This document shows, piece by piece, positions 1 to 64,000 of a stretch of 64,000 bases of DNA. Origin of the DNA: Methylomagnum ishizawai (GTDB taxonomy: Bacteria; Pseudomonadota; Gammaproteobacteria; Methylococcales; Methylococcaceae); NCBI RefSeq assembly GCF_900155475.1, contig NZ_FXAM01000001.1, forward strand, positions 3,048,881 through 3,112,880, written 5' to 3'. Position numbers and translations under genes: made by a program. Under the pieces are notes generated by a model, which was not told the DNA's origin, made no database searches, and worked only from the letters and a program-made list of their open reading frames with translations. Position 1 is the first letter of the stretch; every line of letters starts with the position of its first letter.

Positions 1-692
1 TGCGGTATACCGCGCGGGGCGGTGTGCTGGTGGGCTGCCGGCGGCGGCGGGACAAGGTTTGGGTCGAGGTCTGGGATACCGGCGTGGGCCTGTCCCAAGA
101 TCAAATCCCCGCCGTTTTCGAGGAGTTCAGGCAACTCGGGAACCCCGGGCGCAACCCGGAGAAGGGCCATGGACTGGGCCTGTCCATCGTCGCCAAAACG
201 GCCGCCTTGCTGGGAGTGCGGGTCCGGGTGCAGTCCCGGCCCGGCGTGGGCTCGCTGTTCGCGCTGGAACTGCCCCTGGGCGGCACCCTCCAACCGGCCA
301 AGGAATCCGCGCCCGCTTGCCGGGCGCTGCGCATCGCCCTGGTCGATGACAATGCCGATGTCAGGGAATCCTTCACCTTCGCGCTGGAGGCCGAAGGGCA
401 CCGGGTGGTGGCGGCGGCCGACGGGGCGGAACTCCTCGCCAGGCTCGCGAATGGCCCGCCCGAGGTGCTGGTCGCGGACTACCAACTCGCCGGCGAAGAA
501 ACCGGGGTCGACGTGATCCGGTCGGTCAGGGCCGCTTTCGGCGTCCAAGTGCCGGCGCTGATCCTGACCGGCGATACCGATCCCCGTTCCATCCTTGGCC
601 TGGGCGAAATGGGAATCCCCATCCAGCACAAACCCATCGAGTTGGATGATTTGATGGTGCGCATCGCCGAATTGGTGGCCGGAACCGGCTAG
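1..692 (+). CDS. Hybrid sensor histidine kinase, C-terminal part (ATPase + receiver), 5' partial
   Basis: The reading frame is open at the left edge (first full codon at 3), so the input domains and phospho-acceptor His lie outside the window. The visible part begins inside the HATPase_c domain, with the G1 box DTGVGL and the G2 box GHGLGLSIV. A receiver domain follows at about residues 100-220 of the visible protein. It has the acidic pair in LVDDN, the phospho-acceptor Asp in VADYQLA and the conserved Lys in HKPI. This is the ATP-binding and receiver end of a two-component phosphorelay protein. Which signal or partner it serves cannot be told. Only 29 bases separate it from an EAL-domain remnant. 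Confidence 0.9.
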   Translation, partial: RYTARGGVLVGCRRRRDKVWVEVWDTGVGLSQDQIPAVFEEFRQLGNPGRNPEKGHGLGLSIVAKTAALLGVRVRVQSRPGVGSLFALELPLGGTLQPAKESAPACRALRIALVDDNADVRESFTFALEAEGHRVVAAADGAELLARLANGPPEVLVADYQLAGEETGVDVIRSVRAAFGVQVPALILTGDTDPRSILGLGEMGIPIQHKPIELDDLMVRIAELVAGTG

Positions 693-721
693 CCACCCCC
701 CTTCCCAACCGAGGATCGATC

Positions 722-931
722 ATGCGGAAGAAAGGTATGACGAGCCAACCCTCCCAGCCGGTCATGGATGAATACCTGCGGGAAATCGGGCTGCCGGGCA
801 CAGGCATGCTGGTCGAGATCGCCGAAGGCCTGTTGCTGGCGGACAAGCCCGCCATCGCGGAAAAGCTCGGCCAGTTCCACGCCATGGGCATCCAGATCGC
901 CATCGACGGAGAGGTGGCTTATGGATCATAA
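722..931 (+). pseudogene. Remnant of an EAL (c-di-GMP phosphodiesterase) domain
   Basis: This 69-residue frame matches one internal stretch of EAL domains: the LPG..MLVEIAEGLLL helix, then the amphipathic KLGQFHAMGIQIAID segment. In intact proteins the latter leads to DFGTGYSSL. Here the match breaks just after AID and the frame stops. The EAL motif itself, the other metal ligands and the rest of the roughly 250-residue domain are absent. I read it as a decayed fragment with no enzyme activity. A translated small protein is possible but unlikely. Its position after a hybrid kinase suggests a degraded signalling gene. Confidence 0.6.
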
Positions 932-962
932 GCACACACAAGCTATTGATTATAAAAATAAA

Positions 963-2162
963 CTAAAGCGCCTGTCCCACCGCGCAGAAGTACGCCTTGA
1001 GATAATCGGTCTCCGGGATGGCCGGATGCACCGGATGGTCCGCCGCCTGCCCGCCCCGCCCGAACAATACCAAGTGCCGGTCCAGATGCCGCGCCGTGGC
1101 CCGCAACAGATCGTGCAAGACCTCGCGCTGTAAATGGAAGGAGCAGGACGCCGACACCAGCACCCCACCATAGGCCAACACCTGCATCGCGCCCTGGTTC
1201 AAGCGCCGGTAGGCTTCGAGACCGGGGTTCATGTCCTTCTTGCGCTTGATGAAGGCGGGCGGGTCCAGCACCACCACATCGTAATGCCGCCGTTCCTCGC
1301 GGGCCTGCTTCAGGAACTCGAAGGCATCGGCGGCGATGAAATCCATCCGCTCCGCCACCCCGTTGAGCCGAGCGTTGTCCGCCGCCAGCGCCAAGGCCGC
1401 CGCCGAGGCGTCCACGCAATCCACCCGCGCCGCCCCGGCCACAGCCGCCTGCACGCCCCAAGCCCCGGCATAGGCGAACACATCCAACACCCGTTTGCCC
1501 CGGCATAATTCCGCCAGCTTGGCCCGGTTGTCGCGGTGGTCGAAGAACCAGCCGGTCTTCTGCCCCTCGACGGGATCGACCCGGAAGCGGGCACCGTTCT
1601 CGACGATCTCGACCGGCCCGTCCAGCGTCCCCGCCAGAATGCGGGTTTCGTTCCCCAAACCTTCCAGCGCCCGCAGGCTGGAGGTGTTCTTCAACACCAC
1701 GGCGCGGGGCGAGAACAGCGTTTCCAGCGCCGCCAGCAAGGGTGCTTGCAGCTTTTCCATCCCGGCGGTATTGGTCTGCACCACGAACACCTCGCCGAAG
1801 CGGTCGATCACCACGCCCGGCAAGCCGTCGCTCTCGCCATAGGCCAGCCGGTAGTACGGCCCCGGATAGACCCGTTCGCGCCAATCCCGCGCCCGTTCCA
1901 GCCGCTTGACGAAAAACCGCGAATCGATGGACGTGTGGGTGTCGCGGCACAGCAGCCGGGCGGAAATCAGCGAATCGGGATTGACATAGGCCAGTCCCAG
2001 GGATTCGCCCTTGGCGTTCTCCACCACCGCCAAATCCCCCGCCGCCAAGGCTTTGAGCGGGGTCGCGGCGATATCGACCTCGTTGCTGAAAATCCAGGCG
2101 TGGCCGGCCCTAAGGCGGCGGTCTTCGTTCTTCTTGAGGCGCAAACGGGGATAATCGGTCAT
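963..2162 (-). CDS. rlmI: 23S rRNA (cytosine-C5) methyltransferase RlmI-like
   Basis: A protein of 399 residues, close to the usual length of about 396. RlmI transfers a methyl group from SAM to a cytosine of 23S rRNA (C1962 in E. coli). The N-terminus (about 1-80) looks like the PUA RNA-binding domain, with the start MTDYPRLRLKKNEDRR typical of the family. The SAM-binding loop is LDVFAYAGAWG (near 225), and the catalytic region carries VVLDPPAF (near 299). PVEGQKTGWFFDHR (near 185) is also characteristic. I chose the ATG at 2162 over longer frames because homology begins there. It is divergent from the ATPase operon, with 118 bases between. Confidence 0.92.
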   Translation of the reverse strand: MTDYPRLRLKKNEDRRLRAGHAWIFSNEVDIAATPLKALAAGDLAVVENAKGESLGLAYVNPDSLISARLLCRDTHTSIDSRFFVKRLERARDWRERVYPGPYYRLAYGESDGLPGVVIDRFGEVFVVQTNTAGMEKLQAPLLAALETLFSPRAVVLKNTSSLRALEGLGNETRILAGTLDGPVEIVENGARFRVDPVEGQKTGWFFDHRDNRAKLAELCRGKRVLDVFAYAGAWGVQAAVAGAARVDCVDASAAALALAADNARLNGVAERMDFIAADAFEFLKQAREERRHYDVVVLDPPAFIKRKKDMNPGLEAYRRLNQGAMQVLAYGGVLVSASCSFHLQREVLHDLLRATARHLDRHLVLFGRGGQAADHPVHPAIPETDYLKAYFCAVGQAL

Positions 2163-2280
2163 GGCGATCCTGATGCGAATAAACGGAAACCGGGGATTAT
2201 CGCACCGCCCGGCATTTCCCGGTTGTCCGAAACCGGCGCAGCGGCCATGATGATGGCCTCGCCCAGCACCCAGGTAGCCG

Positions 2281-2679
2281 ATGGACACCTTCACCCTGCA
2301 CCTCCACAGCGCCCTGCGCTCCGAAACCCTCGAAGGCGTGGCAAGCTTCGTGGGCGAGGACGCCTCCGGCAGCTTCGGCCTCCAGGCCCGGCACGAGCGC
2401 TTCATGACCGTGCTGGTGTTCGGGCTGGCCCGCTACCGCCCGCGGGGCCAACCCTGGCAATATCTGGCCCTGCCGGGCGGCGTGCTGCGCTTCGCCGACA
2501 ACCGGCTGACCATCGCCGCCCGCCACTATCTGCGCGGCACCGATTACGCCGGGATCAGCGCCGAACTGACCGGGCAGATGCTCAGGGAAGAACAAGCCCT
2601 GGCCGGGCTCAAACGCAACCTGGAACGGCTGGAAACGGCCTTGTTACGGCAGCTTTTAGAATTGAACCGTGGGAGCTGA
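2281..2679 (+). CDS. atpC: N-type ATPase epsilon subunit
   Basis: 132 residues, the usual size for the epsilon subunit that links the F1 central stalk to the c ring. The N-terminal half has the beta-sandwich pattern (LPGGVLRFADNRLTIAARHYLRG). The C-terminal half is a charged helix rich in Glu, Arg and Leu. The call rests mainly on context: AtpQ, a, c, b, alpha and gamma follow on the same strand. In N-ATPase operons epsilon directly follows the beta gene atpD, but here the upstream 118 bases hold no trace of it. The ribosome site is weak (AGGTA about 5 bases before the ATG). Confidence 0.82.
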   Translation: MDTFTLHLHSALRSETLEGVASFVGEDASGSFGLQARHERFMTVLVFGLARYRPRGQPWQYLALPGGVLRFADNRLTIAARHYLRGTDYAGISAELTGQMLREEQALAGLKRNLERLETALLRQLLELNRGS

Positions 2680-2682
2680 AGC

Positions 2683-2955
2683 ATGGACGAATCCGACCAA
2701 CTCCGCCGCGCCATCGAAACCCAAGCCCGGCGCATGGCCCAGGCCGAGCGCGAGCGCCCCACCCTCTTGGCCCAGACCGTGTTCCTGGGCGTTTTGGCCT
2801 TGCTGCTGGTGGTGCCGGTGGTGCTGGGGGCTTATCTCGGGCGCTGGCTGGACACCTTGAGCGCGGGCTATTCGGTGCGCTGGACCGTGGGCTTAATCCT
2901 CGCGGGGCTGGGGATCGGCCTGTTCAATGTGTATTGGTACATCCGGGAGCATTGA
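2683..2955 (+). CDS. atpQ: N-type ATPase accessory membrane protein AtpQ
   Basis: A 90-residue protein with a basic and acidic N-terminus (about 1-28) followed by two membrane helices (about 29-50 and 65-85) joined by a short loop with GAYLGRWLD. This is the layout of the AtpI/AtpQ ('ATPase gene 1') family found in N-ATPase operons, thought to help c-ring assembly or cation supply. It starts 3 bases after the epsilon stop and ends 3 bases before the a-subunit start. No room is left for AtpR, the second accessory gene normally found at this place. Confidence 0.8.
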   Translation: MDESDQLRRAIETQARRMAQAERERPTLLAQTVFLGVLALLLVVPVVLGAYLGRWLDTLSAGYSVRWTVGLILAGLGIGLFNVYWYIREH

Positions 2956-2958
2956 GCC

Positions 2959-3654
2959 ATGGAATCACTGGATTTCGCCCCCTTCCTGGCCTTCGACCTC
3001 GGCCCTTGGCATATCGGCCCCACCGTCTTGACCACCTGGCTCATCATGGTCCTGCTCGGCGGCGGGGCTTGGCTCTCGACCCGTAACCTCAGCGTGGACA
3101 CGCCTTCCCGCTGGCAAACGCTGCTGGAAGGCGCGGTGGGTTCGATGGAAGCCGCCATCGCCGCCGTCGCGCCCAGCGCCTCCGGGCGGCTGCTGCCCTT
3201 CATCGGCACGCTGTGGGTCTACACCGTCGCCGCCAACCTCATCGGCTTGATACCGGGCCTGGGTTCGCCCACCGCCGATCTCTCGGAAACCGCCGCCCTC
3301 GCCCTCTTGGTGTTTCTCTCGGTGCATTGGTATGGCATCCGCGAGGGCGGCCTCGGCTATTTCCGCCATTACCTCGCGCCCAGCCCGCTCCTCCTGCCCT
3401 TCCATCTGCTGAGCGAAATATCCCGCACCCTGGCCCTCGCCATGCGCTTGTTCGGCAATATGATGAGCCTGGAATTGGCGGTGCTGCTGGTACTGTTGGT
3501 GGCGGGCTTCCTGGCCCCGGTGCCACTGTTATTGCTGCATATCGTGGAAGCCTTGGTGCAGGCGTATATTTTCGGCATGTTGGCCTTGATCTATATCGCG
3601 GGCGGCTTGCAATCGCAGGCCCGGCCCGCCCCTCCATCCGCTAAGGAGCCTTGA
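2959..3654 (+). CDS. atpB: N-type ATPase a subunit
   Basis: 231 residues with five or six membrane helices. This is the stator channel subunit through which H+ or Na+ reaches the rotating c ring. The essential Arg sits in SRTLALAMRLFGNMMS (R163), and the last helices have the usual HIVEALVQAYIF pattern. The protein is shorter than the E. coli a subunit (271), as is common in the N-type branch. The ATG lies 3 bases after atpQ, and the stop is directly followed by the c-subunit start, so these genes are surely co-transcribed. Confidence 0.93.
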   Translation: MESLDFAPFLAFDLGPWHIGPTVLTTWLIMVLLGGGAWLSTRNLSVDTPSRWQTLLEGAVGSMEAAIAAVAPSASGRLLPFIGTLWVYTVAANLIGLIPGLGSPTADLSETAALALLVFLSVHWYGIREGGLGYFRHYLAPSPLLLPFHLLSEISRTLALAMRLFGNMMSLELAVLLVLLVAGFLAPVPLLLLHIVEALVQAYIFGMLALIYIAGGLQSQARPAPPSAKEP

Positions 3655-3921
3655 ATGAGCGATATGCATTGGTTCGTCATCCTGTCCACGGTGGGCGCGG
3701 CGCTCGCCATCGCCATCGGCGTCCTGGCCCCAGGGCTCGCCATGGGCAAGGCCATCGCCCAGGCGCTCGACGCCCTGGCCCGCCAACCCGAGGCCGAGAA
3801 AGCCATCACCCGCACCTTGTTCATCGGCCTCGCCATGATCGAATCCCTAGCGATCTATGTGCTGGTGGTGGTGTTGATTATCTTGTTCAGGAATCCCTTG
3901 ATCGAGTATTTGTTGAAATAG
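3655..3921 (+). CDS. atpE: N-type ATPase c subunit (rotor ring)
   Basis: 88 residues forming the two-helix hairpin of the c ring. Helix 1 has the Gly/Ala pattern, the polar loop is ARQPEAEK, and helix 2 carries the ion-binding Glu in AMIESLAIY (E63) with S64 and Y68. The E-S-x-x-x-Y pattern resembles Na+-binding c subunits. However, the helix-1 position that gives Gln or Glu as a ligand in Na+ rings (Q32 in Ilyobacter) reads Met here (M30). The transported ion is therefore uncertain. The start is adjacent to the atpB stop. Confidence 0.93.
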   Translation: MSDMHWFVILSTVGAALAIAIGVLAPGLAMGKAIAQALDALARQPEAEKAITRTLFIGLAMIESLAIYVLVVVLIILFRNPLIEYLLK

Positions 3922-3937
3922 GTCCGGTACCCCGCCC

Positions 3938-4690
3938 ATGAACTTCGACTGGACCACCTTCGCCCTGGAATTCCTCAATTTCCTCATCCTGCTGTGGCTA
4001 CTGCGCCGCTTCCTGTATCAGCCGGTGCTGGAAGTCATCGCCGCCCGCCAGCGCAAGATCGAGGATCAACTCCACGACGCCGAGCGCAGCCGCGCCGAAG
4101 CCCAAACCGCCCGCGAAGCTTGCGAACACCAGCAAGCGGCTTGGGCCGATGAACAACTCCAGGCCCGCGCCGAATTGGCGAAGTCCATCGCCGCCGAGCG
4201 CGAACGCCTGCTGCGCGGCGTGGCCGACGAGGTCGCCGAGGCCCGCGCCAAATTCCAAGCCCAGGAAGAACGGGAGCGGCAAGATTGGGCGCGGGCCACC
4301 GAACAGCGGGCCTTGGCACTCGGCGGACGCTTCGTGGCGAAGCTATTGGAACGCGCCGCCGGGCCGGAACTCGAAGCCCGCTTGGTCAACTGGGCGCTGG
4401 CCGATTTGGCGGAATCACCCGCCGGGCAGGCCGAAACCCTCCGCGCCGCCCTGGCCGGGGACGGGCCGGAGGTGGTCAGCGCCTTTCCCCTGGCCGATGG
4501 GCAACGCGCCGCGATTAGCGCCGCGCTCGCGCAACTGGCGGGACAGCCGATCCAGGTCACGTTCCGGGAAGACGCCGAGGTGCTGGCCGGGTTGCGCATC
4601 CACGCCGGAGCCTGGGTATTGGCGGCCAATTTACGGGACGAGTTGCAATTCTTCCAGGCCGCCGGGGAATCCGAACATGGACCGGATTGA
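3938..4690 (+). CDS. atpF: N-type ATPase b subunit with delta-like C-terminal domain
   Basis: 250 residues, much longer than the usual b subunit (about 156). There is one N-terminal membrane helix (about 9-26), then a long charged coiled coil (about 30-150). The last 70 or so residues (from about 180) resemble the C-terminal domain of the delta subunit, with [11 protein letters not shown] and [10 protein letters not shown]-ATPase operons have no separate delta gene, and this extension is the accepted explanation: the protein forms the peripheral stalk and also caps F1. The stop overlaps the alpha start by 14 bases. Confidence 0.9.
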
Positions 4691-6164
4691 TCCGCCCACG
4701 CCCCGGTTGGACCGGGTCGCGGAACACGTGGAGCGCTACCGCCCCGCGCCGCGCCTGTCGGAACAGGGCCGGGTGTTGTCGGTGGGCGATGGCATCGCCT
4801 GGGTCGGGGGTTTGCCTTCGGCGGCGATGGACGAACTCTTGCGCTTCGGGGACGGCAGCCAAGGTTTGGTGTTCCATCTGGGCCGGGATGCGCTGGGCGC
4901 GATTGTGCTGGGGGCGGATGCCCGGCTGGCCGCGGGTGCGCCGGTTTACACCACCGGGCGGCGGCTCGAACTGGGCGTGGGCGATGGCTTGCTGGGACGG
5001 GTCGTCGATCCCTTGGGCCGTCCCCTGGACGGCCTGCCCGCCCCGGACCCGGACCAGCGCCGCGAACTGGACCCGTTGTCCCCGCCCCTCGTGGCGCGGG
5101 ATTTCGTGAACCGTCCCCTGCACAGCGGCATCAAGATCGTCGATGCCCTGATTCCCCTGGGGCGCGGCCAGCGCCAGCTCATCATCGGCGACAACGGCAC
5201 CGGCAAAAGCGCCCTGGCCCTCGATATGGTGCTGAACCAAAAAGGCCAGGGCGTCTTATGCGTCTACGTCCTCATCGGCCAGAAGCGTTCCGCCACGGTC
5301 GGCGTCATCGACCTCCTGCGCCGCCAAGGAGCCTTGGACTACAGCACCGTGGTCGTGGCCGAGGGGAGCGACAGCCCCGGCTTGAAATACCTCGCGCCGT
5401 TCGCGGGTTGCGCGGTGGCCGAGCATTGGCTGTGGCGGGGCCGGGATACCCTGGTAGTCTACGACGATCTTTCCACCCACGCCCGCGCCTACCGCGAACT
5501 CTCCTTGCTGCTGCGGCGTCCGCCGGGCCGGGAAGCCTATCCCGGCGATATTTTCTATCTGCACTCGCGCCTGCTGGAACGCTCCACCCGCCTCGCCCCC
5601 GGCCACGGCGGCGGCAGCTTGACCGCCCTGCCCCTGGTCGAAACCGAACAGGGCGAAATCGCCGCCTACATCCCCACCAACCTGATTTCCATCACCGACG
5701 GCCAGATTTACCTGGACCGCCACCTGTTCAGCGCCGGCTTCCTGCCCGCCATCGATATCACCCGTTCGGTCTCGCGCATCGGGGGGCAAGCCCAACATCC
5801 CCGCATCAAGCAGGAAGCCGGGCGCATGAAGCTGGATTATCTGCAATTCCTGGAGTTGGAAACCTTCACCCGCTTCGGCTCCAAGCTCGACGCCGGGATG
5901 GAGGACAAAATCCGCAAGGGCCGCATCCTCCGGGAAATCCTCAAGCAGGAACGCCTGGCCCCGGTCGCCGCCGAGTCGCAACTGGCCTGGATGATGGCCT
6001 ATCAGGCCGGCCTGTTCGGGACACCCGACCCCGCCGCCATCCGCCGCACCCTGGACCGGCTGGCACTCGCCCTGCGCGACACGCCGCTGCGCCTGGACGA
6101 CGACCATACGGCCTGGAACCGCTGGCTGGCGAACCTGTTCCCCGGCGGCAAGGACAGCGCATGA
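4677..6164 (+). CDS. atpA: N-type ATPase alpha subunit
   Basis: 495 residues. The N-terminal beta barrel (about 25-95) precedes the nucleotide-binding domain with P-loop GDNGTGKS (171-178, against the common GDRQTGKT). The conserved [10 protein letters not shown] and the helical C-terminal domain follow. Alpha subunits bind ATP at non-catalytic sites and need beta subunits to form the catalytic interface. I place the start at the ATG at 4677, which overlaps the end of atpF. Longer open frames upstream are artefacts of GC-rich DNA. Its normal partner atpD is not in this cluster. Confidence 0.95.
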
Positions 6165-7000
6165 GCCGCCGCGCCCAGGTCGAGGAACACATGGCGCGGC
6201 TCGCGGAAATCTCCGGCATCCTGGCCGCAATGAAAACCCTGGCCTCCATCGAAACCCACAAATTCGCCCGTTATATGGCCCAGCAAGCGGCCCTGGTCGA
6301 AAATATCGAAACCGCCGCCGCCGATTTCCTGGCTTTCCATCCCGATTTCCGGGACGACGCCACCGCAGCCGACGACGCACGGCGGCTGTGGCTTGTGATC
6401 GGTTCGGAACGGGGATTTTGCGGGGATTTCAACGAGGCGGTGGCGGCGGCGCTGGAAGCTTCGCCGGAACCGGGGCCGCGCCTGCTGGTGGTGGGCCGCC
6501 GCCTGGCCGGGAAGCTGGAACGGCACCCGCGCCTCGTCGGTTGGCTGGACGGTCCCAATACCGCCGAGGAAGTCCGGCCCGTGCTGGACCGTTTGTTGAA
6601 TCAATTGCACGCCTTGCGGGAAACACCGCCCGCCTGGACCCGGCTCGGCGTCCTGGCCCACGCCGCGGAGGGCGGTGTCGTCCCGCACACGGTGTTGCCG
6701 ATGCAGCCGCCGCAGTCCACCCGGCCCGCCTATCCGCCCCGGCTCAACCTCGACCCGGCGGAATTCTTCGCCGGATTGACCGGGCATTACCTCGCCGCCA
6801 AGCTGCCCTGCCTATTCCACGGCTCGCTGCTGGCCGAGAACCGCCGCCGCCTGGAACACATGGAACGGGCGCTCCACCGGATGCAAGCCAAGCTCGAAGA
6901 CCTGGGCCGCGCGCGCAACGCCCTGCGGCAGGAGGAAATCACCGAGGAAATCGAGATGATCCTATTGAGCGCGGAGGCGCGGCTGGGCGGGATCAATTAG
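6161..7000 (+). CDS. atpG: N-type ATPase gamma subunit
   Basis: 279 residues, typical of the central rotor shaft. The N-terminal helix (about 1-50, with [16 protein letters not shown]) and the C-terminal helix (about 210-279, with [14 protein letters not shown] and [15 protein letters not shown]) would form the coiled coil inside the alpha/beta hexamer. The central part has the Rossmann-like segment [14 protein letters not shown]. The ATG overlaps the alpha stop as ATGA, so translation is probably coupled. It is the last gene of the cluster and overlaps the convergent EF-hand gene by 8 bases. Confidence 0.9.
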
Positions 7001-7508
7001 CCTTCCGCGCCGATACCGCCTGCAAATATTCGGATTGGGAAATCTGGTCGTCGTCGTCGAGGTCGAGGACGCTGAACAGCCGGATCAGGTCCAGGTTCAC
7101 CGGCTTCAGCACGTTATATTCGGGCAGCGACAACGCCCCGTCGGTATTGGTGTCGGTGAACTTGAAGGTCTTCTTGGCGATACGCAAGGCCCGGCCCGTG
7201 CGGGCATCGACGAATTCCTCGGGACTCAGCAATCCGCTATGGTCGATATCCAATTGGTCGAACTGCTTGCTTTGCTGCTGTTCCAGCCAGGCCTGGACCT
7301 CCTCCACACCGAGATAGCCGCTGGCATCGGTGTCTATCCCCATGAACTCCAAAGCCCGGCCGGCCTGGACTTCGTCCTGGGTGATGGTGCCATCGCGGTT
7401 GGTGTCGTAATCGGCGGGGAAGAAAGTGTCCGGCGGATGCTTGGCGCAGACGGTGCCGACCGACAGCAGCAAGATCAGCCCGGCGGATAAGCGTTGATGG
7501 AGGTTCAT
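6993..7508 (-). CDS. Secreted EF-hand calcium-binding protein
   Basis: 171 residues starting with a clear signal peptide (about 1-22, a hydrophobic LILLLSVG core, cleavage near VCAK). Five EF-hand-like loops follow: DYDTNRDGTITQDE, DTDASGYLGVEE, DIDHSGLLSPEE, DTNTDGALSLPE and DLDDDDQISQSE. Most keep acidic residues at loop positions 1, 3, 5 and 12, so Ca2+ binding is likely. I took the ATG at 7508 because the signal peptide begins there; a longer frame upstream has no supporting feature. The role is unknown: periplasmic calcium buffering or a calcium-dependent partner are possible. It converges on atpG. Confidence 0.85.
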   Translation of the reverse strand: MNLHQRLSAGLILLLSVGTVCAKHPPDTFFPADYDTNRDGTITQDEVQAGRALEFMGIDTDASGYLGVEEVQAWLEQQQSKQFDQLDIDHSGLLSPEEFVDARTGRALRIAKKTFKFTDTNTDGALSLPEYNVLKPVNLDLIRLFSVLDLDDDDQISQSEYLQAVSARKAN

Positions 7509-7719
7509 GGCGGTTTCTCGGATCGCTGGGGCGCGATGGTGGTGGATGCGGAGGGCCGGCCCGGCGGGATGAGTGTAAAGGCCGATTGTGGCGGAATCAT
7601 GGAGGCTGGCGGGGCTGCCATCCTGGTGCATGATTGTGGGGGATTCTAACCGGATGGTCCGGTGCCCGCCAGTTCGCGCCACCAATGGCGGCGCAGTCCA
7701 AGCTCCGATCCATGGGCTA

Positions 7720-9300
7720 TCACCGCCGCGCCACGCCCTTCAAATGATCCGCCAACCGTAGCGCCAGCGCGATAATGGTCAAGGTGGGATTGGCGAAACC
7801 ACTGGTCGGAAACACCGAGGAACCCGCGATATAAATATTATCCAAACCATGGATACGGCAGTTTTCATCCACCACGCCCCAGCGCGGATTCACATTCATG
7901 CGCGTGGTGCCCATATGATGGCCGGCACCGCTCGCGCCATAGAGTATCTCCGGTTCGTTCTCGGGCATTTCCACCGCCATCCGGCCAAACCCGGAACGCT
8001 CCACTTCGGCGGCGATCAAGCGGTGGGCCACGCCGATTCCCTGTTTATCCAAGGCCGAAATCCGCCAATCGATGGTGGCTTTGGGCAAATCCAAGGCATC
8101 CCGTTGTTCCGAAAGCCGTATCCGGCTATCCGGGTTGGGCACCTGCTCCACGAAATTGGATAAGCGATAGATCACCGGATATTTTGTCGGTGCATGGGCC
8201 TGCACGAATTGCTTGAATATTTTCCGGTATTTCTGGAAGGCCATCAGCGCCACGGTATCGAGGGCGTCGATATCCATGATGTTCTTGCGGGCGTCATGGG
8301 CCAATTCAACCAGCTTATCGAACGCCGACGGGGTATTGATGGTGATTTCCGCGCGGAAATCGGGAATCCGATATTGCCTCACCACGGCTTCGGGCAAGGC
8401 CAAATGGCATTGCACCCAACCGGCGCGGGATTGCTGCGGCGCTCCGTAGATACGCAAGGGCTGATGCCCGTTATGGGGCAATATCTTCCCGCTGCGATAC
8501 CAGATATGCTCCATGAAAAACCGTCCGACCAAATCATGATCGTTCCCCAACCCATTCCCCTGGATTTGATTCGACAGCAGCAATAGCCGGGCATTTTCCA
8601 CGCCCCCCGCCGCCAGCACATAATGCTTGGCCTTCACCGCGAAACGCCTGCCGGTCAAGGTCCGCACCGCGACATCCCGGACATGGGGAGTATCCTTATC
8701 GCGATTGATGGCGGCCACATTGGCGTAAATATAAGCGGTAATATTGGCGGCATCCGCGATTTGCCCGCGATAATGGCTACCGAAGCGCCGGGCATCGAAC
8801 TTGGTCTGGCCCATATAGCGCGACATGACGGTTTCGACCTTATCCGTCGAAAACGGGAACAAACCCAAACCCAACTCCGCAGCCACCTGGGCCGGATCGC
8901 AGTCGTTATCGCCCAAGTCCAAGTGTTGCTGGGCACGGGCATAATAAGGCCGCAGGGTCTCGATCCCGAACGGCCAGCCACTATAGGGAATCCAGGACAC
9001 GCGCTCGAAATTGAGCGCCCGCAACGGCACGCAATGCCCACCCCAAAGATTGGTCGCCCCACCGAAATACCGGGGCCGCAGGAATCTCAAGCCATTATAT
9101 TTACGCCCCACATTATGGATGGCCTGCAACCGCTGGGTACGCCTGTCCACTTGTAGACCGCCGCTTTCCAAGAGACAGATATCCATGCCACTATGGGCGA
9201 ATTCCAGGGCGATCATAATTCCAGCCGCCCCCGCCCCGATAATACAGATATCCGTTTCCACCAGCCTATCGTCATCCATATCCCTGGCATCGATCATCAT
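7720..9300 (-). CDS. GMC-family FAD-dependent oxidoreductase
   Basis: 526 residues. The FAD Rossmann motif GAGAAG (22-27) and ALLESGG-like segment are at the N-terminus, and GATNLWGGHC follows near 80. The C-terminal GMC signature includes GHHMGTTRM and VFPTSGFANPTLTIIALALR. Members oxidise alcohols, sugars or sterols and pass electrons to FAD, then to O2, quinone or a cytochrome. The substrate cannot be told here, and no cytochrome or small subunit lies next to it. There is no obvious signal peptide. An alternative start is the internal Met at residue 8. Confidence 0.85.
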   Translation of the reverse strand: MMIDARDMDDDRLVETDICIIGAGAAGIMIALEFAHSGMDICLLESGGLQVDRRTQRLQAIHNVGRKYNGLRFLRPRYFGGATNLWGGHCVPLRALNFERVSWIPYSGWPFGIETLRPYYARAQQHLDLGDNDCDPAQVAAELGLGLFPFSTDKVETVMSRYMGQTKFDARRFGSHYRGQIADAANITAYIYANVAAINRDKDTPHVRDVAVRTLTGRRFAVKAKHYVLAAGGVENARLLLLSNQIQGNGLGNDHDLVGRFFMEHIWYRSGKILPHNGHQPLRIYGAPQQSRAGWVQCHLALPEAVVRQYRIPDFRAEITINTPSAFDKLVELAHDARKNIMDIDALDTVALMAFQKYRKIFKQFVQAHAPTKYPVIYRLSNFVEQVPNPDSRIRLSEQRDALDLPKATIDWRISALDKQGIGVAHRLIAAEVERSGFGRMAVEMPENEPEILYGASGAGHHMGTTRMNVNPRWGVVDENCRIHGLDNIYIAGSSVFPTSGFANPTLTIIALALRLADHLKGVARR

Positions 9301-9836
9301 GGGTGTTATTCTGCTCGTTTGGATGTGTTATCGACTATTTCCGGTGAACACGCGCCGCATGGACCCGGAATCCCGCGCCATGTTATCGCAGCCTCCGCAT
9401 CGCGCGTCGATAGGAAATATCACTGACTTTGGCGGCCTATCCGCCTTCTTTACCGGGAAAACATCCCTCCGCAGGTCCGGCGTCCGCCCCGGTAAGGGAT
9501 CAAGGCCGCGAGGCCACATCGCCGGACTCCATGCCAGGCCGGAATCGTGGCATCTTTGTCTGTAAGCCGACACACCATCACGCTTCAACAGCATCCACCG
9601 TAAAGTCGAAAACGCTTGATCTATCAATGCCCCACCCCGTCAACGGCATGGATGGCACCGAATGTGCTTGAACCTCGGCAACAATCCCACCGATATCGCT
9701 TGGAAAGCCACCCGCGCTGGCCACCCCGCCCCGACAACCCCTCGTTGACCCCAGGATAGACCCGCTGGATTCACCCAGCTTCCCGCGCTTGCCAAAAGCC
9801 GGGCTGGATTAAACCCATAAGACATGAGTAAGAGCT
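9301..9836 (+). other. Intergenic region of 536 bp without recognisable gene
   Basis: This gap separates the divergent GMC oxidoreductase and protoglobin genes, so both promoters must lie in it. Short open frames exist on both strands, but none has a family motif, a good ribosome site or codon use like its neighbours. A small perfect palindrome, TTGAT-CT-ATCAA, lies at 9616-9627. Nothing else is evident. Confidence 0.5.
9616..9627. promoter_or_regulatory. Inverted repeat with FNR-like half-sites
   Basis: TTGAT and ATCAA are the half-sites of CRP/FNR-type regulators, but they are 2 bases apart here instead of the usual 4, so this is not a standard FNR box. It lies about 210 bases before the protoglobin start. 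It could be chance or a site for another dimeric regulator. Confidence 0.2.
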
Positions 9837-10397
9837 ATGCAAAATTTGAATTATTCCGAACTGACCCAATACGCGAAAGCGCTGGCGAATTTCACCCCGG
9901 AACAGGAGCGCGTGGTCATGGAAGCGGGTGCCTTGCTGAAACCCCATTTGGTCGAAGTCACCGAATCCTTCTACGACAAACTGCTGGCCATCCCGGAAAC
10001 CCGTAGATTCCTGCAAGGGCGTACCGAACGCCTCAAAAACACCCATTTGTCCTGGCTGGATAAAATATTTACCGGACCTTATGACAATGAATATACCGCC
10101 TATATGTACATGGTGGGCGTCATCCATGTCCGGGTGGATTTGCCGGTGGAATTCATGGCGGCGGGGATGACTTTGATCGCGGACGCCATCTCCACCAAGC
10201 TGAACGCCCTCTACGGCGGCGACCATCGCCAATCCCGCGACACCATGGCGGCGATCAATGGGGTCTTGGGGTATTCCCTCATCGTGATGCAAAAATCCTA
10301 TCAATCCTCGATGGAGGAACAATTGCAGAAGTTCTTGAAAATCACCGGCATCACCCGTGCGCTGTATCAAAACATGGCCCTGGCTTATAAAGGTTGA
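9837..10397 (+). CDS. Single-domain protoglobin (heme gas-binding protein)
   Basis: 186 residues made up almost entirely of the protoglobin / globin-coupled-sensor fold. Family marks include FYDKLLAIPETRRFL, the HLSWLDKIFTGPYDNEY stretch and YMVGVIHVRVDLPVEF, whose His is the likely proximal heme ligand. The end of the protein is a helix with no GGDEF, kinase or methyl-accepting domain attached. Such proteins bind O2, NO or CO. Here it could scavenge or detoxify NO, store O2, or sense gas through a separate partner. It has its own long upstream region and appears to be transcribed alone. Confidence 0.88.
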   Translation: MQNLNYSELTQYAKALANFTPEQERVVMEAGALLKPHLVEVTESFYDKLLAIPETRRFLQGRTERLKNTHLSWLDKIFTGPYDNEYTAYMYMVGVIHVRVDLPVEFMAAGMTLIADAISTKLNALYGGDHRQSRDTMAAINGVLGYSLIVMQKSYQSSMEEQLQKFLKITGITRALYQNMALAYKG

Positions 10398-10490
10398 CCG
10401 GGCGGGATCGCCCCGCCCATCCCGTTTCCCCCTGTCCCCGCGCCGGGGGCTGGGTTATAGTGCGCGGCCCTTCCCTGACGCCGCCCGACC

Positions 10491-11501
10491 GTGCCCGCCG
10501 ATTCCCACCCGAAAATTCTGTACCGCATCGCGTGGTTGGCCTTGGCGCTGGCCGTCGGCCCCGCCCAAGCCACCGCCCCAGCGGGCGGCGCGACGCCCAC
10601 GACCGGCGGGGTGGACCTGGATGCCGGGCCAATCCAAGCCGCAGGGCTGGTGGTCGAGCCACTGCGGGCCGTGGCCTTCCAGCCGGAAACCACCGCCTAT
10701 GGCAAGGTACTGGATATCCAGCCCTTGCTGGAACTCCGGGTTCGCCACCGGGCGGCGCGGGCCGAGGCCGAAGTCGCCGCCGCCGCGCTGGAACTGGCCC
10801 AGCGCAACCGCGAGCGCCTGGGCACCTTGCACCGGGAGGACATCGTCGCCGAGCGCGAGTTGATCCACGCCGAGGCGCAATGGCAATCCGACCGCGCCAA
10901 AGCCGGGGCCGCCCGCCGCCTGTTGGACGAAATCCGCCACCAAGCCGAGCAAGCCTGGGGGGCCGCCGTGGCGCGGCTGGCTCTGGACGAGGGTTCGGCG
11001 CTGTTCGACGAGTTGTTGAGCCACCGCCGGGTATTGCTCCTGGTCGCCCTGCCGCAGGGCTACGCCTTGCCGCAGCGGGAAACGCCGCTGTTCATCGCCA
11101 AGGACGCTGAGCGGGCCCAGGCGGTGCGGGCCGAAGCCATCGCCCCCGCCACCCAGACCGATGACTTGGTGCAGGGCGAGACTTGGTTCTACCACGCCGC
11201 CGAGCCGGGTTTGCGGTCGGGGATGCGGGTCCAGGTCTGGGCCCCCTTGGCCGGCACCCGACTCAACGGGGTGGCGCTTCCGCTAGCGGCGGTGGTGTGG
11301 CAGGGCGGGAAACCTTGGGTTTATCGCCAGACCGGGCCGGGCCATTTTGGCCGGGTGGAAGTCGCGGGCTACCGGGACTATGGCGGGGCGTGGTTCGTCG
11401 AGCGGGGCTTCGCGGCGGGCGACAAAATCGTCGTGACCGGGGCGCAGACCTTGCTATCGGAGGAATTCCGCAGCGGCATCCCGGACGAGGACGACGACTG
11501 A
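10491..11501 (+). CDS. RND efflux periplasmic adaptor (membrane fusion) protein
   Basis: 336 residues with a GTG start and a signal peptide (about 1-27, hydrophobic LALALAVGPAQA). A central helical hairpin (about 75-165, rich in Ala, Glu and Arg) and a C-terminal beta domain (about 235-330, with AVVWQGGKPWVYRQTG and FAAGDKIVVTGAQTLL) fit the adaptor that links an RND pump to an outer membrane channel. It lies 15 bases before the pump gene. The flanking lipoyl half-motifs usually seen on either side of the hairpin are hard to find, so the fold may be reduced. No outer-membrane factor gene is in the window. Confidence 0.78.
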   Translation: MPADSHPKILYRIAWLALALAVGPAQATAPAGGATPTTGGVDLDAGPIQAAGLVVEPLRAVAFQPETTAYGKVLDIQPLLELRVRHRAARAEAEVAAAALELAQRNRERLGTLHREDIVAERELIHAEAQWQSDRAKAGAARRLLDEIRHQAEQAWGAAVARLALDEGSALFDELLSHRRVLLLVALPQGYALPQRETPLFIAKDAERAQAVRAEAIAPATQTDDLVQGETWFYHAAEPGLRSGMRVQVWAPLAGTRLNGVALPLAAVVWQGGKPWVYRQTGPGHFGRVEVAGYRDYGGAWFVERGFAAGDKIVVTGAQTLLSEEFRSGIPDEDDD

Positions 11502-11516
11502 GGCCCGGCCCACGAG

Positions 11517-14500
11517 ATGCTCTCCGCCATCGTCCGCTTTTCCGTGCATCGGCGCGGGCTGGTGCTGGCCCTGGCCCTGGTGTTGCTGGCCTATGGCGGC
11601 TTCGTCCTCAACCGGGCCGGGCTGGATATCTTCCCGGAATTCTCCGCCCCCCGCGTGGTGGTCCAGACCGAAACCCCCGGACTCACCGCCGAACAGACCG
11701 AAACCCTGGTCACCCAGCGTATCGAAAAGCATCTGGCCGGGTTGATCGGCCTCGAAACCCTGCACTCCGAATCCATCCAAGGCTTGTCCGTGGTCACGGC
11801 CATCTTCCAAGATGGCAGCGATATCTATCGCGACCGGCAGTGGGTGGGCGAACGCCTCGCCGCCCTGGCCGGGGAATTGCCCATCGGCACCGGGCCGCCG
11901 GTGGCCGTGCCGCTATCGTCGTCCTCGGCCACGGTGTTGACCCTCGGCCTCAAATCCAAAACCCACAGCCTGACGGAATTGCGCGACCTGGTGGACTGGA
12001 CCCTGGCTCCCAGGCTGCTGGCGGTGCCGGGCGTGGCCGATGTCAACGTGTTCGGTGGCGAAGTCCGCCAATTGCAAATCCAGCCCGACCCCGACCAGTT
12101 ACGCCGTTTCGGCCTGGGCATCGAAGATGTCGCGCTCGCGGCGCGGCAGGCCACCGGCATGCCCGGCGCGGGCTTCGTCGAGAACGGCAACCAGCGCATC
12201 GCCCTGGCCGTGACCGGATTGCCCAGTGACGCCACCGCGCTCGGGCAGGTGGTCTTGGCCCGCAAGGACGGCGGCAACCTGACCCTGGCCGATGTCGCCA
12301 GCGTCAAAACCGCCGCCAAGCCGCCCATCGGTGCCGCCGCCATCGACGGCGAACCCGCCATCGTCCTCATGATCATCGGCCAGTACGGGGCCAACACCCT
12401 GAGCGTGTCGCGGAACGTGGAAAGCGTACTGGCGGCTGTCGCCCCGCTGCTCGCCCGGCAAGGAATCGATTTCCACCCCAAGCTGTTCCGGCCGGCGGAT
12501 TACATCGAACGCTCGTTAAGCAACCTGTCCGGGCATCTGCTAATCGGCGGGGCGCTGGTGGTCCTGGTGCTGTACGCCTTTTTGTTCGATGCCCGCACCG
12601 CCTTCATTTCCGCCGTGGCGATCCCGCTGTCCTTGCTCGCCGCCGTGGTGCTGCTGCTGGCCCTGGGCGTGAACCTCAACATCATGGTGCTGGGCGGGCT
12701 GGCCATCGCCCTGGGCGAGGTGGTGGACGACGCCATCATCGACACCGAGAACATCTTCCGCCGCCTCCGCGAAAACCGCCTGCGCAACCCGCCCAAACCC
12801 GCCTTCCGGGTGGTCTACGCCGCGTCGATGGAAGTGCGGGGTTCGGTGGTCTATGCCAGTTTCATCGTGGCCTTGGTGTTCCTGCCGCTGCTGAGTTTGG
12901 GCGGCGTGGCGGGACGGCTGTTCGCGCCCCTGGGCTATGCCTATATCCTCGCCATCTTGATGTCGCTGCTGACGGCACTCACGGTGACGCCCGCACTGTG
13001 CTATTCCCTGTTGGAACACCGCGCCGGGGGCGGCCATCCGCCCTTGATCGGCTGGCTACAACCGCGCTACGGCGCTTTGCTCGGCGGGGTGGCGCGGCAT
13101 CCGGCCTGGGCTTTATGGGGAGGCTTGGCGGTGTGTGGGCTGGCTTTGGCGCTGTTGCCGACGCTGAGCGGCGAATTCCTGCCCGAGTTGCGCGAAGGCC
13201 ATTACATCGTCCACACCGCTAGCCTGCCGGGCACCGCGCTTACCGAATCCCTGCGCATCGGCGGGCAACTGCGGCGGCAGTTCGCCGAATTGCCGGAAGT
13301 GGTGTCGGTCTCGCAATGGGCTGGGCGGGCCGAACGCGGGGCCGATACCTATGGCAGCCATTACAGCGAATACGAAGTCCATCTGAAGCCCTTGTCCGGC
13401 AGTGAACAAGGCGCGGTGCTGGAGCGGCTGCGGCGGATATTGAAGAATTTCCCCGGCATCCTGTTCGAGGCCAACACCTTCCTCGCCGAGCGGGTGGACG
13501 AGACCATTTCCGGCTATACCTCGCCCGTGGTGGTGAACCTATACGGCCACGACCTGGACCCACTGGACGCAGCGGCCCGCCGCCTCGCCGCCCTAATCCA
13601 AACCTTGCCCGGTGCCACCGACGTGCAGGTGCGTTCGCCGCCCGGCACGCCGATGCTGCAAGTCCGCCTGGACCGGGACAAGTTGGCCGCCCATGGCCTG
13701 CGTCCCTTGGACGCCGCCGACGCCGTGCAGACGGCCATGCAGGGCCGGACAGTCGGCAGCTATTACCTGGACCACCGAGCCTACGACGTGAGCGTCATCC
13801 TGCCACCGGAGGCGCGGGCGCGGGTCGAAAGCGTGGCACGCATCCCCTTGCGCAATCCCGAGGGCGTGCTGGTGGAATTGGGACAGGTCGCCGATATCCG
13901 GCAGGTCGGCGGGCGCTACAACATCCTGCACCGGGGCGGACAGCGGGTACAGACCGTGACCGCCCAGGTCGAAGGCCGCGACGTGGTATCGTTCATGGAG
14001 GAATTGCGGGCGAAAGTCTTGGGTGATTTGGACCTGCCGCCGGAGATTTACCCGGAATTCACCGGGGCCGCCATCGAGCAGGCCCAGGCGCGGGACGAAC
14101 TGGTGTTGCATGCGTTGTTGGCGGGCGTGGGCGTGTTGCTGCTGATCCAGGCTGCCCTCGGGAGTGTGCGGCTGATGCTGCTGACCCTCGCCAACCTACC
14201 GTTCTCGCTGGCGGGCGGGGTGGCGGCGGCGCTGTGGGCGGGCGGCACCTTGTCGGTGGGGTCGATGGTGGGTTTTGTCACCTTGTTCGGGATCACGGTG
14301 CGGAACGCCATCATGCTGATTTCGCATTACCGGCATCTGGTGGAGGTGGAAGGCCATCCCTGGACTACCGCCACCGCCATTTTGGGCGCGCAGGAACGCC
14401 TGCCCTCGATCCTGATGACGGCCCTGGTCACGGCCCTCGCCATGTTGCCCATCGCGGTGAACAGCGATAATCCGGGGCGCGAGATCATGGGGCCGATGGC

Positions 14501-14618
14501 GGCGGTGATTATCGGCGGGCTGGCGTCCTCGACGGTGTTGAATCTGGTGTTGTTGCCGGCGGTGTTGGCGAGGTTCGGGCGGTTCGGGGAGGCGGGGAGC
14601 GGGCGGCGGCGTGTGTAA
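11517..14618 (+). CDS. RND efflux pump inner-membrane permease (CzcA/CusA-like)
   Basis: 1033 residues, the usual length. It has the typical N-terminal helix followed by DIFPEFSAPRVVVQTE, two large periplasmic loops and twelve predicted membrane helices. In helix 4 the segment GEVVDDAIIDTENIFRR has the acidic residues that relay protons in the heavy-metal (HME) branch. The pump takes substrate from the periplasm or outer membrane leaflet and expels it using the proton gradient. The HME-type motif suggests metal ions, but the substrate is not certain. It forms a two-gene operon with the adaptor upstream. Confidence 0.92.
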   Translation: MLSAIVRFSVHRRGLVLALALVLLAYGGFVLNRAGLDIFPEFSAPRVVVQTETPGLTAEQTETLVTQRIEKHLAGLIGLETLHSESIQGLSVVTAIFQDGSDIYRDRQWVGERLAALAGELPIGTGPPVAVPLSSSSATVLTLGLKSKTHSLTELRDLVDWTLAPRLLAVPGVADVNVFGGEVRQLQIQPDPDQLRRFGLGIEDVALAARQATGMPGAGFVENGNQRIALAVTGLPSDATALGQVVLARKDGGNLTLADVASVKTAAKPPIGAAAIDGEPAIVLMIIGQYGANTLSVSRNVESVLAAVAPLLARQGIDFHPKLFRPADYIERSLSNLSGHLLIGGALVVLVLYAFLFDARTAFISAVAIPLSLLAAVVLLLALGVNLNIMVLGGLAIALGEVVDDAIIDTENIFRRLRENRLRNPPKPAFRVVYAASMEVRGSVVYASFIVALVFLPLLSLGGVAGRLFAPLGYAYILAILMSLLTALTVTPALCYSLLEHRAGGGHPPLIGWLQPRYGALLGGVARHPAWALWGGLAVCGLALALLPTLSGEFLPELREGHYIVHTASLPGTALTESLRIGGQLRRQFAELPEVVSVSQWAGRAERGADTYGSHYSEYEVHLKPLSGSEQGAVLERLRRILKNFPGILFEANTFLAERVDETISGYTSPVVVNLYGHDLDPLDAAARRLAALIQTLPGATDVQVRSPPGTPMLQVRLDRDKLAAHGLRPLDAADAVQTAMQGRTVGSYYLDHRAYDVSVILPPEARARVESVARIPLRNPEGVLVELGQVADIRQVGGRYNILHRGGQRVQTVTAQVEGRDVVSFMEELRAKVLGDLDLPPEIYPEFTGAAIEQAQARDELVLHALLAGVGVLLLIQAALGSVRLMLLTLANLPFSLAGGVAAALWAGGTLSVGSMVGFVTLFGITVRNAIMLISHYRHLVEVEGHPWTTATAILGAQERLPSILMTALVTALAMLPIAVNSDNPGREIMGPMAAVIIGGLASSTVLNLVLLPAVLARFGRFGEAGSGRRRV

Positions 14619-14761
14619 AATGGCGGATAGTGGATGGTTTTGCGAATATGGGAAGCAACAGCAAAGCTGTTATCACCGCATCGCCATCACAACGGAGATG
14701 GAAATCCTATTCCGTGAAACAAGGCAACCCATAACCCAATATCAAATAATAAAACCTCATC

Positions 14762-15670
14762 ATGTCAATCCCCGACTTCCAATCCATCATGTTGCCCCTT
14801 CTAAAACTCGCGGAAGACGGGCAAGAACACGCCAACAAAGAAGCCAAGGAAAAACTGGCGCTGCATTTTTCCCTATCGGAAGCAGAACGGGAAGAGCTCT
14901 TACCCAGCGGGCGACAAACCACTTTTGATAACCGGGTAGCCTGGGCGCGTTCTTACTTGAAGATGGCTTTATTATTAGAAGTGCCGCGCCGTGGCTTTTT
15001 CCGTATCACACAACGTGGCAAAAGCGTCATCCAAAAAAATCCAGAGAAAATAAATATAAAATTCCTTGAGCAGTTCCCGGAATTCAGCGCTTTTAAAACA
15101 CCCGACAAGCCGAATATTAAAGAAGCACTCATTGAACAACCATCAGAAACACAAACCCCCGAAGAAACCTTGGATGCCGCGCATATCAAGCTCAAACAAA
15201 CCCTTGCCGAGGAATTGATCCAAACCATCAAAGCATGTAGTCCGGCATTCTTTGAAAAACTGGTGGTCGATCTGCTTGTCAGGATGGGCTATGGCGGTAC
15301 CCGCAAAGATGCCGGGAAAGCGGTGGGTAAATCCGGTGACGGTGGGATTGATGGAATTATCAAGGAAGACCGTTTAGGGCTAGATGCGATATATATTCAA
15401 GCCAAAAAATGGGAAGGCACTGTAGGACGCCCCGAAATTCAAAAGTTTGCGGGCGCGTTGATGGGACATGGCGCTCATAAAGGGGTTTTCATTACAACAT
15501 CCAATTTTAGTAAGGAAGCTATCGACTTCGCTTCCAGCGTCAATTTGAAAATCGTCCTGATCGATGGACAAACCCTAGCCACACTCATGATCGACCACAA
15601 TGTCGGAGTATCGCCAATCGTCTCTTATGAGATCAAAAAGCTCGATCTCGATTATTTCATCGAAGCCTAA
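14762..15670 (+). CDS. mrr: Mrr-type restriction endonuclease
   Basis: 302 residues. An N-terminal winged-helix Mrr_N domain (about 1-90) is followed by a Glu/Pro/Thr linker. The C-terminal Mrr_cat PD-(D/E)xK nuclease (about 150-290) shows GDGGIDGII and then YIQAKKW, the Asp and Gln-x-Lys catalytic residues. Mrr enzymes cut DNA with foreign methylation. The gene is clearly poorer in G+C than its neighbours and uses more AAA and TTT codons, which suggests recent acquisition. No methyltransferase is adjacent, as expected for a type IV enzyme. The ATG at 14762 opens the recognised domain directly. Confidence 0.88.
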   Translation: MSIPDFQSIMLPLLKLAEDGQEHANKEAKEKLALHFSLSEAEREELLPSGRQTTFDNRVAWARSYLKMALLLEVPRRGFFRITQRGKSVIQKNPEKINIKFLEQFPEFSAFKTPDKPNIKEALIEQPSETQTPEETLDAAHIKLKQTLAEELIQTIKACSPAFFEKLVVDLLVRMGYGGTRKDAGKAVGKSGDGGIDGIIKEDRLGLDAIYIQAKKWEGTVGRPEIQKFAGALMGHGAHKGVFITTSNFSKEAIDFASSVNLKIVLIDGQTLATLMIDHNVGVSPIVSYEIKKLDLDYFIEA

Positions 15671-15691
15671 TCCACACCGGAAATCAGCGAT

Positions 15692-18469
15692 ATGACGACC
15701 GCCCCCCACTACCTCATCGGCATCGACCTAGGCACCACCCACACCGTGGCCGCCTACGCGGAGCTGGCCCACGGCACCGCCCACAAGCTCGAACTCTTCC
15801 CCATCGAACAATCCATCAAGCCCGGCCAAGTCGCCGCCCGCCCGCTGCTGCCCTCGGCCCGCTACCACGCCGCGCCCGCCGAACTGTCGGACACCGACAC
15901 CGCCCTGCCCTGGCCCCCCACCGAACCCCCCCAAGACCACCGCCCCGTGGTCGGCGAACTGGCGCGGCTCTTGGGAGCCAAAAGCCGCGGCCGCCTCATC
16001 ATGAGCGCCAAAAGCTGGCTCTCCCACGCCGGGGCCGACCGCACCGCCGCCATCCTGCCCTGGGGCGCACCGGAAGACGTGCCCAAGATTTCCCCGGTGG
16101 ACGCCAGCGCCAGCTATCTGCGCCATGTGCGTTCGGCCTGGAACGCCCAACACCCCGAAGCCCCCTTGGAACGGCAAGACCTGGTCGTCACCGTCCCCGC
16201 CTCCTTCGACGAAGCCGCCCGCGCCCTGACCCTGGAAGCCGCCCGGCTGGCGGGACTCCCCAAACTGCGCCTGCTCGAAGAACCCCAGGCCGTCTGCTAC
16301 GACTGGCTGTGGCAACACCGCAAGACCCTGCAAAAGGAACTCGACGGCGTGCGGCTGCTGCTGGTCTGCGACGTGGGCGGCGGCACCACCGACCTGACCC
16401 TCATCAAGGTCGAACCCGGCGCGGACGAACCCAAACTGACCCGTATCGCGGTCGGCAACCATCTCATGCTAGGCGGCGACAACATCGACCTGACCCTCGC
16501 CCATCTCGCCGAACAGCGGATGCTGGGCGGCGATAAACGCCTGTCCTCCGCCGAGCTCTCGCAACTGGTGGAGCAATGCCGCCTCGCCAAGGAACGCCTC
16601 CTGGCCGACGTCGCCCCCGACACCGCCACCGTCACCCTGCTCGGCGCGGGTTCCCGTTTGATCGGCGCGGCGCGTTCGGTCGAACTCGACCGCGACGAAG
16701 TCCACCGCATGGTGCTGGACGGTTTTTTCCCCCGTGTGGGACTGCACGAACATCCCGACCGCAAGCGCAGCGGCGTGGTGGAATTCGGCCTGCCCTATGC
16801 TGCCGACCCCGCCATCAGCAAGCACCTCGCCGCCTTCCTCAGCCAGCACCGGACCACGGCGGCGGAAGCCCTCGGTTCCAACAGCGAAACGCCGGTGCCC
16901 GACGCCCTGTTGCTGAATGGCGGCGTGTTCCGTAGCCCGGTCATCGTGCGGCGCATCGTCGAGCAAATGGCTGAATGGGGCGGCCAAGCGCCCAAAGTCC
17001 TACGCAATGAGCGGCCCGACCAAGCCGTGGCCTATGGCGCGGTGGCTTACGGTTTAGCCCGGCGCGGCCACGCCATCCAGCGCATCGGCGGCGGCTCGGC
17101 CCGGAGCTATTTCTTGTTGGTGGATACCGGCGCGGACCAAGCCCAGCGCGGCGTGTGCATCCTGCCGCGCGGCACCGAGGAAGGCCGCGAAGTGGTGTTG
17201 GCCGAGCGCACCTTCTCGTTGCGGCTAGGCCAGCCGGTGCGGTTCCATCTGGCCTCGTCATCCGGGGATATGCGCTACCAGCCGGGCGAATTGGCCGAGA
17301 TCGACGAGGAACGCTTCCAGAACCTGCCGCCACTGGCCGTGGCCTTCGACCGCGACAGCGCCCAGGGCGGCCAGGAACAAGCCGTCCGCATCGCCGCCGC
17401 GCTGACCGAAATCGGCACCCTCGACCTGCAATGCGTGGCGGTGGACGACCCCGAAAAGCGCTGGAACATCGAATTCCAATTGCGCCGGGGCGCGGCCCAG
17501 CCAGTATTGGAAGCCCGCCGCCATCCGCGCTTGGACGAGGCTTTGGAAAAAATCCGGCTGGTGTTCGGCAAGAAGACCAAGACCGCCGATCCCAAGGCCA
17601 TCAAGGGCTTGCGCAGCGAACTGGAAAAAAGCCTGGGCGGGCGCGGCGATTGGGAGACACCTTTGCTGCGGGAATTGTTCGGTGCCCTGCTGGAAGGCTT
17701 GCCGCACCGCCGCCGCAGCGCCGACCACGAGCGGGTCTGGCTCAGCCTGGTGGGCTATTGCCTGCGGCCCGGCTTCGGCTATCCGCTGGACGATTGGCGG
17801 GTGGAACAGGTGTTCGCCGTCTACGGGCAGGGCTTGCAGTTCGTCAACGAGCCGCAGAATTGGGCCGAATGGTGGACCCTGTGGCGGCGCATCGCGGGCG
17901 GCCTGGACGCGGCGGCGCAGACTGCGGTGTTCCACGACCTGGCCGAGATCATCAACCCGGACACCGCCAAGCGCGGCAACAACGTCACCCTGGCGAAAAA
18001 GCGCGGCTACGAGGACATGGTGCGGCTGGCGGCGGTGTTGGAACGCCTGCCCGCTGCGAACAAGGCCGAACTCGGCGGCTGGCTGCTGCACCGGCTGGAA
18101 AAATCCAGCGAACCCATGGAAAGCTGGTGGGCCTTGGGCCGCATCGGAGCCCGCGTGCCTTTCCACGGCAGCGCCCACAACGTGGTGCCGGTGGCGACGG
18201 TGGAGCGTTGGCTGGAAACGGTCATGGGGCGGGATTTCAGGAAGGAGCCGCATCCCGGCTTCGCCGCCGCGCTCTTGGGCCGGATGAGCGGCGACCGCGA
18301 GCGCGATCTGGAACCCGCCACCCGGCACCGGCTGATCGACAAACTCCGCGCCGCCAAGGCACCGGAATCCTGGATTTCGATGGTGTCCGAGGTGAAGGAA
18401 TTGACCGAGGCCGACGAGCAGCGGATTTTCGGCGAAGCCTTGCCACCCGGTTTGAAGCTGATCGGCTAG
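15692..18469 (+). CDS. Large Hsp70-family (DnaK-like) protein
   Basis: 925 residues, longer than DnaK (about 640). The actin-like ATPase domain fills the first 420 or so residues, with phosphate 1 motif GIDLGTTHTVA (10-20), phosphate 2 motif VCDVGGGTTDLTLI and the adenosine motif LLNGGVFRSP. The rest does not look like the DnaK peptide-binding domain. The last 300 residues are helical and resemble the C-terminal domain (DUF3731-like) of bacterial Hsp70 variants of unknown role. No DnaJ or GrpE gene is adjacent. It follows mrr by 21 bases but differs strongly in base composition, so a functional link is doubtful. Confidence 0.85.
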   Translation: MTTAPHYLIGIDLGTTHTVAAYAELAHGTAHKLELFPIEQSIKPGQVAARPLLPSARYHAAPAELSDTDTALPWPPTEPPQDHRPVVGELARLLGAKSRGRLIMSAKSWLSHAGADRTAAILPWGAPEDVPKISPVDASASYLRHVRSAWNAQHPEAPLERQDLVVTVPASFDEAARALTLEAARLAGLPKLRLLEEPQAVCYDWLWQHRKTLQKELDGVRLLLVCDVGGGTTDLTLIKVEPGADEPKLTRIAVGNHLMLGGDNIDLTLAHLAEQRMLGGDKRLSSAELSQLVEQCRLAKERLLADVAPDTATVTLLGAGSRLIGAARSVELDRDEVHRMVLDGFFPRVGLHEHPDRKRSGVVEFGLPYAADPAISKHLAAFLSQHRTTAAEALGSNSETPVPDALLLNGGVFRSPVIVRRIVEQMAEWGGQAPKVLRNERPDQAVAYGAVAYGLARRGHAIQRIGGGSARSYFLLVDTGADQAQRGVCILPRGTEEGREVVLAERTFSLRLGQPVRFHLASSSGDMRYQPGELAEIDEERFQNLPPLAVAFDRDSAQGGQEQAVRIAAALTEIGTLDLQCVAVDDPEKRWNIEFQLRRGAAQPVLEARRHPRLDEALEKIRLVFGKKTKTADPKAIKGLRSELEKSLGGRGDWETPLLRELFGALLEGLPHRRRSADHERVWLSLVGYCLRPGFGYPLDDWRVEQVFAVYGQGLQFVNEPQNWAEWWTLWRRIAGGLDAAAQTAVFHDLAEIINPDTAKRGNNVTLAKKRGYEDMVRLAAVLERLPAANKAELGGWLLHRLEKSSEPMESWWALGRIGARVPFHGSAHNVVPVATVERWLETVMGRDFRKEPHPGFAAALLGRMSGDRERDLEPATRHRLIDKLRAAKAPESWISMVSEVKELTEADEQRIFGEALPPGLKLIG

Positions 18470-18485
18470 GGCATTTTCATATTTT

Positions 18486-18522
18486 CCGTAGGGTGGGCAC
18501 GGAATACGTGTCCACCCTACGG
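18486..18522. repeat. REP-like palindromic element
   Basis: Two 16-base arms (18486-18501 and 18507-18522, CCGTAGGGTGG(G/A)CACG) pair with a single mismatch around the loop GAATA. The element lies just after the Hsp70 stop. Elements of this GTAGGGTGGGCAC type occur in many copies in other bacterial genomes. Only one copy is in this window. Confidence 0.6.
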
Positions 18523-18537
18523 AATCCGATCGCCCAC

Positions 18538-18567
18538 AAAAAACGCCCGCGGTTTCCCGGCGGGCGT
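18538..18567 (-). terminator. Rho-independent terminator of the amidohydrolase gene
   Basis: Read on the minus strand, ACGCCCGC pairs with GCGGGCGT across a 9-base loop, and six T residues follow. It lies 21 bases after the stop codon of the minus-strand amidohydrolase. Confidence 0.8.
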
Positions 18568-18588
18568 CGCGTTCCGGTCGGGGCCGGA

Positions 18589-19824
18589 TCACTTCTTGAA
18601 GTTGTTCACCACCACCGTGCCCCCGGAAACCACCAAATCCGGGTATTCCAGAATTTTGAAGCGCTCGAAGGCGTTACCGCGCACGGCGATCATATCGGCG
18701 GGCGCATCGGGCGTCAGGGTGCCCAGCTTGGCAATCCCGAGATGCTCGCCAGCCCTGGAGGTCGCCGCCTTGAACACGTTCAGCACGTCGGCGAAGTCGA
18801 TGCCATCGCCGCTGGTCAGGTGCAGCATGAGATGCATTTCCTCGCCGTTCACTCCCCACGGCACGTTGTCGTGGCCGATCTCGGAACCATAGAGATAGCG
18901 GTCGTACAGCCCGTGTTCCTCCATGGCGTGGGTCAGGGTGTGGGCATTGGCGAAGATGCCCACGCAGGAAGCAAGCGTGTCGAGGGTGGTCACGAACCGC
19001 ATATCGGCATGGACGGCGTCGTGCAGGGTGGTTTCGTCGATGGCCGCGCAGGGGATGTGGGCCAATTCATCGACCCCGCCATCGATGGCGGTCCTGAGTC
19101 CCGCCGCCTCGCCGACATGGGCCGTCACCCGTTTGCCGAGCCTATGGGCCTCGCTGGTGATCGCCCGCACGGTCGCCAGGTCCAGCACCGGCCAAGGGGT
19201 CGCCGGAATGCCGCCGCCATGGTCGTTCATCCAGGGCGCTCCCGGCTCGCCGCCCGGTTCCAGCGCGATCTTGATGACCACCGCGCCGCCCGCCACCAAT
19301 TGCCGGACCACCGTCCGGGCCTGCTTGGCGGAAGCCACCTCGATACCGATCTTGTCCAGCCCGCCGGTCCCGCCGAAGATGTTCAGCGGATAGCCGCCCG
19401 GTGCCTGGATGATGGGACCGGCGCTGACCAGCCGGAGCGCACCATCCCCGCCCTGTGGCGGCAACAGCGGCCCGCCCACGTCGCGCACGGTGGTGACGCC
19501 ATGCTTCAGCACCACCAGCGGATCGACGTTTTGATAGGTCAGATGCGCGTGCGATTCGATGATGCCGGGCAACAAGGTGGCATCGCCCAGCCTGATCCGT
19601 TTCGCGCACTGGGATTTGAGGCTATTGAAAGCGCCAACCTGGGCGACTTTCCCATCCTTGGTCAGCACCGCCGTATCCGTCAGCACATCGTAGCCATCGA
19701 ACACCCGGTCGGCGGTCACAATCATGCAGCTTTCCGCCGCCACCGCCCCGCCGCCCAATCCCTGCCACAGCAGCGCCGCCACCGCCCAACGCTTGAAACC
19801 GCGCCCCCAATGCTTGGAACCCAT
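18589..19824 (-). CDS. Exported metal-dependent amidohydrolase
   Basis: 411 residues with a signal peptide (about 1-30, ending GGGAVAAES). The amidohydrolase TIM barrel has the metal-binding SHAHLT (H92, H94) after the strand LLPGIIE, a likely metal-bridging Lys in VVIKIALEP, then later His residues (TAHVGE, ELAHI) and a catalytic Asp in TTLDTLA. It belongs to the imidazolonepropionase/dipeptidase-like branch that hydrolyses amide or cyclic amide bonds. The substrate is unknown. The ATG has a strong ribosome site (TAGGAGG, 6 bases away). It stands alone between two intergenic regions and has its own terminator. Confidence 0.85.
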   Translation of the reverse strand: MGSKHWGRGFKRWAVAALLWQGLGGGAVAAESCMIVTADRVFDGYDVLTDTAVLTKDGKVAQVGAFNSLKSQCAKRIRLGDATLLPGIIESHAHLTYQNVDPLVVLKHGVTTVRDVGGPLLPPQGGDGALRLVSAGPIIQAPGGYPLNIFGGTGGLDKIGIEVASAKQARTVVRQLVAGGAVVIKIALEPGGEPGAPWMNDHGGGIPATPWPVLDLATVRAITSEAHRLGKRVTAHVGEAAGLRTAIDGGVDELAHIPCAAIDETTLHDAVHADMRFVTTLDTLASCVGIFANAHTLTHAMEEHGLYDRYLYGSEIGHDNVPWGVNGEEMHLMLHLTSGDGIDFADVLNVFKAATSRAGEHLGIAKLGTLTPDAPADMIAVRGNAFERFKILEYPDLVVSGGTVVVNNFKK

Positions 19825-20111
19825 TGAATCCTCCTAAGACTCGTGTATTTGATGTATCGACGATGTAACACCGGGCCAATCATAGGGACCGCCCGGCGGA
19901 ACACGGGTCTAAGCACACGCCAAGCCAAACCCCGGAGGCCGGGATTCAACGGCCATCCGTTCCGTCCCGGCCTCCGATATAACGGATATCGCGGGAGGGC
20001 ATGCGCGATAAGACACACCCCGACGTTCCCCTGCCCAGCCCCCGGATTCAGCCGTCATTCAGCCAGTTCCGCCTAAGCTAGGCCCCGTCCATCCACCCAA
20101 GGAGCAAGCCC

Positions 20112-20552
20112 ATGCGCGAACTCATCGTCCTGGCCACCCTCGCCGTCCTGGCCATGGCCCCCACAGCCCATGCCGACGGCGACGGCTGGCGCTGGGAACA
20201 CGAGCATCATCATCACCATCACGGCGGATATCGACCCGGTTGGGGACCGGGTGGCTGGGGCCGGGCCTACTACCCGCCGCCGCCGGTTTACTATCGACCA
20301 CCCCCGGTGATCGTCGAACGCTATTACGCGCCCCCGCCACCGCCCCCCCGCGTCATCTACCGGGAAGTGCCGGTCTACCGCCAGCCCATGGCCTATCCGC
20401 GCCATCATGGCCGGGCCTCCGAAACCGTGCCCATGGTCGCGGGCGGCATCCTTGGCGGCGCCATCGGCAATCAAGCGGGGCGTGGCGACCCGGTGGCGAC
20501 CATCGGCGGCGCGGTCTTGGGCACGGTCATCGGTCATGAGGTCGCCGAGTGA
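20112..20552 (+). CDS. Exported glycine-zipper (2TM) protein with His- and Pro-rich stretch
   Basis: 146 residues. A signal peptide (1-21, ending TAHA) is followed by a low-complexity segment: an EHEH plus six His run at about residues 32-39, a Gly/Trp/Tyr stretch, and Pro/Tyr repeats around 55-80. The C-terminus (about 105-140) is a glycine zipper, VAGGILGGAIGNQAGRGD then IGGAVLGTVIGH, which forms paired membrane helices in outer-membrane lipoproteins of the SlyB/RcnB type. There is no lipobox Cys. It probably sits in the envelope. The His run could bind metal, but this is inference. Confidence 0.8.
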   Translation: MRELIVLATLAVLAMAPTAHADGDGWRWEHEHHHHHHGGYRPGWGPGGWGRAYYPPPPVYYRPPPVIVERYYAPPPPPPRVIYREVPVYRQPMAYPRHHGRASETVPMVAGGILGGAIGNQAGRGDPVATIGGAVLGTVIGHEVAE

Positions 20553-20563
20553 GCAGGCCGGGG

Positions 20564-22171
20564 CTAGCCCGGACGGGGATGGGTAGGTGGATAAGGCATG
20601 GGATCGCACACCATGCCTTCCCGCGCCTGGAAACAGGATTGGAATAATCCGGCAAAAAACCCCTCCCCTTTCTGCAAATAGCCTTGATACCAACCCATCC
20701 AATGGCTACCGCCCACTTCTTGTTTGCCCAACGCCTCGGCGGCCAGAATCGCCTTGCCACCATTGATGGTTTTCTTCCGCAAATGCTCGGCGGACCGGAT
20801 TCGGAATTCCCGATAATGCCCGCCCAAACCATAACCGCTCAAATAAGCCACCGCCCCGCTCCCCGCCACGGAGAGATTATGATTACCTTGGGAAATAAGA
20901 TATTTCGGATCGGCCCTGAGCGCCACCTTGGCCGATACCGGATTGATCGGCGTGCGATATTCCATCCAGTCGAACAATGGGGTTCCTTCCGCCGCCGGTT
21001 CCCCCCGGACCGGCATATAGAAACTCTTGGGGAAAATCACGGCATCGACCGCTTCCGGCACACCGGCCAGCATAGCCTCCAAAGGCCGTTCCAGGCAAAG
21101 GAACTCATCGGCATCCACCGGAAATACCCAGCGCAATTCCGGCCAGATCGCGCAGGCCAAGCGGAAAGCCCCGGTGGTGAATTCCGACTGCAAATGCGCG
21201 ACCACCGGGTCTTCGATGATAATCACCGCCGCATCGGCGAATCGCTGTTTAAATACCTCGACCGCCGCCCGGCTGCCATCGGTAGAGCCATTATCGATCA
21301 GCACGAATTTCCGAAATCCCAGCGCATAATGCCAATCCAGGTTCAAGCCAATGATATCCTCTTCGTCCTTGATCATGGATACCCAGGCGATATAGGGAAT
21401 CGGTTCCGCCGTGAATAGCAACTCGTGCTTCCGTTGCAAATCCTTGCCGCGCAAATCGACCTGTAAAGTACGGTACCAATCCAGGCGGTTGGCGTCCTCC
21501 TGCTTGAGTACCAGGGGGCTGGTGCCCAATTCGTATCGGCGTTCCCGGTCGAAATAGGCATGGAGGGCCAACCCTTCGCGGACGGCGATGGCAGGGGGCC
21601 AAGCCCATTCCTGGTAGGAAAAACCATGTTTCCCATTCCCGATCTTGGTCTTGCGCAAATCCTCGCGGAATATATCGGCATCGACCTTGCCCAAAAGCTG
21701 GTTACCGACATAGAAATATACCGGCACGGGTTTATCGAGTTCTTCCGGGTCCATCGCCCAGCCGCAGATTTTACCGTCGAGGGAAATACCATCCAGCCGC
21801 CCTGCCAAACGCCGATAGCGCAAATCATGGGCATTGCCCAGCAAGGCATCGATAGCCGCCTGATCCAAGCAAGCCGGGCTATTTTGCAACTCGCGGGTTC
21901 CCTGTTCATCGAAATAGGCATGGACCTTATCGCCGGGCCGCCACTGGGCCAATACTTTAAGCGGGGGAATCCACCCAAACCCCAAGGCTTGCCGGGACAA
22001 ACCGGTGCTTTCTATATCGGGCCTGGGATGGACCGCCGGGACACTCGCCAGCAAGCGTTGCCCGGCGTAGAGATAGATCGATCTTTGCGCCTTGGCATCC
22101 CCAGAACCCTCCACCCAACCATAAATCACCCCTTGGGAATGTATCCCCTCGAATACCCCTTTCTCCAACAC
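20564..22171 (-). CDS. Glycosyltransferase (family 2 type) with duplicated N-terminal module
   Basis: 535 residues with a GTG start after a GGGGGT ribosome site. The C-terminal part (about 245-500) is a GT-A glycosyltransferase of the GT2/GT92-like group, with SMIKDEEDIIGLNLDWHYALG, VLIDNGSTDGS and the metal-binding VDADEFL. The N-terminus holds two copies of a module of about 100 residues (about 1-110 and 118-230). Each has G.I.GW, then .Y.Y.G..LL and a final H-A-Y-F-D followed by R-E-L or Y-E-L. The module may bind glycan. Its G+C is lower than its neighbours. The acceptor is unknown. Confidence 0.82.
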   Translation of the reverse strand: MLEKGVFEGIHSQGVIYGWVEGSGDAKAQRSIYLYAGQRLLASVPAVHPRPDIESTGLSRQALGFGWIPPLKVLAQWRPGDKVHAYFDEQGTRELQNSPACLDQAAIDALLGNAHDLRYRRLAGRLDGISLDGKICGWAMDPEELDKPVPVYFYVGNQLLGKVDADIFREDLRKTKIGNGKHGFSYQEWAWPPAIAVREGLALHAYFDRERRYELGTSPLVLKQEDANRLDWYRTLQVDLRGKDLQRKHELLFTAEPIPYIAWVSMIKDEEDIIGLNLDWHYALGFRKFVLIDNGSTDGSRAAVEVFKQRFADAAVIIIEDPVVAHLQSEFTTGAFRLACAIWPELRWVFPVDADEFLCLERPLEAMLAGVPEAVDAVIFPKSFYMPVRGEPAAEGTPLFDWMEYRTPINPVSAKVALRADPKYLISQGNHNLSVAGSGAVAYLSGYGLGGHYREFRIRSAEHLRKKTINGGKAILAAEALGKQEVGGSHWMGWYQGYLQKGEGFFAGLFQSCFQAREGMVCDPMPYPPTHPRPG

Positions 22172-22344
22172 AACCCCCTATTCTGATGGCAACTATCCAA
22201 CCGGCCAGAGATAGGTCCGCCGACTACATCATCGAAGCCTGGACCAAACCTCCGCCGCCGGGTTTTCATTTATAACAACAGCCGGGATAATCTATCATAT
22301 CTCGGCCCACCGGGTTTTTCCTTCCCCATTGCCGACCACCGCCC

Positions 22345-23022
22345 ATGCGCCTCCTCATCATCGAAGACGAAACCGAACTCCGCACCCAACTCCGCTCCGG
22401 GCTGCAAGCCCAGGGCTACGCCGTGGACGCCGCCGCCGACGGCCAGGAGGGCCATTATCTCGGCACCGAATATCCCTTCGATCTCGCCATCGTCGATCTG
22501 GGCCTGCCGATCTTGCCGGGAATCGAAGTGGTCCGGCGCTGGCGGGCGCGGGGCATCGCCTTCCCGGTCCTGATCCTCACCGCCCAAGGCCGTTGGCAGG
22601 ACAAGGTCGAAGGTTTGAACGCCGGGGCCGACGATTATCTGGTCAAGCCGTTCCAGTTCGAGGAACTCCTGGCACGGATCAAGGCGCTGCTGCGGCGGGC
22701 GGCGGGCGTGGCCCAGTCCAGCCTGCGCTGCGGTCCCGTCGTGCTGGATTTGGCGAGCCAGCGGGTCGAGTCAGAAGGCCGTCCGGTCGAACTCACCGCC
22801 CAGGAATACAAGCTGCTGGAATATCTGATGCTGCACACCGGCGAAGTGGTGTCCAAAACCACCCTGACCGAGCATCTCTACGACCAGGATTTCGATCTCG
22901 ATAGCAATGTGATCGAAGTGTTCGTGGCCCGGCTGCGCAAGAAGCTCGACCCCGACAACCGCCTCAAGCCCATCGAAACCCTCAGGGGCCGGGGCTACCG
23001 CTTCACCCTGGCCCGCGGCTGA
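22345..23022 (+). CDS. OmpR/PhoB-family response regulator (PhoP/QseB-like)
   Basis: 225 residues. The receiver domain (1-120) has the acidic pair in IIEDETE, the phospho-acceptor Asp in IVDLGLP and the Lys in LVKPFQ. The C-terminal winged helix (about 128-222) shows the usual LTAQEYKLLEYL and LRGRGYRF. The protein is a transcription factor activated by phosphorylation. The partner kinase follows, with start and stop overlapping as TGATG, so the two form one operon. The similarity is nearest to PhoP and QseB, but the input signal and targets are unknown. Confidence 0.93.
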   Translation: MRLLIIEDETELRTQLRSGLQAQGYAVDAAADGQEGHYLGTEYPFDLAIVDLGLPILPGIEVVRRWRARGIAFPVLILTAQGRWQDKVEGLNAGADDYLVKPFQFEELLARIKALLRRAAGVAQSSLRCGPVVLDLASQRVESEGRPVELTAQEYKLLEYLMLHTGEVVSKTTLTEHLYDQDFDLDSNVIEVFVARLRKKLDPDNRLKPIETLRGRGYRFTLARG

Positions 23023-24377
23023 TGGGCTATTCGCTGCAAGCACGGGCCTTGCTGTTCGCCAGCCTGGCCCTGGCGGCGTTCTTGGGACTGACCGGCTTGG
23101 TGCTGGACGAAGCTTTCAGCGATAGCGCCGAGGCGGTCATGCGCGACCGGCTGCGCGGCTATGGCGAACCGCTCAAGGCCAGCATCGAAAAAGACCACCT
23201 CGACGCCCTCAAAACCCTGCCGCAAACCCTCAACGACCGCTTCGGCCAGCCCGGTTCCGGCCTGTACGCCACCCTGGTCCGGCAAACCGACCAGAAGCGC
23301 GAATGGGTATCGGATTCGGCCCAGAACCTCGACATTCCCTGGCCGCCGCTGCCCGGCTATTGGACCGCCCGGCTCGATCCCATCCAACTCGCCAACGGCA
23401 CCCAACTCCACGTGCTGAGCCTCCGGCTGGATTACGCCACCGCCAAAAACCGCGCCCCCGTCGCCCACATCCTCCAGGTCGCCGAAACCCTGGACGACAA
23501 GGAAAGCTACTACTATGGGCGGATGAACCACGTCCGGCGCGACCTGTGGCGCTGGTTCGGCGGCGCGGCCTTGCTGTTGCTGCTGCTACAGGCCTTGATC
23601 CTGCGGCGCTGTTTCGCGCCCTTGCGGCGGGTGGCGGCGGATATCCGCAAGATCGAGGCGGGCCGGGCCGAACGGCTGACCGGCTTCTACCCCAGGGAAT
23701 TACACGGCCTCACCGGCAACCTCAACGCCCTGTTGGACCAGGCCGAATCGCACCTCGCCCGCTACCGCGACGCGCTGGGCGACCTGGCCCACAGCCTAAA
23801 AACCCCGCTGGCCGTGCTGCGCGGCAGCTTCGACGCGCCCCAGGAAGACGGCAAAACGGTGGCCCTGGAGCAGATCGAGCGCATGAACCGCATCGTCGAA
23901 TACCAGTTGAAACGCGCCGCCGCCGCCGGGCGCAGCCACCTGGCCCCGCCGGTTGTCGTGGCCGACAAGGCCCGGCAATTGGTCGCCGCCTTGAACAAGG
24001 TCTATGCCGACAAGGGCGTGGTTTGCGAAAGCCGGATCGATCCCGATTTGATGTTCCGGGGCGACGAGGGGGATTTGCTGGAAATCCTCGGCAACCTGAC
24101 CGAGAACGCCTACAAATGGGCGCGGAACCGGGTGGCGCTGGGTGCCCGCCACGGCGAGGCCGGCCTGGAAATCACGGTCGAGGACGACGGCCCCGGCATC
24201 CCGCCCGCGGTGGCCGAGCGCCTCTTGAAGCGCGGCGAGCGGGCCGATCCTTCGGTGCCGGGGCACGGGTTGGGGCTGGCCATCGTCCATTCCATCGTGC
24301 GGACCTATGGCGGGCGGCTGGAACTGGGACGCAGCCCCTTGGGCGGGGCCGCCATCGTGGTGAAGGCGCTGGGCTGA
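23022..24377 (+). CDS. Sensor histidine kinase (PhoQ-like)
   Basis: 451 residues. There is a membrane helix at about 7-27, a periplasmic domain of roughly 145 residues, a second helix at about 178-198 and a HAMP-like linker. The phospho-acceptor helix reads GDLAHSLKTPL, with His in the SLKTP variant typical of PhoQ. The ATPase domain has the N-box NLTENAYKW, DDGPGIP and GHGLGLAIV. It would phosphorylate the regulator encoded immediately upstream. The periplasmic domain holds a moderate number of acidic residues but no distinct metal-binding patch that I can identify. Confidence 0.93.
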   Translation: MGYSLQARALLFASLALAAFLGLTGLVLDEAFSDSAEAVMRDRLRGYGEPLKASIEKDHLDALKTLPQTLNDRFGQPGSGLYATLVRQTDQKREWVSDSAQNLDIPWPPLPGYWTARLDPIQLANGTQLHVLSLRLDYATAKNRAPVAHILQVAETLDDKESYYYGRMNHVRRDLWRWFGGAALLLLLLQALILRRCFAPLRRVAADIRKIEAGRAERLTGFYPRELHGLTGNLNALLDQAESHLARYRDALGDLAHSLKTPLAVLRGSFDAPQEDGKTVALEQIERMNRIVEYQLKRAAAAGRSHLAPPVVVADKARQLVAALNKVYADKGVVCESRIDPDLMFRGDEGDLLEILGNLTENAYKWARNRVALGARHGEAGLEITVEDDGPGIPPAVAERLLKRGERADPSVPGHGLGLAIVHSIVRTYGGRLELGRSPLGGAAIVVKALG

Positions 24378-24425
24378 ACCGGACACGGGGGCGAGCGTCC
24401 AGGATTCCCCGCCCCGCGATACGGG

Positions 24426-24680
24426 CTATTTCTGCTTCATTTCCTTCTTCAATTCCTGCAAAGCCTTGGCGCAGCCGACCGACATCGATTCCTTCTGCGC
24501 CATCAGGCATTCCTTGATGCGCCCGCCGCCCGGTTCGACATTGGGACAAAGCCGCTCCACATCGGCCTTGCAATAGGTGCGCAGGGTTTGGGCCTCGTGG
24601 GGGTCCAAACCCTGGGCGACGGCCAGCGCTGGCAGCACCAGCAGGGCGGCGGACAGGAACGATACAGCGCGTAGGATCAT
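24426..24680 (-). CDS. Small exported cysteine-rich repeat protein
   Basis: 84 residues with a signal peptide (about 1-23, ending ALAVAQG). The mature part has the pattern YCKADVERLCP-x-x-x-PGGGRIKECL and then VGCAKAL, matching the cysteine-rich repeat family (PF00839) seen in periplasmic proteins of proteobacteria. Four Cys residues probably form two disulphides. The ATG at 24680 has a perfect ribosome site (AGGAGG, about 6 bases upstream), which decides the start over a longer frame. The function of the family is unknown. It has a promoter region of its own behind the terminator of the DUF5610 gene. Confidence 0.85.
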   Translation of the reverse strand: MILRAVSFLSAALLVLPALAVAQGLDPHEAQTLRTYCKADVERLCPNVEPGGGRIKECLMAQKESMSVGCAKALQELKKEMKQK

Positions 24681-24795
24681 AGCTTGCCTCCTGGGGATGA
24701 TGGATGGGGTCGGCCCCGGCGCATCGGCCAGGGCGGCGGGCATGTTGCGCCGGGGACGCGGGACCGTCAAGCGCGGGAGGATGAAACCTCCAGGC

Positions 24796-24828
24796 AAAAA
24801 CAAGGCCGCCCGCGGTATCGGGCGGCCT
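24796..24828 (-). terminator. Rho-independent terminator of the DUF5610 gene
   Basis: A perfect 10-base-pair stem (24803-24812 with 24819-24828) and a 6-base loop. On the minus strand it is followed by TTGTTTTTG. It lies 43 bases after the DUF5610 stop codon. Confidence 0.85.
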
Positions 24829-24871
24829 CTCTTCCGGCGCATCTTCCATACGCCCAGTCTCAGGAGGAAAC

Positions 24872-26101
24872 TCATTGTCCCTGGGACAAAGCGTAGTCGC
24901 CCCCGGCGAATTGGCCCAATAAATCTTTCACGCGCTGTAAAGCCGGGTCGGTCTCCGGCTGTTGGGTCAGCCCTTGGGCCTGAGCGATGCCGCCGAACAA
25001 ATCGGACAAGGCCTGGCCGGGATCGGCGAACACCTGCGACGCCTGGGCCGATTGGAACAGCTTGCGCAGGTCGGCGGTGGCGTTCACGGCGTCCTGGATC
25101 GACGGGGCCGGGGCAGTGGCGGTCGCGGCGGTGGACTGGTAAGCGGCCACGGCGCGGGTTTCCACGGTCTGGGTCAGCTTGAGCGAGAAACCGGCCAGTT
25201 CTTGGTGATCGAAACCCATCTTCGCCGCTTGCTGGAACGCGGCCTGCACATCGCCGTTGAAGAACCGTCCGGCCAAGCCCTGCACATCCTTGACCAAGGC
25301 GGCGATGGCCTTTTGCTCGCCCGCGTCCAGATCGCCCTCGACACTGAAATCCAGGCGGCTCGATTGGTATTGGACGAGGCTGGCGCCGGATTCCGCGCCA
25401 TCCCGGCCCTGGCTGGCGAAGGCGGTGAGGGCCGCGCCTTGTTCGCCCCGGAATTTGAAGTTGATCCGGTCGCCGTCGGCGGTTTGGATCGAGAGGCTGA
25501 CGGCGTTGGTCTCGACCTGTGCGAAGCTGGCCGCCGCGGCTTGGCTCAGGGAGGTGGCCGTGGCCGGGTCCGTCACGGTCGGGACCGTGTCGGCGGAGCC
25601 GCCCCGGCCAAGATGGTCCAGGCCGTCCATCACCCGGCCATAGGTGTCGTCGATGTTCTGCGCCACCCCGCCTTGCAACATCCCCATGCCCTTCAGCACA
25701 TCACGGGCATCGGCGAAACCCTGCTCGATGCCCTGCCGGGCCTGGTCCAGCAGCGCCGCCCGCTTATCGGCGTCCTCGACCTTGGCGAGGCGCTGGCCGA
25801 CGAAATCGACGATGCGGCCCGCCACGGCGGCGGGCGAGAAATCCTCGAACCGGGCCGGTTTCGCGGAGGAAGCCGCCTGGGCGTCCTGCCCGTCCAAGGC
25901 GGAACGCAGGCGCTGGCCGACATAGGATTCCAGCAGGTCGGGGGTTTTATTGGCGGTCGATGTCGGGGTTCCGGGGCTGTGGCTGGCCTGGGCGGCACCG
26001 GAAGCGGACGGGTCCGCGTTGACCACGGTCGCGCCTTGGCGGCGCAAGGTCTGGAATAGGTCCAAGCGCGGCGAGGCGGAATTCTGGGGGAGGATATTCA
26101 T
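24872..26101 (-). CDS. DUF5610-like protein
   Basis: 409 residues, cytoplasmic in appearance: no signal peptide and no membrane helix. The first 55 residues are low-complexity (Ser, Ala, Thr, Pro). Residues about 55-170 form helices with ESYVGQRLRSAL and VAGRIVDFVGQRL, like the DUF5610 domain. A middle part (about 190-270) alternates strands (SLSIQTADGDRINFKFRG), and a helical C-terminus follows. This layout is seen in uncharacterised proteins of gammaproteobacteria, sometimes near motility genes. I can give no function. The upstream gene is on the same strand but 114 bases away. Confidence 0.65.
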   Translation of the reverse strand: MNILPQNSASPRLDLFQTLRRQGATVVNADPSASGAAQASHSPGTPTSTANKTPDLLESYVGQRLRSALDGQDAQAASSAKPARFEDFSPAAVAGRIVDFVGQRLAKVEDADKRAALLDQARQGIEQGFADARDVLKGMGMLQGGVAQNIDDTYGRVMDGLDHLGRGGSADTVPTVTDPATATSLSQAAAASFAQVETNAVSLSIQTADGDRINFKFRGEQGAALTAFASQGRDGAESGASLVQYQSSRLDFSVEGDLDAGEQKAIAALVKDVQGLAGRFFNGDVQAAFQQAAKMGFDHQELAGFSLKLTQTVETRAVAAYQSTAATATAPAPSIQDAVNATADLRKLFQSAQASQVFADPGQALSDLFGGIAQAQGLTQQPETDPALQRVKDLLGQFAGGDYALSQGQ

Positions 26102-26173
26102 GGCGGCTTACCCTGGGAACGGGGACGACTCGCCAAGATAACGGCTGGGATGGGGTTTCCTTTAACCCTGGGG

Positions 26174-26189
26174 CGGGCATCCCTGCCCG
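26174..26189 (-). terminator. Possible terminator hairpin after sgaA
   Basis: CGGGCA pairs with TGCCCG around a 4-base loop, extended by GGGG/CCCC with one bulge. It lies 27 bases after the aminotransferase stop. The T-tract is poor, so it may be an mRNA-stabilising hairpin rather than a true terminator. Confidence 0.4.
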
Positions 26190-26215
26190 CACCCCGATAC
26201 CAAGACCGCGAAGGC

Positions 26216-27409
26216 TCAATAACCCTTCGCCGCCAACACCGCCTGCGCGGCGGGCACCGCGACTCCGGCGGCAATAGGAGCCTTCATTTCGCTCAACACG
26301 GCTTCCAGCGCGGTCAGGCAGAACACCACGTTCTTGGCCGAAGCGCCGTGGCCCATGAGGCCCACGCGCCAAATCTTCCCGGCCAGATCGCCCAAGCCCG
26401 CGCCGATTTCCAGGCCGTAGCGCTTGAGCAGCAAGCCGCGCACCGCCGCGTCGTCCACGCCCTGGGGGATGGTGACGGAATTCAACTGCGGCAGGCGCGA
26501 ACCTTCCGGCACCACGAAGCTAAGGCCCAAAGCCTCGAAACCGGCCTTCAGGGCTTCGTGCATGTCGGTGTGGCGCTTCCAGGAATGCTCGACGCCTTCT
26601 TCCTGCAACATCACCAAGGCTTCGTGCAGGCCATAGAGCCCATTGATCGGCGCGGTATGGTGATAGGCCCGCTTGGTGCCGCCGCCCCAATAATTCATGA
26701 CCAGGCTCAAGTCGAGGAACCAGCTTTGGCACGGGGTCTTGCGGGCCTTGATCTTCTCCACGGCGCGCGGCCCGAAACTGACCGGCGACAAGCCGGGCGC
26801 GCAGGACAGGCATTTCTGCGAACCGGAATAGATGGCGTCGATGCCCCAAGCATCCACTTCCAGCGGCGAACCGCCCAGCGAAGTCACCGCGTCCACGATC
26901 ACGAGACAGCCCTGGTCATGGGCCAACCGGGTGATGGTTTCGGCATCGGACAGGGCGCCGGTGGAGGTCTCGGCCTGGACGAAGGCCACGATCTTGGCGT
27001 CTGGATGCGCGGCCAGGGCTTCGGCCACCTTGTTCGGGTCCACCGGCTTGCCCCATTCGTCCTTGACCATGATGGCGGTCGCGCCGGAGCGCTCGACGTT
27101 CTCCTTCATGCGCCCGCCGAACACGCCGTTCTGGCAGACGATGACCTTGTCGCCCGGTTCGACCAGGTTGACGAAGCAGGTTTCCATCCCGGCGGAACCC
27201 GGCGCGGATACCGGCAGGGTCAGTTCGTTCCGGGTGCGGAAGGCGTAGTGCAGGAGGCTCTTCATCTCGTCCATCATGCCCACGAACACGGGATCGAGAT
27301 GGCCGATGGTCGGCCTCGCCATGGCTTCCAGGATGCGGGGATGGACATCGGACGGACCCGGCCCCATCAGCGTGCGGATCGGCGGGTTGAAAGATCGGAT
27401 AGTCGTCAT
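26216..27409 (-). CDS. sgaA: Serine-glyoxylate aminotransferase (PLP enzyme)
   Basis: 397 residues, the usual length. It is a class V aminotransferase: GPGPSDVHPRIL at the start, the PLP-contacting Asp in VIVDAVTSLGG (D173), and the PLP Lys in IYSGSQKCLS (K199). It moves the amino group of serine to glyoxylate, giving hydroxypyruvate and glycine. This is a key step in the serine cycle of methylotrophs, and part of glyoxylate disposal in methanotrophs. Alanine-glyoxylate activity is a possible alternative. No other serine-cycle gene is within the window. It appears to be transcribed on its own. Confidence 0.92.
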   Translation of the reverse strand: MTTIRSFNPPIRTLMGPGPSDVHPRILEAMARPTIGHLDPVFVGMMDEMKSLLHYAFRTRNELTLPVSAPGSAGMETCFVNLVEPGDKVIVCQNGVFGGRMKENVERSGATAIMVKDEWGKPVDPNKVAEALAAHPDAKIVAFVQAETSTGALSDAETITRLAHDQGCLVIVDAVTSLGGSPLEVDAWGIDAIYSGSQKCLSCAPGLSPVSFGPRAVEKIKARKTPCQSWFLDLSLVMNYWGGGTKRAYHHTAPINGLYGLHEALVMLQEEGVEHSWKRHTDMHEALKAGFEALGLSFVVPEGSRLPQLNSVTIPQGVDDAAVRGLLLKRYGLEIGAGLGDLAGKIWRVGLMGHGASAKNVVFCLTALEAVLSEMKAPIAAGVAVPAAQAVLAAKGY

Positions 27410-27682
27410 AGTGGTTTTCTAATGCGGTGGTTGATGGAATCTTCGGGGATATCGGCGAGCCGCCGCCAAGCGACAAAAAAGCCTCCAGGTCCGGCCAGCC
27501 GGTGCGATGCCAACGGTTTCCATGGGATTCAAAGGAGGCGGGGCGGTCTCTGCGGGGAGGGCCATCATGCCATAGCGGCGAATCGGCCAGCAAGCCACGC
27601 CCCAAAACCCACGGCGCTCCCCTACCCGGCCCGCCGCCGGAGGATTAGACTCCACACCCTTCTTGCCCTATTGGGAAACACC

Positions 27683-28144
27683 ATGCTCCTGCTTGTCCTC
27701 GCCTTCCTGGTCCTGGCCCTCGCGTTCTGGGCGGGGCGGCGCTTCCTCGACCCCGCGGCGAACCCCGCCGCCCAAAGACTCCGCGGCGGCCTACCCTGGC
27801 TCCTGGTCTTGTTGATGGTGGCGCTCCTCAGCCTGGGCCGGGGCAATCCGCTGGGCGGGTTCCTGTTGCTGGGGACGCTGTTCGGGTTGCCCGCGTTGCG
27901 GCTTTATTGGCAACGGCTGGGCCGGGCGTCGCCCGCCTCCGAACCCGGACGCCCCGCCCGGCCGGGAGGGCGGATGGATGTCGAGGAAGCCCGGCAAATC
28001 CTGGGCGTCCCGCCCGGTGCCAGCCGCGAGGACATCATCGCCGCCCACCGCCGTTTGATGCAGCGCCTGCACCCGGACCGGGGCGGTTCGGATTATCTGG
28101 CGGCGCAAATCAACCAGGCCAAGGCCGTGCTGCTGGGGTCTTGA
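27683..28144 (+). CDS. Membrane-anchored C-terminal J-domain protein
   Basis: 153 residues. Two hydrophobic segments (about 1-18 and 34-68) precede a cytoplasmic J domain at the very C-terminus (about 98-153). It has VEEARQILGVPPGAS, then AHRRLMQRLHPDRGG with the HPD motif needed to stimulate Hsp70. The order (membrane part first, J domain last) is like mitochondrial Pam18/TIM14 and bacterial DjlC-type proteins, not DnaJ. It could bring an Hsp70 to the inner membrane. I start at the ATG at 27683, where the hydrophobic segment begins. Much longer upstream frames are GC artefacts. Confidence 0.83.
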   Translation: MLLLVLAFLVLALAFWAGRRFLDPAANPAAQRLRGGLPWLLVLLMVALLSLGRGNPLGGFLLLGTLFGLPALRLYWQRLGRASPASEPGRPARPGGRMDVEEARQILGVPPGASREDIIAAHRRLMQRLHPDRGGSDYLAAQINQAKAVLLGS

Positions 28145-28275
28145 AGATCGGAAACCCGCCGTCACGCCGATTTCCCCATAAATCCTCCATAATTTCTATA
28201 TTTCCATCGCACCCCGCCCGAAGCCCACGAACGGGCCTAATCTCAAAGCGATACGATAGCCAAGGAACCACATCC

Positions 28276-29916
28276 ATGAGCAGTATTCCCAAACGCGCCG
28301 ACCTGACCCGCCCCGCCGATCTGCTAAAGCACGACCACGGCACCGGCCCTTTCCGCACCCAACGCCCCGTCTATCTCGACCTGCTGCCGCCTTGTAACAA
28401 CGCCTGCCCCGCCGGGGAAAACATCCAGGCTTGGCTGGCCCAGGTGCAAGCCGGTCGCTATCACCTAGCCTGGCAAACCCTGATGCGCGACAACCCCATG
28501 CCCGCCGTGCATGGCCGGGTCTGCTACCACCCGTGCGAAAGCGGCTGCAACCGCGCCGGGGTCGATTCCCCGGTCAGCATCCACGCGGTGGAACGCTTCC
28601 TGGGCGATATGGCTTTGAAAGAAGCTTGGAAGATCGAACCCGACGCCCCGCCCAGCGGCCAGCGGGTGTTGGTGGTCGGGGCGGGACCGAGCGGCTTGTC
28701 CGCCGCCTACCATCTGGCCCGCCTGGGCCACCAGGTGGAAATCCGCGAGGCCGGGCCGGTCGCGGGCGGCATGATGCATTTCGGCATCCCGGCCTATCGG
28801 CTCCCACGGGCGGAGCTGATGGCCGAAATCCACCGCATCGAGTCGCTGGGCGTCAAGATCGTGCTGAACCACAAGGTCGAGAACCTCCTGGCCGAGATGC
28901 AAGCGGGTGGCTTCGACGCCGCCTTCACCGCCGTCGGGGCGCATCTGAGCAAGCGGGTGGAGATTCCGGCCCGCGACGCCGGGAAGATTCTGGACGCGGT
29001 CAGCTTCCTACGCGAGGCCAACCTGGGCGAGGCTCCGTTGCTCGGACGCCGGGTGGCCATATACGGCGGCGGCAACACCGCCATGGACGCGGCCCGCACC
29101 GCCAAACGCCTGGGCGCGGAACAAGCCCTCATCATCTACCGCCGCGACCGCGCGCATATGCCGGCCCATTCGTTCGAGGCCGACGAAGCGATCTCGGAAG
29201 GCGTCAAGATCAACTGGCTGCGCACCATCAAGGAAATCACCGAGGACCGCATCACGGTCGAAATCATGCAGATCAACGCCGAGGGCTACCCAGAATCGAC
29301 CGGCGAATTCGAGACCCTGGAAGCCGACGCCCTGATCCTGGCCTTGGGCCAGGACACCGACACGGGGTTCCTCAAGGAGATTCCCGGCATCGCCTTCAAG
29401 AAGGACGGCACGGTAGTGGTGGATCAAAACATGATGACTGGGCACGCCGGGATTTTCGCGGGCGGCGACATGGTGCCGAGCGAGCGCACCGTGACCGTGG
29501 CCGTGGGCCATGGCAAGCAAGCCGCCCGTTGCATCGACGCCTATTTGCGCGACGCCGTTTATGTGAAAGTACCCAAGCACGAGGTGGTCGGCTTCGACAA
29601 GTTGCACCTGTGGTATTTCACCGAGGCCGAGCAGCGCCAGCAGGATGAGTTGGCACTGGAAAAACGCCGCTATGGTTTCAAGGAAGTGGTGGCGGGTTTG
29701 GCGGAGGGCGAGGCGGTGTTCGAGGCCAAGCGCTGTTTTTCCTGCGGCAATTGCTTCGAGTGCGACGGCTGCTACGGCGCTTGCCCGGAACAGGCCATCC
29801 TCAAACTGGGACCGGGCAAGCGCTACCGCTACGACTATGAGCGTTGCACCGGCTGCATGGCCTGCTTCGAGCAATGCCCTTGCCATGCCATCGAGGTGGA
29901 GGCGGAACCGGCCTGA
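28276..29916 (+). CDS. GltD-like NAD(P)-binding Fe-S oxidoreductase fused to a ferredoxin domain
   Basis: 546 residues. The N-terminus (about 35-105) has the Cys clusters of the glutamate synthase small-subunit type, PPCNNACPAG and CYHPCESGCNR. An FAD Rossmann motif (VVGAGPSGLSAAYHLA, near 135) and an NAD(P) motif (AIYGGGNTAMDAA, near 260) follow. The C-terminus has a two-cluster ferredoxin domain, with CFSCGNCFECDGCYGACP and CTGCMACFEQCP. It would move electrons between NAD(P)H and a partner, as GltD does for glutamate synthase or as in 2-oxoacid:ferredoxin systems. No large subunit is next to it, so the electron acceptor is unknown. The start is the ATG at 28276. Confidence 0.85.
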   Translation: MSSIPKRADLTRPADLLKHDHGTGPFRTQRPVYLDLLPPCNNACPAGENIQAWLAQVQAGRYHLAWQTLMRDNPMPAVHGRVCYHPCESGCNRAGVDSPVSIHAVERFLGDMALKEAWKIEPDAPPSGQRVLVVGAGPSGLSAAYHLARLGHQVEIREAGPVAGGMMHFGIPAYRLPRAELMAEIHRIESLGVKIVLNHKVENLLAEMQAGGFDAAFTAVGAHLSKRVEIPARDAGKILDAVSFLREANLGEAPLLGRRVAIYGGGNTAMDAARTAKRLGAEQALIIYRRDRAHMPAHSFEADEAISEGVKINWLRTIKEITEDRITVEIMQINAEGYPESTGEFETLEADALILALGQDTDTGFLKEIPGIAFKKDGTVVVDQNMMTGHAGIFAGGDMVPSERTVTVAVGHGKQAARCIDAYLRDAVYVKVPKHEVVGFDKLHLWYFTEAEQRQQDELALEKRRYGFKEVVAGLAEGEAVFEAKRCFSCGNCFECDGCYGACPEQAILKLGPGKRYRYDYERCTGCMACFEQCPCHAIEVEAEPA

Positions 29917-30123
29917 ACCTTTTCCCTTCCCGCAACGCGCCCGGTGGTCACACGCCGCCGGGCATAGCCCAAAACCCAAGGTGCGGCGGACCTACGATCC
30001 CCTGCGCCTGACCTCCAAGCCCCGTACCCACACCTTCCCACCGATGCTAAGCTGACCCAAAGCCTAGACGTCGCGCCCACTCAACACCCCAAATTTTCAG
30101 CATCCCACACGGAGGAATCTGCC

Positions 30124-30903
30124 ATGGGCTATGCCTTTTTCGCCTTCACCCTCACCCTCCTGCTGTTCCTGGGAATGCTGTCCTTGCTGGAAATCGGCAG
30201 GCGCATCGGCAACCGGCGGCAGGCGGTGGACCCCGAAGGGGCCAGGGCCGGCACCGGCACGGTCGAAAACGCGGTGTTCGCCCTGCTCGGCCTCTTGATC
30301 GCCTTCACCTTCTCCGGCGCGACCCACCGCTTCGACGACCGGCGCGACTTGATCGTCGAGGAAGCCAACGACATCGGCACCGCCTATCTGCGGCTGGACC
30401 TCCTGCCGGAAGCGGCGCGGCCCCGCCTGAAGGAATTGCTCCGGCACTATGTGGACACCCGGATCGAGGTCTACCGCAAAATCAGGGACACCACTGCCTT
30501 CCAGACGGAACTGTCCCGGTCCAACGCCCTGCAAGGGGAAATCTGGCGGGAAGCGGTCGCGGCCTCCGCAGCCCAAGGCGCGGCGACGGACGCCACCAAA
30601 TTGCTGCTGCCCGCCCTGAACACCATGTTCGACATCACCACCACCCGGACCATGGCCAACCTGCTACATCCACCCTTCGTCATCTACCTGATGCTGTTCG
30701 GCGTGGCCTTGGTCAGCGCCTTGCTGGCGGGTTACGGCATGGCAGGCAGTCGTTCACGCAACTGGCTGCACATGATCGGTTTTGCCCTGGTCCTGGCGGC
30801 GGCGGTTTATGTCACCCTCGACCTCGAATTCCCACGCCGGGGCTTGGTCCGGGTGGACGACTTCGACCAAGCCTTGATCGGCCTGCGCAATGGGATGAAA
30901 TAA
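30124..30903 (+). CDS. DUF4239 / bestrophin-like membrane protein
   Basis: 259 residues with a membrane helix at about 3-21, a second at about 55-70, a soluble helical loop with EEANDIGTAYLRLDLLP, and two further helices near 180-200 and 218-236. The motif with paired acidic residues after the second helix and the late PPFVIYLMLFG helix fit the bestrophin-like DUF4239 family, whose members are supposed to be ion channels. A ribosome site (GGAGG) precedes the ATG by about 9 bases. It looks monocistronic: 207 bases before it and 305 after it carry no gene. Confidence 0.75.
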   Translation: MGYAFFAFTLTLLLFLGMLSLLEIGRRIGNRRQAVDPEGARAGTGTVENAVFALLGLLIAFTFSGATHRFDDRRDLIVEEANDIGTAYLRLDLLPEAARPRLKELLRHYVDTRIEVYRKIRDTTAFQTELSRSNALQGEIWREAVAASAAQGAATDATKLLLPALNTMFDITTTRTMANLLHPPFVIYLMLFGVALVSALLAGYGMAGSRSRNWLHMIGFALVLAAAVYVTLDLEFPRRGLVRVDDFDQALIGLRNGMK

Positions 30904-31208
30904 CCCGCCCGCATCCGGCCTGGATGGCCACGCCCCAACCCCACCGCACACTGTCACCCGGATTGGGCCAAGCTTCCGCCCGCTATGGCCGATCTCATCG
31001 CGCCCTATCGATACCCCGCCCTCTTGCTTGACAGCCCCGCCAATTTAATTTGACGGCTATACTTGGAGTGACCCGCCGCGCTCGCCGCCTATCTGATTTT
31101 GCAACGCATCAGTGTCGGATCAATACCGACACATCCCCACCCAACCGAGCGGTCATCGGCTCCGGTCACGCCCTTGGAATCCATCCAACCTCAAGGGGGA
31201 AACAAGCC
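30904..31208 (+). other. Intergenic region of 305 bp upstream of the orphan membrane protein
   Basis: No gene is visible. A TTGACA (31028-31033) and a TATACT (31058-31063) are present, but they are 24 bases apart, too far for a standard sigma-70 promoter. The final stretch becomes AT-richer, as does the following gene. AAGGGGGA at 31193-31200 is the ribosome site of the next gene. Confidence 0.45.
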
Positions 31209-34200
31209 ATGGCCGAAAACAACCAAAACGATGGCAAATTCGGGTTTCCATTCGCCAATTTGGGCAGCGTATTAGCGCTGGTGCTAGCGGGCACGTTATT
31301 CATCGGACAAACCCCCTATAACCAAAGCCGACCCAACGGACCCGATATTCAATCCAAGCCTTCGGAGCCACTGCACGAAGTCGAGGCCCGGCTTTGGCAA
31401 GACCCGTTCGAGGCGGCAGAGGCGCATGAGGTGCGGGATAAGGATAAGGATAAAGACGGACATGACGACCACTTTGGCCATGACCTAAAGGCCCTTACCC
31501 AGGAAATCCAAAATAAACTCGATGCCAGAGAACAACCACAGGGGGAGCAAAAAGTTATCGCGGTGATGCTGCCGGATGGGCACTATTTCGAGGAAGCAGA
31601 GACCCGGCGGCGCTTGCGCTATGCGGTTTTATCTGGTTTCGACGCGGCGAAGCGCTATCAATCCGACGAACCCGAGCATATCCATTACGTTTATTTTTCC
31701 CTAGGCAAGGATAAAGAATCCAAAGCCATCTACGAGTGGATGACTTATAAGCCGGTCGGGGAGCATGAAAACCGCCCTCCGGCAAAAAACGAAGAGCTTA
31801 AAGAAATATCCAAACCAGATCACCCATCAATTTTAGTTCTATGGCTCAACCAAAAAGACTTCAAAATCACGCCCTATCAAAATTTGATAAGTCTTTTTGA
31901 GAAAATTGTTCAATCAGATTTATTCACGCTTAATATCGCGGTACTCGGCCCCAAAGATTCAGAGGGCCTACAGGATTTAACCAATGAAGTATTAACTAGC
32001 GCTAACCTTGATAGAAAAAGCTCTTTCGATAATTTATCATGCAAAAAACCCAACCACAATAATCGCCTCGCATTCAGCTTTTATTCCCCCGCAGCAACCG
32101 CGCAAGAAAACATTTTGCTAAAAGCCATCGGCGATAATCACAACCTATCTGAATACTTTGAAAATTGCGAAGACAAAATACGCTTTATCAGAACCACCCC
32201 GACAGACGAGGCGTTGGGCAGAACACTCAAAATGGAGCTAGCTTTACGCGGCGTACAATCAAACCCGAGAAATCATATAGTATTACTATCGGAATGGGAT
32301 ACTTTGTATTCTTGGCATTTACCACGGACATTCGCGCAACTACTCAATAATAAAGACTCCGGCTGCACGAAAGCTTTAAATTTAGAGCAAATGGCCGGGA
32401 GCGATTGCATCCATTTATTCAGATACTTACGCGGCCTGGACGGCGAAAAACGTCAAGATAAAAGCGACGGCAAACCCGATAAAGCCAAAGACAAGAAAAA
32501 CAGCGGCACAACCAGCGCGGAAAGCCGGGAAAACATGGAGGATGCCGACGGGAACAGCCAATTCGACTATGTGCGACGACTCGCCCAAAAAATTAAAATC
32601 TTGGATGGGCACTGGCGTTCGGAAGGCAAAGGCTCGTTGCAAGCGGTAGGAATCCTCGGCAGCGATGTCTATGACAAGCTGTTGATTTTGGAAGCCATGC
32701 ATGACCTTTTCCCCGATGTGTTGTTCTTCACCAACGACATGGATGCCCGCTATCTCCATCCCAGCCAAAATCAATGGGCACGGAACCTGATCGTGGTCTC
32801 CGGGTTTGGATTGGAACTAGAGGCTGGCTTACAGAAGGATATACCGCCGTTTCGGAGCAGTTTGCAGACGGCATATTTCTTGGCGACACAAGCCGCCTTG
32901 AACGATCCAGGAATTTCCCAGAAAGCAATTTCAAAGGCGCTAAGCGACAAAGGGGCGAGGATATTCGAAATCGGTAGAACCATGGAATTCCATCTGAATG
33001 AACCGCAAAAAATCGGGGAGCCCTGTCAAGACATAAAAAACTGCGATAACATCCATGCCACACCTAAAAACCTCGGGCTACATCTTGCTTGGCAAACTTG
33101 GCTGTTAGAATTTTTAAGCTTTACAATACCACTGACTTTTCTTTATACGCTCCCCACCGCTAGAAATTTCATGGGGCAGTTAATTGGCGTTCTGTTTTCA
33201 ATACACATTGCGATCTACATTTTGCTTTGTCTACTTCTAGCCGAATCAATCCCACTGATCGCCATCGTGTTAACAGCTAGCCTAGCGATCTCGATACTCT
33301 CATCCATCAACAGAAATACACCACCAAAGACCAACAAACGCTTTACACATATCACAACATTTATATTTAGTTATTTGATAATATATTCAGCCATCATATT
33401 AGTCTTTGTCCAAGCCGGAAGGATCACAGAAGAACCCTTCGCATTTACTGAAGGCGTCAGCATGTGGCCTACAGAGTTACTACGTCTTATCGCATGGATT
33501 TTGGCAAGTTATTCCATTATCGATTCATGCCAATTTTCGGAAAGAATGAAAACATGGATAATCAACAAGGCGGGCAAAAGAAATTATGAACACCATCTGA
33601 ACCCAGACGATCAAGGAGCGTGCTCCGCAAACAATCCCAAAAAAGATCCGCTAGTCAATTGGCTACAGTGGAATACCTCGAAGTGCCGCCTATCCCGCGC
33701 ATTTTTATTTGCCGCTTTATTTTATTTTGTCTGCTATCTAATCATCCAAATTCACGAACCCAATATTCCATATCGTGGCGAAAACATAAAGACCATCGAC
33801 CAAACGCTACTGCTAGGATTATTGGTACCCAGCTTCAGTCTATTATTATTCCTCGTGACCGACGCCGCGCAGACCGCGACCCAGTTGATAGAAGCCATCG
33901 CCAAATCGGAACACCTGACACAATGGCCACCCTTCGCTTGGAAAGCCTTCGTGGAGGAAATCAAAATCCCCCAGGACAACTTGCACGAATGGATCAGCGT
34001 CCATTTCGTCGGGAAACTGACCGAGGAAATCAATACAATCATGGCCTACCCATTTTTGGTCTTGGTCCTCATGGTATTGGCCCGGTCCAGTTATTTCGAC
34101 CACTGGGTCACGCCCTTGGGTTTGAAATTGGTCATCGGCGCGAGCGCCGCCTATCTACTGTATTGCGATTATCGACTCAAAAAAGCCGCGGACGCGGCCT

Positions 34201-34439
34201 GCAAGAACGCCCTGAAATGCTTGAACCGGCGGATCATCCAATATAAGGGCGAGAAAAACGACCCCCTGGTCGGCCAGCTCGAATACCTCGTCCCCCTGAT
34301 CCAGCAATGCAACCAAGGCGCGTTCCGTCCTTTCACCCAAAGGCCGATCTTCCTGAGCAGCCTGCCGCTCCTAGCCGCCATGGCGGTGGACTTCACCGAC
34401 AACCTGCCGCTGTTGATCAAGCTGTTCGGCTTCGGTTAA
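31209..34439 (+). CDS. Orphan 1076-residue protein: one N-terminal helix, large soluble domain, C-terminal membrane domain
   Basis: I do not recognise the family. One helix at about 14-33 is followed by a soluble part of roughly 580 residues, then seven or eight membrane helices (about 634-987) and a charged tail. The soluble part contains alternating strand-helix segments (VIAVMLPDGHYF, NIAVLGPKDSEG, NHIVLLSEWDTLY, AVGILGSDVYDK, NLIVVSGFGLEL). They remind me of the two-lobed periplasmic binding fold; this is inference only. A Lys/Asp-rich insert lies at about 414-447. G+C falls strongly between 31.8 and 33.8 kb, suggesting foreign origin. The ATG at 31209 has a good ribosome site. It may sense a ligand outside the membrane. 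Confidence 0.7.
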   Translation: MAENNQNDGKFGFPFANLGSVLALVLAGTLFIGQTPYNQSRPNGPDIQSKPSEPLHEVEARLWQDPFEAAEAHEVRDKDKDKDGHDDHFGHDLKALTQEIQNKLDAREQPQGEQKVIAVMLPDGHYFEEAETRRRLRYAVLSGFDAAKRYQSDEPEHIHYVYFSLGKDKESKAIYEWMTYKPVGEHENRPPAKNEELKEISKPDHPSILVLWLNQKDFKITPYQNLISLFEKIVQSDLFTLNIAVLGPKDSEGLQDLTNEVLTSANLDRKSSFDNLSCKKPNHNNRLAFSFYSPAATAQENILLKAIGDNHNLSEYFENCEDKIRFIRTTPTDEALGRTLKMELALRGVQSNPRNHIVLLSEWDTLYSWHLPRTFAQLLNNKDSGCTKALNLEQMAGSDCIHLFRYLRGLDGEKRQDKSDGKPDKAKDKKNSGTTSAESRENMEDADGNSQFDYVRRLAQKIKILDGHWRSEGKGSLQAVGILGSDVYDKLLILEAMHDLFPDVLFFTNDMDARYLHPSQNQWARNLIVVSGFGLELEAGLQKDIPPFRSSLQTAYFLATQAALNDPGISQKAISKALSDKGARIFEIGRTMEFHLNEPQKIGEPCQDIKNCDNIHATPKNLGLHLAWQTWLLEFLSFTIPLTFLYTLPTARNFMGQLIGVLFSIHIAIYILLCLLLAESIPLIAIVLTASLAISILSSINRNTPPKTNKRFTHITTFIFSYLIIYSAIILVFVQAGRITEEPFAFTEGVSMWPTELLRLIAWILASYSIIDSCQFSERMKTWIINKAGKRNYEHHLNPDDQGACSANNPKKDPLVNWLQWNTSKCRLSRAFLFAALFYFVCYLIIQIHEPNIPYRGENIKTIDQTLLLGLLVPSFSLLLFLVTDAAQTATQLIEAIAKSEHLTQWPPFAWKAFVEEIKIPQDNLHEWISVHFVGKLTEEINTIMAYPFLVLVLMVLARSSYFDHWVTPLGLKLVIGASAAYLLYCDYRLKKAADAACKNALKCLNRRIIQYKGEKNDPLVGQLEYLVPLIQQCNQGAFRPFTQRPIFLSSLPLLAAMAVDFTDNLPLLIKLFGFG

Positions 34440-34622
34440 AGCGCAGGGGCGGCCAGCGCTCCGCGAGCGCACCACTCCGGTGCAGACCCCGCCCATCCAG
34501 TGCGCGCCGCCCCATCTTTTACACCGCCGTCCCCATCCAGCGCGTGATTCCGCCCTGTCTGGCATGTATTCTGCGTTCCGGCATTGCAACGGCCCCCTCT
34601 ACGCCCCTGGCGCGCCAACCAC

Positions 34623-34629
34623 AAGGAGA
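34623..34629 (+). promoter_or_regulatory. Ribosome binding site deciding a TTG start
   Basis: AAGGAGA lies 6 bases before the TTG at 34636, where similarity to transglutaminases also begins. No suitable ATG or GTG exists at that place, so the TTG is the likely start. Confidence 0.7.
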
Positions 34630-34635
34630 ACCCCC

Positions 34636-37600
34636 TTGGCGATACTCGTAGGCATCGAACACAGCACCCATTATCGGTACGACCGACCCATCTCGCTTTC
34701 GCCGCATGTGATCCGCCTGCGGCCCGCGCCGCATACCCGGACCCCGGTGCATGAATACCATCTCGACATCGAGCCGCAAAACCACCGCGTCTATTGGCAA
34801 CAAGACCCGTTCGGCAACACCGTGGCCCGCGTGGTGTTCCCGGAACAGGTGACGGAACTCAAGATCGGCGTGCGGCTGGTGGCGGAAATGACCGTCATCA
34901 ATCCCTTCGACTTCTTCGTCGAACAATACGCCGAGCATTATCCCTTCCAATACGATCCGCTGTTGCGCCACGAATTGGAGCCTTATTTCGAAGTGACCGA
35001 GCGCGGCCCCCTATTGATGGAATGGCTGGGCGGGGTCGAACGCCGCAAAATCCATATCAACGATTTCCTGGTCGCCATCAACCAGAAGCTACAACAGCAC
35101 ATCGGCTACACCATCCGCCTCGATCCTGGCATCCAGGCCTGCGAGGAAACCCTGGGGCTGCGTACCGGCTCCTGCCGCGACACCGGCTGGCTGTTGGTGC
35201 AAATCCTCCGGCACCTGGGACTCGCGGCCCGCTTCGTATCGGGCTACTTGATCCAGTTGACCGCCGACCAAAAAAGCCTGGACGGCCCGTCCGGCCCGGA
35301 ACAGGATTTCACCGACCTGCACGCCTGGACCGAGGTCTACATTCCCGGCGCGGGCTGGATCGGGCTGGACCCGACTTCCGGCTTGTTCGCGGGCGAGGGG
35401 CATATTCCTTTGGCCTGCACACCCGACGCGGTCAGCGCCGCGCCCGTGACCGGCTATACCGACAAGTGCGAAGTCATCGATTTCCGATTCGCCAACATCG
35501 TCAAGCGGGTGCATGAAGACCCCCGCGTCACCAAGCCCTATACCGAGGCGCAATGGGAAGATATCCGCCTCCTAGGTCGCCGGGTCGATGAGGAATTGCG
35601 GGAGTTGGGCGTGCGCCTGACCATGGGCGGCGAGCCGACCTTCGTGTCGATCGACGATATGGAAGGCCCGGAATGGAACACCGAAGCCTTGGGTTCCCAT
35701 AAGCGCGAGCGGGCCGGGGTACTACTGAAAGCCCTGCGCGAGCGCTTCGCGCCGGGGGGCTTGCTGCATTACGGCCAGGGCAAATGGTATCCGGGCGAAC
35801 CCTTGCCGCGCTGGGCCTTGGGGTGTTTCTGGCGGGCGGATGGAGCGCCGTTGTGGCGCGATGCCAGCCTGATCGCCGATGAAAAGCGCGATTATGGCTT
35901 CGGCCCGGTCGAAGCCCGCCGCTTCGCCGAGCGCCTGGCCGAGCGGCTGGGCGTGAACCCGGATCATCTCACCCCCGGCTTCGAGGACTGGATTTATTAC
36001 CTGTGGCGGGAAGCCAATCAACCGGCCAACTACGACGCCATCGCCCTGCCCGCCTCTCCGCGCTACAGCGACGACCTGGGTTTGGCCTTGTCGCGGGGTC
36101 TGGATCGCACCGTGGGCTATGCCCTGCCGATCCTATGGGATTGGAGCCGCAATGGCTGGCATTCCGCGCCCTGGCAATTCCCTTGCAACGCCATGTATTT
36201 GATGCCGGGCAATTCGCCCATGGGTTTGCGCCTGCCGATAGCCCGCCTGCCCTGGGCGGCGGAGGTCGAGGCGGAAACCTGGATCGAACCCCCCCCCCAG
36301 CCGCGCCCGCCCGAGCCTTTCCACCTGGGCACGGGCCAAGCGCCGGAACCGCCGAAACATCCCAAGCCCCTGGCCGCCGATGCCGCACCCGAAGCCATCC
36401 GCCAGCGTTTCAAACACTGGGTGGGCGTGCCGCACACCGCCTTGTGCATCGAACCGCGCCATGGACGGCTGCATATCTTCATGCCGCCTTTGAACCTGCC
36501 GGACCATTATGCCGCCCTGCTCACCGCCATCGAGAACACCGCCGCCGAATTCAGGATGCCGGTCATCATCGAGGGCTACGAGCCGCCCAACTCGTCCGCG
36601 CTCAAGTTCCTGAAGGTGACGCCCGACCCCGGCGTGATCGAGGTGAATATCCACCCGGCCGCCGATTGGGAAGCCTTGGAAGCCAATACCGTGGCCTTGT
36701 ACGAGGAAGCCCGGCTGACCCGGCTCGGCACCGAGAAATTCATGCTCGATGGTCGCCATACCGGCACCGGCGGCGGCAACCATGTCACCCTGGGCAGCGT
36801 GACGCCCCTCGACAGCCCGTTCCTGCGCCGTCCCGATGTGCTGCGCTCGCTGCTGACCTTCTGGCAACACCATCCTTCGCTGTCCTATCTGTTCTCGGGC
36901 ACCTTCATCGGGCCGACCTCGCAAGCGCCACGGGTGGACGAGCGGGGCTCGCACCTCCTGGACGAACTGGAAATCAGCCTGGACGAGATCGACAACGCCC
37001 TGCCCTGGGTGGTGGACCGGGCTTTGCGCAATTTCCTGTCCGACCTCACCGGCAACACCCACCGCGCCGAGTTCTGCATCGACAAGCTGCACTCGCCGGA
37101 TAGCGCGTCCGGGCGACAGGGCTTGCTCGAATTCCGCGGTTTCGAGATGCCGCCCCACGCCCAGATGAGTTTGGCGCAAATGCTGTTGCTCCGGGCCATG
37201 ATGGCGCATTTCTGGAAGACGCCCTACCGCCATCCCCTGATCCGCTGGGGTACCCGGCTGCACGACCGTTTCTTGTTGCCGCATTATGTCTGGGCCGATT
37301 TCCGCTCGGCCATCGCCGATCTGAACACGGGCGGGCACGGCTTCGATGCCGCGTGGTACGAACCCTTCCTGGAATTCCGCTTCCCGCATTACGGGCTGGT
37401 GCGCTACGAGGGCGTGACCCTCGAACTCCGCATGGCGCTGGAACCCTGGCTGGTGCTGGGCGAGGAAGCCGGGGCGCAACGCCAGGCGCGGGTGGTGGAT
37501 TCGGCGGTGGAGCGGCTGCAAGTCAAATGCTCGGGATTGGATACGGAACGCTACTTCGTCACCTGCAATGGCCGCCGCCTGCCGCTGCAAGCCACCGGAC

Positions 37601-37989
37601 CCGACGGCGAATACGTGGCCGGGGTGCGCTACAAAGCCTGGAAAGCCGCCTTCGGCCTGCATCCCGCCATCGAAATGCACGCGCCCTTGGTGTTCGACCT
37701 GTTCGACCGCCGCCTCGGGCGCTCGGTCGGCGGCTGCGTCTACCATGTGGCCCATCCCGGCGGACGTTCCTACGACAGCTTCCCCATCAACGCCTACGAG
37801 GCGGAATCGCGCCGCATCTCGCGGTTTTGGTCCTGGGGCCACACGGCGGGCGAGGCCGGGCCACCCGGCTGGGCACGCCAGCTCGCCAGCCATTACGGCG
37901 CGGTGCCGGGCAGCTTCGCCCGCGAGCCGCAAGCCGAAGCCCCCAACCCCGATTTCCCCTGCACCCTGGATTTGCGTAGGCCGCTATGA
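34636..37989 (+). CDS. Transglutaminase-like protein with DUF2126 C-terminal domain
   Basis: 1117 residues with a TTG start chosen for its AAGGAGA site. The N-terminal bacterial transglutaminase beta domain begins at once (IEHSTHYRYDRP). The catalytic triad is visible: C180 in RTGSCRDTGW, H229 in DLHAWTEV and D245 in GLDPTSG. From about 330 to the end runs DUF2126 (COG4196), with MGGEPTFVSID, PRWALGCFWRADG and GTGGGNHVTLG. In other bacteria this family occurs beside alpha-E and permuted ATP-grasp genes and is thought to take part in peptide or amide-bond tagging; those partners are not here. It overlaps the following paralogue as ATGA. Confidence 0.9.
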   Translation: MAILVGIEHSTHYRYDRPISLSPHVIRLRPAPHTRTPVHEYHLDIEPQNHRVYWQQDPFGNTVARVVFPEQVTELKIGVRLVAEMTVINPFDFFVEQYAEHYPFQYDPLLRHELEPYFEVTERGPLLMEWLGGVERRKIHINDFLVAINQKLQQHIGYTIRLDPGIQACEETLGLRTGSCRDTGWLLVQILRHLGLAARFVSGYLIQLTADQKSLDGPSGPEQDFTDLHAWTEVYIPGAGWIGLDPTSGLFAGEGHIPLACTPDAVSAAPVTGYTDKCEVIDFRFANIVKRVHEDPRVTKPYTEAQWEDIRLLGRRVDEELRELGVRLTMGGEPTFVSIDDMEGPEWNTEALGSHKRERAGVLLKALRERFAPGGLLHYGQGKWYPGEPLPRWALGCFWRADGAPLWRDASLIADEKRDYGFGPVEARRFAERLAERLGVNPDHLTPGFEDWIYYLWREANQPANYDAIALPASPRYSDDLGLALSRGLDRTVGYALPILWDWSRNGWHSAPWQFPCNAMYLMPGNSPMGLRLPIARLPWAAEVEAETWIEPPPQPRPPEPFHLGTGQAPEPPKHPKPLAADAAPEAIRQRFKHWVGVPHTALCIEPRHGRLHIFMPPLNLPDHYAALLTAIENTAAEFRMPVIIEGYEPPNSSALKFLKVTPDPGVIEVNIHPAADWEALEANTVALYEEARLTRLGTEKFMLDGRHTGTGGGNHVTLGSVTPLDSPFLRRPDVLRSLLTFWQHHPSLSYLFSGTFIGPTSQAPRVDERGSHLLDELEISLDEIDNALPWVVDRALRNFLSDLTGNTHRAEFCIDKLHSPDSASGRQGLLEFRGFEMPPHAQMSLAQMLLLRAMMAHFWKTPYRHPLIRWGTRLHDRFLLPHYVWADFRSAIADLNTGGHGFDAAWYEPFLEFRFPHYGLVRYEGVTLELRMALEPWLVLGEEAGAQRQARVVDSAVERLQVKCSGLDTERYFVTCNGRRLPLQATGPDGEYVAGVRYKAWKAAFGLHPAIEMHAPLVFDLFDRRLGRSVGGCVYHVAHPGGRSYDSFPINAYEAESRRISRFWSWGHTAGEAGPPGWARQLASHYGAVPGSFAREPQAEAPNPDFPCTLDLRRPL

Positions 37990-40900
37990 CTACCCGCATC
38001 GCCCTGACCCATACCCTGACCCAGCGTTTCGAGCGCCGCGTCCTATTGCCCACCCATTGGCTAAGGCTGCGCCCGGCCCCGCATACCCAAGCGCCGATCA
38101 CCGCCTATTCGCTGAAGATCGACACCGACCCGCATTTCATCAACTGGGTGCGCGACCCTTTCGAGAACTATCTGGCCCGGCTGGACCTGCCGGAGCCGGT
38201 GTTCGGACTCAAGATCGTCCTGGACCTGATCGCCGACCTCAAACCGCTCAACCCCTTCGATTTCCTGGTGGAAGCGGCCTATTCGCAATTCCCGTTCGAG
38301 TATCCCGAGCAATTGCTGAAAGAGCTGACGCCTTATCTCCACCTGCCGGAGCCGGGGATGTTGCTGGCCGATTGGCTGGGGGCGCTCGCGCCCAAGCCCG
38401 GCTATATCCTAGAAGCGCTGGCCGAGGTGACCACCGCCGTGCATCGCCATCTGGCGATAGCGGGCCATGCCAGCCCCGGCGCGGTGGATGTGGAAACCGT
38501 GCTGGCCAAGGCCAAGGGTTCGCCTTGGGAAGCCGCGTGGTTGTTGGTGTTGAGCTTCCGGCATCTGGGACTGGCGGCGCGGTTCACCTCGGGTTACCGG
38601 GTATCGTTGGCCCCGGAGCCGGTGACGGTCCATGCCTGGGGCCAGGATGCCCCTGCCACCACCAGCCGTTGGCTGGATAGCGCCGGACTCCATGCCTGGT
38701 GCGAAGTGTTCCTGCCCGGCGCGGGTTGGGTCGGACTCGATCCCGCTGCCGGGCTCTTCATCCACGAGGGCTATCTGCCACTGGCGTCCACGCCCGATCC
38801 CTTGCGGGCCTTGCCCTGGTCTGCCGACGAAGCCGGATGGCTGGCCAGCGCCGGGACCGAAAGCGCGGGACTCTCGGGCGAAATCCGGGTCCGCCGCCTA
38901 GCGCCGGAAGCCGGGCCCGCGCCCTACAGCGCCGCGCAATGGGCCGATCTCCGCGCCGTGGCCCGGCAGGTGGACGCGCAATTAGCGGAGGACGGCATCG
39001 GCCTCGCCCTGGGTCCGGGCCTGTGCCTCACCAAGACCGATTGCTACGCGCCGGAGTGGTCCATCCTGGCCCTGGGTCCGTCCAAACGCGCCACCGCCGA
39101 GGATTTGGCCCTGCGCCTAGGGCGCAAGCTCAACACCGGCCCGGTATTCCATGAAGGCCAAGGCGAATGGTTCGGCGGGGAACCCCTGCCGCGTTGGCGC
39201 TTGAACTGCTTCTATCGCGCCGACGGCCATCCGATCTGGCGTAACCCGGCCATCCTGGTCGGCGCGGCCTCGCCGGAAAGCGGAGTGGAAGCGCCCGACG
39301 CCGAATATTTCGCCCAAACCCTGGCGAAAAAGCTGGGCGTGCCGCAGGAACACCTGATGCCGGCCTACGAGGACCAGTTGCACGAACTCTGGCAGAACCG
39401 CGCCCATCTGGACTTCGAGCCGCCGACTTCGGCCCTGCGCGACCCACTGCAACGCAAGGCGCTGGCGGCCAAGCTGTCGCAGACCCGGCGCGAGCCGGTG
39501 GGCTATGTGCTGCCCTTGCGCCGGGACCCGGTGACGGAACGCTGGACCAGCGGCACCTGGGAATTCCGCCGGGGCGCTTTGTATCTGGTGCCGGGCGCTT
39601 CGCCGCTGGGCTATCGCCTGCCCTTGGATAGCCTCCCCGTCGGCGAGGACCACATCACCGGCCACGACCCGGAGCGCTGCCATTTCGAGGAGCGGCCCTT
39701 GTTGCCCGAAGTCTATGGCGAACTCAGCGCCCGGCTGACCACCTATATCGCCGTGCCGCCGTCCCCGGAACAGGCCGATCCCGACCGGATCGACAGCCGC
39801 GCACCGCGCACCGCGCTGTGCGTGCAAGTCCGCGACGGGCGCTTGTCGGTGTTCCTGCCGCCCTTGACCCATCTCGAACATTGGCTGGATTTGATCCACG
39901 CCATCGAAGCCACCGCCTTCGGCACCGGCATCCCGGTACGGTTGGAAGGCTACGAACCGCCGGAGGATTACCGCCTGCGCCGCTTGGTGCTGGAACCCGA
40001 GGCCGGCCTGCTGCGGGCGGTGCTGCCCATGGCCGATTCGCTGGAGCAAACCCGTAGCCTGTTGGAACTGGCCTACCGCGAAGCCGCCGCGCTGGGACTT
40101 TACGCCGGCCGCCACGACGGCGGCGGACGCCTGCAAGCCCCCGGCGGCAACGCCGAAATCACCCTGGGCGGAACCCAGCCGCCCGCCAGCCCGTTCCTGT
40201 TGCGGCCGCAATTGCTGCATTCGCTGGTGGCCTATTGGCAGCGGCATCCTTGCCTTTCGTATTTCTTCGCGGGACGGCTGATCGGGCCTTCGGGCACGGC
40301 CCCGCGCCCGGACGAAGGCCGCGACGACGCGCTGTACGAACTGGATATCGCCTTGTCGCGGATGCCGCTGGATGACAGTCCCGGCCCCTGGATTCCCGAC
40401 CGGGTGTTACGGCATTTGCTGGCGGACCCGGCGGGTGAAATGAAACGGGCGGAAATCCGGGTGGACCAGCTTTACAGCCCCGACCGCAGCAGCCAACGGC
40501 TGGGGCGCATCGCCATCCGCAGTTTCGAGACCGCGCCGGATGCCGCGCTGGCCACGGCACAGGCGCTGTTGCTCGCCGCCTTGCTGGCGCATCTGGCCCG
40601 GAACCCCGCCGACCCGCGGTTGGAGGATTGGGGACCGCGGCTGCAAGACCAATTCATGTTGCCCGCCGTGCTGTGGGAGGATTTGCGCGAGGTGATCCGC
40701 GATATCGGGCGGGGCGGGATTCCGCTCCAGACCGAATGGTTCGCGCCCTTCCTGGAGCAGCGTTTCCCGGCGCTGGGCCGGACCCGCTTCGACAATCTCA
40801 CCCTGGATTTGCGGATGGCGCACGAGCCTTGGCCCTTGCTGTCGGAAGAAGTCACCGCCGGGGGCGTGTCGCGGTTCGTGGATTCGGCCAACCAGCGGGT

Positions 40901-41360
40901 GCAGATCGAGATCGAGGGTTTCACGCCGACCCTGCATGTATTGGTGTGCAACGGCCAGCGCGTGCCTTTGCAAGCGACCCGCGAGCGGGGCCGGTTCGTG
41001 GCCGGGGTGCGCTACAAGGCTTGGAATCCACCGTCGAGCCTGCATCCGACCGTGCCGCCGGTGGCCGCGCTGGTGTTCGATTTGCTCGATGCCCGTACCG
41101 GGGAAGTGATTTGCGGCTGTACCTATGTGCCGGCCCGGCCCGATATCGCCGGGGCGGTCGCCGTGCCGCAGCCGCCGCCCGAGGCCGAGCCGGGCGGCAG
41201 GAGCGGGCCTTACCGGCGGCGGCCGCAGGAAGTGGCACAACCGCCTTTGACTCCGGGCGGGCGCTTCCTCGATTTCGGGTCGGGGACACGGTATCTGGCG
41301 GTACCGCCGGAGCGGTCGCATCCGCGGTTTCCGTATTTGTTGGATTTGGTGCGGGGATAG
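37986..41360 (+). CDS. Second transglutaminase/DUF2126 paralogue, catalytic Cys replaced
   Basis: 1124 residues, aligned over its whole length with the preceding protein (same domain order, RHLGLAARF.SGY, the GAGW.GLDP segment and the DUF2126 part). The active-site loop is changed: the catalytic Cys of GSCRDTGW is Pro in GSPWEAAW (P180), while His (H236) and Asp (D252) remain. In the DUF2126 part MGGEPTF has become LGPGLCL, and GGGNHVTLG has become PGGNAEITLG. This suggests a pseudoenzyme, perhaps a scaffold or regulator paired with the first protein. Translation is coupled by the ATGA overlap, and a strong terminator follows. Confidence 0.9.
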   Translation: MTTRIALTHTLTQRFERRVLLPTHWLRLRPAPHTQAPITAYSLKIDTDPHFINWVRDPFENYLARLDLPEPVFGLKIVLDLIADLKPLNPFDFLVEAAYSQFPFEYPEQLLKELTPYLHLPEPGMLLADWLGALAPKPGYILEALAEVTTAVHRHLAIAGHASPGAVDVETVLAKAKGSPWEAAWLLVLSFRHLGLAARFTSGYRVSLAPEPVTVHAWGQDAPATTSRWLDSAGLHAWCEVFLPGAGWVGLDPAAGLFIHEGYLPLASTPDPLRALPWSADEAGWLASAGTESAGLSGEIRVRRLAPEAGPAPYSAAQWADLRAVARQVDAQLAEDGIGLALGPGLCLTKTDCYAPEWSILALGPSKRATAEDLALRLGRKLNTGPVFHEGQGEWFGGEPLPRWRLNCFYRADGHPIWRNPAILVGAASPESGVEAPDAEYFAQTLAKKLGVPQEHLMPAYEDQLHELWQNRAHLDFEPPTSALRDPLQRKALAAKLSQTRREPVGYVLPLRRDPVTERWTSGTWEFRRGALYLVPGASPLGYRLPLDSLPVGEDHITGHDPERCHFEERPLLPEVYGELSARLTTYIAVPPSPEQADPDRIDSRAPRTALCVQVRDGRLSVFLPPLTHLEHWLDLIHAIEATAFGTGIPVRLEGYEPPEDYRLRRLVLEPEAGLLRAVLPMADSLEQTRSLLELAYREAAALGLYAGRHDGGGRLQAPGGNAEITLGGTQPPASPFLLRPQLLHSLVAYWQRHPCLSYFFAGRLIGPSGTAPRPDEGRDDALYELDIALSRMPLDDSPGPWIPDRVLRHLLADPAGEMKRAEIRVDQLYSPDRSSQRLGRIAIRSFETAPDAALATAQALLLAALLAHLARNPADPRLEDWGPRLQDQFMLPAVLWEDLREVIRDIGRGGIPLQTEWFAPFLEQRFPALGRTRFDNLTLDLRMAHEPWPLLSEEVTAGGVSRFVDSANQRVQIEIEGFTPTLHVLVCNGQRVPLQATRERGRFVAGVRYKAWNPPSSLHPTVPPVAALVFDLLDARTGEVICGCTYVPARPDIAGAVAVPQPPPEAEPGGRSGPYRRRPQEVAQPPLTPGGRFLDFGSGTRYLAVPPERSHPRFPYLLDLVRG

Positions 41361-41379
41361 GGCGGATTGGATTATGACG

Positions 41380-41408
41380 AAAAAAGCCGGGACGACCCGG
41401 CTTTTTTT
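41380..41408 (+). terminator. Strong rho-independent terminator after the DUF2126 pair
   Basis: GCCGGG (41386-41391) pairs with CCCGGC (41396-41401) around ACGA, followed by seven T. A run of A before the stem makes it work on both strands. It closes the transglutaminase operon 20 bases after the stop. Confidence 0.92.
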
Positions 41409-41650
41409 GTGCTTGGTAGTTAGGGCCGTAGGCTGGGATTAAACCCGCGGCCGCCATCCCACAAACAACGGACAGCCCCACAAAACCCATGGTTGTTCCG
41501 CCGACCGACACGGCGTAAAGTCCACCCATCCCCCGCGGCAACCCGCGCCATCCCCACCCAAATAAAAATAGCGGGATTCCGCCCGATCCCGCTCCACCCC
41601 ATTCCGTCGGCCCTGGCCCCCGCCCCGGAAACCACACATCGAGCTTCATT

Positions 41651-42052
41651 ATGGAATCCCCAGGCTGGACCACGGCGCGTCCCGGACAACTGCCCTACAC
41701 CTACGAGAATTTCGCCCGCGCCAAGGTGTTTTTATTCGAGAAATGGCGCGAAAGGGCGCTGGAACTGCGCCTCGACACCCCGGTCGACCTGTCGGGATCG
41801 TGCAAATATGGCTCCTTGTTCATGCAGGCGGTGTTCGGCGGGACCATCCGCGGGCATTTCCAGCATCAATACAACTTCATCGACGGGCGCTTGGTGGACC
41901 TCAGCCACGACGCCGCCGATGTCGGGCGCATGTGCAATCCCTATCTGCACGAACCCGAATACTTCGCGATCCCCGAACTCCAGGCTTCCCTGGCCCGCTG
42001 CCTGCCACGGGTGGAGTGTTGGACCGCCGAATTCCTGGCCGACCCTCCTTGA
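41651..42052 (+). CDS. Uncharacterised 133-residue protein with possible Cys-His-Asp site
   Basis: I do not recognise a named family. The protein is soluble, with no signal peptide. The central stretch SCKYGSLFMQAVFGG, then FQHQYNFIDGRLVDLS, places a Cys (C51), a His (H72) and Asp residues (D78, D83) in the order of papain-like or transglutaminase-like folds. This is a pattern match only and may be structural. The gene follows the transglutaminase operon but lies behind its terminator with 243 bases in between, so it has its own promoter. Its stop is 11 bases from the convergent stop of the chemoreceptor gene. Confidence 0.6.
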   Translation: MESPGWTTARPGQLPYTYENFARAKVFLFEKWRERALELRLDTPVDLSGSCKYGSLFMQAVFGGTIRGHFQHQYNFIDGRLVDLSHDAADVGRMCNPYLHEPEYFAIPELQASLARCLPRVECWTAEFLADPP

Positions 42053-42063
42053 CCGCCCCCCGC

Positions 42064-44097
42064 TCAGCGCAGCTTGAAAATCGCGATTTCCTTGCGTAGT
42101 TCGCCTATCGCGCCTTCCAAGCGCTGGGTGGCGGCATTGGTTTCCTCCAAGGCCTGGGCTGAAATCCGGGCGCTCTCGGTCAAGGACACCATGGCGTCGC
42201 GGATTTGCCGGGCACCCGCCGATTGCGAGCGCATCCCCTCGTGGACCGCCTCGAACCTGGGCATCAAAGCCTGCACTTCCTGGATGATTTGCGAGAAGCG
42301 CTGGCCGATGCGGCGGGTCTCGGCCACGCTGGTTTGCACCTGTTCGTTGAACTTGTCCATCTCCATCACCCCACTGCCCACGGCGTCGTGCATCTCCCGC
42401 ACCATATGCTCGATGTCCAGGGTGGCGACGGCGGTTTGATCGGCGAGGCGGCGGATTTCCCGCGCCAACACCGCGAAACCCAGGCCGTATTCGCCCGCCT
42501 TCTCGGCTTCGATGGAGGCGTTCAAGGACAAGAGGTTGGTCTGGTCGGCGATCTTGGTGATGGTGGTGGTGATGCTGCCAATGGAATTGGCCTTGTCGTT
42601 GATGACGCCGAACCGCCCAGCTATCGACTGAGTGGCACCGGCCAGATGGTGCATGGCCTGTTCCATATCGCCCAGCGCGGATTGCCCGGAATCCGCCAAA
42701 TCCCGCGCATGACCCGCCCCCTGGGTCACACCGGCCATGGTGTTGACCAGTTCCTCCGAGGTGGCGGAAATTTCCTTGGCGGCGGCGGCGATTTGCAGCG
42801 TGGTCGCGCCCAGCCCGGCGGCTTCGTCGCCCTGGGCGCGGGTCATGGCGCTCAGGGTGTTGGTGGCGGACACCAGGTCGATGGTGGACTTCCTGACCTG
42901 CCCGATCAGCGAATTGAGATAGCTCACCATCCGCCCCAAGGCATTCAGCAGTTTGCCGGTTTCGTCCTCGCGCTTGGTATCCAGGGCCACGCTGAGGTCG
43001 CCTTCCGCCACCCGCTCGGCGGTCGCCACCGCCATCTGGATAGGCCATGAAATCGACCGCGCCACCCACAAGGCCAGCAACACCACCGGAATCAGGATCA
43101 AGGTCAACAAGGTGACCATGGCCTTGGTCTGTTCTTCCAGCATTTCCAAGGCTTCTTCGATATCCTGCTGGACCACGATGCCCCAGCGGAACGAGGGGAT
43201 ATAGGTCCAGGCCGCCAACACCCGCCGACCTTCGATACTGATTAATTCGCCGCTGCCCTGCCCGCCCAGCACCGCCAGTTGTATGCCCTGGCCGTTCTCC
43301 ACGCCCAATTTAACGCTCAAGCTGAAGGCGGCGTCGGGCCGGTGCCGGATCGGTGCCACGATCCGCGCCAAATCGCCCGTGTCCTCCAAAGCCCCCACCA
43401 CCACATAGCCGTTCTTGCCCAGGCCGGAATAATCGGCGAACGCCTCGAACACCTCGGTGGTATTCAGTTGCAACACCAGGAAACCGACCACCCGGCCCTC
43501 CTGGTCGTAGACCGGCGCCGCCATGAACCCCAAGGGCGTTTCTATCCCCGGATACAGCGCGAAATCGGAAATATCGGTGTCGAGCAAGGTCATGGTGCGG
43601 CGCAGCACATTCGCCATGGGCGTATCGCGCTGCGGCCCGTACAGCAGGTTGTCGCCCAGGGCGAGGTTGGTCTGGGTCTGCATCAAGACGATGCCCCTCG
43701 GGTCCACCAACACCACTTCGGAAAACCCCAGGTTGGGCGTGAAATAGTAGAGCAGCGAACGCACATCGGCCTCGGCGGCGGCCCATTCCGGCGAACCCTT
43801 GATGGCTTTGCGCATGGCCACCGTGGCGACCGCCAGCCGCTTGAGCCGTCCGAACACGCCGGCCGCGCGGGTGCGCTCGTAGGCATAATCCTCGATGCCA
43901 TCGGCCTTGGCGGTAACGATCACGCTCATTTGCTCCTGCACCTTCTCGCGCAGCAAGCGCCGGGTCAGGCGGTCGTTGATATAGACCGAGAGCAAGGCCG
44001 GCACCAGCAGCAGCAGCATGAACCAAAACACCAGCCGCCGGGCCAAGCTGAGTCCGATGCGCGAACGCAGCGCGGAGAGCCAATCAATGGGTTTCAT
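42064..44097 (-). CDS. Methyl-accepting chemotaxis protein (WspA-like receptor)
   Basis: 677 residues. There is a membrane helix at about 20-40, a large periplasmic Cache-type sensor domain (about 41-325, with [18 protein letters not shown] and [16 protein letters not shown]), a second helix near 340-360, a HAMP domain and the long cytoplasmic signalling coiled coil. Its tip reads [40 protein letters not shown], split here across contact residues for CheW and CheA. The start is the ATG at 44097, which overlaps the binding-protein gene by 14 bases. It is the last gene of a five-gene operon divergent from the CheA/CheW genes and is their likely receptor. Confidence 0.92.
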
Positions 44098-45397
44098 GGG
44101 AAGTGCGCCCTTCCGCCGTGGCGGCGTTGAACCAGTGGTTTTTCCAACCGCGGTATAAATCCTTGAGGAAATCATCCCATTGCTTGACCGAGCGGGTGCG
44201 GGGATAGGGCACCGGGCGGATGGGGTGTTGGCCGGACCAGACGATCTCGATGCGGCCATCCTCGCGGATCAGGCCCATGTTGAAGGAGCGCCAAGTGTGG
44301 CGGGTGGTGGAATCCACGGTGACGATGCCCTCGGGCGCGTTGAAGCTTTGCCCCAGCAAATCGTCGTTGACCGCGTTGACCTCGGTGGTGCCCGCCTGCG
44401 CCACCGCCCGCGCCCACAGATGCACGCTGAAATAGGCGGTTTCCATCACATCGCTCAACACCCGCTTTTCACCATAGCGCTGGCGGAAGCGCTGGACGAA
44501 CTCGGTGTTCTCCTTGCGCTCGACGCCTTGGAAATAAGGCCAGGCGGCATAATGGCCGCTGACATCGACGGCGGGCAGCTTTTGTAGCTCCGGGTCGGAA
44601 ATCGAGAACGACACCACCGGGGATTTCTGGGCCTGGAGTCCCACCTCGCGCAGGGCGCGGTAGAACGGCGCGTTGGAATCGCCGACCAGGGTACTGAAGA
44701 TCACATCGGGCCGGGCGGCCTGGATTTGGGCCACGACCGCCCCGGCATCGAGTCCGCCATAGGGCATATAGCCCTCGCCCACGACCTCCCCGCCCAAGGC
44801 TATCATCTGGTCGCGGATGATGGCGTTCACCGCATGTGGCCAGACATAGTCCGAACCCACCAGGAAGAAGCGCTTGCCGAGATGTTCGTAGGACCAGTTG
44901 ACGGCGGGCAGGATTTGCTGATTGGGTGCCGCGCCGGTGTAAATGATATTGGGCGAGATTTCCAAGCCCTCGTAGGCCATGGGATAGATCATCAGGGCGT
45001 GGTGGCGCTCGATCACCGGCCCCAGGGTCTTGCGGCAGGCCGAAGTCCAGCAGGCGATGAGGGCGGCGACCTTGTTCTGGCCGATGAGCTTTTCCGCCTG
45101 GCGGGCATAGGTGTCGGGATCGGACGCGCCGTCCATGACCACGGCCTCGACCGGCCGGCCCAACAAGCCGCCCTGGGCGTTGATCTCCTCCACCGCCAAC
45201 AATTCCGCGTCCACCATCGGCTTTTCGCTGATGGCCATGGCCCCGGTGAGCGCGTGGATGATGCCGAGCCGGATCGGTCCGTCCTCCCCGGCGGGATGCC
45301 AGAACCACCACGCCTCCGAGGCCAGCACGCCGCCGAATAGGACCAGGCCGGCCCATTTGAGGAGCGCCCCGGCCCACCCGGCGCGGCGTTCCGCCAT
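44084..45397 (-). CDS. Urea/amide-type ABC substrate-binding protein, membrane-anchored
   Basis: 437 residues. The N-terminus has a hydrophobic helix (about 12-31) without a clear cleavage site, so the protein may stay anchored with its binding domain in the periplasm. The rest is the type I binding fold of the UrtA/FmdD/AmiC group: [39 protein letters not shown], and [16 protein letters not shown]. Ligands in this group are urea, short amides or branched amino acids. No permease or ATPase genes accompany it. The neighbours are a STAS gene (TGATG overlap) and a chemoreceptor, so a sensory role is more likely than transport. Confidence 0.85.
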
Positions 45398-45720
45398 CAG
45401 AGCGCGTCCCCGACGCCGGGGAGGATTTGGAACAGGGTACTGAAGCCACTGATCTCGAACACATCGCGCAAGGTGGAATTCAAGGCGCACAGCTTCAGGG
45501 AGCCTTCGGGCGGGAGCCGCTTGGCCGCGACCAGGAACACCCGCAACCCCGCGCTGCTGATGTATACGACCTGCCCCAGATCGAAGACCAGACGCGATGC
45601 GCCGCCTTCGATCAAGTCCAGGCATTGCTGCTCCAGGTGCTTGGCGCTGGCGGCGTCGATGCGGCCTTCCAAGGCGATGACCAGGGTTTCGCCCGTTTGG
45701 GACGTGGCAATGTTCAACAT
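45397..45720 (-). CDS. STAS-domain anti-sigma factor antagonist
   Basis: 107 residues, a single STAS domain of the SpoIIAA/RsbV type. The family has a Ser phosphorylated by an RsbW-like kinase, here in VVYISSAGLRVF (S56, second of the pair). Strands TLVIALEGRIDAAS and SRLVFDLGQ are typical. In partner switching, the unphosphorylated STAS protein binds the anti-sigma ATPase. Two candidate ATPase partners exist nearby: the protein at 48358 and the C-terminal domain of the permease at 45776. The SpoIIE phosphatase at 54510 could remove the phosphate. It sits 55 bases after the permease gene. Confidence 0.88.
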   Translation of the reverse strand: MLNIATSQTGETLVIALEGRIDAASAKHLEQQCLDLIEGGASRLVFDLGQVVYISSAGLRVFLVAAKRLPPEGSLKLCALNSTLRDVFEISGFSTLFQILPGVGDAL

Positions 45721-45775
45721 GTTGTCCTCGTGATGGGTAGATGATGGAACGCGCCCGGCAGGTCCGGGACACGGC

Positions 45776-47515
45776 TTAATCGTTGAAAATCAACCTCAGT
45801 TCGCAATCCCCATGGCCGTGGCCTTCCATGCCGCGCACCCGGACGCCATCGGCCAAGCGCCGCAGCATATAGCCCGCCATACGTAGGACCGCGTCGTTCT
45901 CGTCGTCGAGCATGTCCTCGTGGCTGGGCGGATGCATGGACAAGGGCACCAGCGAACCGTGGTAATACAGCACCACCGCGAAGCTGTACTCGTTGAAGAT
46001 GGTTTCCATTTCAATCAGGGCGGGCCGGTCGCCACCGCCGGACATCACAGCGTGTTCGGTGAGGATTTCGAACGCCTGCCAAGTGGCGTATTCGGCCCGG
46101 CGCACCACCTCGGCCCGCGCCCCCCAGCTTTTGCCCTGGCGTTCGAGGAAGGCCACCACCTCGTCCAGCGAACCCTGGTGGGCGTCGATGACCAAGCGCC
46201 TGCAGGTGTGGTCGCCGATGCGGAATATGGCCGACAGCAACACCGCGCCCAGCACGCCCAGCCCCACGCCGGAGAACAACAAGGATCGCATGGATTCGGG
46301 CACCAGATTTAAAAACAGGGATTTCAAGGGATCGAAGCTGAAACCCAGGATCAAGGCGATGCCCACGGTGAGGATTTTGCGGTTATCCAGCAGGCGCGAG
46401 GCGATGACTTGCAACCCCGCCATGATGGTGAAGGACGCCAGGAAGATCAGCGCCGCCCCCATCACCGGCTCGGGCAGGATTTCCCAGAACAGGATGGCCT
46501 TGGGCATGAAAGCCAAACCAACCATGATACCCGCCAGCCAGAACGCCAGATAGCGGCTGGTGCAACCGGTCGCCGCCGCCAAGCCCACCGCCCCGCCGCT
46601 GGAGGTGAGCGGCAGGCCGTTCAAGAAGGAATTGATGATATTGGTCAGGCCCTCGGCGTAGATGCCTTGCTTGAGCAATTCCGGGTCGGGGCGCTTCCAA
46701 TCGGCGTCGTTGAAGCGCTGCGCCGCCACCAAGGCACCGAAGCCATGCAAAGCCAGGAACAAGCCGGTCAGAAGGGCGGGCAGCACCGCGCCGCCGTCGA
46801 GCTGCCAGCCGATATTCATGGGCCGGGGCAGATAGAACAAAGGCGCATCGATGAACTTCTCCCAGGCTTCCATGGGAATCGCCCCGCTGAACCAGGAACC
46901 CAGGAAGCCGGCCGACAAGCCCAAAAACGCCGAAACCAAGCGCAGGAAACCGCTGGACCAAACGTTGCATAGGATCATGGTGCCCAGGGTCAAGAGGAAC
47001 AACAGGCCGTCGCGGGGACCGGGGGTGGCGTCGGTGCCGGTTTCCAGCAAGAGTTTCATGCCATTCGAGCCTAGGCCCAGCCCGATCAGCATCACCGCGA
47101 CCCCGGCCACCTGCACCGTGAATACCCCGCGCATCCTAGCGAACAACAGGGCGAACGCCATCTGGAACAAGCCCACCATGCACACCGCCCCGAACACCGC
47201 CCCCAAACCGCCGCTGGACTTGGCGACCAGCAAGGCGGCGAAGGTGGAGGAAGTCGCCTGCACCGGACAGAACAAGCCGGAGCCGATGCCCCACAACTTG
47301 GCCGCTTGCAGCGCCACCCCGATGCCCGAACCCAGCAAGGTGGCGGAAATCAATTGCAGGGATTGCTCGTGGTCCAGGTCCAGCACCCGCCCGAACAAGG
47401 GCGACACCACCAGATAAACAGCCAGGAACGAAATCTGCTGCAAAGCCAGCATCAAGGCCAGCCGGGGCGGTGGCCGGTCTTGGGTCCAGTAGACGATATT
47501 GTCGGGCTTACGCAT
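45776..47515 (-). CDS. NCS2-family permease with C-terminal anti-sigma-kinase-like domain
   Basis: 579 residues. The first 440 or so form a nucleobase:cation symporter-2 (xanthine/uracil permease) with 12-14 helices, including VQATSSTFAALLVAKSSGG, the TSSGGAVGLAAATGCTSR segment and LPEPVMGAALIF. The last 140 residues are soluble and resemble a degenerate RsbW-type ATPase: a helix ATWQAFEILTEHAVM in the N-box place, then a strand pattern and GYMLRRLADGVRVR, like the last helix of that fold. Clear ATP-binding glycines are missing, so it may bind a STAS partner without kinase activity. The start overlaps the carbonic anhydrase stop (TGATG). Confidence 0.8.
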   Translation of the reverse strand: MRKPDNIVYWTQDRPPPRLALMLALQQISFLAVYLVVSPLFGRVLDLDHEQSLQLISATLLGSGIGVALQAAKLWGIGSGLFCPVQATSSTFAALLVAKSSGGLGAVFGAVCMVGLFQMAFALLFARMRGVFTVQVAGVAVMLIGLGLGSNGMKLLLETGTDATPGPRDGLLFLLTLGTMILCNVWSSGFLRLVSAFLGLSAGFLGSWFSGAIPMEAWEKFIDAPLFYLPRPMNIGWQLDGGAVLPALLTGLFLALHGFGALVAAQRFNDADWKRPDPELLKQGIYAEGLTNIINSFLNGLPLTSSGGAVGLAAATGCTSRYLAFWLAGIMVGLAFMPKAILFWEILPEPVMGAALIFLASFTIMAGLQVIASRLLDNRKILTVGIALILGFSFDPLKSLFLNLVPESMRSLLFSGVGLGVLGAVLLSAIFRIGDHTCRRLVIDAHQGSLDEVVAFLERQGKSWGARAEVVRRAEYATWQAFEILTEHAVMSGGGDRPALIEMETIFNEYSFAVVLYYHGSLVPLSMHPPSHEDMLDDENDAVLRMAGYMLRRLADGVRVRGMEGHGHGDCELRLIFND

Positions 47516-48216
47516 CAATCCAACACGGGCAGGAAGGTCGTATTGGCGGCGTCGGTGGCCCAAAGGTCGCCGGTTTCGAGATCGAACCACCAGCCCCACA
47601 GGCTCAACTCCCCGGCGTCGATGCGCTCCTTGAGCCAAGGATAGGTGGCGAGATTGGCCAGCGAACCGCGAATGGCGGCGCGTTCCACCAGATGCTGATG
47701 TTCGCGCAGGCTTCCGATATCCAATTCGCGGACTTCTTCACCCCCGCTGTCCTCGCCGCCGCTCAAAGGCTTCATCACATAATTGCAGCAGGCATCCATG
47801 GCGATGGAAACCCAGCCGCCGATGAAATCACGCGGCAGCGGCTGGCCCGCGAAGCCGCTCAGAAAGGCTTTGATGCCGCCGCAATGGGCATGGCCCAGCA
47901 CCACGATATGCTTGACCTTGAGGTCGCGCACCGCGTATTCGATGGCCGAACGCGCCCCGTCGTACTTGCCTTCCAGGCTGTAGGGCGGCACCAGGTTGGC
48001 GACATTGCGCACCACGAACAATTCACCTGGCGCGGCCCCGGTCAACAAGGCCGGATCGACGCGGGAATCGCTGCACGCGATCAACAGCACCTCGGGATGC
48101 TGGCCGTATTCGACCAAACCCCGCATCTTGTCCGGTTCCTGCCGGTAAAAGCGCTGCTGGAATCCCTGAATGCCCTCGAAAAGCTTGGCTAATGCCGGAT
48201 CGGTGAATTCTTGCAT
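47515..48216 (-). CDS. Beta-class carbonic anhydrase
   Basis: 233 residues. Zinc ligands are visible as C48 in ACSDSRVDP and H109/C112 in LGHAHCGG, with the Asp-Arg dyad D50/R52. The enzyme interconverts CO2 and bicarbonate. It has no signal peptide and should be cytoplasmic. It is the first gene of an operon with the NCS2 fusion, the STAS protein, the binding protein and the chemoreceptor. This is unusual company for a carbonic anhydrase and points to a CO2/bicarbonate-related signal, though that is inference. Confidence 0.93.
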   Translation of the reverse strand: MQEFTDPALAKLFEGIQGFQQRFYRQEPDKMRGLVEYGQHPEVLLIACSDSRVDPALLTGAAPGELFVVRNVANLVPPYSLEGKYDGARSAIEYAVRDLKVKHIVVLGHAHCGGIKAFLSGFAGQPLPRDFIGGWVSIAMDACCNYVMKPLSGGEDSGGEEVRELDIGSLREHQHLVERAAIRGSLANLATYPWLKERIDAGELSLWGWWFDLETGDLWATDAANTTFLPVLD

Positions 48217-48357
48217 GACGGCCTGATTATGGGTTTACTGTTGACGAGCGGCGGGCGGGAACCCCGCCGGATACGGCTGCTGCCGACATTGTGCCTGTAC
48301 GACCGCCTGGGAGACAATCTCCCGTCGCGATAGACTCCACCCACCCTAGCGCCCAAC
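48217..48357. promoter_or_regulatory. Divergent promoter region with two inverted repeats
   Basis: The 141 bases between the divergent operons must hold both promoters. Two perfect inverted repeats are visible: CGGCGGG/CCCGCCG (48249-48255 and 48263-48269) and GGGAGA-CAA-TCTCCC (48309-48323), the latter 34 bases before the ATG at 48358. They may be operators or RNA hairpins. I cannot assign clear -10 and -35 boxes. Confidence 0.4.
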
Positions 48358-48822
48358 ATGCCCAACACCCCCAACGGCAGCGCCGCCCCCGCCCAACTCA
48401 AGCTCAACCTGCGCCCGGACACGGCGGAACTGGAACCCCTGGCGCTGGCGGTGGAAGCCTTCGGCGCGGACCGGGATTGGTCCCCCGCCCTCATCATGCA
48501 AATCAATCTGGTGCTGGAAGAAATCATCGTCAACACCATCGATTACGGCTATCCCGATGGCCGGGCCGGCCAGATCGAGGTCGTGCTAGAGGCCGACGCC
48601 ACCGCCATCCATATCCAGATCGAGGACGACGCCGATGCCTTCGACCCCTTCGCCGAAGCGCCCCGCCCCGATATCGCGGCGGTGTTGGCCGACCGGCCCA
48701 TCGGCGGCCTGGGCGTGCATTTGGTCCGCCATTACATGGACGTTTGCGCCTATCGCCGCGCCCCTGGCCGCAACCTGATTTCCCTGGTCAAGCGGCTGCC
48801 TTCCCCAGCCTCCGCGGCCTAA
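48358..48822 (+). CDS. RsbW/SpoIIAB-type anti-sigma ATPase
   Basis: 154 residues, a single HATPase_c domain of the GHKL serine-kinase group. It shows the N-box NLVLEEIIVNTIDYG, the G1 region IEDDADAFDPF and the G2-like GGLGVHLVRHYMD. Such proteins phosphorylate a STAS antagonist or bind a sigma factor. It heads the CheW-CheR-CheW-CheA-CheB operon and faces an operon that encodes a STAS protein, and the last gene of its own operon is a SpoIIE-type phosphatase. Together they could form a complete partner switch. Which sigma factor or effector is the target is unknown. Confidence 0.88.
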   Translation: MPNTPNGSAAPAQLKLNLRPDTAELEPLALAVEAFGADRDWSPALIMQINLVLEEIIVNTIDYGYPDGRAGQIEVVLEADATAIHIQIEDDADAFDPFAEAPRPDIAAVLADRPIGGLGVHLVRHYMDVCAYRRAPGRNLISLVKRLPSPASAA

Positions 48823-48827
48823 TTCCG

Positions 48828-49277
48828 ATGTTGCTGCTGTTATTCAAACTCGGGGCACGGCGCTACGCCCTGGACGCCATGGCCGTGGCCCAAGTCCTGC
48901 CGGTGCCGACCCTGGAACCCGCCCCGCCCGGTCCCCACGGCTTGGCCGGCCTGCTGCGCTACCGGGGAGGACTGGTGCCGGTGCTGGACCTCCGGCAAAT
49001 CGCGGAGGGCGAACCTTGCGCCCCGGCCCTGAGCAGCCGGGTGATCCTGGTGGGCGGACGTGATGGTTTGCTGGGACTCCTGGCCGAACACGTCACCGAT
49101 ACCGCGCATCTGGACGCCGCCCATCAATTGGCGGCCATCGCCCGCCAATCCAGCCCGGATTGGCTGGACCCCACCCTTTACGAAGACGAGGAAGGCTTGG
49201 CACAGCGGGTGCATTGGGCCGCGCTGCTGACGCCGGAACTGCGGGCCTTGGCCGGCCCGGAGCCCGACCCGCCATGA
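48828..49277 (+). CDS. CheW-like adaptor (WspB position)
   Basis: 149 residues with the CheW fold: LLFKLGARRYALDAMAVAQVLP, then GLLRYRGGLVPVLDLRQIA and VILVGGRDGLLGLLAEHV. CheW proteins join the receptor tip to the CheA kinase. The start is the ATG at 48828, 5 bases after the ATPase gene, and the stop overlaps the CheR start (ATGA). In the Wsp system the equivalent gene, wspB, holds the same place before the CheR gene. Confidence 0.87.
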   Translation: MLLLLFKLGARRYALDAMAVAQVLPVPTLEPAPPGPHGLAGLLRYRGGLVPVLDLRQIAEGEPCAPALSSRVILVGGRDGLLGLLAEHVTDTAHLDAAHQLAAIARQSSPDWLDPTLYEDEEGLAQRVHWAALLTPELRALAGPEPDPP

Positions 49278-50506
49278 CACCGAACGACCGTGCTTGCCTA
49301 CGCGCTTGGCTGGAACGGGAGTTCGGCCTGGACGCCGACACCCTGGGACCGGACGCGCCGGACTTGGCGCTAGCCGCCCGCCGCGCCGCCACCGGCCTGG
49401 ACAGGGATGCGGATTATCTCCGGCTGTGGCGGCGCGACCCGCTGGAACGGCAGGCTTGGTTGGAACAATTGCTGGTGGGCGAAACCTGGTTTTTCCGGGA
49501 ACGGGGCGCATTCGGCCTGTTACGCCAACACGCCGGGGCGCTGGCGCGGACGGAGCGCCCGCTGCGCGTCCTCTGCCTGCCCTGCGCCAGCGGCGAAGAG
49601 GCTTGGTCCATCGCCATCACCCTGCGCCAAGCCGGGCTGGATGCGGACAGCGCCCGCGTCGTCGCCATGGACGCGAGCCATGCCGCCCTGGACGCCGCCC
49701 GCCGCGGCCATTACGGCCTCCGCGCCTTGCGTGGACTCGATCCGCGGCAATGGACGGAATATCTCCTACCCGCAGCGGAAGGCCGTTTCCGGGTGGCGGA
49801 ATCCTTGCGCGGCATGGTGGATTTCGTGGCGGGCAACGCCCTGGACGCCGCGACTCTGCGGCAATACGCCCCGTTCGACCTGATATTCTGCCGCAACATG
49901 ATGATTTATATGAGCGTGGCGGGCCGGGTCCAATTGTGCCGGTCACTGGCGGACTGCCTAGCGGCGGACGGGCTGTTGTTCCTGGGCCATGCCGAAACGC
50001 CACCGGAACCCGCCGCCTGGGTCCGCCATGGCGACAGCGGGGCGTTCGCTTGGCGCAAAGCCACGACCCAGCCCCGCAGCCCGGATGCGGCGCGGCGGAA
50101 TCCGGGGCAACCGCCCGTCGATCCCCCCCCCGGTTTCCGTTCCACGCCCGCCGGGCTACACGACACCTCCCCAGCCCCAAGGATCGCGCCACCCAATCCA
50201 CCCCCTCCCCTCCTGCACACGGCCCGCAGCCTCGCCAACCAAGGCGCTTACCAGGACGCCCTGCGCCTCCTGGAACAAGCCGTCGCGCAATCCCCGCTCG
50301 ATCCCGACATACACGCCCTGCTCGGCATCCTCCACGACCAGCAGAACCAGCCGGAACGGGCAGCGCTGCATTTCCGCCGCGCCCTCTACCTCGCCCCCGG
50401 CCACACCGAAAGTCTCGCCCACCTCGCCCTGCTGCAAGAACGCCGCGGCCAGCGGGCGGAGGCCGAACGGCTACGGCAACGCCTACGCCAGGCGGTCGGG
50501 CCATGA
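49274..50506 (+). CDS. CheR methyltransferase with C-terminal TPR domain (WspC-like)
   Basis: 410 residues. The CheR domain (about 1-265) has the loop LVGETWFFRE, the SAM-binding VLCLPCASGEEAWSIAI and the FDLIFCRNMMIYM stretch. A Pro-rich linker (about 275-320) leads to tetratricopeptide repeats (about 322-405, with ALRLLEQAVAQSPLDPDIHALLG and ALHFRRALYLAPGHTESLAHLA). It would methylate glutamates of the chemoreceptor. The TPR extension is a hallmark of WspC, where it helps target the enzyme. Start and stop overlap the neighbours by 4 bases on both sides. Confidence 0.92.
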   Translation: MTPNDRACLRAWLEREFGLDADTLGPDAPDLALAARRAATGLDRDADYLRLWRRDPLERQAWLEQLLVGETWFFRERGAFGLLRQHAGALARTERPLRVLCLPCASGEEAWSIAITLRQAGLDADSARVVAMDASHAALDAARRGHYGLRALRGLDPRQWTEYLLPAAEGRFRVAESLRGMVDFVAGNALDAATLRQYAPFDLIFCRNMMIYMSVAGRVQLCRSLADCLAADGLLFLGHAETPPEPAAWVRHGDSGAFAWRKATTQPRSPDAARRNPGQPPVDPPPGFRSTPAGLHDTSPAPRIAPPNPPPPLLHTARSLANQGAYQDALRLLEQAVAQSPLDPDIHALLGILHDQQNQPERAALHFRRALYLAPGHTESLAHLALLQERRGQRAEAERLRQRLRQAVGP

Positions 50507-51189
50507 CCCACCGCCTGGCCCTGGCCGAAAGCCAATGCTGGAAACGCATCGGCATCCACGGCGACCGCAGCTGCGAGGAATTGGAATATTGCGTCCATTG
50601 CCGTTCCTGCCCGGTCTACCATCTGGCCGGACGCCGCCTGCTGGACCGCCCCATCCCGGCGGAATACCGGGAGGAATGGCGGCGGCGCCTGGCCGAAATC
50701 CCGGAAACCCCGGACCCCGATAGCCTGGGCTTGATGGTGTTCCGGGTGGCGGGCCATTGGCTGGCCCTGCCCTCGTCCTGCCTGGACGCGACCTTGAATC
50801 CCGCCCCGGTCCGCAAAATCCCGCATCGCGGCCACCGCCATTTCCTGGGATTGGTCAACGCCCAGGGCGAATTGCAATTGTGCTTCACCCTGGAACACCT
50901 GCTCGATCCCCATGGTGCCGAAACCACCGGAAACCCAGCCCCGACCGGCACGGGCCGGGCTTTTCCCCGCTTGCTGGTCATCAAGGTCCGGGGCCAGCGC
51001 TGGGCCTTCCCCGCCGACGAGGTGCTGGGCATCGAACGCCAGCCCCGCGCCCGCCTGCAACCCCCGCCCGCCCATCTGCGCCTCGCGCCCGACCACCCGG
51101 TCACGGCCCTGTGCGAGTTGGAAGGGCTCAGGGTCAGCCTGCTGGACCCGGAACGCTTGGCAGCCCGCTTCGCCGAGGCGGTGCGGTGA
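50503..51189 (+). CDS. CheW-like adaptor with Cys-rich N-terminus (WspD-like)
   Basis: 228 residues. The first 60 hold Cys residues spaced as C-x9-C-x6-C-x2-C-x2-C (C12, C24 in RSCEELEYCVHCRSCPVYH and nearby), followed by the CheW domain (about 75-228, LMVFRVAGHWLALPSS, FLGLVNAQGELQLCF, RWAFPADEVLGI). WspD proteins share this Cys-bearing N-terminus, which is thought to be structural. It connects the receptor and CheA. Overlaps of 4 bases with CheR and with the following GTG start indicate coupled translation. Confidence 0.88.
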   Translation: MTHRLALAESQCWKRIGIHGDRSCEELEYCVHCRSCPVYHLAGRRLLDRPIPAEYREEWRRRLAEIPETPDPDSLGLMVFRVAGHWLALPSSCLDATLNPAPVRKIPHRGHRHFLGLVNAQGELQLCFTLEHLLDPHGAETTGNPAPTGTGRAFPRLLVIKVRGQRWAFPADEVLGIERQPRARLQPPPAHLRLAPDHPVTALCELEGLRVSLLDPERLAARFAEAVR

Positions 51190-51749
51190 GCGCCCCGGAC
51201 GCCTTCCTGCTGGAATTGTTCCGCGAGGAAATGGCGGCCCACACGGCGGCACTGACCGAAGGCCTGCTCACCCTGGAACGCGGCGCGGGCGCGACGACCG
51301 AGCCTTTGATGCGGGCCGCCCATTCGATCAAGGGCGCGGCGCGGGTGGTGGACCTGCTCCCGGCGGAGCGCATCGCCCACCATATGGAAGACGTGTTCGT
51401 GGCGCTGGAGGAGCGACGTTTAACGCTGGACGCCGGGGCCATCGATACCTTGTTGCAAGCGGTGGATTGGTTGCTGGGACTCAGCCTGGTGGACGGCGGC
51501 GAACTGCCGGACTGGCTGGACCACCACGCCGAGGCGGCGGAAGCCTGGAGCGGGCGCATCGCGGCCCTGCTCAATCCCCCCGAGACCCCGGCCCCACCGC
51601 CGGACGCCGACCCGCCGCAAGCCGCCAACCTCGCGCCGGAAGCCGAAGCGCCACCGCCCACCGCCGCCCCCGGCCCAGCCCTACCGAACCCACCCCACCG
51701 GCCCAACCACCCAACGACGGCACCGCGCCCGACCGGGCCGTCAAGGTGA
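51186..51749 (+). CDS. CheA N-terminal part: HPt domain and Pro-rich linker (WspE-like, split)
   Basis: 187 residues from a GTG that overlaps the preceding stop (GTGA). The histidine phosphotransfer domain (about 1-125) has the phospho-acceptor H46 in MRAAHSIKGAARV. A Pro/Ala linker follows and the frame ends at 51749. The rest of CheA continues in the -1 frame. Reading in that frame makes sense from about 51677 on (SPTEPTPPAQPP), so the change lies near the C5 run at 51667-51671. It may be a true frameshift, a sequencing error, or two separate coupled genes, as a GTG at 51746 overlaps this stop. Confidence 0.8.
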   Translation: MSAPDAFLLELFREEMAAHTAALTEGLLTLERGAGATTEPLMRAAHSIKGAARVVDLLPAERIAHHMEDVFVALEERRLTLDAGAIDTLLQAVDWLLGLSLVDGGELPDWLDHHAEAAEAWSGRIAALLNPPETPAPPPDADPPQAANLAPEAEAPPPTAAPGPALPNPPHRPNHPTTAPRPTGPSR

Positions 51750-53425
51750 CGGCGGACACCCTGAGCCAACTGCTGGGCTACGCCGCCGAAGCCCTGCTGG
51801 AAGCCCAGCGCCTCGAACCCCTGGTCCGCGCCGGGCAAAACCTGAAAAAACTCAGCCAATGCTTGGCCGGGACGCTGGACTCGGACCCGGCCAGCGCCAA
51901 ACACCTCCTCCGCGAACTGGACAATGCCTTGGACCGGCAGGACGCGGCCCTACGCGAAATCTCCAGCCGCGGCATCCATCTGGCCGAACAACTGCACCGC
52001 ACCGTGCTGAGCAGCCGGATGCGGCCTTTCGCCGACGGCGTCCAAGGTTTTCCCCGCTTGGTGCGCGATCTGGCCCGCCAACTCGGTAAGCAAGCCCGCC
52101 TCGACCTGATGGGGCTGGGCACGCGGGTGGACCGCGACGTACTGGACAAGCTGGACGCCCCGCTCAACCACCTGCTACGCAACGCCCTGGACCACGGCCT
52201 GGAATCCCCGGAAGAGCGGGAAGCCCAGGGTAAACCCACCGAAGGCCGCATCGTCCTGGAAGCCCACCACCGTGCCGGGCGCCTGGTGGTCTCAGTGCGG
52301 GACGATGGCCGCGGCGTCGATCTCGCCCAACTCCGCGCCCGCATCGTCGAGCGCGGCCTGGTGACCCAGGATATGGCGGCGCGGCTCAGCCCGGCTGAAC
52401 TCTACGATTTCCTGTTCCTGCCGGGACTCAGCACCCGCGACAGCGTGACCGAAATCTCCGGGCGCGGCGTCGGCCTGGACGTGGTGCAGACCATGGTGCA
52501 TGGCTTCGGCGGCTCCTTGAAAGTCGGTTCGGAACCGGGCCGGGGCACCCGCTTCGAGTTGGTCCTGCCCGCCACCCGCTCGGTGTCGCGAGTGCTGCGG
52601 GTGGATATCGCGGGCGAGGCCTTCGCCCTGCCCCTGGCCCGCATCGACCAAGCCTTGCGCCTGTCCAGCCAGCAGTTGTATTGCCTGGGCGGCTATTATT
52701 TCTTTCCGGGCGCGGGCGAAAACATCGCCCTGGTCTCGGCCCGCGCCTTGCTCGCCCTGGATGAAGCACCCCTGCCCGAAGGTGAGTTGTCCTTGGTCCT
52801 AATCGGCGACGGCGAGCAGCGCTATGCTTTGGAGGTCGATGCGCTGCGCGGCGAATGCGAACTGGTGGCCCGGCCCTTGGACCCGCGCCTGGGCAAGGTT
52901 CCCAACCTGGGGGCCGCCGCCGTGGATGAACAAGGCGTCCCGGTGTTGATCCTGGACGTGGACGATTTACTGCGCTCGGCGGAACGGCTGGCGGGCCAGG
53001 CCCAGCGCCCGCGCCGCCAAGGGACCAGAACCCAGCCGCGCCGGACCCGGCGGGTCTTGGTGGTGGACGATTCCCTCACCGTGCGGGAATTGGAACGGAA
53101 GCTATTGGAAAATCGCGGCTACGGAGTGGAGGTGGCGGTGGACGGGATGGAAGGCTGGAACGCGCTGGGCCTTGCGGATTACGACCTGGTGGTCAGCGAT
53201 GTGGATATGCCGCGCATGAACGGCATCGACCTGGTGCGGAAGATCAAATCCCATCCACGCTTCGCCGCCCTGCCGGTGATCATCGTGTCCTACAAGGACC
53301 GGCCCGAGGACCGCCTGCGCGGCATGGAGGCGGGAGCCGATTATTACCTGACCAAGAGCAGTTTCCACGATTCCAGCCTGATCGACGCCGTACACGACCT
53401 CATCGGCGCGGCGGACGCCCCATGA
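51746..53425 (+). CDS. CheA kinase core with C-terminal receiver (WspE-like, split)
   Basis: 559 residues if started at the GTG overlapping the HPt stop; the open frame extends further upstream into the linker. Helical dimerisation segment (about 1-100), ATPase domain with N-box LNHLLRNALDHGLES (near 140), DDGRGVD and GRGVGLDVV, CheW-like domain (from about 282, RVLRVDIAGEAFALP), and a receiver at about 434-555 with VVDDS and the phospho-acceptor Asp in VVSDVDMP (D485). It lacks its own phospho-acceptor His, so it needs the HPt part encoded just upstream, either as one shifted protein or in trans. Confidence 0.88.
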   Translation: MTADTLSQLLGYAAEALLEAQRLEPLVRAGQNLKKLSQCLAGTLDSDPASAKHLLRELDNALDRQDAALREISSRGIHLAEQLHRTVLSSRMRPFADGVQGFPRLVRDLARQLGKQARLDLMGLGTRVDRDVLDKLDAPLNHLLRNALDHGLESPEEREAQGKPTEGRIVLEAHHRAGRLVVSVRDDGRGVDLAQLRARIVERGLVTQDMAARLSPAELYDFLFLPGLSTRDSVTEISGRGVGLDVVQTMVHGFGGSLKVGSEPGRGTRFELVLPATRSVSRVLRVDIAGEAFALPLARIDQALRLSSQQLYCLGGYYFFPGAGENIALVSARALLALDEAPLPEGELSLVLIGDGEQRYALEVDALRGECELVARPLDPRLGKVPNLGAAAVDEQGVPVLILDVDDLLRSAERLAGQAQRPRRQGTRTQPRRTRRVLVVDDSLTVRELERKLLENRGYGVEVAVDGMEGWNALGLADYDLVVSDVDMPRMNGIDLVRKIKSHPRFAALPVIIVSYKDRPEDRLRGMEAGADYYLTKSSFHDSSLIDAVHDLIGAADAP

Positions 53426-54468
53426 AGATCGCCATCGCCTACGCCGGACCCGACACGCTGGCTTTGCGGCAACTGCTGGCCGCGACGCCGGGCTTGGAAT
53501 TCTACTGGTCCAGCACCCAGGGCCGGGAAACGGCGGGGCTGTGCCTGGAATACCCGCCCGACTTGCTGCTGATGGGGTTATCCCTCGCCGATATGGATTG
53601 CGCCCAGGCCACCCGCCTGATCCTGTCCACCCAGCCCTGTCCCATCCTGCTGATTTGCGCCGATCCCCAGGCCGATTACCCACGGGTGTACGAGGCCTTG
53701 GCCCTGGGCGCCATGGACGCCGCCAGCCTGCCCGGCCTGGGCGCGGCGGGCGGAGCGCTGGACGGCGGCGACTTGCTGAACCGTATCGATACCCTGGGCA
53801 CCCTGTGCGGCCATGAACCGCCCTCGCGGCGGCGGCGTCCGGTTCCGCCCGCCGCCGCGCCCGTGGAACCCAAGCCACCGCCCATGATCGCCATCGGCGC
53901 TTCGACCGGCGGCCCCAAGGCGCTGGCAACCCTGCTCGAAGGCTTGCCTGCCGATTTCCCCGCCGCCATCGTCATCGTGCAACACCTCGACCCGCCGCTC
54001 GCCGCCGGGTTGGCAACGTTGCTGGATAGGCATTCGCCCTTGCCGGTCGCGGCCTTGTCGCAGAGGACGCGCCCGCAAGCGGGCCGGGTGTGGCTGGCGG
54101 CGGGAGCCGAGCATGTGGTCCTGGACGAGCGTTTCCACCTGGATTTCAGCGCCGAACCGCATGGGCTGGCCTGCCGCCCCTCGGTGGATGTGTTCTTCCA
54201 CAGCCTCGCCCGCCATGCGGAAGCGCGGGGCTGCGGGGTATTGCTGACCGGGATGGGGCGGGACGGCGCGGCGGGACTCTTGGCCTTGCGCGGGGCGGGC
54301 TTCTACACCATCGCCCAGGACGAGGCCAGCAGCGTGGTGTTCGGAATGCCCAAGGCGGCCCTGGAATTGGACGGAACCTGCGCGGTGCTGCCGCTGGCGG
54401 AAATCGCGGGACGCTTGGTCGAACGGGTACACGCGCTCATGGCGGACCCTGCCCGTCCGGCGCTTTAG
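53422..54468 (+). CDS. CheB methylesterase (WspF-like) with degenerate receiver
   Basis: 348 residues. The C-terminal methylesterase domain (about 155-345) has the catalytic triad S161 (GASTGGP), H188 (VQHLDP) and D281 (MGRDGA). The N-terminal receiver (about 1-115) has lost key residues: the acidic pair after strand 1 is missing (IAIAYAGPD) and the phospho-acceptor Asp is Gly (G52, LLLMGLSLADMD). It probably removes receptor methyl groups without control by phosphorylation, or is controlled by binding. The ATGA overlap with CheA and the position match wspF. Confidence 0.92.
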   Translation: MKIAIAYAGPDTLALRQLLAATPGLEFYWSSTQGRETAGLCLEYPPDLLLMGLSLADMDCAQATRLILSTQPCPILLICADPQADYPRVYEALALGAMDAASLPGLGAAGGALDGGDLLNRIDTLGTLCGHEPPSRRRRPVPPAAAPVEPKPPPMIAIGASTGGPKALATLLEGLPADFPAAIVIVQHLDPPLAAGLATLLDRHSPLPVAALSQRTRPQAGRVWLAAGAEHVVLDERFHLDFSAEPHGLACRPSVDVFFHSLARHAEARGCGVLLTGMGRDGAAGLLALRGAGFYTIAQDEASSVVFGMPKAALELDGTCAVLPLAEIAGRLVERVHALMADPARPAL

Positions 54469-54509
54469 GCGCTATCATCCCCGCCGCCGAACCGACCCTA
54501 ACGAAGCCC

Positions 54510-55691
54510 ATGAATCCCGAATCCCCAAACCTGCCCGCCCACCACAGCGTAGTGCTGTTGATCGACGACCAGCGCATCATCTGCGAAGCGGTGAAGCGCA
54601 TGTTGCTCACCGAGCCCGATATCGAATTCCACTACACCTGCGATCCCGGCCAAGCCCTGGCCCTGGCGCGGCAACTCTGTCCCACCCTGATCCTCCAGGA
54701 CTTGGTGATGCCGGACACGGACGGGCTGGACCTGGTCCGGGCCTTCCGCGCCGACGCCGACACCGCCCAGGTGCCCTTGATCGTGCTATCCAGCAAGGAA
54801 GAGGCCGTGGTCAAGGCCGAGGCGTTCCGGGCCGGGGCCAACGATTATCTGGTGAAGCTGCCCGACCGCATCGAACTCATCGCCCGCATCCGCTACCACT
54901 GCAAGGCCTATATCGCCCTGCTGGAACGCAACGAAGCCTTCGCCGCCCTGGAAAAAAGCCAAAAAACCCTGGCCACCGAATTGGCCGAAGCCGCCGCCTA
55001 TGTGCGCTCCCTGCTGCCGCCGCCCCTGGAGCGGCCGGGACTCGCCACCGCCTGGGAATTCCTGCCTTCGAGTTCGCTGGGCGGGGATGCCTTCGGCTAT
55101 TTCGATATCGACGCCGAGCATTTCGCGGTGTTCCTGCTCGATGTCTGCGGCCATGGCGTCGGCTCGGCCCTGCTCTCGGTCAGCGCCATGAACGGGCTGA
55201 TGGGCCAAAGCCTCGGGGCCGTGGATTTCCGCGAGCCCGCCGCCGTGCTGGCGGCGCTGAACGGCTTGTTCCCGATGGAGAAGCACAACAACCTGTATTT
55301 CACCCTGTGGTACGGCGTGGCGCACCGCCCCAGCCGGACCCTGCGCTATGCCAGCGCCGGCCATCCCCCGGCGGTGCTACTGGGCGGGGCGGAACCGGAG
55401 TTGCTGCGCTGCCGGGCCATGCCCATCGGCACGCTGGCGGAAGCCCGCTTCGCAACCAGCGCGGCCAAGCTGCCGCAACCAGCCCGGCTGTATCTGTTCA
55501 GCGATGGGCTATACGAAATCGACGCTCCCGACGGCGCGGCGGTGGAATTCGAGGATTTCGTGCGCGTCCTGGCCGAACCCGAAAGCCAGCCGGGACGCAA
55601 AATCGCCGAGGTGGTGGCGGCGATGCGGGCCTGGCAGGGGCGGGCGGATTTCGACGACGATGTTTCCTTGCTGGAAGTACGGATCGCGTAA
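54510..55691 (+). CDS. Response regulator with PP2C (SpoIIE-type) phosphatase output
   Basis: 393 residues. The receiver (about 13-130) has VLLIDDQRI and phospho-acceptor D64 (LQDLVMP). A coiled-coil linker (about 145-175, LEKSQKTLATELAEAAAYVRSLLP) leads to the SpoIIE/PP2C domain with GGDAFGYF, LLDVCGHGVGSALLS, YASAGHPP, FSDGLYE and FDDDVSLL metal-binding sites. CheA would phosphorylate the receiver and so switch the phosphatase, which acts on a STAS protein such as the one at 45397. It occupies the wspR position, where a GGDEF protein is normally found. It ends the operon, 41 bases after cheB. Confidence 0.93.
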   Translation: MNPESPNLPAHHSVVLLIDDQRIICEAVKRMLLTEPDIEFHYTCDPGQALALARQLCPTLILQDLVMPDTDGLDLVRAFRADADTAQVPLIVLSSKEEAVVKAEAFRAGANDYLVKLPDRIELIARIRYHCKAYIALLERNEAFAALEKSQKTLATELAEAAAYVRSLLPPPLERPGLATAWEFLPSSSLGGDAFGYFDIDAEHFAVFLLDVCGHGVGSALLSVSAMNGLMGQSLGAVDFREPAAVLAALNGLFPMEKHNNLYFTLWYGVAHRPSRTLRYASAGHPPAVLLGGAEPELLRCRAMPIGTLAEARFATSAAKLPQPARLYLFSDGLYEIDAPDGAAVEFEDFVRVLAEPESQPGRKIAEVVAAMRAWQGRADFDDDVSLLEVRIA

Positions 55692-55695
55692 CCCG

Positions 55696-57132
55696 CTACA
55701 TCGCCGCCCGCCGCGCCACACCGCTATGGTACGCCGCCTCCTCCACCTCGCGGGCCACGGCCTCCGCCACCCGCCTATCGAACACCGAGGGCACGATGTA
55801 TTCGCGGTGCAATTCATGCTCGCCGATCAGCCCGGCGATGGCATGGGCGGCGGCCAGTTTCATCTCCTCGGTGATGCGGGTGGCGCGGCAGGCCAAAGCG
55901 CCCCGGAAGATGCCGGGAAAACACAGCACGTTGTTGATCTGGTTGGGATAATCGGAACGCCCGGTCGCCATCACCGCGACATGGGGTTCGGCCTCCTCGG
56001 GCATGATCTCGGGTGTGGGATTGGCCATGGCGAACACGATGGGCCGCGCATCCATTTTCCTGAGATCGGCGGCGGTGATGGCCCCCGGCACCGATAGCCC
56101 CAAGAACACATCGGCCCCCTCGATCACCTCGTGGACCGTGCCGCGCTCGCCGTCGGGATTGGTCATTTCGGCATAGGCGAGCTTGGCCGGGTTCATGTGT
56201 TCTGCGCGGCCCCGGTACAAAGCGCCGAGTTGGTCGCAACCCACCACGTTGCGCACCCCCGCCGCCATGATGATCTTGGTGCAGGCCACGCCCGCCGCTC
56301 CCACGCCATTGACCACCACCTTGATATCCTCCATGCGCTTGCCGACCAGCTTGAGCGCGTTCAGCAAGGCCGCCAGCACCACCACCGCCGTGCCGTGCTG
56401 GTCATCGTGGAACACCGGGATATCCAGTTCCTCCTGCAAACGCCGCTCGATATCGAAACAGCGCGGCGAGGCGATATCCTCCAGGTTGATGCCGCCGAAC
56501 ACCGGGGCGATGGTCTTGACCACGCGCACGATCTCGTCCGGGTCTTGGGTATCCAGGCAGATCGGGAAGGCGTCCACCCCGGCGAATTCCTTGAACAACA
56601 TGGCTTTGCCCTCCATCACCGGCAAAGCCGCCGCCGGTCCTATATCGCCCAAGCCCAGCACGGCGGTGCCATCGGTGACCACGGCCACGGTGTTCTTCTT
56701 GATGGTCAGGGTGAACAGCTTATCGGGGTCGCGGTGGATGGCCTCGCACACCCGCGCCACGCCGGGGGTGTAGGCCATGGACAAATCGGCGCGGGTTTTG
56801 AGCGGGGTTTTCGACACCACTTCGATTTTGCCGCCCAAGTGCATGAGGAAGGTGCGGTCGGACACATTGACCACCTCGACGCCTTCGAGGACGCGGACGG
56901 CCTCGACGATGGCCTCGCCATGGTCGCTGGAACCGGCATCGACCGAGATATCGCGCAGCACGTAATCCTGGCCGACCCCGACGATATCGATGGCCCCGAT
57001 ATCGCCGCCCGCCCGGCCTATGGCGGTGGTGACCTTGCCGAGGGTGCCGGTTTTGTTGGAGAGGCGGACGCGCAGGGTGAGGCTGTAACTGGCGCTGGGG
57101 GTATGGACGGAAACTGGGGAGGGAGCGTTCAT
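55696..57132 (-). CDS. NAD(P)-dependent malic enzyme with N-terminal ACT domain
   Basis: 478 residues. The ACT domain (about 15-95, LTLRVRLSNKTGTLGKVTTAIG) is a small-molecule sensing module found in some bacterial malic enzymes. The malic enzyme core follows: the conserved MAYTPGVARVCEAI, the metal-binding INLEDIASPRCF and PVFHDDQHGTAVV, and the NAD(P) Rossmann loop NGVGAAGVA. It oxidatively decarboxylates malate to pyruvate. The length and order fit the short bacterial type without a phosphotransacetylase tail. The ATG at 57132 has AGGA just upstream. It converges on the phosphatase gene with a 4-base gap. Confidence 0.93.
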   Translation of the reverse strand: MNAPSPVSVHTPSASYSLTLRVRLSNKTGTLGKVTTAIGRAGGDIGAIDIVGVGQDYVLRDISVDAGSSDHGEAIVEAVRVLEGVEVVNVSDRTFLMHLGGKIEVVSKTPLKTRADLSMAYTPGVARVCEAIHRDPDKLFTLTIKKNTVAVVTDGTAVLGLGDIGPAAALPVMEGKAMLFKEFAGVDAFPICLDTQDPDEIVRVVKTIAPVFGGINLEDIASPRCFDIERRLQEELDIPVFHDDQHGTAVVVLAALLNALKLVGKRMEDIKVVVNGVGAAGVACTKIIMAAGVRNVVGCDQLGALYRGRAEHMNPAKLAYAEMTNPDGERGTVHEVIEGADVFLGLSVPGAITAADLRKMDARPIVFAMANPTPEIMPEEAEPHVAVMATGRSDYPNQINNVLCFPGIFRGALACRATRITEEMKLAAAHAIAGLIGEHELHREYIVPSVFDRRVAEAVAREVEEAAYHSGVARRAAM

Positions 57133-57260
57133 GGGATTCCTGGGGTTGGGGCATTGGAATCCAGGATCATAGCCTATCGGGGAAGCGGGCTGTTCCATCC
57201 CGGCGGGAGATGGTGCGCTTCCCGGTTCCACGGGAAGCGCCCATGCCGGGACCGGCCCGG

Positions 57261-58298
57261 TCAGCGCAAAGCCTCCTCCACCGTGGCCGCGAACAACACC
57301 TGATCGATCCAGCGCAGCAAGGTCTCGGGGTCGGCTTGGTGGATGCGCTCCAAATCCTGTGCGGCCAAGGGACCGAACTTACGGCCCAACTGCCGGACCA
57401 GCAATTCCACACGCTCTTCCTGGCGTCCCTCTTGGCGCCCTTCTTGGCGCCCTTCTTGGCGCCCTTCTTGGCGCCCTTCTTGGAGTCCCTCTTGCCATCC
57501 CTCCTCGTGCCCCTTTTGCCGCCCTTCCTCCAAGCCCTGCTGCTTCCAATCCCGGGTCCATTCCACCACTCTTTCGGCTAGCATACTCTTCACCTCGCTC
57601 AGTTCGTTCAGGTTCTCGAAATCCACCCCCGGCATCCGGCCTGGTAAGAACACCCGTTTCAGCCACGCCGTGAAGGCCCGCCGTAGCGAGCTTTGCTCCG
57701 GTGCCTTGAGCCAATCGACCAAGGCCGCGACCACCCGGCCCACGTCTTCCGGCGCACGGCTGTTTTCCAGGCGGAACAAAGCCGCCGCCAGGTTCCGCAG
57801 TTCCAGTTCGCTCCCGGACAGCCGCCCCTCGTCCAGCAGGAAATAGCGGAGTTGGGGCCGGTAGCGTTCCAGACCGCCGGGCACCTGGGCGATCAAATCC
57901 CCGATGTCCTGCGCCGCGTCCCAAGCTTTACCACCGTTGTACAGCACCAGCGGCAGGACCGGCGGCAGCTTCCCCGCAGGGGTCAATTGCCCGGCACGGA
58001 TCAAGTCTTGATAGAGCAAGCCCAGATAGGTCAGGACACGCACCGCCATGAAACCGTCCACCCTGGATTGGAATTCCAGCAGCAGGTACACGTACAGCCA
58101 TTCCCGCCCCCAGCGTACCTTCCACACCACATCGTCCGAGCGGTCGCGGAGATCGTCGCTCACATAATGGCCATTGACTTTTTCCAGGCTGGAGAAATCG
58201 AGTTCCCGCACCCAATCTTCATGCACGAAGCCGCGCAAGAGGTCCGCCACCATCTCGGCGTGGGAGAACAGCAGCTTGTAGCCGTGGTCGTGGTCCAC
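57261..58298 (-). CDS. Rpn-family recombination-promoting nuclease / putative transposase
   Basis: 345 residues from a GTG. The N-terminal PD-(D/E)xK-like domain has HDHGYKLLFSH, then VWKVRWGREWLYVYLLLEFQSRVD and VLPLVLYNGG, which are typical of the Rpn (YhgA-like, PF04754) family. A coiled linker of GRQE repeats (about 262-290, from a 12-bp DNA repeat) and a DUF4351-like C-terminus (VRQLGRKFGPL) follow. Rpn proteins are DNA endonucleases that raise recA-independent recombination. It lies 3 bases after the tex stop, so it may be read through from tex. Confidence 0.85.
   Translation of the reverse strand: MDHDHGYKLLFSHAEMVADLLRGFVHEDWVRELDFSSLEKVNGHYVSDDLRDRSDDVVWKVRWGREWLYVYLLLEFQSRVDGFMAVRVLTYLGLLYQDLIRAGQLTPAGKLPPVLPLVLYNGGKAWDAAQDIGDLIAQVPGGLERYRPQLRYFLLDEGRLSGSELELRNLAAALFRLENSRAPEDVGRVVAALVDWLKAPEQSSLRRAFTAWLKRVFLPGRMPGVDFENLNELSEVKSMLAERVVEWTRDWKQQGLEEGRQKGHEEGWQEGLQEGRQEGRQEGRQEGRQEGRQEERVELLVRQLGRKFGPLAAQDLERIHQADPETLLRWIDQVLFAATVEEALR
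57421..57528. repeat. 12-bp tandem repeat inside the Rpn gene
   Basis: Nine units of 12 bp; four in the centre (57433-57480) are identical (TGGCGCCCTTCT) and the outer ones have diverged. Each encodes four residues (EGRQ), so a change in copy number keeps the frame and only alters linker length. Confidence 0.85.
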
Positions 58299-58301
58299 GG
58301 C

Positions 58302-60620
58302 CTAATTGCCCCGTTTCAAGGCGCGGGCCAAGGCATCCGCCATCGCTCCTTGCAGCTTGGGTTCTTCCGGGCGCGGCTTGTGGCGGGGTTTGTCGCCGCC
58401 CTTGCCCGCCGTGGGCGCGGGACGCGGATTGGGCTTGCCCGCCGCGCCCGCTTCCGGCTTGGCCTCGCTCTTCATGGTCAGGGAAATGCGCTTGCGGGCC
58501 ACGTCCACTTCCAGCACCCGGACCTTGACCACGGCACCGGTCTTCACCACCTCGGCGGGGTCTTTCACGAATTTATCGGCCAGATGCGAGATATGCACCA
58601 GCCCGTCCTGATGCACGCCGATGTCCACGAACGCCCCGAAATTGGTGACATTGGTCACCACGCCTTCCAGGGTCAGGCCGGGTTTCAGGTCTTCCAGCTT
58701 ATCGACGCCGTCCATGAAGCGGGCGGTCTTGAATTCGGGGCGCGGGTCGCGACCCGGTTTTTCCAGTTCCTTGAGGATATCGGTGACGGTGGGCAGGCCG
58801 AAGCGCTGGTCGGTGTAATTCTCGGCGTTGACGCTCCGCAAGAACTCGACGTTGCCGATCAATTCGCCGATGCCCTTGCCGGTGCGCTCGATCAAACGCT
58901 CGACCACAGGATAGGCTTCCGGGTGGACGGCGGAGGCGTCGAGCGGATCATCGCCGCCCATGATGCGGAGGAAACCCGCCGCCTGCTCGAAGGTTTTTTC
59001 GCCCAAGCGGGTGACTTTCTTCAAATCGGTCCGGCATTTGAACGGCCCGTTCTGGTTGCGGAACTCGACGATATTGCGGCTCAAGGTCGGCGACAGGCCG
59101 GAAACATAGCGCAAGAGCGACGCCGACGCGGTGTTCACGTCCACCCCGACCGCGTTCACGCAATCCTCGACCACAGCGTCGAGGCTCCGCGCCAGATGGG
59201 TCTGGTTGACATCGTGCTGGTATTGGCCCACGCCGATAGCCTTGGGTTCGATCTTAACCAATTCGGCCAAGGGGTCTTGCAGGCGGCGGGCGATGGACAC
59301 GGCCCCGCGCAGCGAAACATCGAGCTTGGGGAATTCCTGCGCCCCCAGTTCCGAGGCCGAATACACCGACGCCCCGGCTTCCGACACCATGATCTTGGTC
59401 ACGGCCACGAGGTTGTGGCGCTTGATGAGATCGGCGGCGAGTTGGTCGGTTTCGCGGGAGGCGGTGCCGTTGCCGATGGCGATCAGGCTGACGCGGTGTT
59501 TGGCGACCAGGGCGGCCAGGGTGGCGATGGCTTCATCCCATTGGTTCTTGGGGACGTGGGGATAAATGGTCGTGGTTTCCAATAGCTTGCCGGTCTTGTC
59601 CACCACCGCCACCTTGACGCCGGTGCGGAGTCCCGGATCGAGCCCCAGGGTGACGCGGGGACCAGCGGGCGCGGCCAGCAGCAAATCCTTGAGGTTCTTG
59701 GCGAACACCCGGATGGCCTCCTCCTCGGCGGCTTCCTTGAGGCGCTGGCGCAAATCGGTGTCGATGCGGGTCAGCAGCTTGATTTTCCAGGCGTGGCGCA
59801 CGGTATCGAGCAGCCAGCGGTCGGCGGGACGGCCCCGGTCGGCGATGCCGAAGGCCCGGCTGATCGCGCCCTCGGCGGCTTGGTGGCCGGCCTCCTCGTC
59901 CTCGGCGACTTTCAGGGTGAGGTTCAACACGTTCTCGTTGCGCCCGCGCAGCAAGGCCAGGATGCGGTGCGACGGCAGTTGGGTCAGCGACTCGCGGTAA
60001 TCGAAATAATCGCGGAACTTGGCCCCGGCGTCTTCCTTGCCCTCGGCCACGCTCGCCACCAATACGGCTTCGCCCCACACCTTCTCGCGCAATTCGCCGG
60101 TCAGCGCGGCGTTTTCGGCGAAGCGCTCCATCAGGATTTGCCGCGCCCCTTCCAGGGCTGCCGCCGCGTCTTCCACGCCGTGTTCGGGGTTGAGGAATTT
60201 GGCGGCTTCGGCTTCCGGGTCCAAATCGGGATTGGCCAGGATATCGAGCGCCAAGGGTTCCAAACCGGCTTCGCGGGCGATCTGGGCCTTGCTGCGGCGT
60301 TTGGGCTTGTAGGGGAGATAGAGGTCTTCCAGCAGGGTCTTGGTGTCGGCGGCGTGGAGGGCCGCTTCCAGTTCGGGGGTGAGCTTGCCCTGTTCGCGGA
60401 TGCTGTCCAGCACGGTGCCGCGCCGTTCCTCCAGTTCGCGCAAATAGCCGAGGCGGGTTTCCAGCGTCCGCAATTGACCGTCGTCCAACCCATCCGTGGC
60501 CTCCTTGCGATAGCGGGCGATGAAGGGCACGGTCGCGCCCTCGTCCAGCAAATCCACCGTGGCTTTGACCTGTTGCGCTCTGACGCCGAGTTCCTCGGCG
60601 AGGCGGGCGATGATATCCAT
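58302..60620 (-). CDS. tex: Tex family RNA-binding transcription accessory protein
   Basis: 772 residues, as usual for Tex. The N-terminal helix-turn-helix-like region starts [18 protein letters not shown] and [18 protein letters not shown] YqgF/RuvC-like domain (about 320-450, [17 protein letters not shown]), helix-hairpin-helix repeats (near 500-560, [16 protein letters not shown]) and a C-terminal S1 RNA-binding domain (about 645-715, [26 protein letters not shown]) follow. The tail is low-complexity and basic. Tex binds RNA and affects transcription and stress tolerance. The ATG at 60620 has GAGGA upstream; a longer frame is not supported. Confidence 0.96.
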
Positions 60621-60776
60621 CAAGCATCCTCGAACTATGAAACAAAAGAGGAACGATTTTATCAGCAAACCCAGGGCGGTTCGGCCTTGGGTATGGGGTA
60701 GGCAGATTCCCCAATTGCCGGGCGGAAAGGCCGGATCGAGAATGCAGACCCAAGGAATTCTCGACAAGGAGGCATC

Positions 60777-61670
60777 ATGGACTATTCCGGCAATCCCGCC
60801 CGCCGCATCGACCGTCGCGCCGGCACCTGGACCGTGTTGCTGTGGGCCGCGCTGCTATCCGGCTGCGGACAACGCAACCCCGCGCCGCCGCCACCAACCG
60901 CCGGGCAACCGCCGGGCCAGGAAAAATCCGCCCAGACCCATGCCTTGGAAACCGGGGCCGACGCCTTGCCCACCCGCCCGCCCTTGCGCGGCTTGGATGT
61001 CTATATGGCCGGTTTCCACGCCGCCAAGGACAATCCGGCCCTGCAAACCGAAGCGCATCATTACTGCCATCGGGTGAACGAGGAATTCTCCCAGTGCGTA
61101 CTGTTCGATGGCGATGGCGACCAGGCCAATCTGATCGGCATCGAGTACATCATTTCCGAGCGCCTGTTCGACACCCTGCCCGAAACCGAGCAAGGCTATT
61201 GGCATCCGCACAATTACGAAATCCTGTCGGGCCAACTCATGGTGCCGGGGATGCCGGAAATCGCCGAGATGGCTTTATTAAGCGGCAAGCTGAACAGCTA
61301 TGGGAAAACCTGGCATGTGTGGAACGCGGCCCCGTTCGGCCGTCCGCCCGATGCCCTGCCCGTCGGCCCGCCCATGCTGGAATGGTCGTTCAACCACGAT
61401 GGCGAGGCCTTGCCGGGCTTGGTGGAACAGCGCGACCGGCGCATGGGACTCGATAGCGGGCAGGAACGCGGCCAGCGGGCGCAACTGGTGTCTTCGGCCC
61501 GGCCCCAGGCCGGGGTGGAAGCGCTCAAAGGGAAGTTTGTCGGCACCACCCACCCCATTCCCGGCGTGAGCGAGCGCAAGCCGGTGTCGGAAGCGCCCAA
61601 GCCGCCCCCGCCGGAACCGCCGCCCAAAACCATCCCCCCCAAGGCCGCGCCATCGAAACATCGTCTTTAA
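60777..61670 (+). CDS. DUF1264 (OBAP-like) lipoprotein
   Basis: 297 residues. The hydrophobic segment [12 protein letters not shown] (about 20-33) ends in a lipobox-like LSGC, so it is probably a lipoprotein. Residues about 70-215 match the DUF1264 / oil-body-associated-protein family: [61 protein letters not shown] and KTWHVWNA. The last 50 residues are Pro/Lys-rich. The function of the family is not known in bacteria. A strong ribosome site (AAGGAGG) lies 5 bases before the ATG. The gene is divergent from tex. Confidence 0.85.
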
Positions 61671-61771
61671 GCAGGCCGGCCCCCGTGGCCGCGGGTTTGG
61701 AAGGGAACCTCCGGCTATGGTGTCAGGCCGGGGCATGGGCTTCCTGGCGCAGCCCGCAAAGCCAGTATCCT

Positions 61772-63202
61772 TTAGAAATACCGCGCATTCACCCAGAAAT
61801 GCGCGGCGACGCTGGCGAAATAACCCAGCAAAATCACCGGGAACCAGCGCAGGTGGAAGCCGAAGGTATAAACGCCCTTGAGTTGCCCCAACAAACCCAC
61901 GCCGGGCGCCGAACCGATGGCGAGCAGGCTACCGCCCACGCCCAGGGTCAAGGTCAGGAGCAACCACTGGCCCTCGGAAATATCCGGGTGCATCGCCAAC
62001 ACCGCGAACATCAAGGTGCCGTTGTCCACGAAAGCCGAGGACAGCCCGATCAAGATATTCGCCAGGGTCGGGCTGATCTGGCCGAACAGGAATTGGGCGA
62101 TGGCGTCGAGATAGCCGATGAAGCCCAAGGCCCCGATCAACATCATCGCGCCATAGAAGAACAACAGGGTATCCCACTCCAGGTTGCCGATCTTCTGGAA
62201 AATATCGTATTCGCGGTCGTCCAACCAGTTGACGGCCTTGGGATCGCCCAGGCGTTCGGAGCCGTCCGGTTCGTGGGCGGTACGCAGCAGATAGAAACTG
62301 AAGAACTGCAACAAACCCAAACCCGCCATCATCCCGGCGGCGGGCGGCAGTTTCAGGAACACATCCGAAGCCACGGTGATCGCCAGGGTCAGCACAAACA
62401 AGGCGATGATCCGCCGGGCCCCCCGCCGCAACACCACCTGCCGCCGCGATACCACCGGGCATTCCCTGGGCACGAAAAAGTGCATGATTAGGGCGGGCAC
62501 CAGGAAATTCACCAAGCAAGGCACCGCCAGCCGGAAGAATTCGGCGAACTCGACGATGCCGCTCTGCCAGACGAACAAGGTGGAAATGCCGCCCAAGGGA
62601 CAGAACGAACCCCCGGCATTGGTCGCCACCACGATATTGACGCAGGCCAGCGCCACGAATTTGGGTTCGTGCTTGCCGACCGCCGCCGCCACCGCGCCCA
62701 TCAACAGCCCCACCGCCAAACCGCTGACGGCGGTGGAAATCACGAAGGCCAAGCCGCCGGTGATCCAGAACAACTGCCGATAGCTGAATTCGCGGTTGAG
62801 CAGCCAGACCCGGAGCGCGTCGAAGATGCCCCGGTCCTCCATGGCGTTGAGATAGGTCATGGACACCAAGATGAACAGCAGCAATTCGGCATAGGCCAGC
62901 AGGTTGCTCTCGAAGGCGGTCACCGCCGGTTTGGGATCGCCGACCAGGGCGTATTGGATGCAGATGGCGAACCAGACCAGGGCCGCGCCCATCACCATGG
63001 GCTTGGACTTTCTCAGGTCGGTGGTTTCCTCGGTCATGGCGAGGATATAGGCCAGGACCGTGATGGCGATGGCGAGATAGCCGATGAAATGGTGGGTCAG
63101 GTCGAGGTGGGGGAGGACTGGCGGGGGTTCTTGGATTTCGCCGGAGACAGCAATCAAGGGGATGGATAATAGGGAACACAAAGCCAGCGCGCGCTTGGCC
63201 AT
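61772..63202 (-). CDS. nhaD: Sodium/proton antiporter NhaD
   Basis: 476 residues of an ion-transporter (IT) superfamily protein. A signal-like N-terminus (about 1-22) precedes 11-12 membrane helices. NhaD marks include LILAMTEETTDLRKSKP-like loops, NIVVATNAGGSFCPLGGISTLFVWQ and LIGLSSAFVDNGTLMFAVLAM with buried polar and acidic residues. It exchanges Na+ or Li+ for H+ and supports salt and alkali tolerance. The ATG at 63202 has AGGAG at a good distance. With the N-type ATPase at 2-7 kb it could share in Na+ balance if that enzyme pumps Na+. Confidence 0.93.
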   Translation of the reverse strand: MAKRALALCSLLSIPLIAVSGEIQEPPPVLPHLDLTHHFIGYLAIAITVLAYILAMTEETTDLRKSKPMVMGAALVWFAICIQYALVGDPKPAVTAFESNLLAYAELLLFILVSMTYLNAMEDRGIFDALRVWLLNREFSYRQLFWITGGLAFVISTAVSGLAVGLLMGAVAAAVGKHEPKFVALACVNIVVATNAGGSFCPLGGISTLFVWQSGIVEFAEFFRLAVPCLVNFLVPALIMHFFVPRECPVVSRRQVVLRRGARRIIALFVLTLAITVASDVFLKLPPAAGMMAGLGLLQFFSFYLLRTAHEPDGSERLGDPKAVNWLDDREYDIFQKIGNLEWDTLLFFYGAMMLIGALGFIGYLDAIAQFLFGQISPTLANILIGLSSAFVDNGTLMFAVLAMHPDISEGQWLLLTLTLGVGGSLLAIGSAPGVGLLGQLKGVYTFGFHLRWFPVILLGYFASVAAHFWVNARYF

Positions 63203-63345
63203 ACTGAAAGCTCCTGATTCACGAACCGAAATCGATGGATTCCGCGCATTAAATACGAAATGCGGTAAATTTTGCGTAAAAACACCATCGCCCCCCAATA
63301 CACTCGGGAATACCCGCCCGTCGGCCGGGCTTGGGCGCGGGCAAA

Positions 63346-63371
63346 GAAAAAGGCCGCTGATGCGGCCTTTT
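63346..63371 (-). terminator. Rho-independent terminator after secF
   Basis: GGCCGC (63352-63357) pairs with GCGGCC (63362-63367) around TGAT. On the minus strand TTTTT follows. It lies about 20 bases after the secF stop. Confidence 0.85.
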
Positions 63372-63390
63372 CCATGGATATCGAACCGGC

Positions 63391-64000
63391 TCAAGGACGG
63401 TTATCGATGGGCTGCCCCTTCTCCGGCAATAGCAAATCGGCCCGGCTCACGCCCAGGGCCAAGGCCACGGGGCATGCCACCAGCACCGACGAATAGATAC
63501 CGAACACGATGCCGATGGTCAGGGCCAGGGCGAAATTGTGCAGCGCCTCGCCGCCGAAGAAGAACATCGCCAGCACCATCAACTGGGTCATGCTGTGGGT
63601 GATGACGGTACGCGACATGGTGGCGGTGATGGCGTTGTCGATGACCTCGGTCACGCTGGCGCGGCGCATCTTGCGGAAGTTCTCGCGCACCCGGTCGAAC
63701 ACCACCACCGATTCGTTCACCGAATAGCCCAGGATGGCGAGGATGCCGGCCAGGACGCTGAGGGTGAATTCCCATTGGAAGAAGGCGAACATGCCGAGGA
63801 TGATCACGATATCGTGCATGTTGGCGATGATCGCCGCCACCGAGAAGCGCCAGGCGAACCGCAGCGACAAATAGGCCATGATGCCGAACGCCACCAGGAG
63901 CAGGGCCAATACCCCGCTCTCGTAGAGTTCCTGGCCGACCTGCGGACCCACGAATTCGACCCGGCGCAAGGTCGCCGAAGCGTCCTGGGCCTTGAGGCTG
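63391..64000 (-). CDS. secF: Protein translocase subunit SecF, C-terminal part (5' end outside window)
   Basis: About 203 residues are visible; the frame is open at the right edge. The protein has five membrane helices in this part and the SecF signature GYSVNESVVVFDRVREN, followed by TMSRTVITHSMTQLMVL and the last helix pair FALALTIGIVFGIYSSV. SecF works with SecD to drive protein export across the inner membrane using the proton gradient (in some marine species sodium). SecD should be upstream, beyond the window. A terminator follows, so it is the last gene of its operon. Confidence 0.96.
   Translation of the reverse strand, partial: SLKAQDASATLRRVEFVGPQVGQELYESGVLALLLVAFGIMAYLSLRFAWRFSVAAIIANMHDIVIILGMFAFFQWEFTLSVLAGILAILGYSVNESVVVFDRVRENFRKMRRASVTEVIDNAITATMSRTVITHSMTQLMVLAMFFFGGEALHNFALALTIGIVFGIYSSVLVACPVALALGVSRADLLLPEKGQPIDNRP

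Follow-up and report, generated by a model that had tools for sequence, protein, structure and literature searches.

A predicted Venus flytrap protein of Methylomagnum ishizawai with an insect chemoreceptor-like membrane domain, a candidate ligand-gated channel

A long gene whose composition departs from that of its GC-rich neighbors raises the question of what kind of membrane protein it encodes and whether that protein acts in defense. The gene lies in a 64,000-nucleotide stretch of the Methylomagnum ishizawai genome, referred to here as the window. A preliminary description, made from the sequence alone, presented the product as an orphan, receptor-like protein. Open reading frame (ORF) analysis of the window confirmed the gene (1076 amino acids plus stop, within an open frame at 31050-34439), together with a hydrophobic anchor at the N-terminus, a large soluble region, and a bundle of helices at the C-terminus. 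Translation probably starts at the ATG at 31209, since the congeneric ortholog L042 (73% identical) begins at the matching methionine. The deviating composition was borne out, with a GC content of 0.476 in the gene versus 0.647 in the remaining window and a GC3 of 0.55 versus 0.69 to 0.87 in six neighboring genes that were checked. Features are listed in Table 1.

The protein is not an orphan. A single-sequence scan of genome contigs returned zero relatives, its patterns being too specific; an alignment-derived query was then run against the genome contig collection, and 255 of 288 candidate stretches were found to encode relatives. These proteins of about 1100 amino acids occur at more than 250 loci in Methylococcaceae, Nitrospira, Nitrosomonadaceae, Variovorax, and other bacteria, and every full-length match found to the seven-helix domain sits within this frame. 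The statement that no known family is recognizable holds at the sequence level: neither the protein nor its relatives are covered by any family in Pfam, NCBIfam, PADLOC, or PHROGs, and a PDB sequence profile search gave nothing significant. The family occurs patchily, in 10 of 369 genomes at class level and 8 of 398 at phylum level, and in the tree the Nitrosospira copies are nested within Nitrospira (SH-aLRT 100); the lateral transfer suggested earlier is therefore supported, between lineages, for the family as a whole. The case is weaker for the present copy: the other genome of the genus carries the same gene at the same place, so a recent arrival in M. ishizawai is not supported. Viral contigs contained no relatives, and plasmids gave a single weak match of 140 residues, on a Methylosinus plasmid.

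Table 1. Features of the gene and its predicted protein (window coordinates)
Feature	Residues	Coordinates	Strand	Basis
VFT-7TMIC protein, whole gene		31209..34439	+	ORF; start matched by ortholog L042; single copy in own genome
TM1, N-terminal signal-anchor	14-34	31248..31310	+	Hydropathy in 71/72 relatives; model helix 16-31
RLWQDP motif, between TM1 and flytrap	61-66	31389..31406	+	Alignments; W63 in 72/72
Type I periplasmic-binding/Venus flytrap domain	113-602	31545..33014	+	AlphaFold2 model; VIA; Foldseek
LGPxxS, lobe-1 ligand motif (LivJ Ser79)	246-251	31944..31961	+	hhalign to LivJ-type profile; S251 70/72
SPAAT, lobe-1 ligand motif (LivJ TPAAT, Ala100/Thr102)	293-297	32085..32099	+	hhalign; A296 70/72, T297 68/72
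EWDTLY, hinge/lobe-2 motif (LivJ DKQQY, Tyr150)	362-367	32292..32309	+	hhalign; D364 72/72, Y367 71/72
GSDxYD, lobe-2 motif	484-489	32658..32675	+	D486, D489 invariant; near LivJ Tyr202 by motif order, by eye
TM2	660-680	33186..33248	+	Hydrophobic in 72/72; C-flank net charge +1.6; low local model confidence
Seven-helix 7TMIC-like membrane domain	704-1076	33318..34436	+	Folded alone, pLDDT 87, pTM 0.86; Foldseek and VIA
EGxSxWPT, S1-S2 periplasmic loop motif	748-755	33450..33473	+	G749, S751, W753, P754 invariant; outside by charge
S7a helix, cytosolic part of anchor	1019-1032	34263..34304	+	DSSP of domain model, helix 316-329
S7b helix, putative pore helix	1046-1072	34344..34424	+	Small-residue face; D1064 near periplasmic end, D/E 57/71

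Both folds and the membrane topology were predicted, the models being AlphaFold2 monomers, full-length and domain-only, built from alignments of 71 to 72 relatives (pTM 0.83 and 0.86). The soluble part had been described as resembling two copies of a periplasmic binding lobe; its model has the binding-protein fold, as a single two-lobed type I domain and not as two copies plus extra. It aligned with LivK (3td9) at VIA Z 22.0 (307 aligned, rmsd 3.9), with AmiC at VIA Z 19, and with the mGlu5 VFT at Foldseek E 2e-5. Using the default setting, hhalign matched a LivJ-type profile (P 5.5e-4, 93 columns) and paired the amino-acid-binding residues Ser79, Thr102, and Tyr150 of LivJ with S251, T297, and Y367; global mode yielded no useful alignment. 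The lobe-2 residues Tyr202 and Glu226, in a region outside the hhalign alignment, were matched by eye to D486 (72/72) and D510 (68/72) from motif order, and a mapping of Glu226 to D489 was rejected on residue count. We infer an amino-acid-like ligand class. The likeness to LivJ/LivK (Peripla_BP_6) lies in the fold and in the motifs of lobe 1 and the hinge, whereas the family flytrap is tethered to the membrane at both ends, carries a large insert at about residues 380-450, and lacks an ABC partner. Peripla_BP_6 (PF13458) gave no Pfam match above the gathering score, and the gene is absent among the PF13458 matches of its own genome.

Nine hydrophobic segments (TM1, TM2, and seven more) are common to the family, each in 67 to 72 of 72 sequences. 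Helices S1 to S7b lie at about residues 713, 751, 830, 866, 939, 971, and 1045. The receptor-like architecture proposed previously, a ligand fold plus a multi-helix domain, stands with a compatible topology; what it had missed is the insect-receptor-like fold. When the domain was compared with the PDB, insect GR/OR structures filled the top 20 of 20 VIA rows, aligning 268 to 305 residues in order across the whole domain at Z 9.2 to 11.9, although the tool cautions that Z below 13 for helical folds may mean a shared helix arrangement only. Gr43a/Gr9 scored Z 11.9, and the next row after the insect receptors was a designed helical protein at Z 8.6. The Orco comparison (6c70; VIA-align 2 Z 10.7, 293 aligned, rmsd 7.1) is marginal against a Dali Z of >10, VIA-align 2 using a DALI-like scale. 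Insect GR/OR were also the best Foldseek matches, at modest values (E 7e-3, TM 0.4, rmsd about 6.5 A). The full-length and domain-only models agree in this result for the membrane domain. Sequence profile comparisons detected no similarity to 7TMICs, and no BFVD structure matched the membrane domain at E below 0.001.

Benton and Himmel define 7TMICs by seven TMs, an intracellular N-terminus with an extracellular C-terminus, longer intracellular loops, an Orco Dali Z above 10, a long TM4-TM6 cytosolic anchor with a TM7 split into 7a and 7b, a reverse search of the Drosophila structural proteome that lists Ors/Grs first, and a cation-conducting tetramer with its pore at a central S7b (PMC9998090). 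Long S4-S6, a kinked S2, and a split S7 belong to the published 7TMIC/GR anatomy (PMC9998090, PMC11100771). The predicted structure and topology display the same helix count, N-in orientation, loop lengths, Orco similarity, long S4-S6, and split S7. By DSSP, S4, S5, and S6 are 42, 33, and 44 residues long, S2 is kinked, and S7 consists of two helices, 316-329 and 343-369 in domain-model numbering. Median inside loops are 80, 53, and 57 residues versus 18, 16, and 13 outside; the first stretch on the inside, ahead of S1, has only 10 residues. Mean flank charges are +1.7/-1.3 for S1, -1.5/+0.9 for S2, +1.9/+0.4 for S3, +0.4/+0.9 for S4, -0.1/-0.5 for S5, -1.0/+2.3 for S6, and +0.4/-0.3 for S7b, all seven in the direction expected for the predicted N-in/C-out bundle. 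TM2 is likewise predicted to take the chain from the periplasm back to the cytosol ahead of this bundle. For TM1 the flanking charge, -0.36 on the N-terminal side and +0.61 on the C-terminal side, argues slightly against N-in, and the junction of the two parts (residues 620-745) was poorly modeled. The kinked S2 and 44-residue S6 are shared with Gr43a, BmGr9, Orco, and MhOr5, as are the seven helices, N-in/C-out topology, long cytosolic S4-S6, and S7a/S7b. Insect GR/OR differ in binding their ligand inside the membrane bundle and having no flytrap, whereas in the family protein the bundle is preceded by two additional TMs and a periplasmic domain of 490 residues. The GR S7b motif TYhhhhhQF and the threonine ring are absent; the S7b columns read ...PxGGxGxxxLL(E/D)Y....

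A census of the neighbors of homologues found neither a conserved defense gene nor a conserved operon partner across lineages; recurring neighbors are lineage-specific only. In the window, a transglutaminase/DUF2126 gene neighbors the receptor gene, and a transglutaminase-like gene is likewise found next to the Variovorax copies. This candidate partner was rejected and the adjacency treated as chance because the DUF2126 and receptor genes are on different contigs in other Methylococcaceae. The defense role suggested earlier is not supported: the best PADLOC model reached E 0.042, no real match, and the family has neither a viral contig nor a conserved defense neighbor.

Given the gene, family, flytrap fold, and 7TMIC-like fold and topology seen computationally, we consider it about an even chance that the protein is a single-polypeptide bacterial ligand-gated ion channel, in which a periplasmic amino-acid-like ligand opens a tetrameric pore. 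TM1 (N-in) would hold the LivJ/LivK-type flytrap in the periplasm, and TM2 would cross the membrane again to the cytosolic side, ahead of the GR/OR-like domain. The flytrap would close on its ligand, and closure would be relayed to the seven-helix domain through the tethers TM1 and TM2 and the conserved periplasmic loops EGxSxWPT, PxRG, and ARSxYFDxW. Four subunits, presumably joined by the cytosolic S4-S6/S7a anchor, would open a central S7b-lined pore selective for cations, which would then flow. The lack of a conserved partner gene fits such a self-contained sensor plus output.

To our knowledge, channel function has been demonstrated in not all 7TMIC-fold proteins, and the same fold and topology evidence would serve a non-conducting receptor, in which the flytrap would sense a periplasmic amino-acid-like compound and the anchor helices would pass the signal to a partner in the cytosol. 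Those long helices could offer a binding site for it, the pore motif of GRs is missing, and not every relative has an acid at the D1064 position of S7b. We nevertheless regard this reading as rather unlikely: no neighbor gene is conserved across lineages as a dedicated partner, and the small-residue face and polar/acidic end of S7b are conserved, as a pore lining would need. Most type I binding proteins work with transporters, which, with the intact ligand motifs, favors a solute-binding protein fused to a transport permease, the flytrap handing its ligand to the membrane domain for passage. That reading is improbable, as the PDB search shows the membrane domain to be unlike ABC, TRAP, or SLC permeases, no ATPase gene recurs near family genes, and two membrane tethers are unusual in a delivery protein. 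Quite improbable, too, is convergence or modeling coincidence, with a generic eight-helix bundle on a flytrap and mechanism unspecified: Z values under 13 can be non-specific in helical folds, sequence signal is absent, and the fold comparison draws on models of this family alone, but the 20 leading rows all belong to a single family, and the lengths of helices and loops, the split S7, and the topology are independent marks unused in the search. A class C GPCR analogue (mGlu, calcium-sensing receptor), with a flytrap plus GPCR-type 7TM, was rejected as very improbable: full-length Foldseek ranks mGlu5 and CaSR chains high and some alignments span both parts, but these have an rmsd of about 30 A, the membrane domain alone gives no GPCR among its 50 best Foldseek matches (insect GR/OR lead), the charge-predicted N-in/C-out bundle is the reverse of GPCRs, and an extra TM separates flytrap and bundle.

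Returning to the ligand-gated channel, class C GPCRs and ionotropic glutamate receptors likewise use a type I flytrap to drive a membrane signaling domain; the family domain has another fold, opposite in topology to GPCRs and distinct from the iGluR pore. An earlier screen of 47 proteomes found no 7TMIC in Prokaryota (PMC9998090). Prokaryotic 7TMICs, an occurrence of the fold in bacteria like that predicted here, were reported by Himmel, Moi, and Benton in 2023, with transfer from eukaryotes proposed, according to a paper citing that work (PMC11526382). We found no report of a flytrap-7TMIC fusion in the literature, the 2023 study being represented by that citing paper. It is plausible, if a shade short of even, that these proteins form an uncharted, widespread bacterial family of flytrap-gated 7TMIC amino-acid-sensing channels, a counterpart of the glutamate-receptor design with a different pore and possibly tied to animal chemoreceptor ancestry. 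A one-gene bacterial channel combining the amino-acid flytrap of glutamate receptors with the insect chemoreceptor pore fold would provide a simple bacterial model of 7TMIC gating and would bear on whether the superfamily predates eukaryotes or was transferred. Methanotrophs and nitrifiers, groups with little-known sensing, would also gain an electrical means of detecting amino-acid-like compounds in solution. Family members are present in cultured strains (Nitrosospira, Nitrosomonas, Nitrospira moscoviensis, and Variovorax), and the channel reading is therefore open to experiment.

The receptor gene is present as a single copy in its genome, that of a Methylococcaceae methanotroph. Its start is supported because the ortholog in the second genome of the genus (73% identical) begins at the same methionine. 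The GC content of the gene is 0.476, versus 0.647 for the remaining window, and its GC3 is 0.55, versus 0.69 to 0.87 for the six adjacent genes compared. The GC-rich window holds two other GC dips (see the table). The gene was called an orphan in the preliminary description, a claim overturned by a genome_contigs search with a profile built from 12 relatives, which recovered 255 stretches encoding relatives, 80 of which were retained. The retained hosts include Methylococcaceae, Nitrospira, Nitrosospira, Nitrosomonas, Variovorax, Rugamonas, Pseudomonas, Mariprofundus, Desulfobacterales, Nitrospinota, Planctomycetota, and others. Occurrence is scattered (10 of 369 genomes at the class level, 7 of 38 at the family level, and 8 of 398 at the phylum level), and most complete members are about 980 to 1350 aa long. 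GC lower than the surroundings is frequent, not universal, across the family (median difference, -0.016; below -0.05 in 17 of 71). No curated family library covers these relatives, and no PDB sequence is similar to the family. Three short frames, one interrupted by internal stops, are probably decayed copies.

Features located in the window and short frames related to the receptor gene in other genomes (given as genome:contig:positions)
Feature	Location	Strand	Description
Receptor gene	31209-34439	+	1076-aa ORF
GC dip	8001-10000		GC 0.54-0.57
GC dip	15001-16000		GC 0.54-0.57
Chemoreceptor gene adjoining Peripla_BP_6 gene	42064-45772	-	dCache, HAMP, MCP signal in chemoreceptor
Peripla_BP_6 binding-protein gene	about 44261-45277	-	Within 42064-45772
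Short frame	G136:C1:786511-786867		Last membrane helices only (S5/S6-S7)
Short frame	G300:C79:5867-6286		Last membrane helices only (S5/S6-S7)
Short frame	G209:C155:1020-1339		Last membrane helices only (S5/S6-S7)

The full-length protein was modeled with AlphaFold2 from a 72-sequence alignment (pLDDT, 80; pTM, 0.83). In structure searches with this model, residues 113 to 602 resemble the type I periplasmic binding (flytrap) proteins LivK, LivJ, and AmiC (VIA, Z up to 22) and also the flytraps of mGlu receptors. In an alignment to a LivJ-type profile that is weak overall (probability, 30%; P = 5.5e-4 across 93 columns with default settings), LGPxxS falls on LivJ Ser79, SPAAT on the LivJ TPAAT (Ala100/Thr102), and EWDTLY on the Tyr150 motif; in the LivJ structure, these LivJ residues are amino-acid contacts. 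The LivJ-equivalent residues are conserved in 68 to 71 of 72 relatives; the lobe-2 correspondence of D486 and D510 was judged by eye only. Because these contact motifs are aligned and conserved, the ligand is likely amino-acid-like.

Nine hydrophobic segments are common to the 72 relatives: the tethers TM1 and TM2, which flank the flytrap, and seven more. Residues 704 to 1076, which hold the seven, were also modeled alone (71 sequences; pLDDT, 87; pTM, 0.86). The top Foldseek match of this membrane domain is Drosophila Gr43a (E = 7e-3, probability 1.0; no E value is below 0.001), followed by other insect receptors, with no GPCR among the best 50 matches. Insect gustatory or odorant receptors fill the best 20 VIA entries, with Z scores of 9.2 to 11.9 (Orco, 10.7), although values below 13 may lack specificity when the proteins are helical; a designed repeat ranks next (Z, 8.6). 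The receptor alignments cover the whole domain in sequence order (RMSD, 6.3 to 7.5 Å), and these receptors were also among the matches of the full-length model. In BFVD, Foldseek matches 1 and 3 of the membrane domain are A0A1V0SCD1 (Catovirus) and A0A3G4ZRZ0 (Edafosvirus), uncharacterized giant-virus proteins of about 440 aa (E, 0.02 to 0.07), which may themselves resemble seven-transmembrane ion channels (7TMICs).

Benton and Himmel characterize 7TMICs by seven TMs, N-in orientation, inside loops that exceed the outside loops in length, a Dali Z to Orco of more than 10, an anchor formed by long TM4 to TM6, and a split TM7 (PMC9998090). As modeled, and as far as testable, the membrane domain appears to share these features. 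Flanking charge runs in the N-in/C-out direction for seven of seven helices (72 relatives); S4, S5, and S6 span 42, 33, and 44 residues, and S7 is in two pieces, S7a (1019 to 1032) and S7b (1046 to 1072). S2 is kinked, as in BmGr9, where it is also extended and S6 has 45 residues (PMC11100771). The insect GR pore motif TYhhhhhQF is missing from S7b of the family, which instead carries a face of small residues (1050, 1056, 1057, and 1059) and an acid near the periplasmic end (D/E in 57 of 71, mostly followed by Tyr); the likeness between this (E/D/Q)-Y pair and the GR Q-F is suggestive only.

The predicted topology, which is consistent in parity, is TM1 N-in, flytrap periplasmic, TM2 to the cytosol, S1 from inside, and C terminus outside. 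The TM2 C-flank charge is +1.6 (72 relatives), and the TM1 flanking charges (-0.36 and +0.61) lean weakly against N-in. Additional hydrophobic stretches of the window protein at about 632 to 650 and 684 to 703 leave parity unchanged if both cross the membrane. All three conserved bundle stretches (EGxSxWPT, PxRG, and ARSxYFDxW) are predicted to face the periplasm and could contact the flytrap. We propose that the flytrap would close on its ligand, that closure would be conveyed to S1 to S7 through TM1, TM2, and the periplasmic loops, and that a tetramer would open at S7b to pass cations. This channel mechanism is favored over a two-component style receptor because neighbor comparison found no conserved partner gene near receptor genes across lineages. 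Its other rivals are a non-conducting receptor, a transporter fusion, and, for the fold, convergence. As a passage in an Annual Review article describes eukaryote-to-prokaryote transfer of 7TMICs as supported, citing Himmel et al. 2023 (PMC11526382), prokaryotic 7TMICs are, on that passage, already known; no report of a flytrap-7TMIC fusion was found in the literature searched.

In a quick tree with an arbitrary root and many long branches, the copies of Nitrosospira, which are ammonia oxidizers (loci L070, L075, L078, L083, L086, and L124), are placed within those of Nitrospira, which are nitrite oxidizers (L054, L057, L063, L069, and others), with an SH-aLRT support of 100. Since, in addition, one Nitrospira copy falls among Nitrosomonadaceae, the sequences make gene transfer within the nitrifying guild likely. 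The window copy clusters with other Methylococcaceae copies (support, 100) and occupies the same genomic place in the congeneric genome, where the neighboring DUF2126 and bestrophin-like proteins are 96% and 90% identical, versus 73% for the receptor; it is therefore old in the genus and fast-evolving, and still AT-rich. In other Methylococcaceae having both, the DUF2126 and receptor genes lie on separate contigs, and the adjacency in the window is therefore not ancestral to the family.

Tle1-like phospholipase genes lie near loci L073, L099, and L100, with a partial one near L044; an alpha/beta hydrolase gene is common to L118 (adjoining) and L044 (nearby), and related peptidoglycan amidase genes lie near L081 and L035. 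All seven loci encode divergent family members. The Tle1-like genes exceed the 0.08 expected in 1.2 Mb of flanks on a rough baseline (about 22 in 114 genomes, assumed to be ~3 Mb each); as the test was post hoc, the link with envelope-attacking enzymes is a lead only. In the window, the chemoreceptor and Peripla_BP_6 genes are a possible sensor pair. Small uncharacterized genes are shared downstream of L043 and L049 (304 aa) and by L043 and L045 (241 to 278 aa); the order and distance of such genes near Methylococcaceae members vary.
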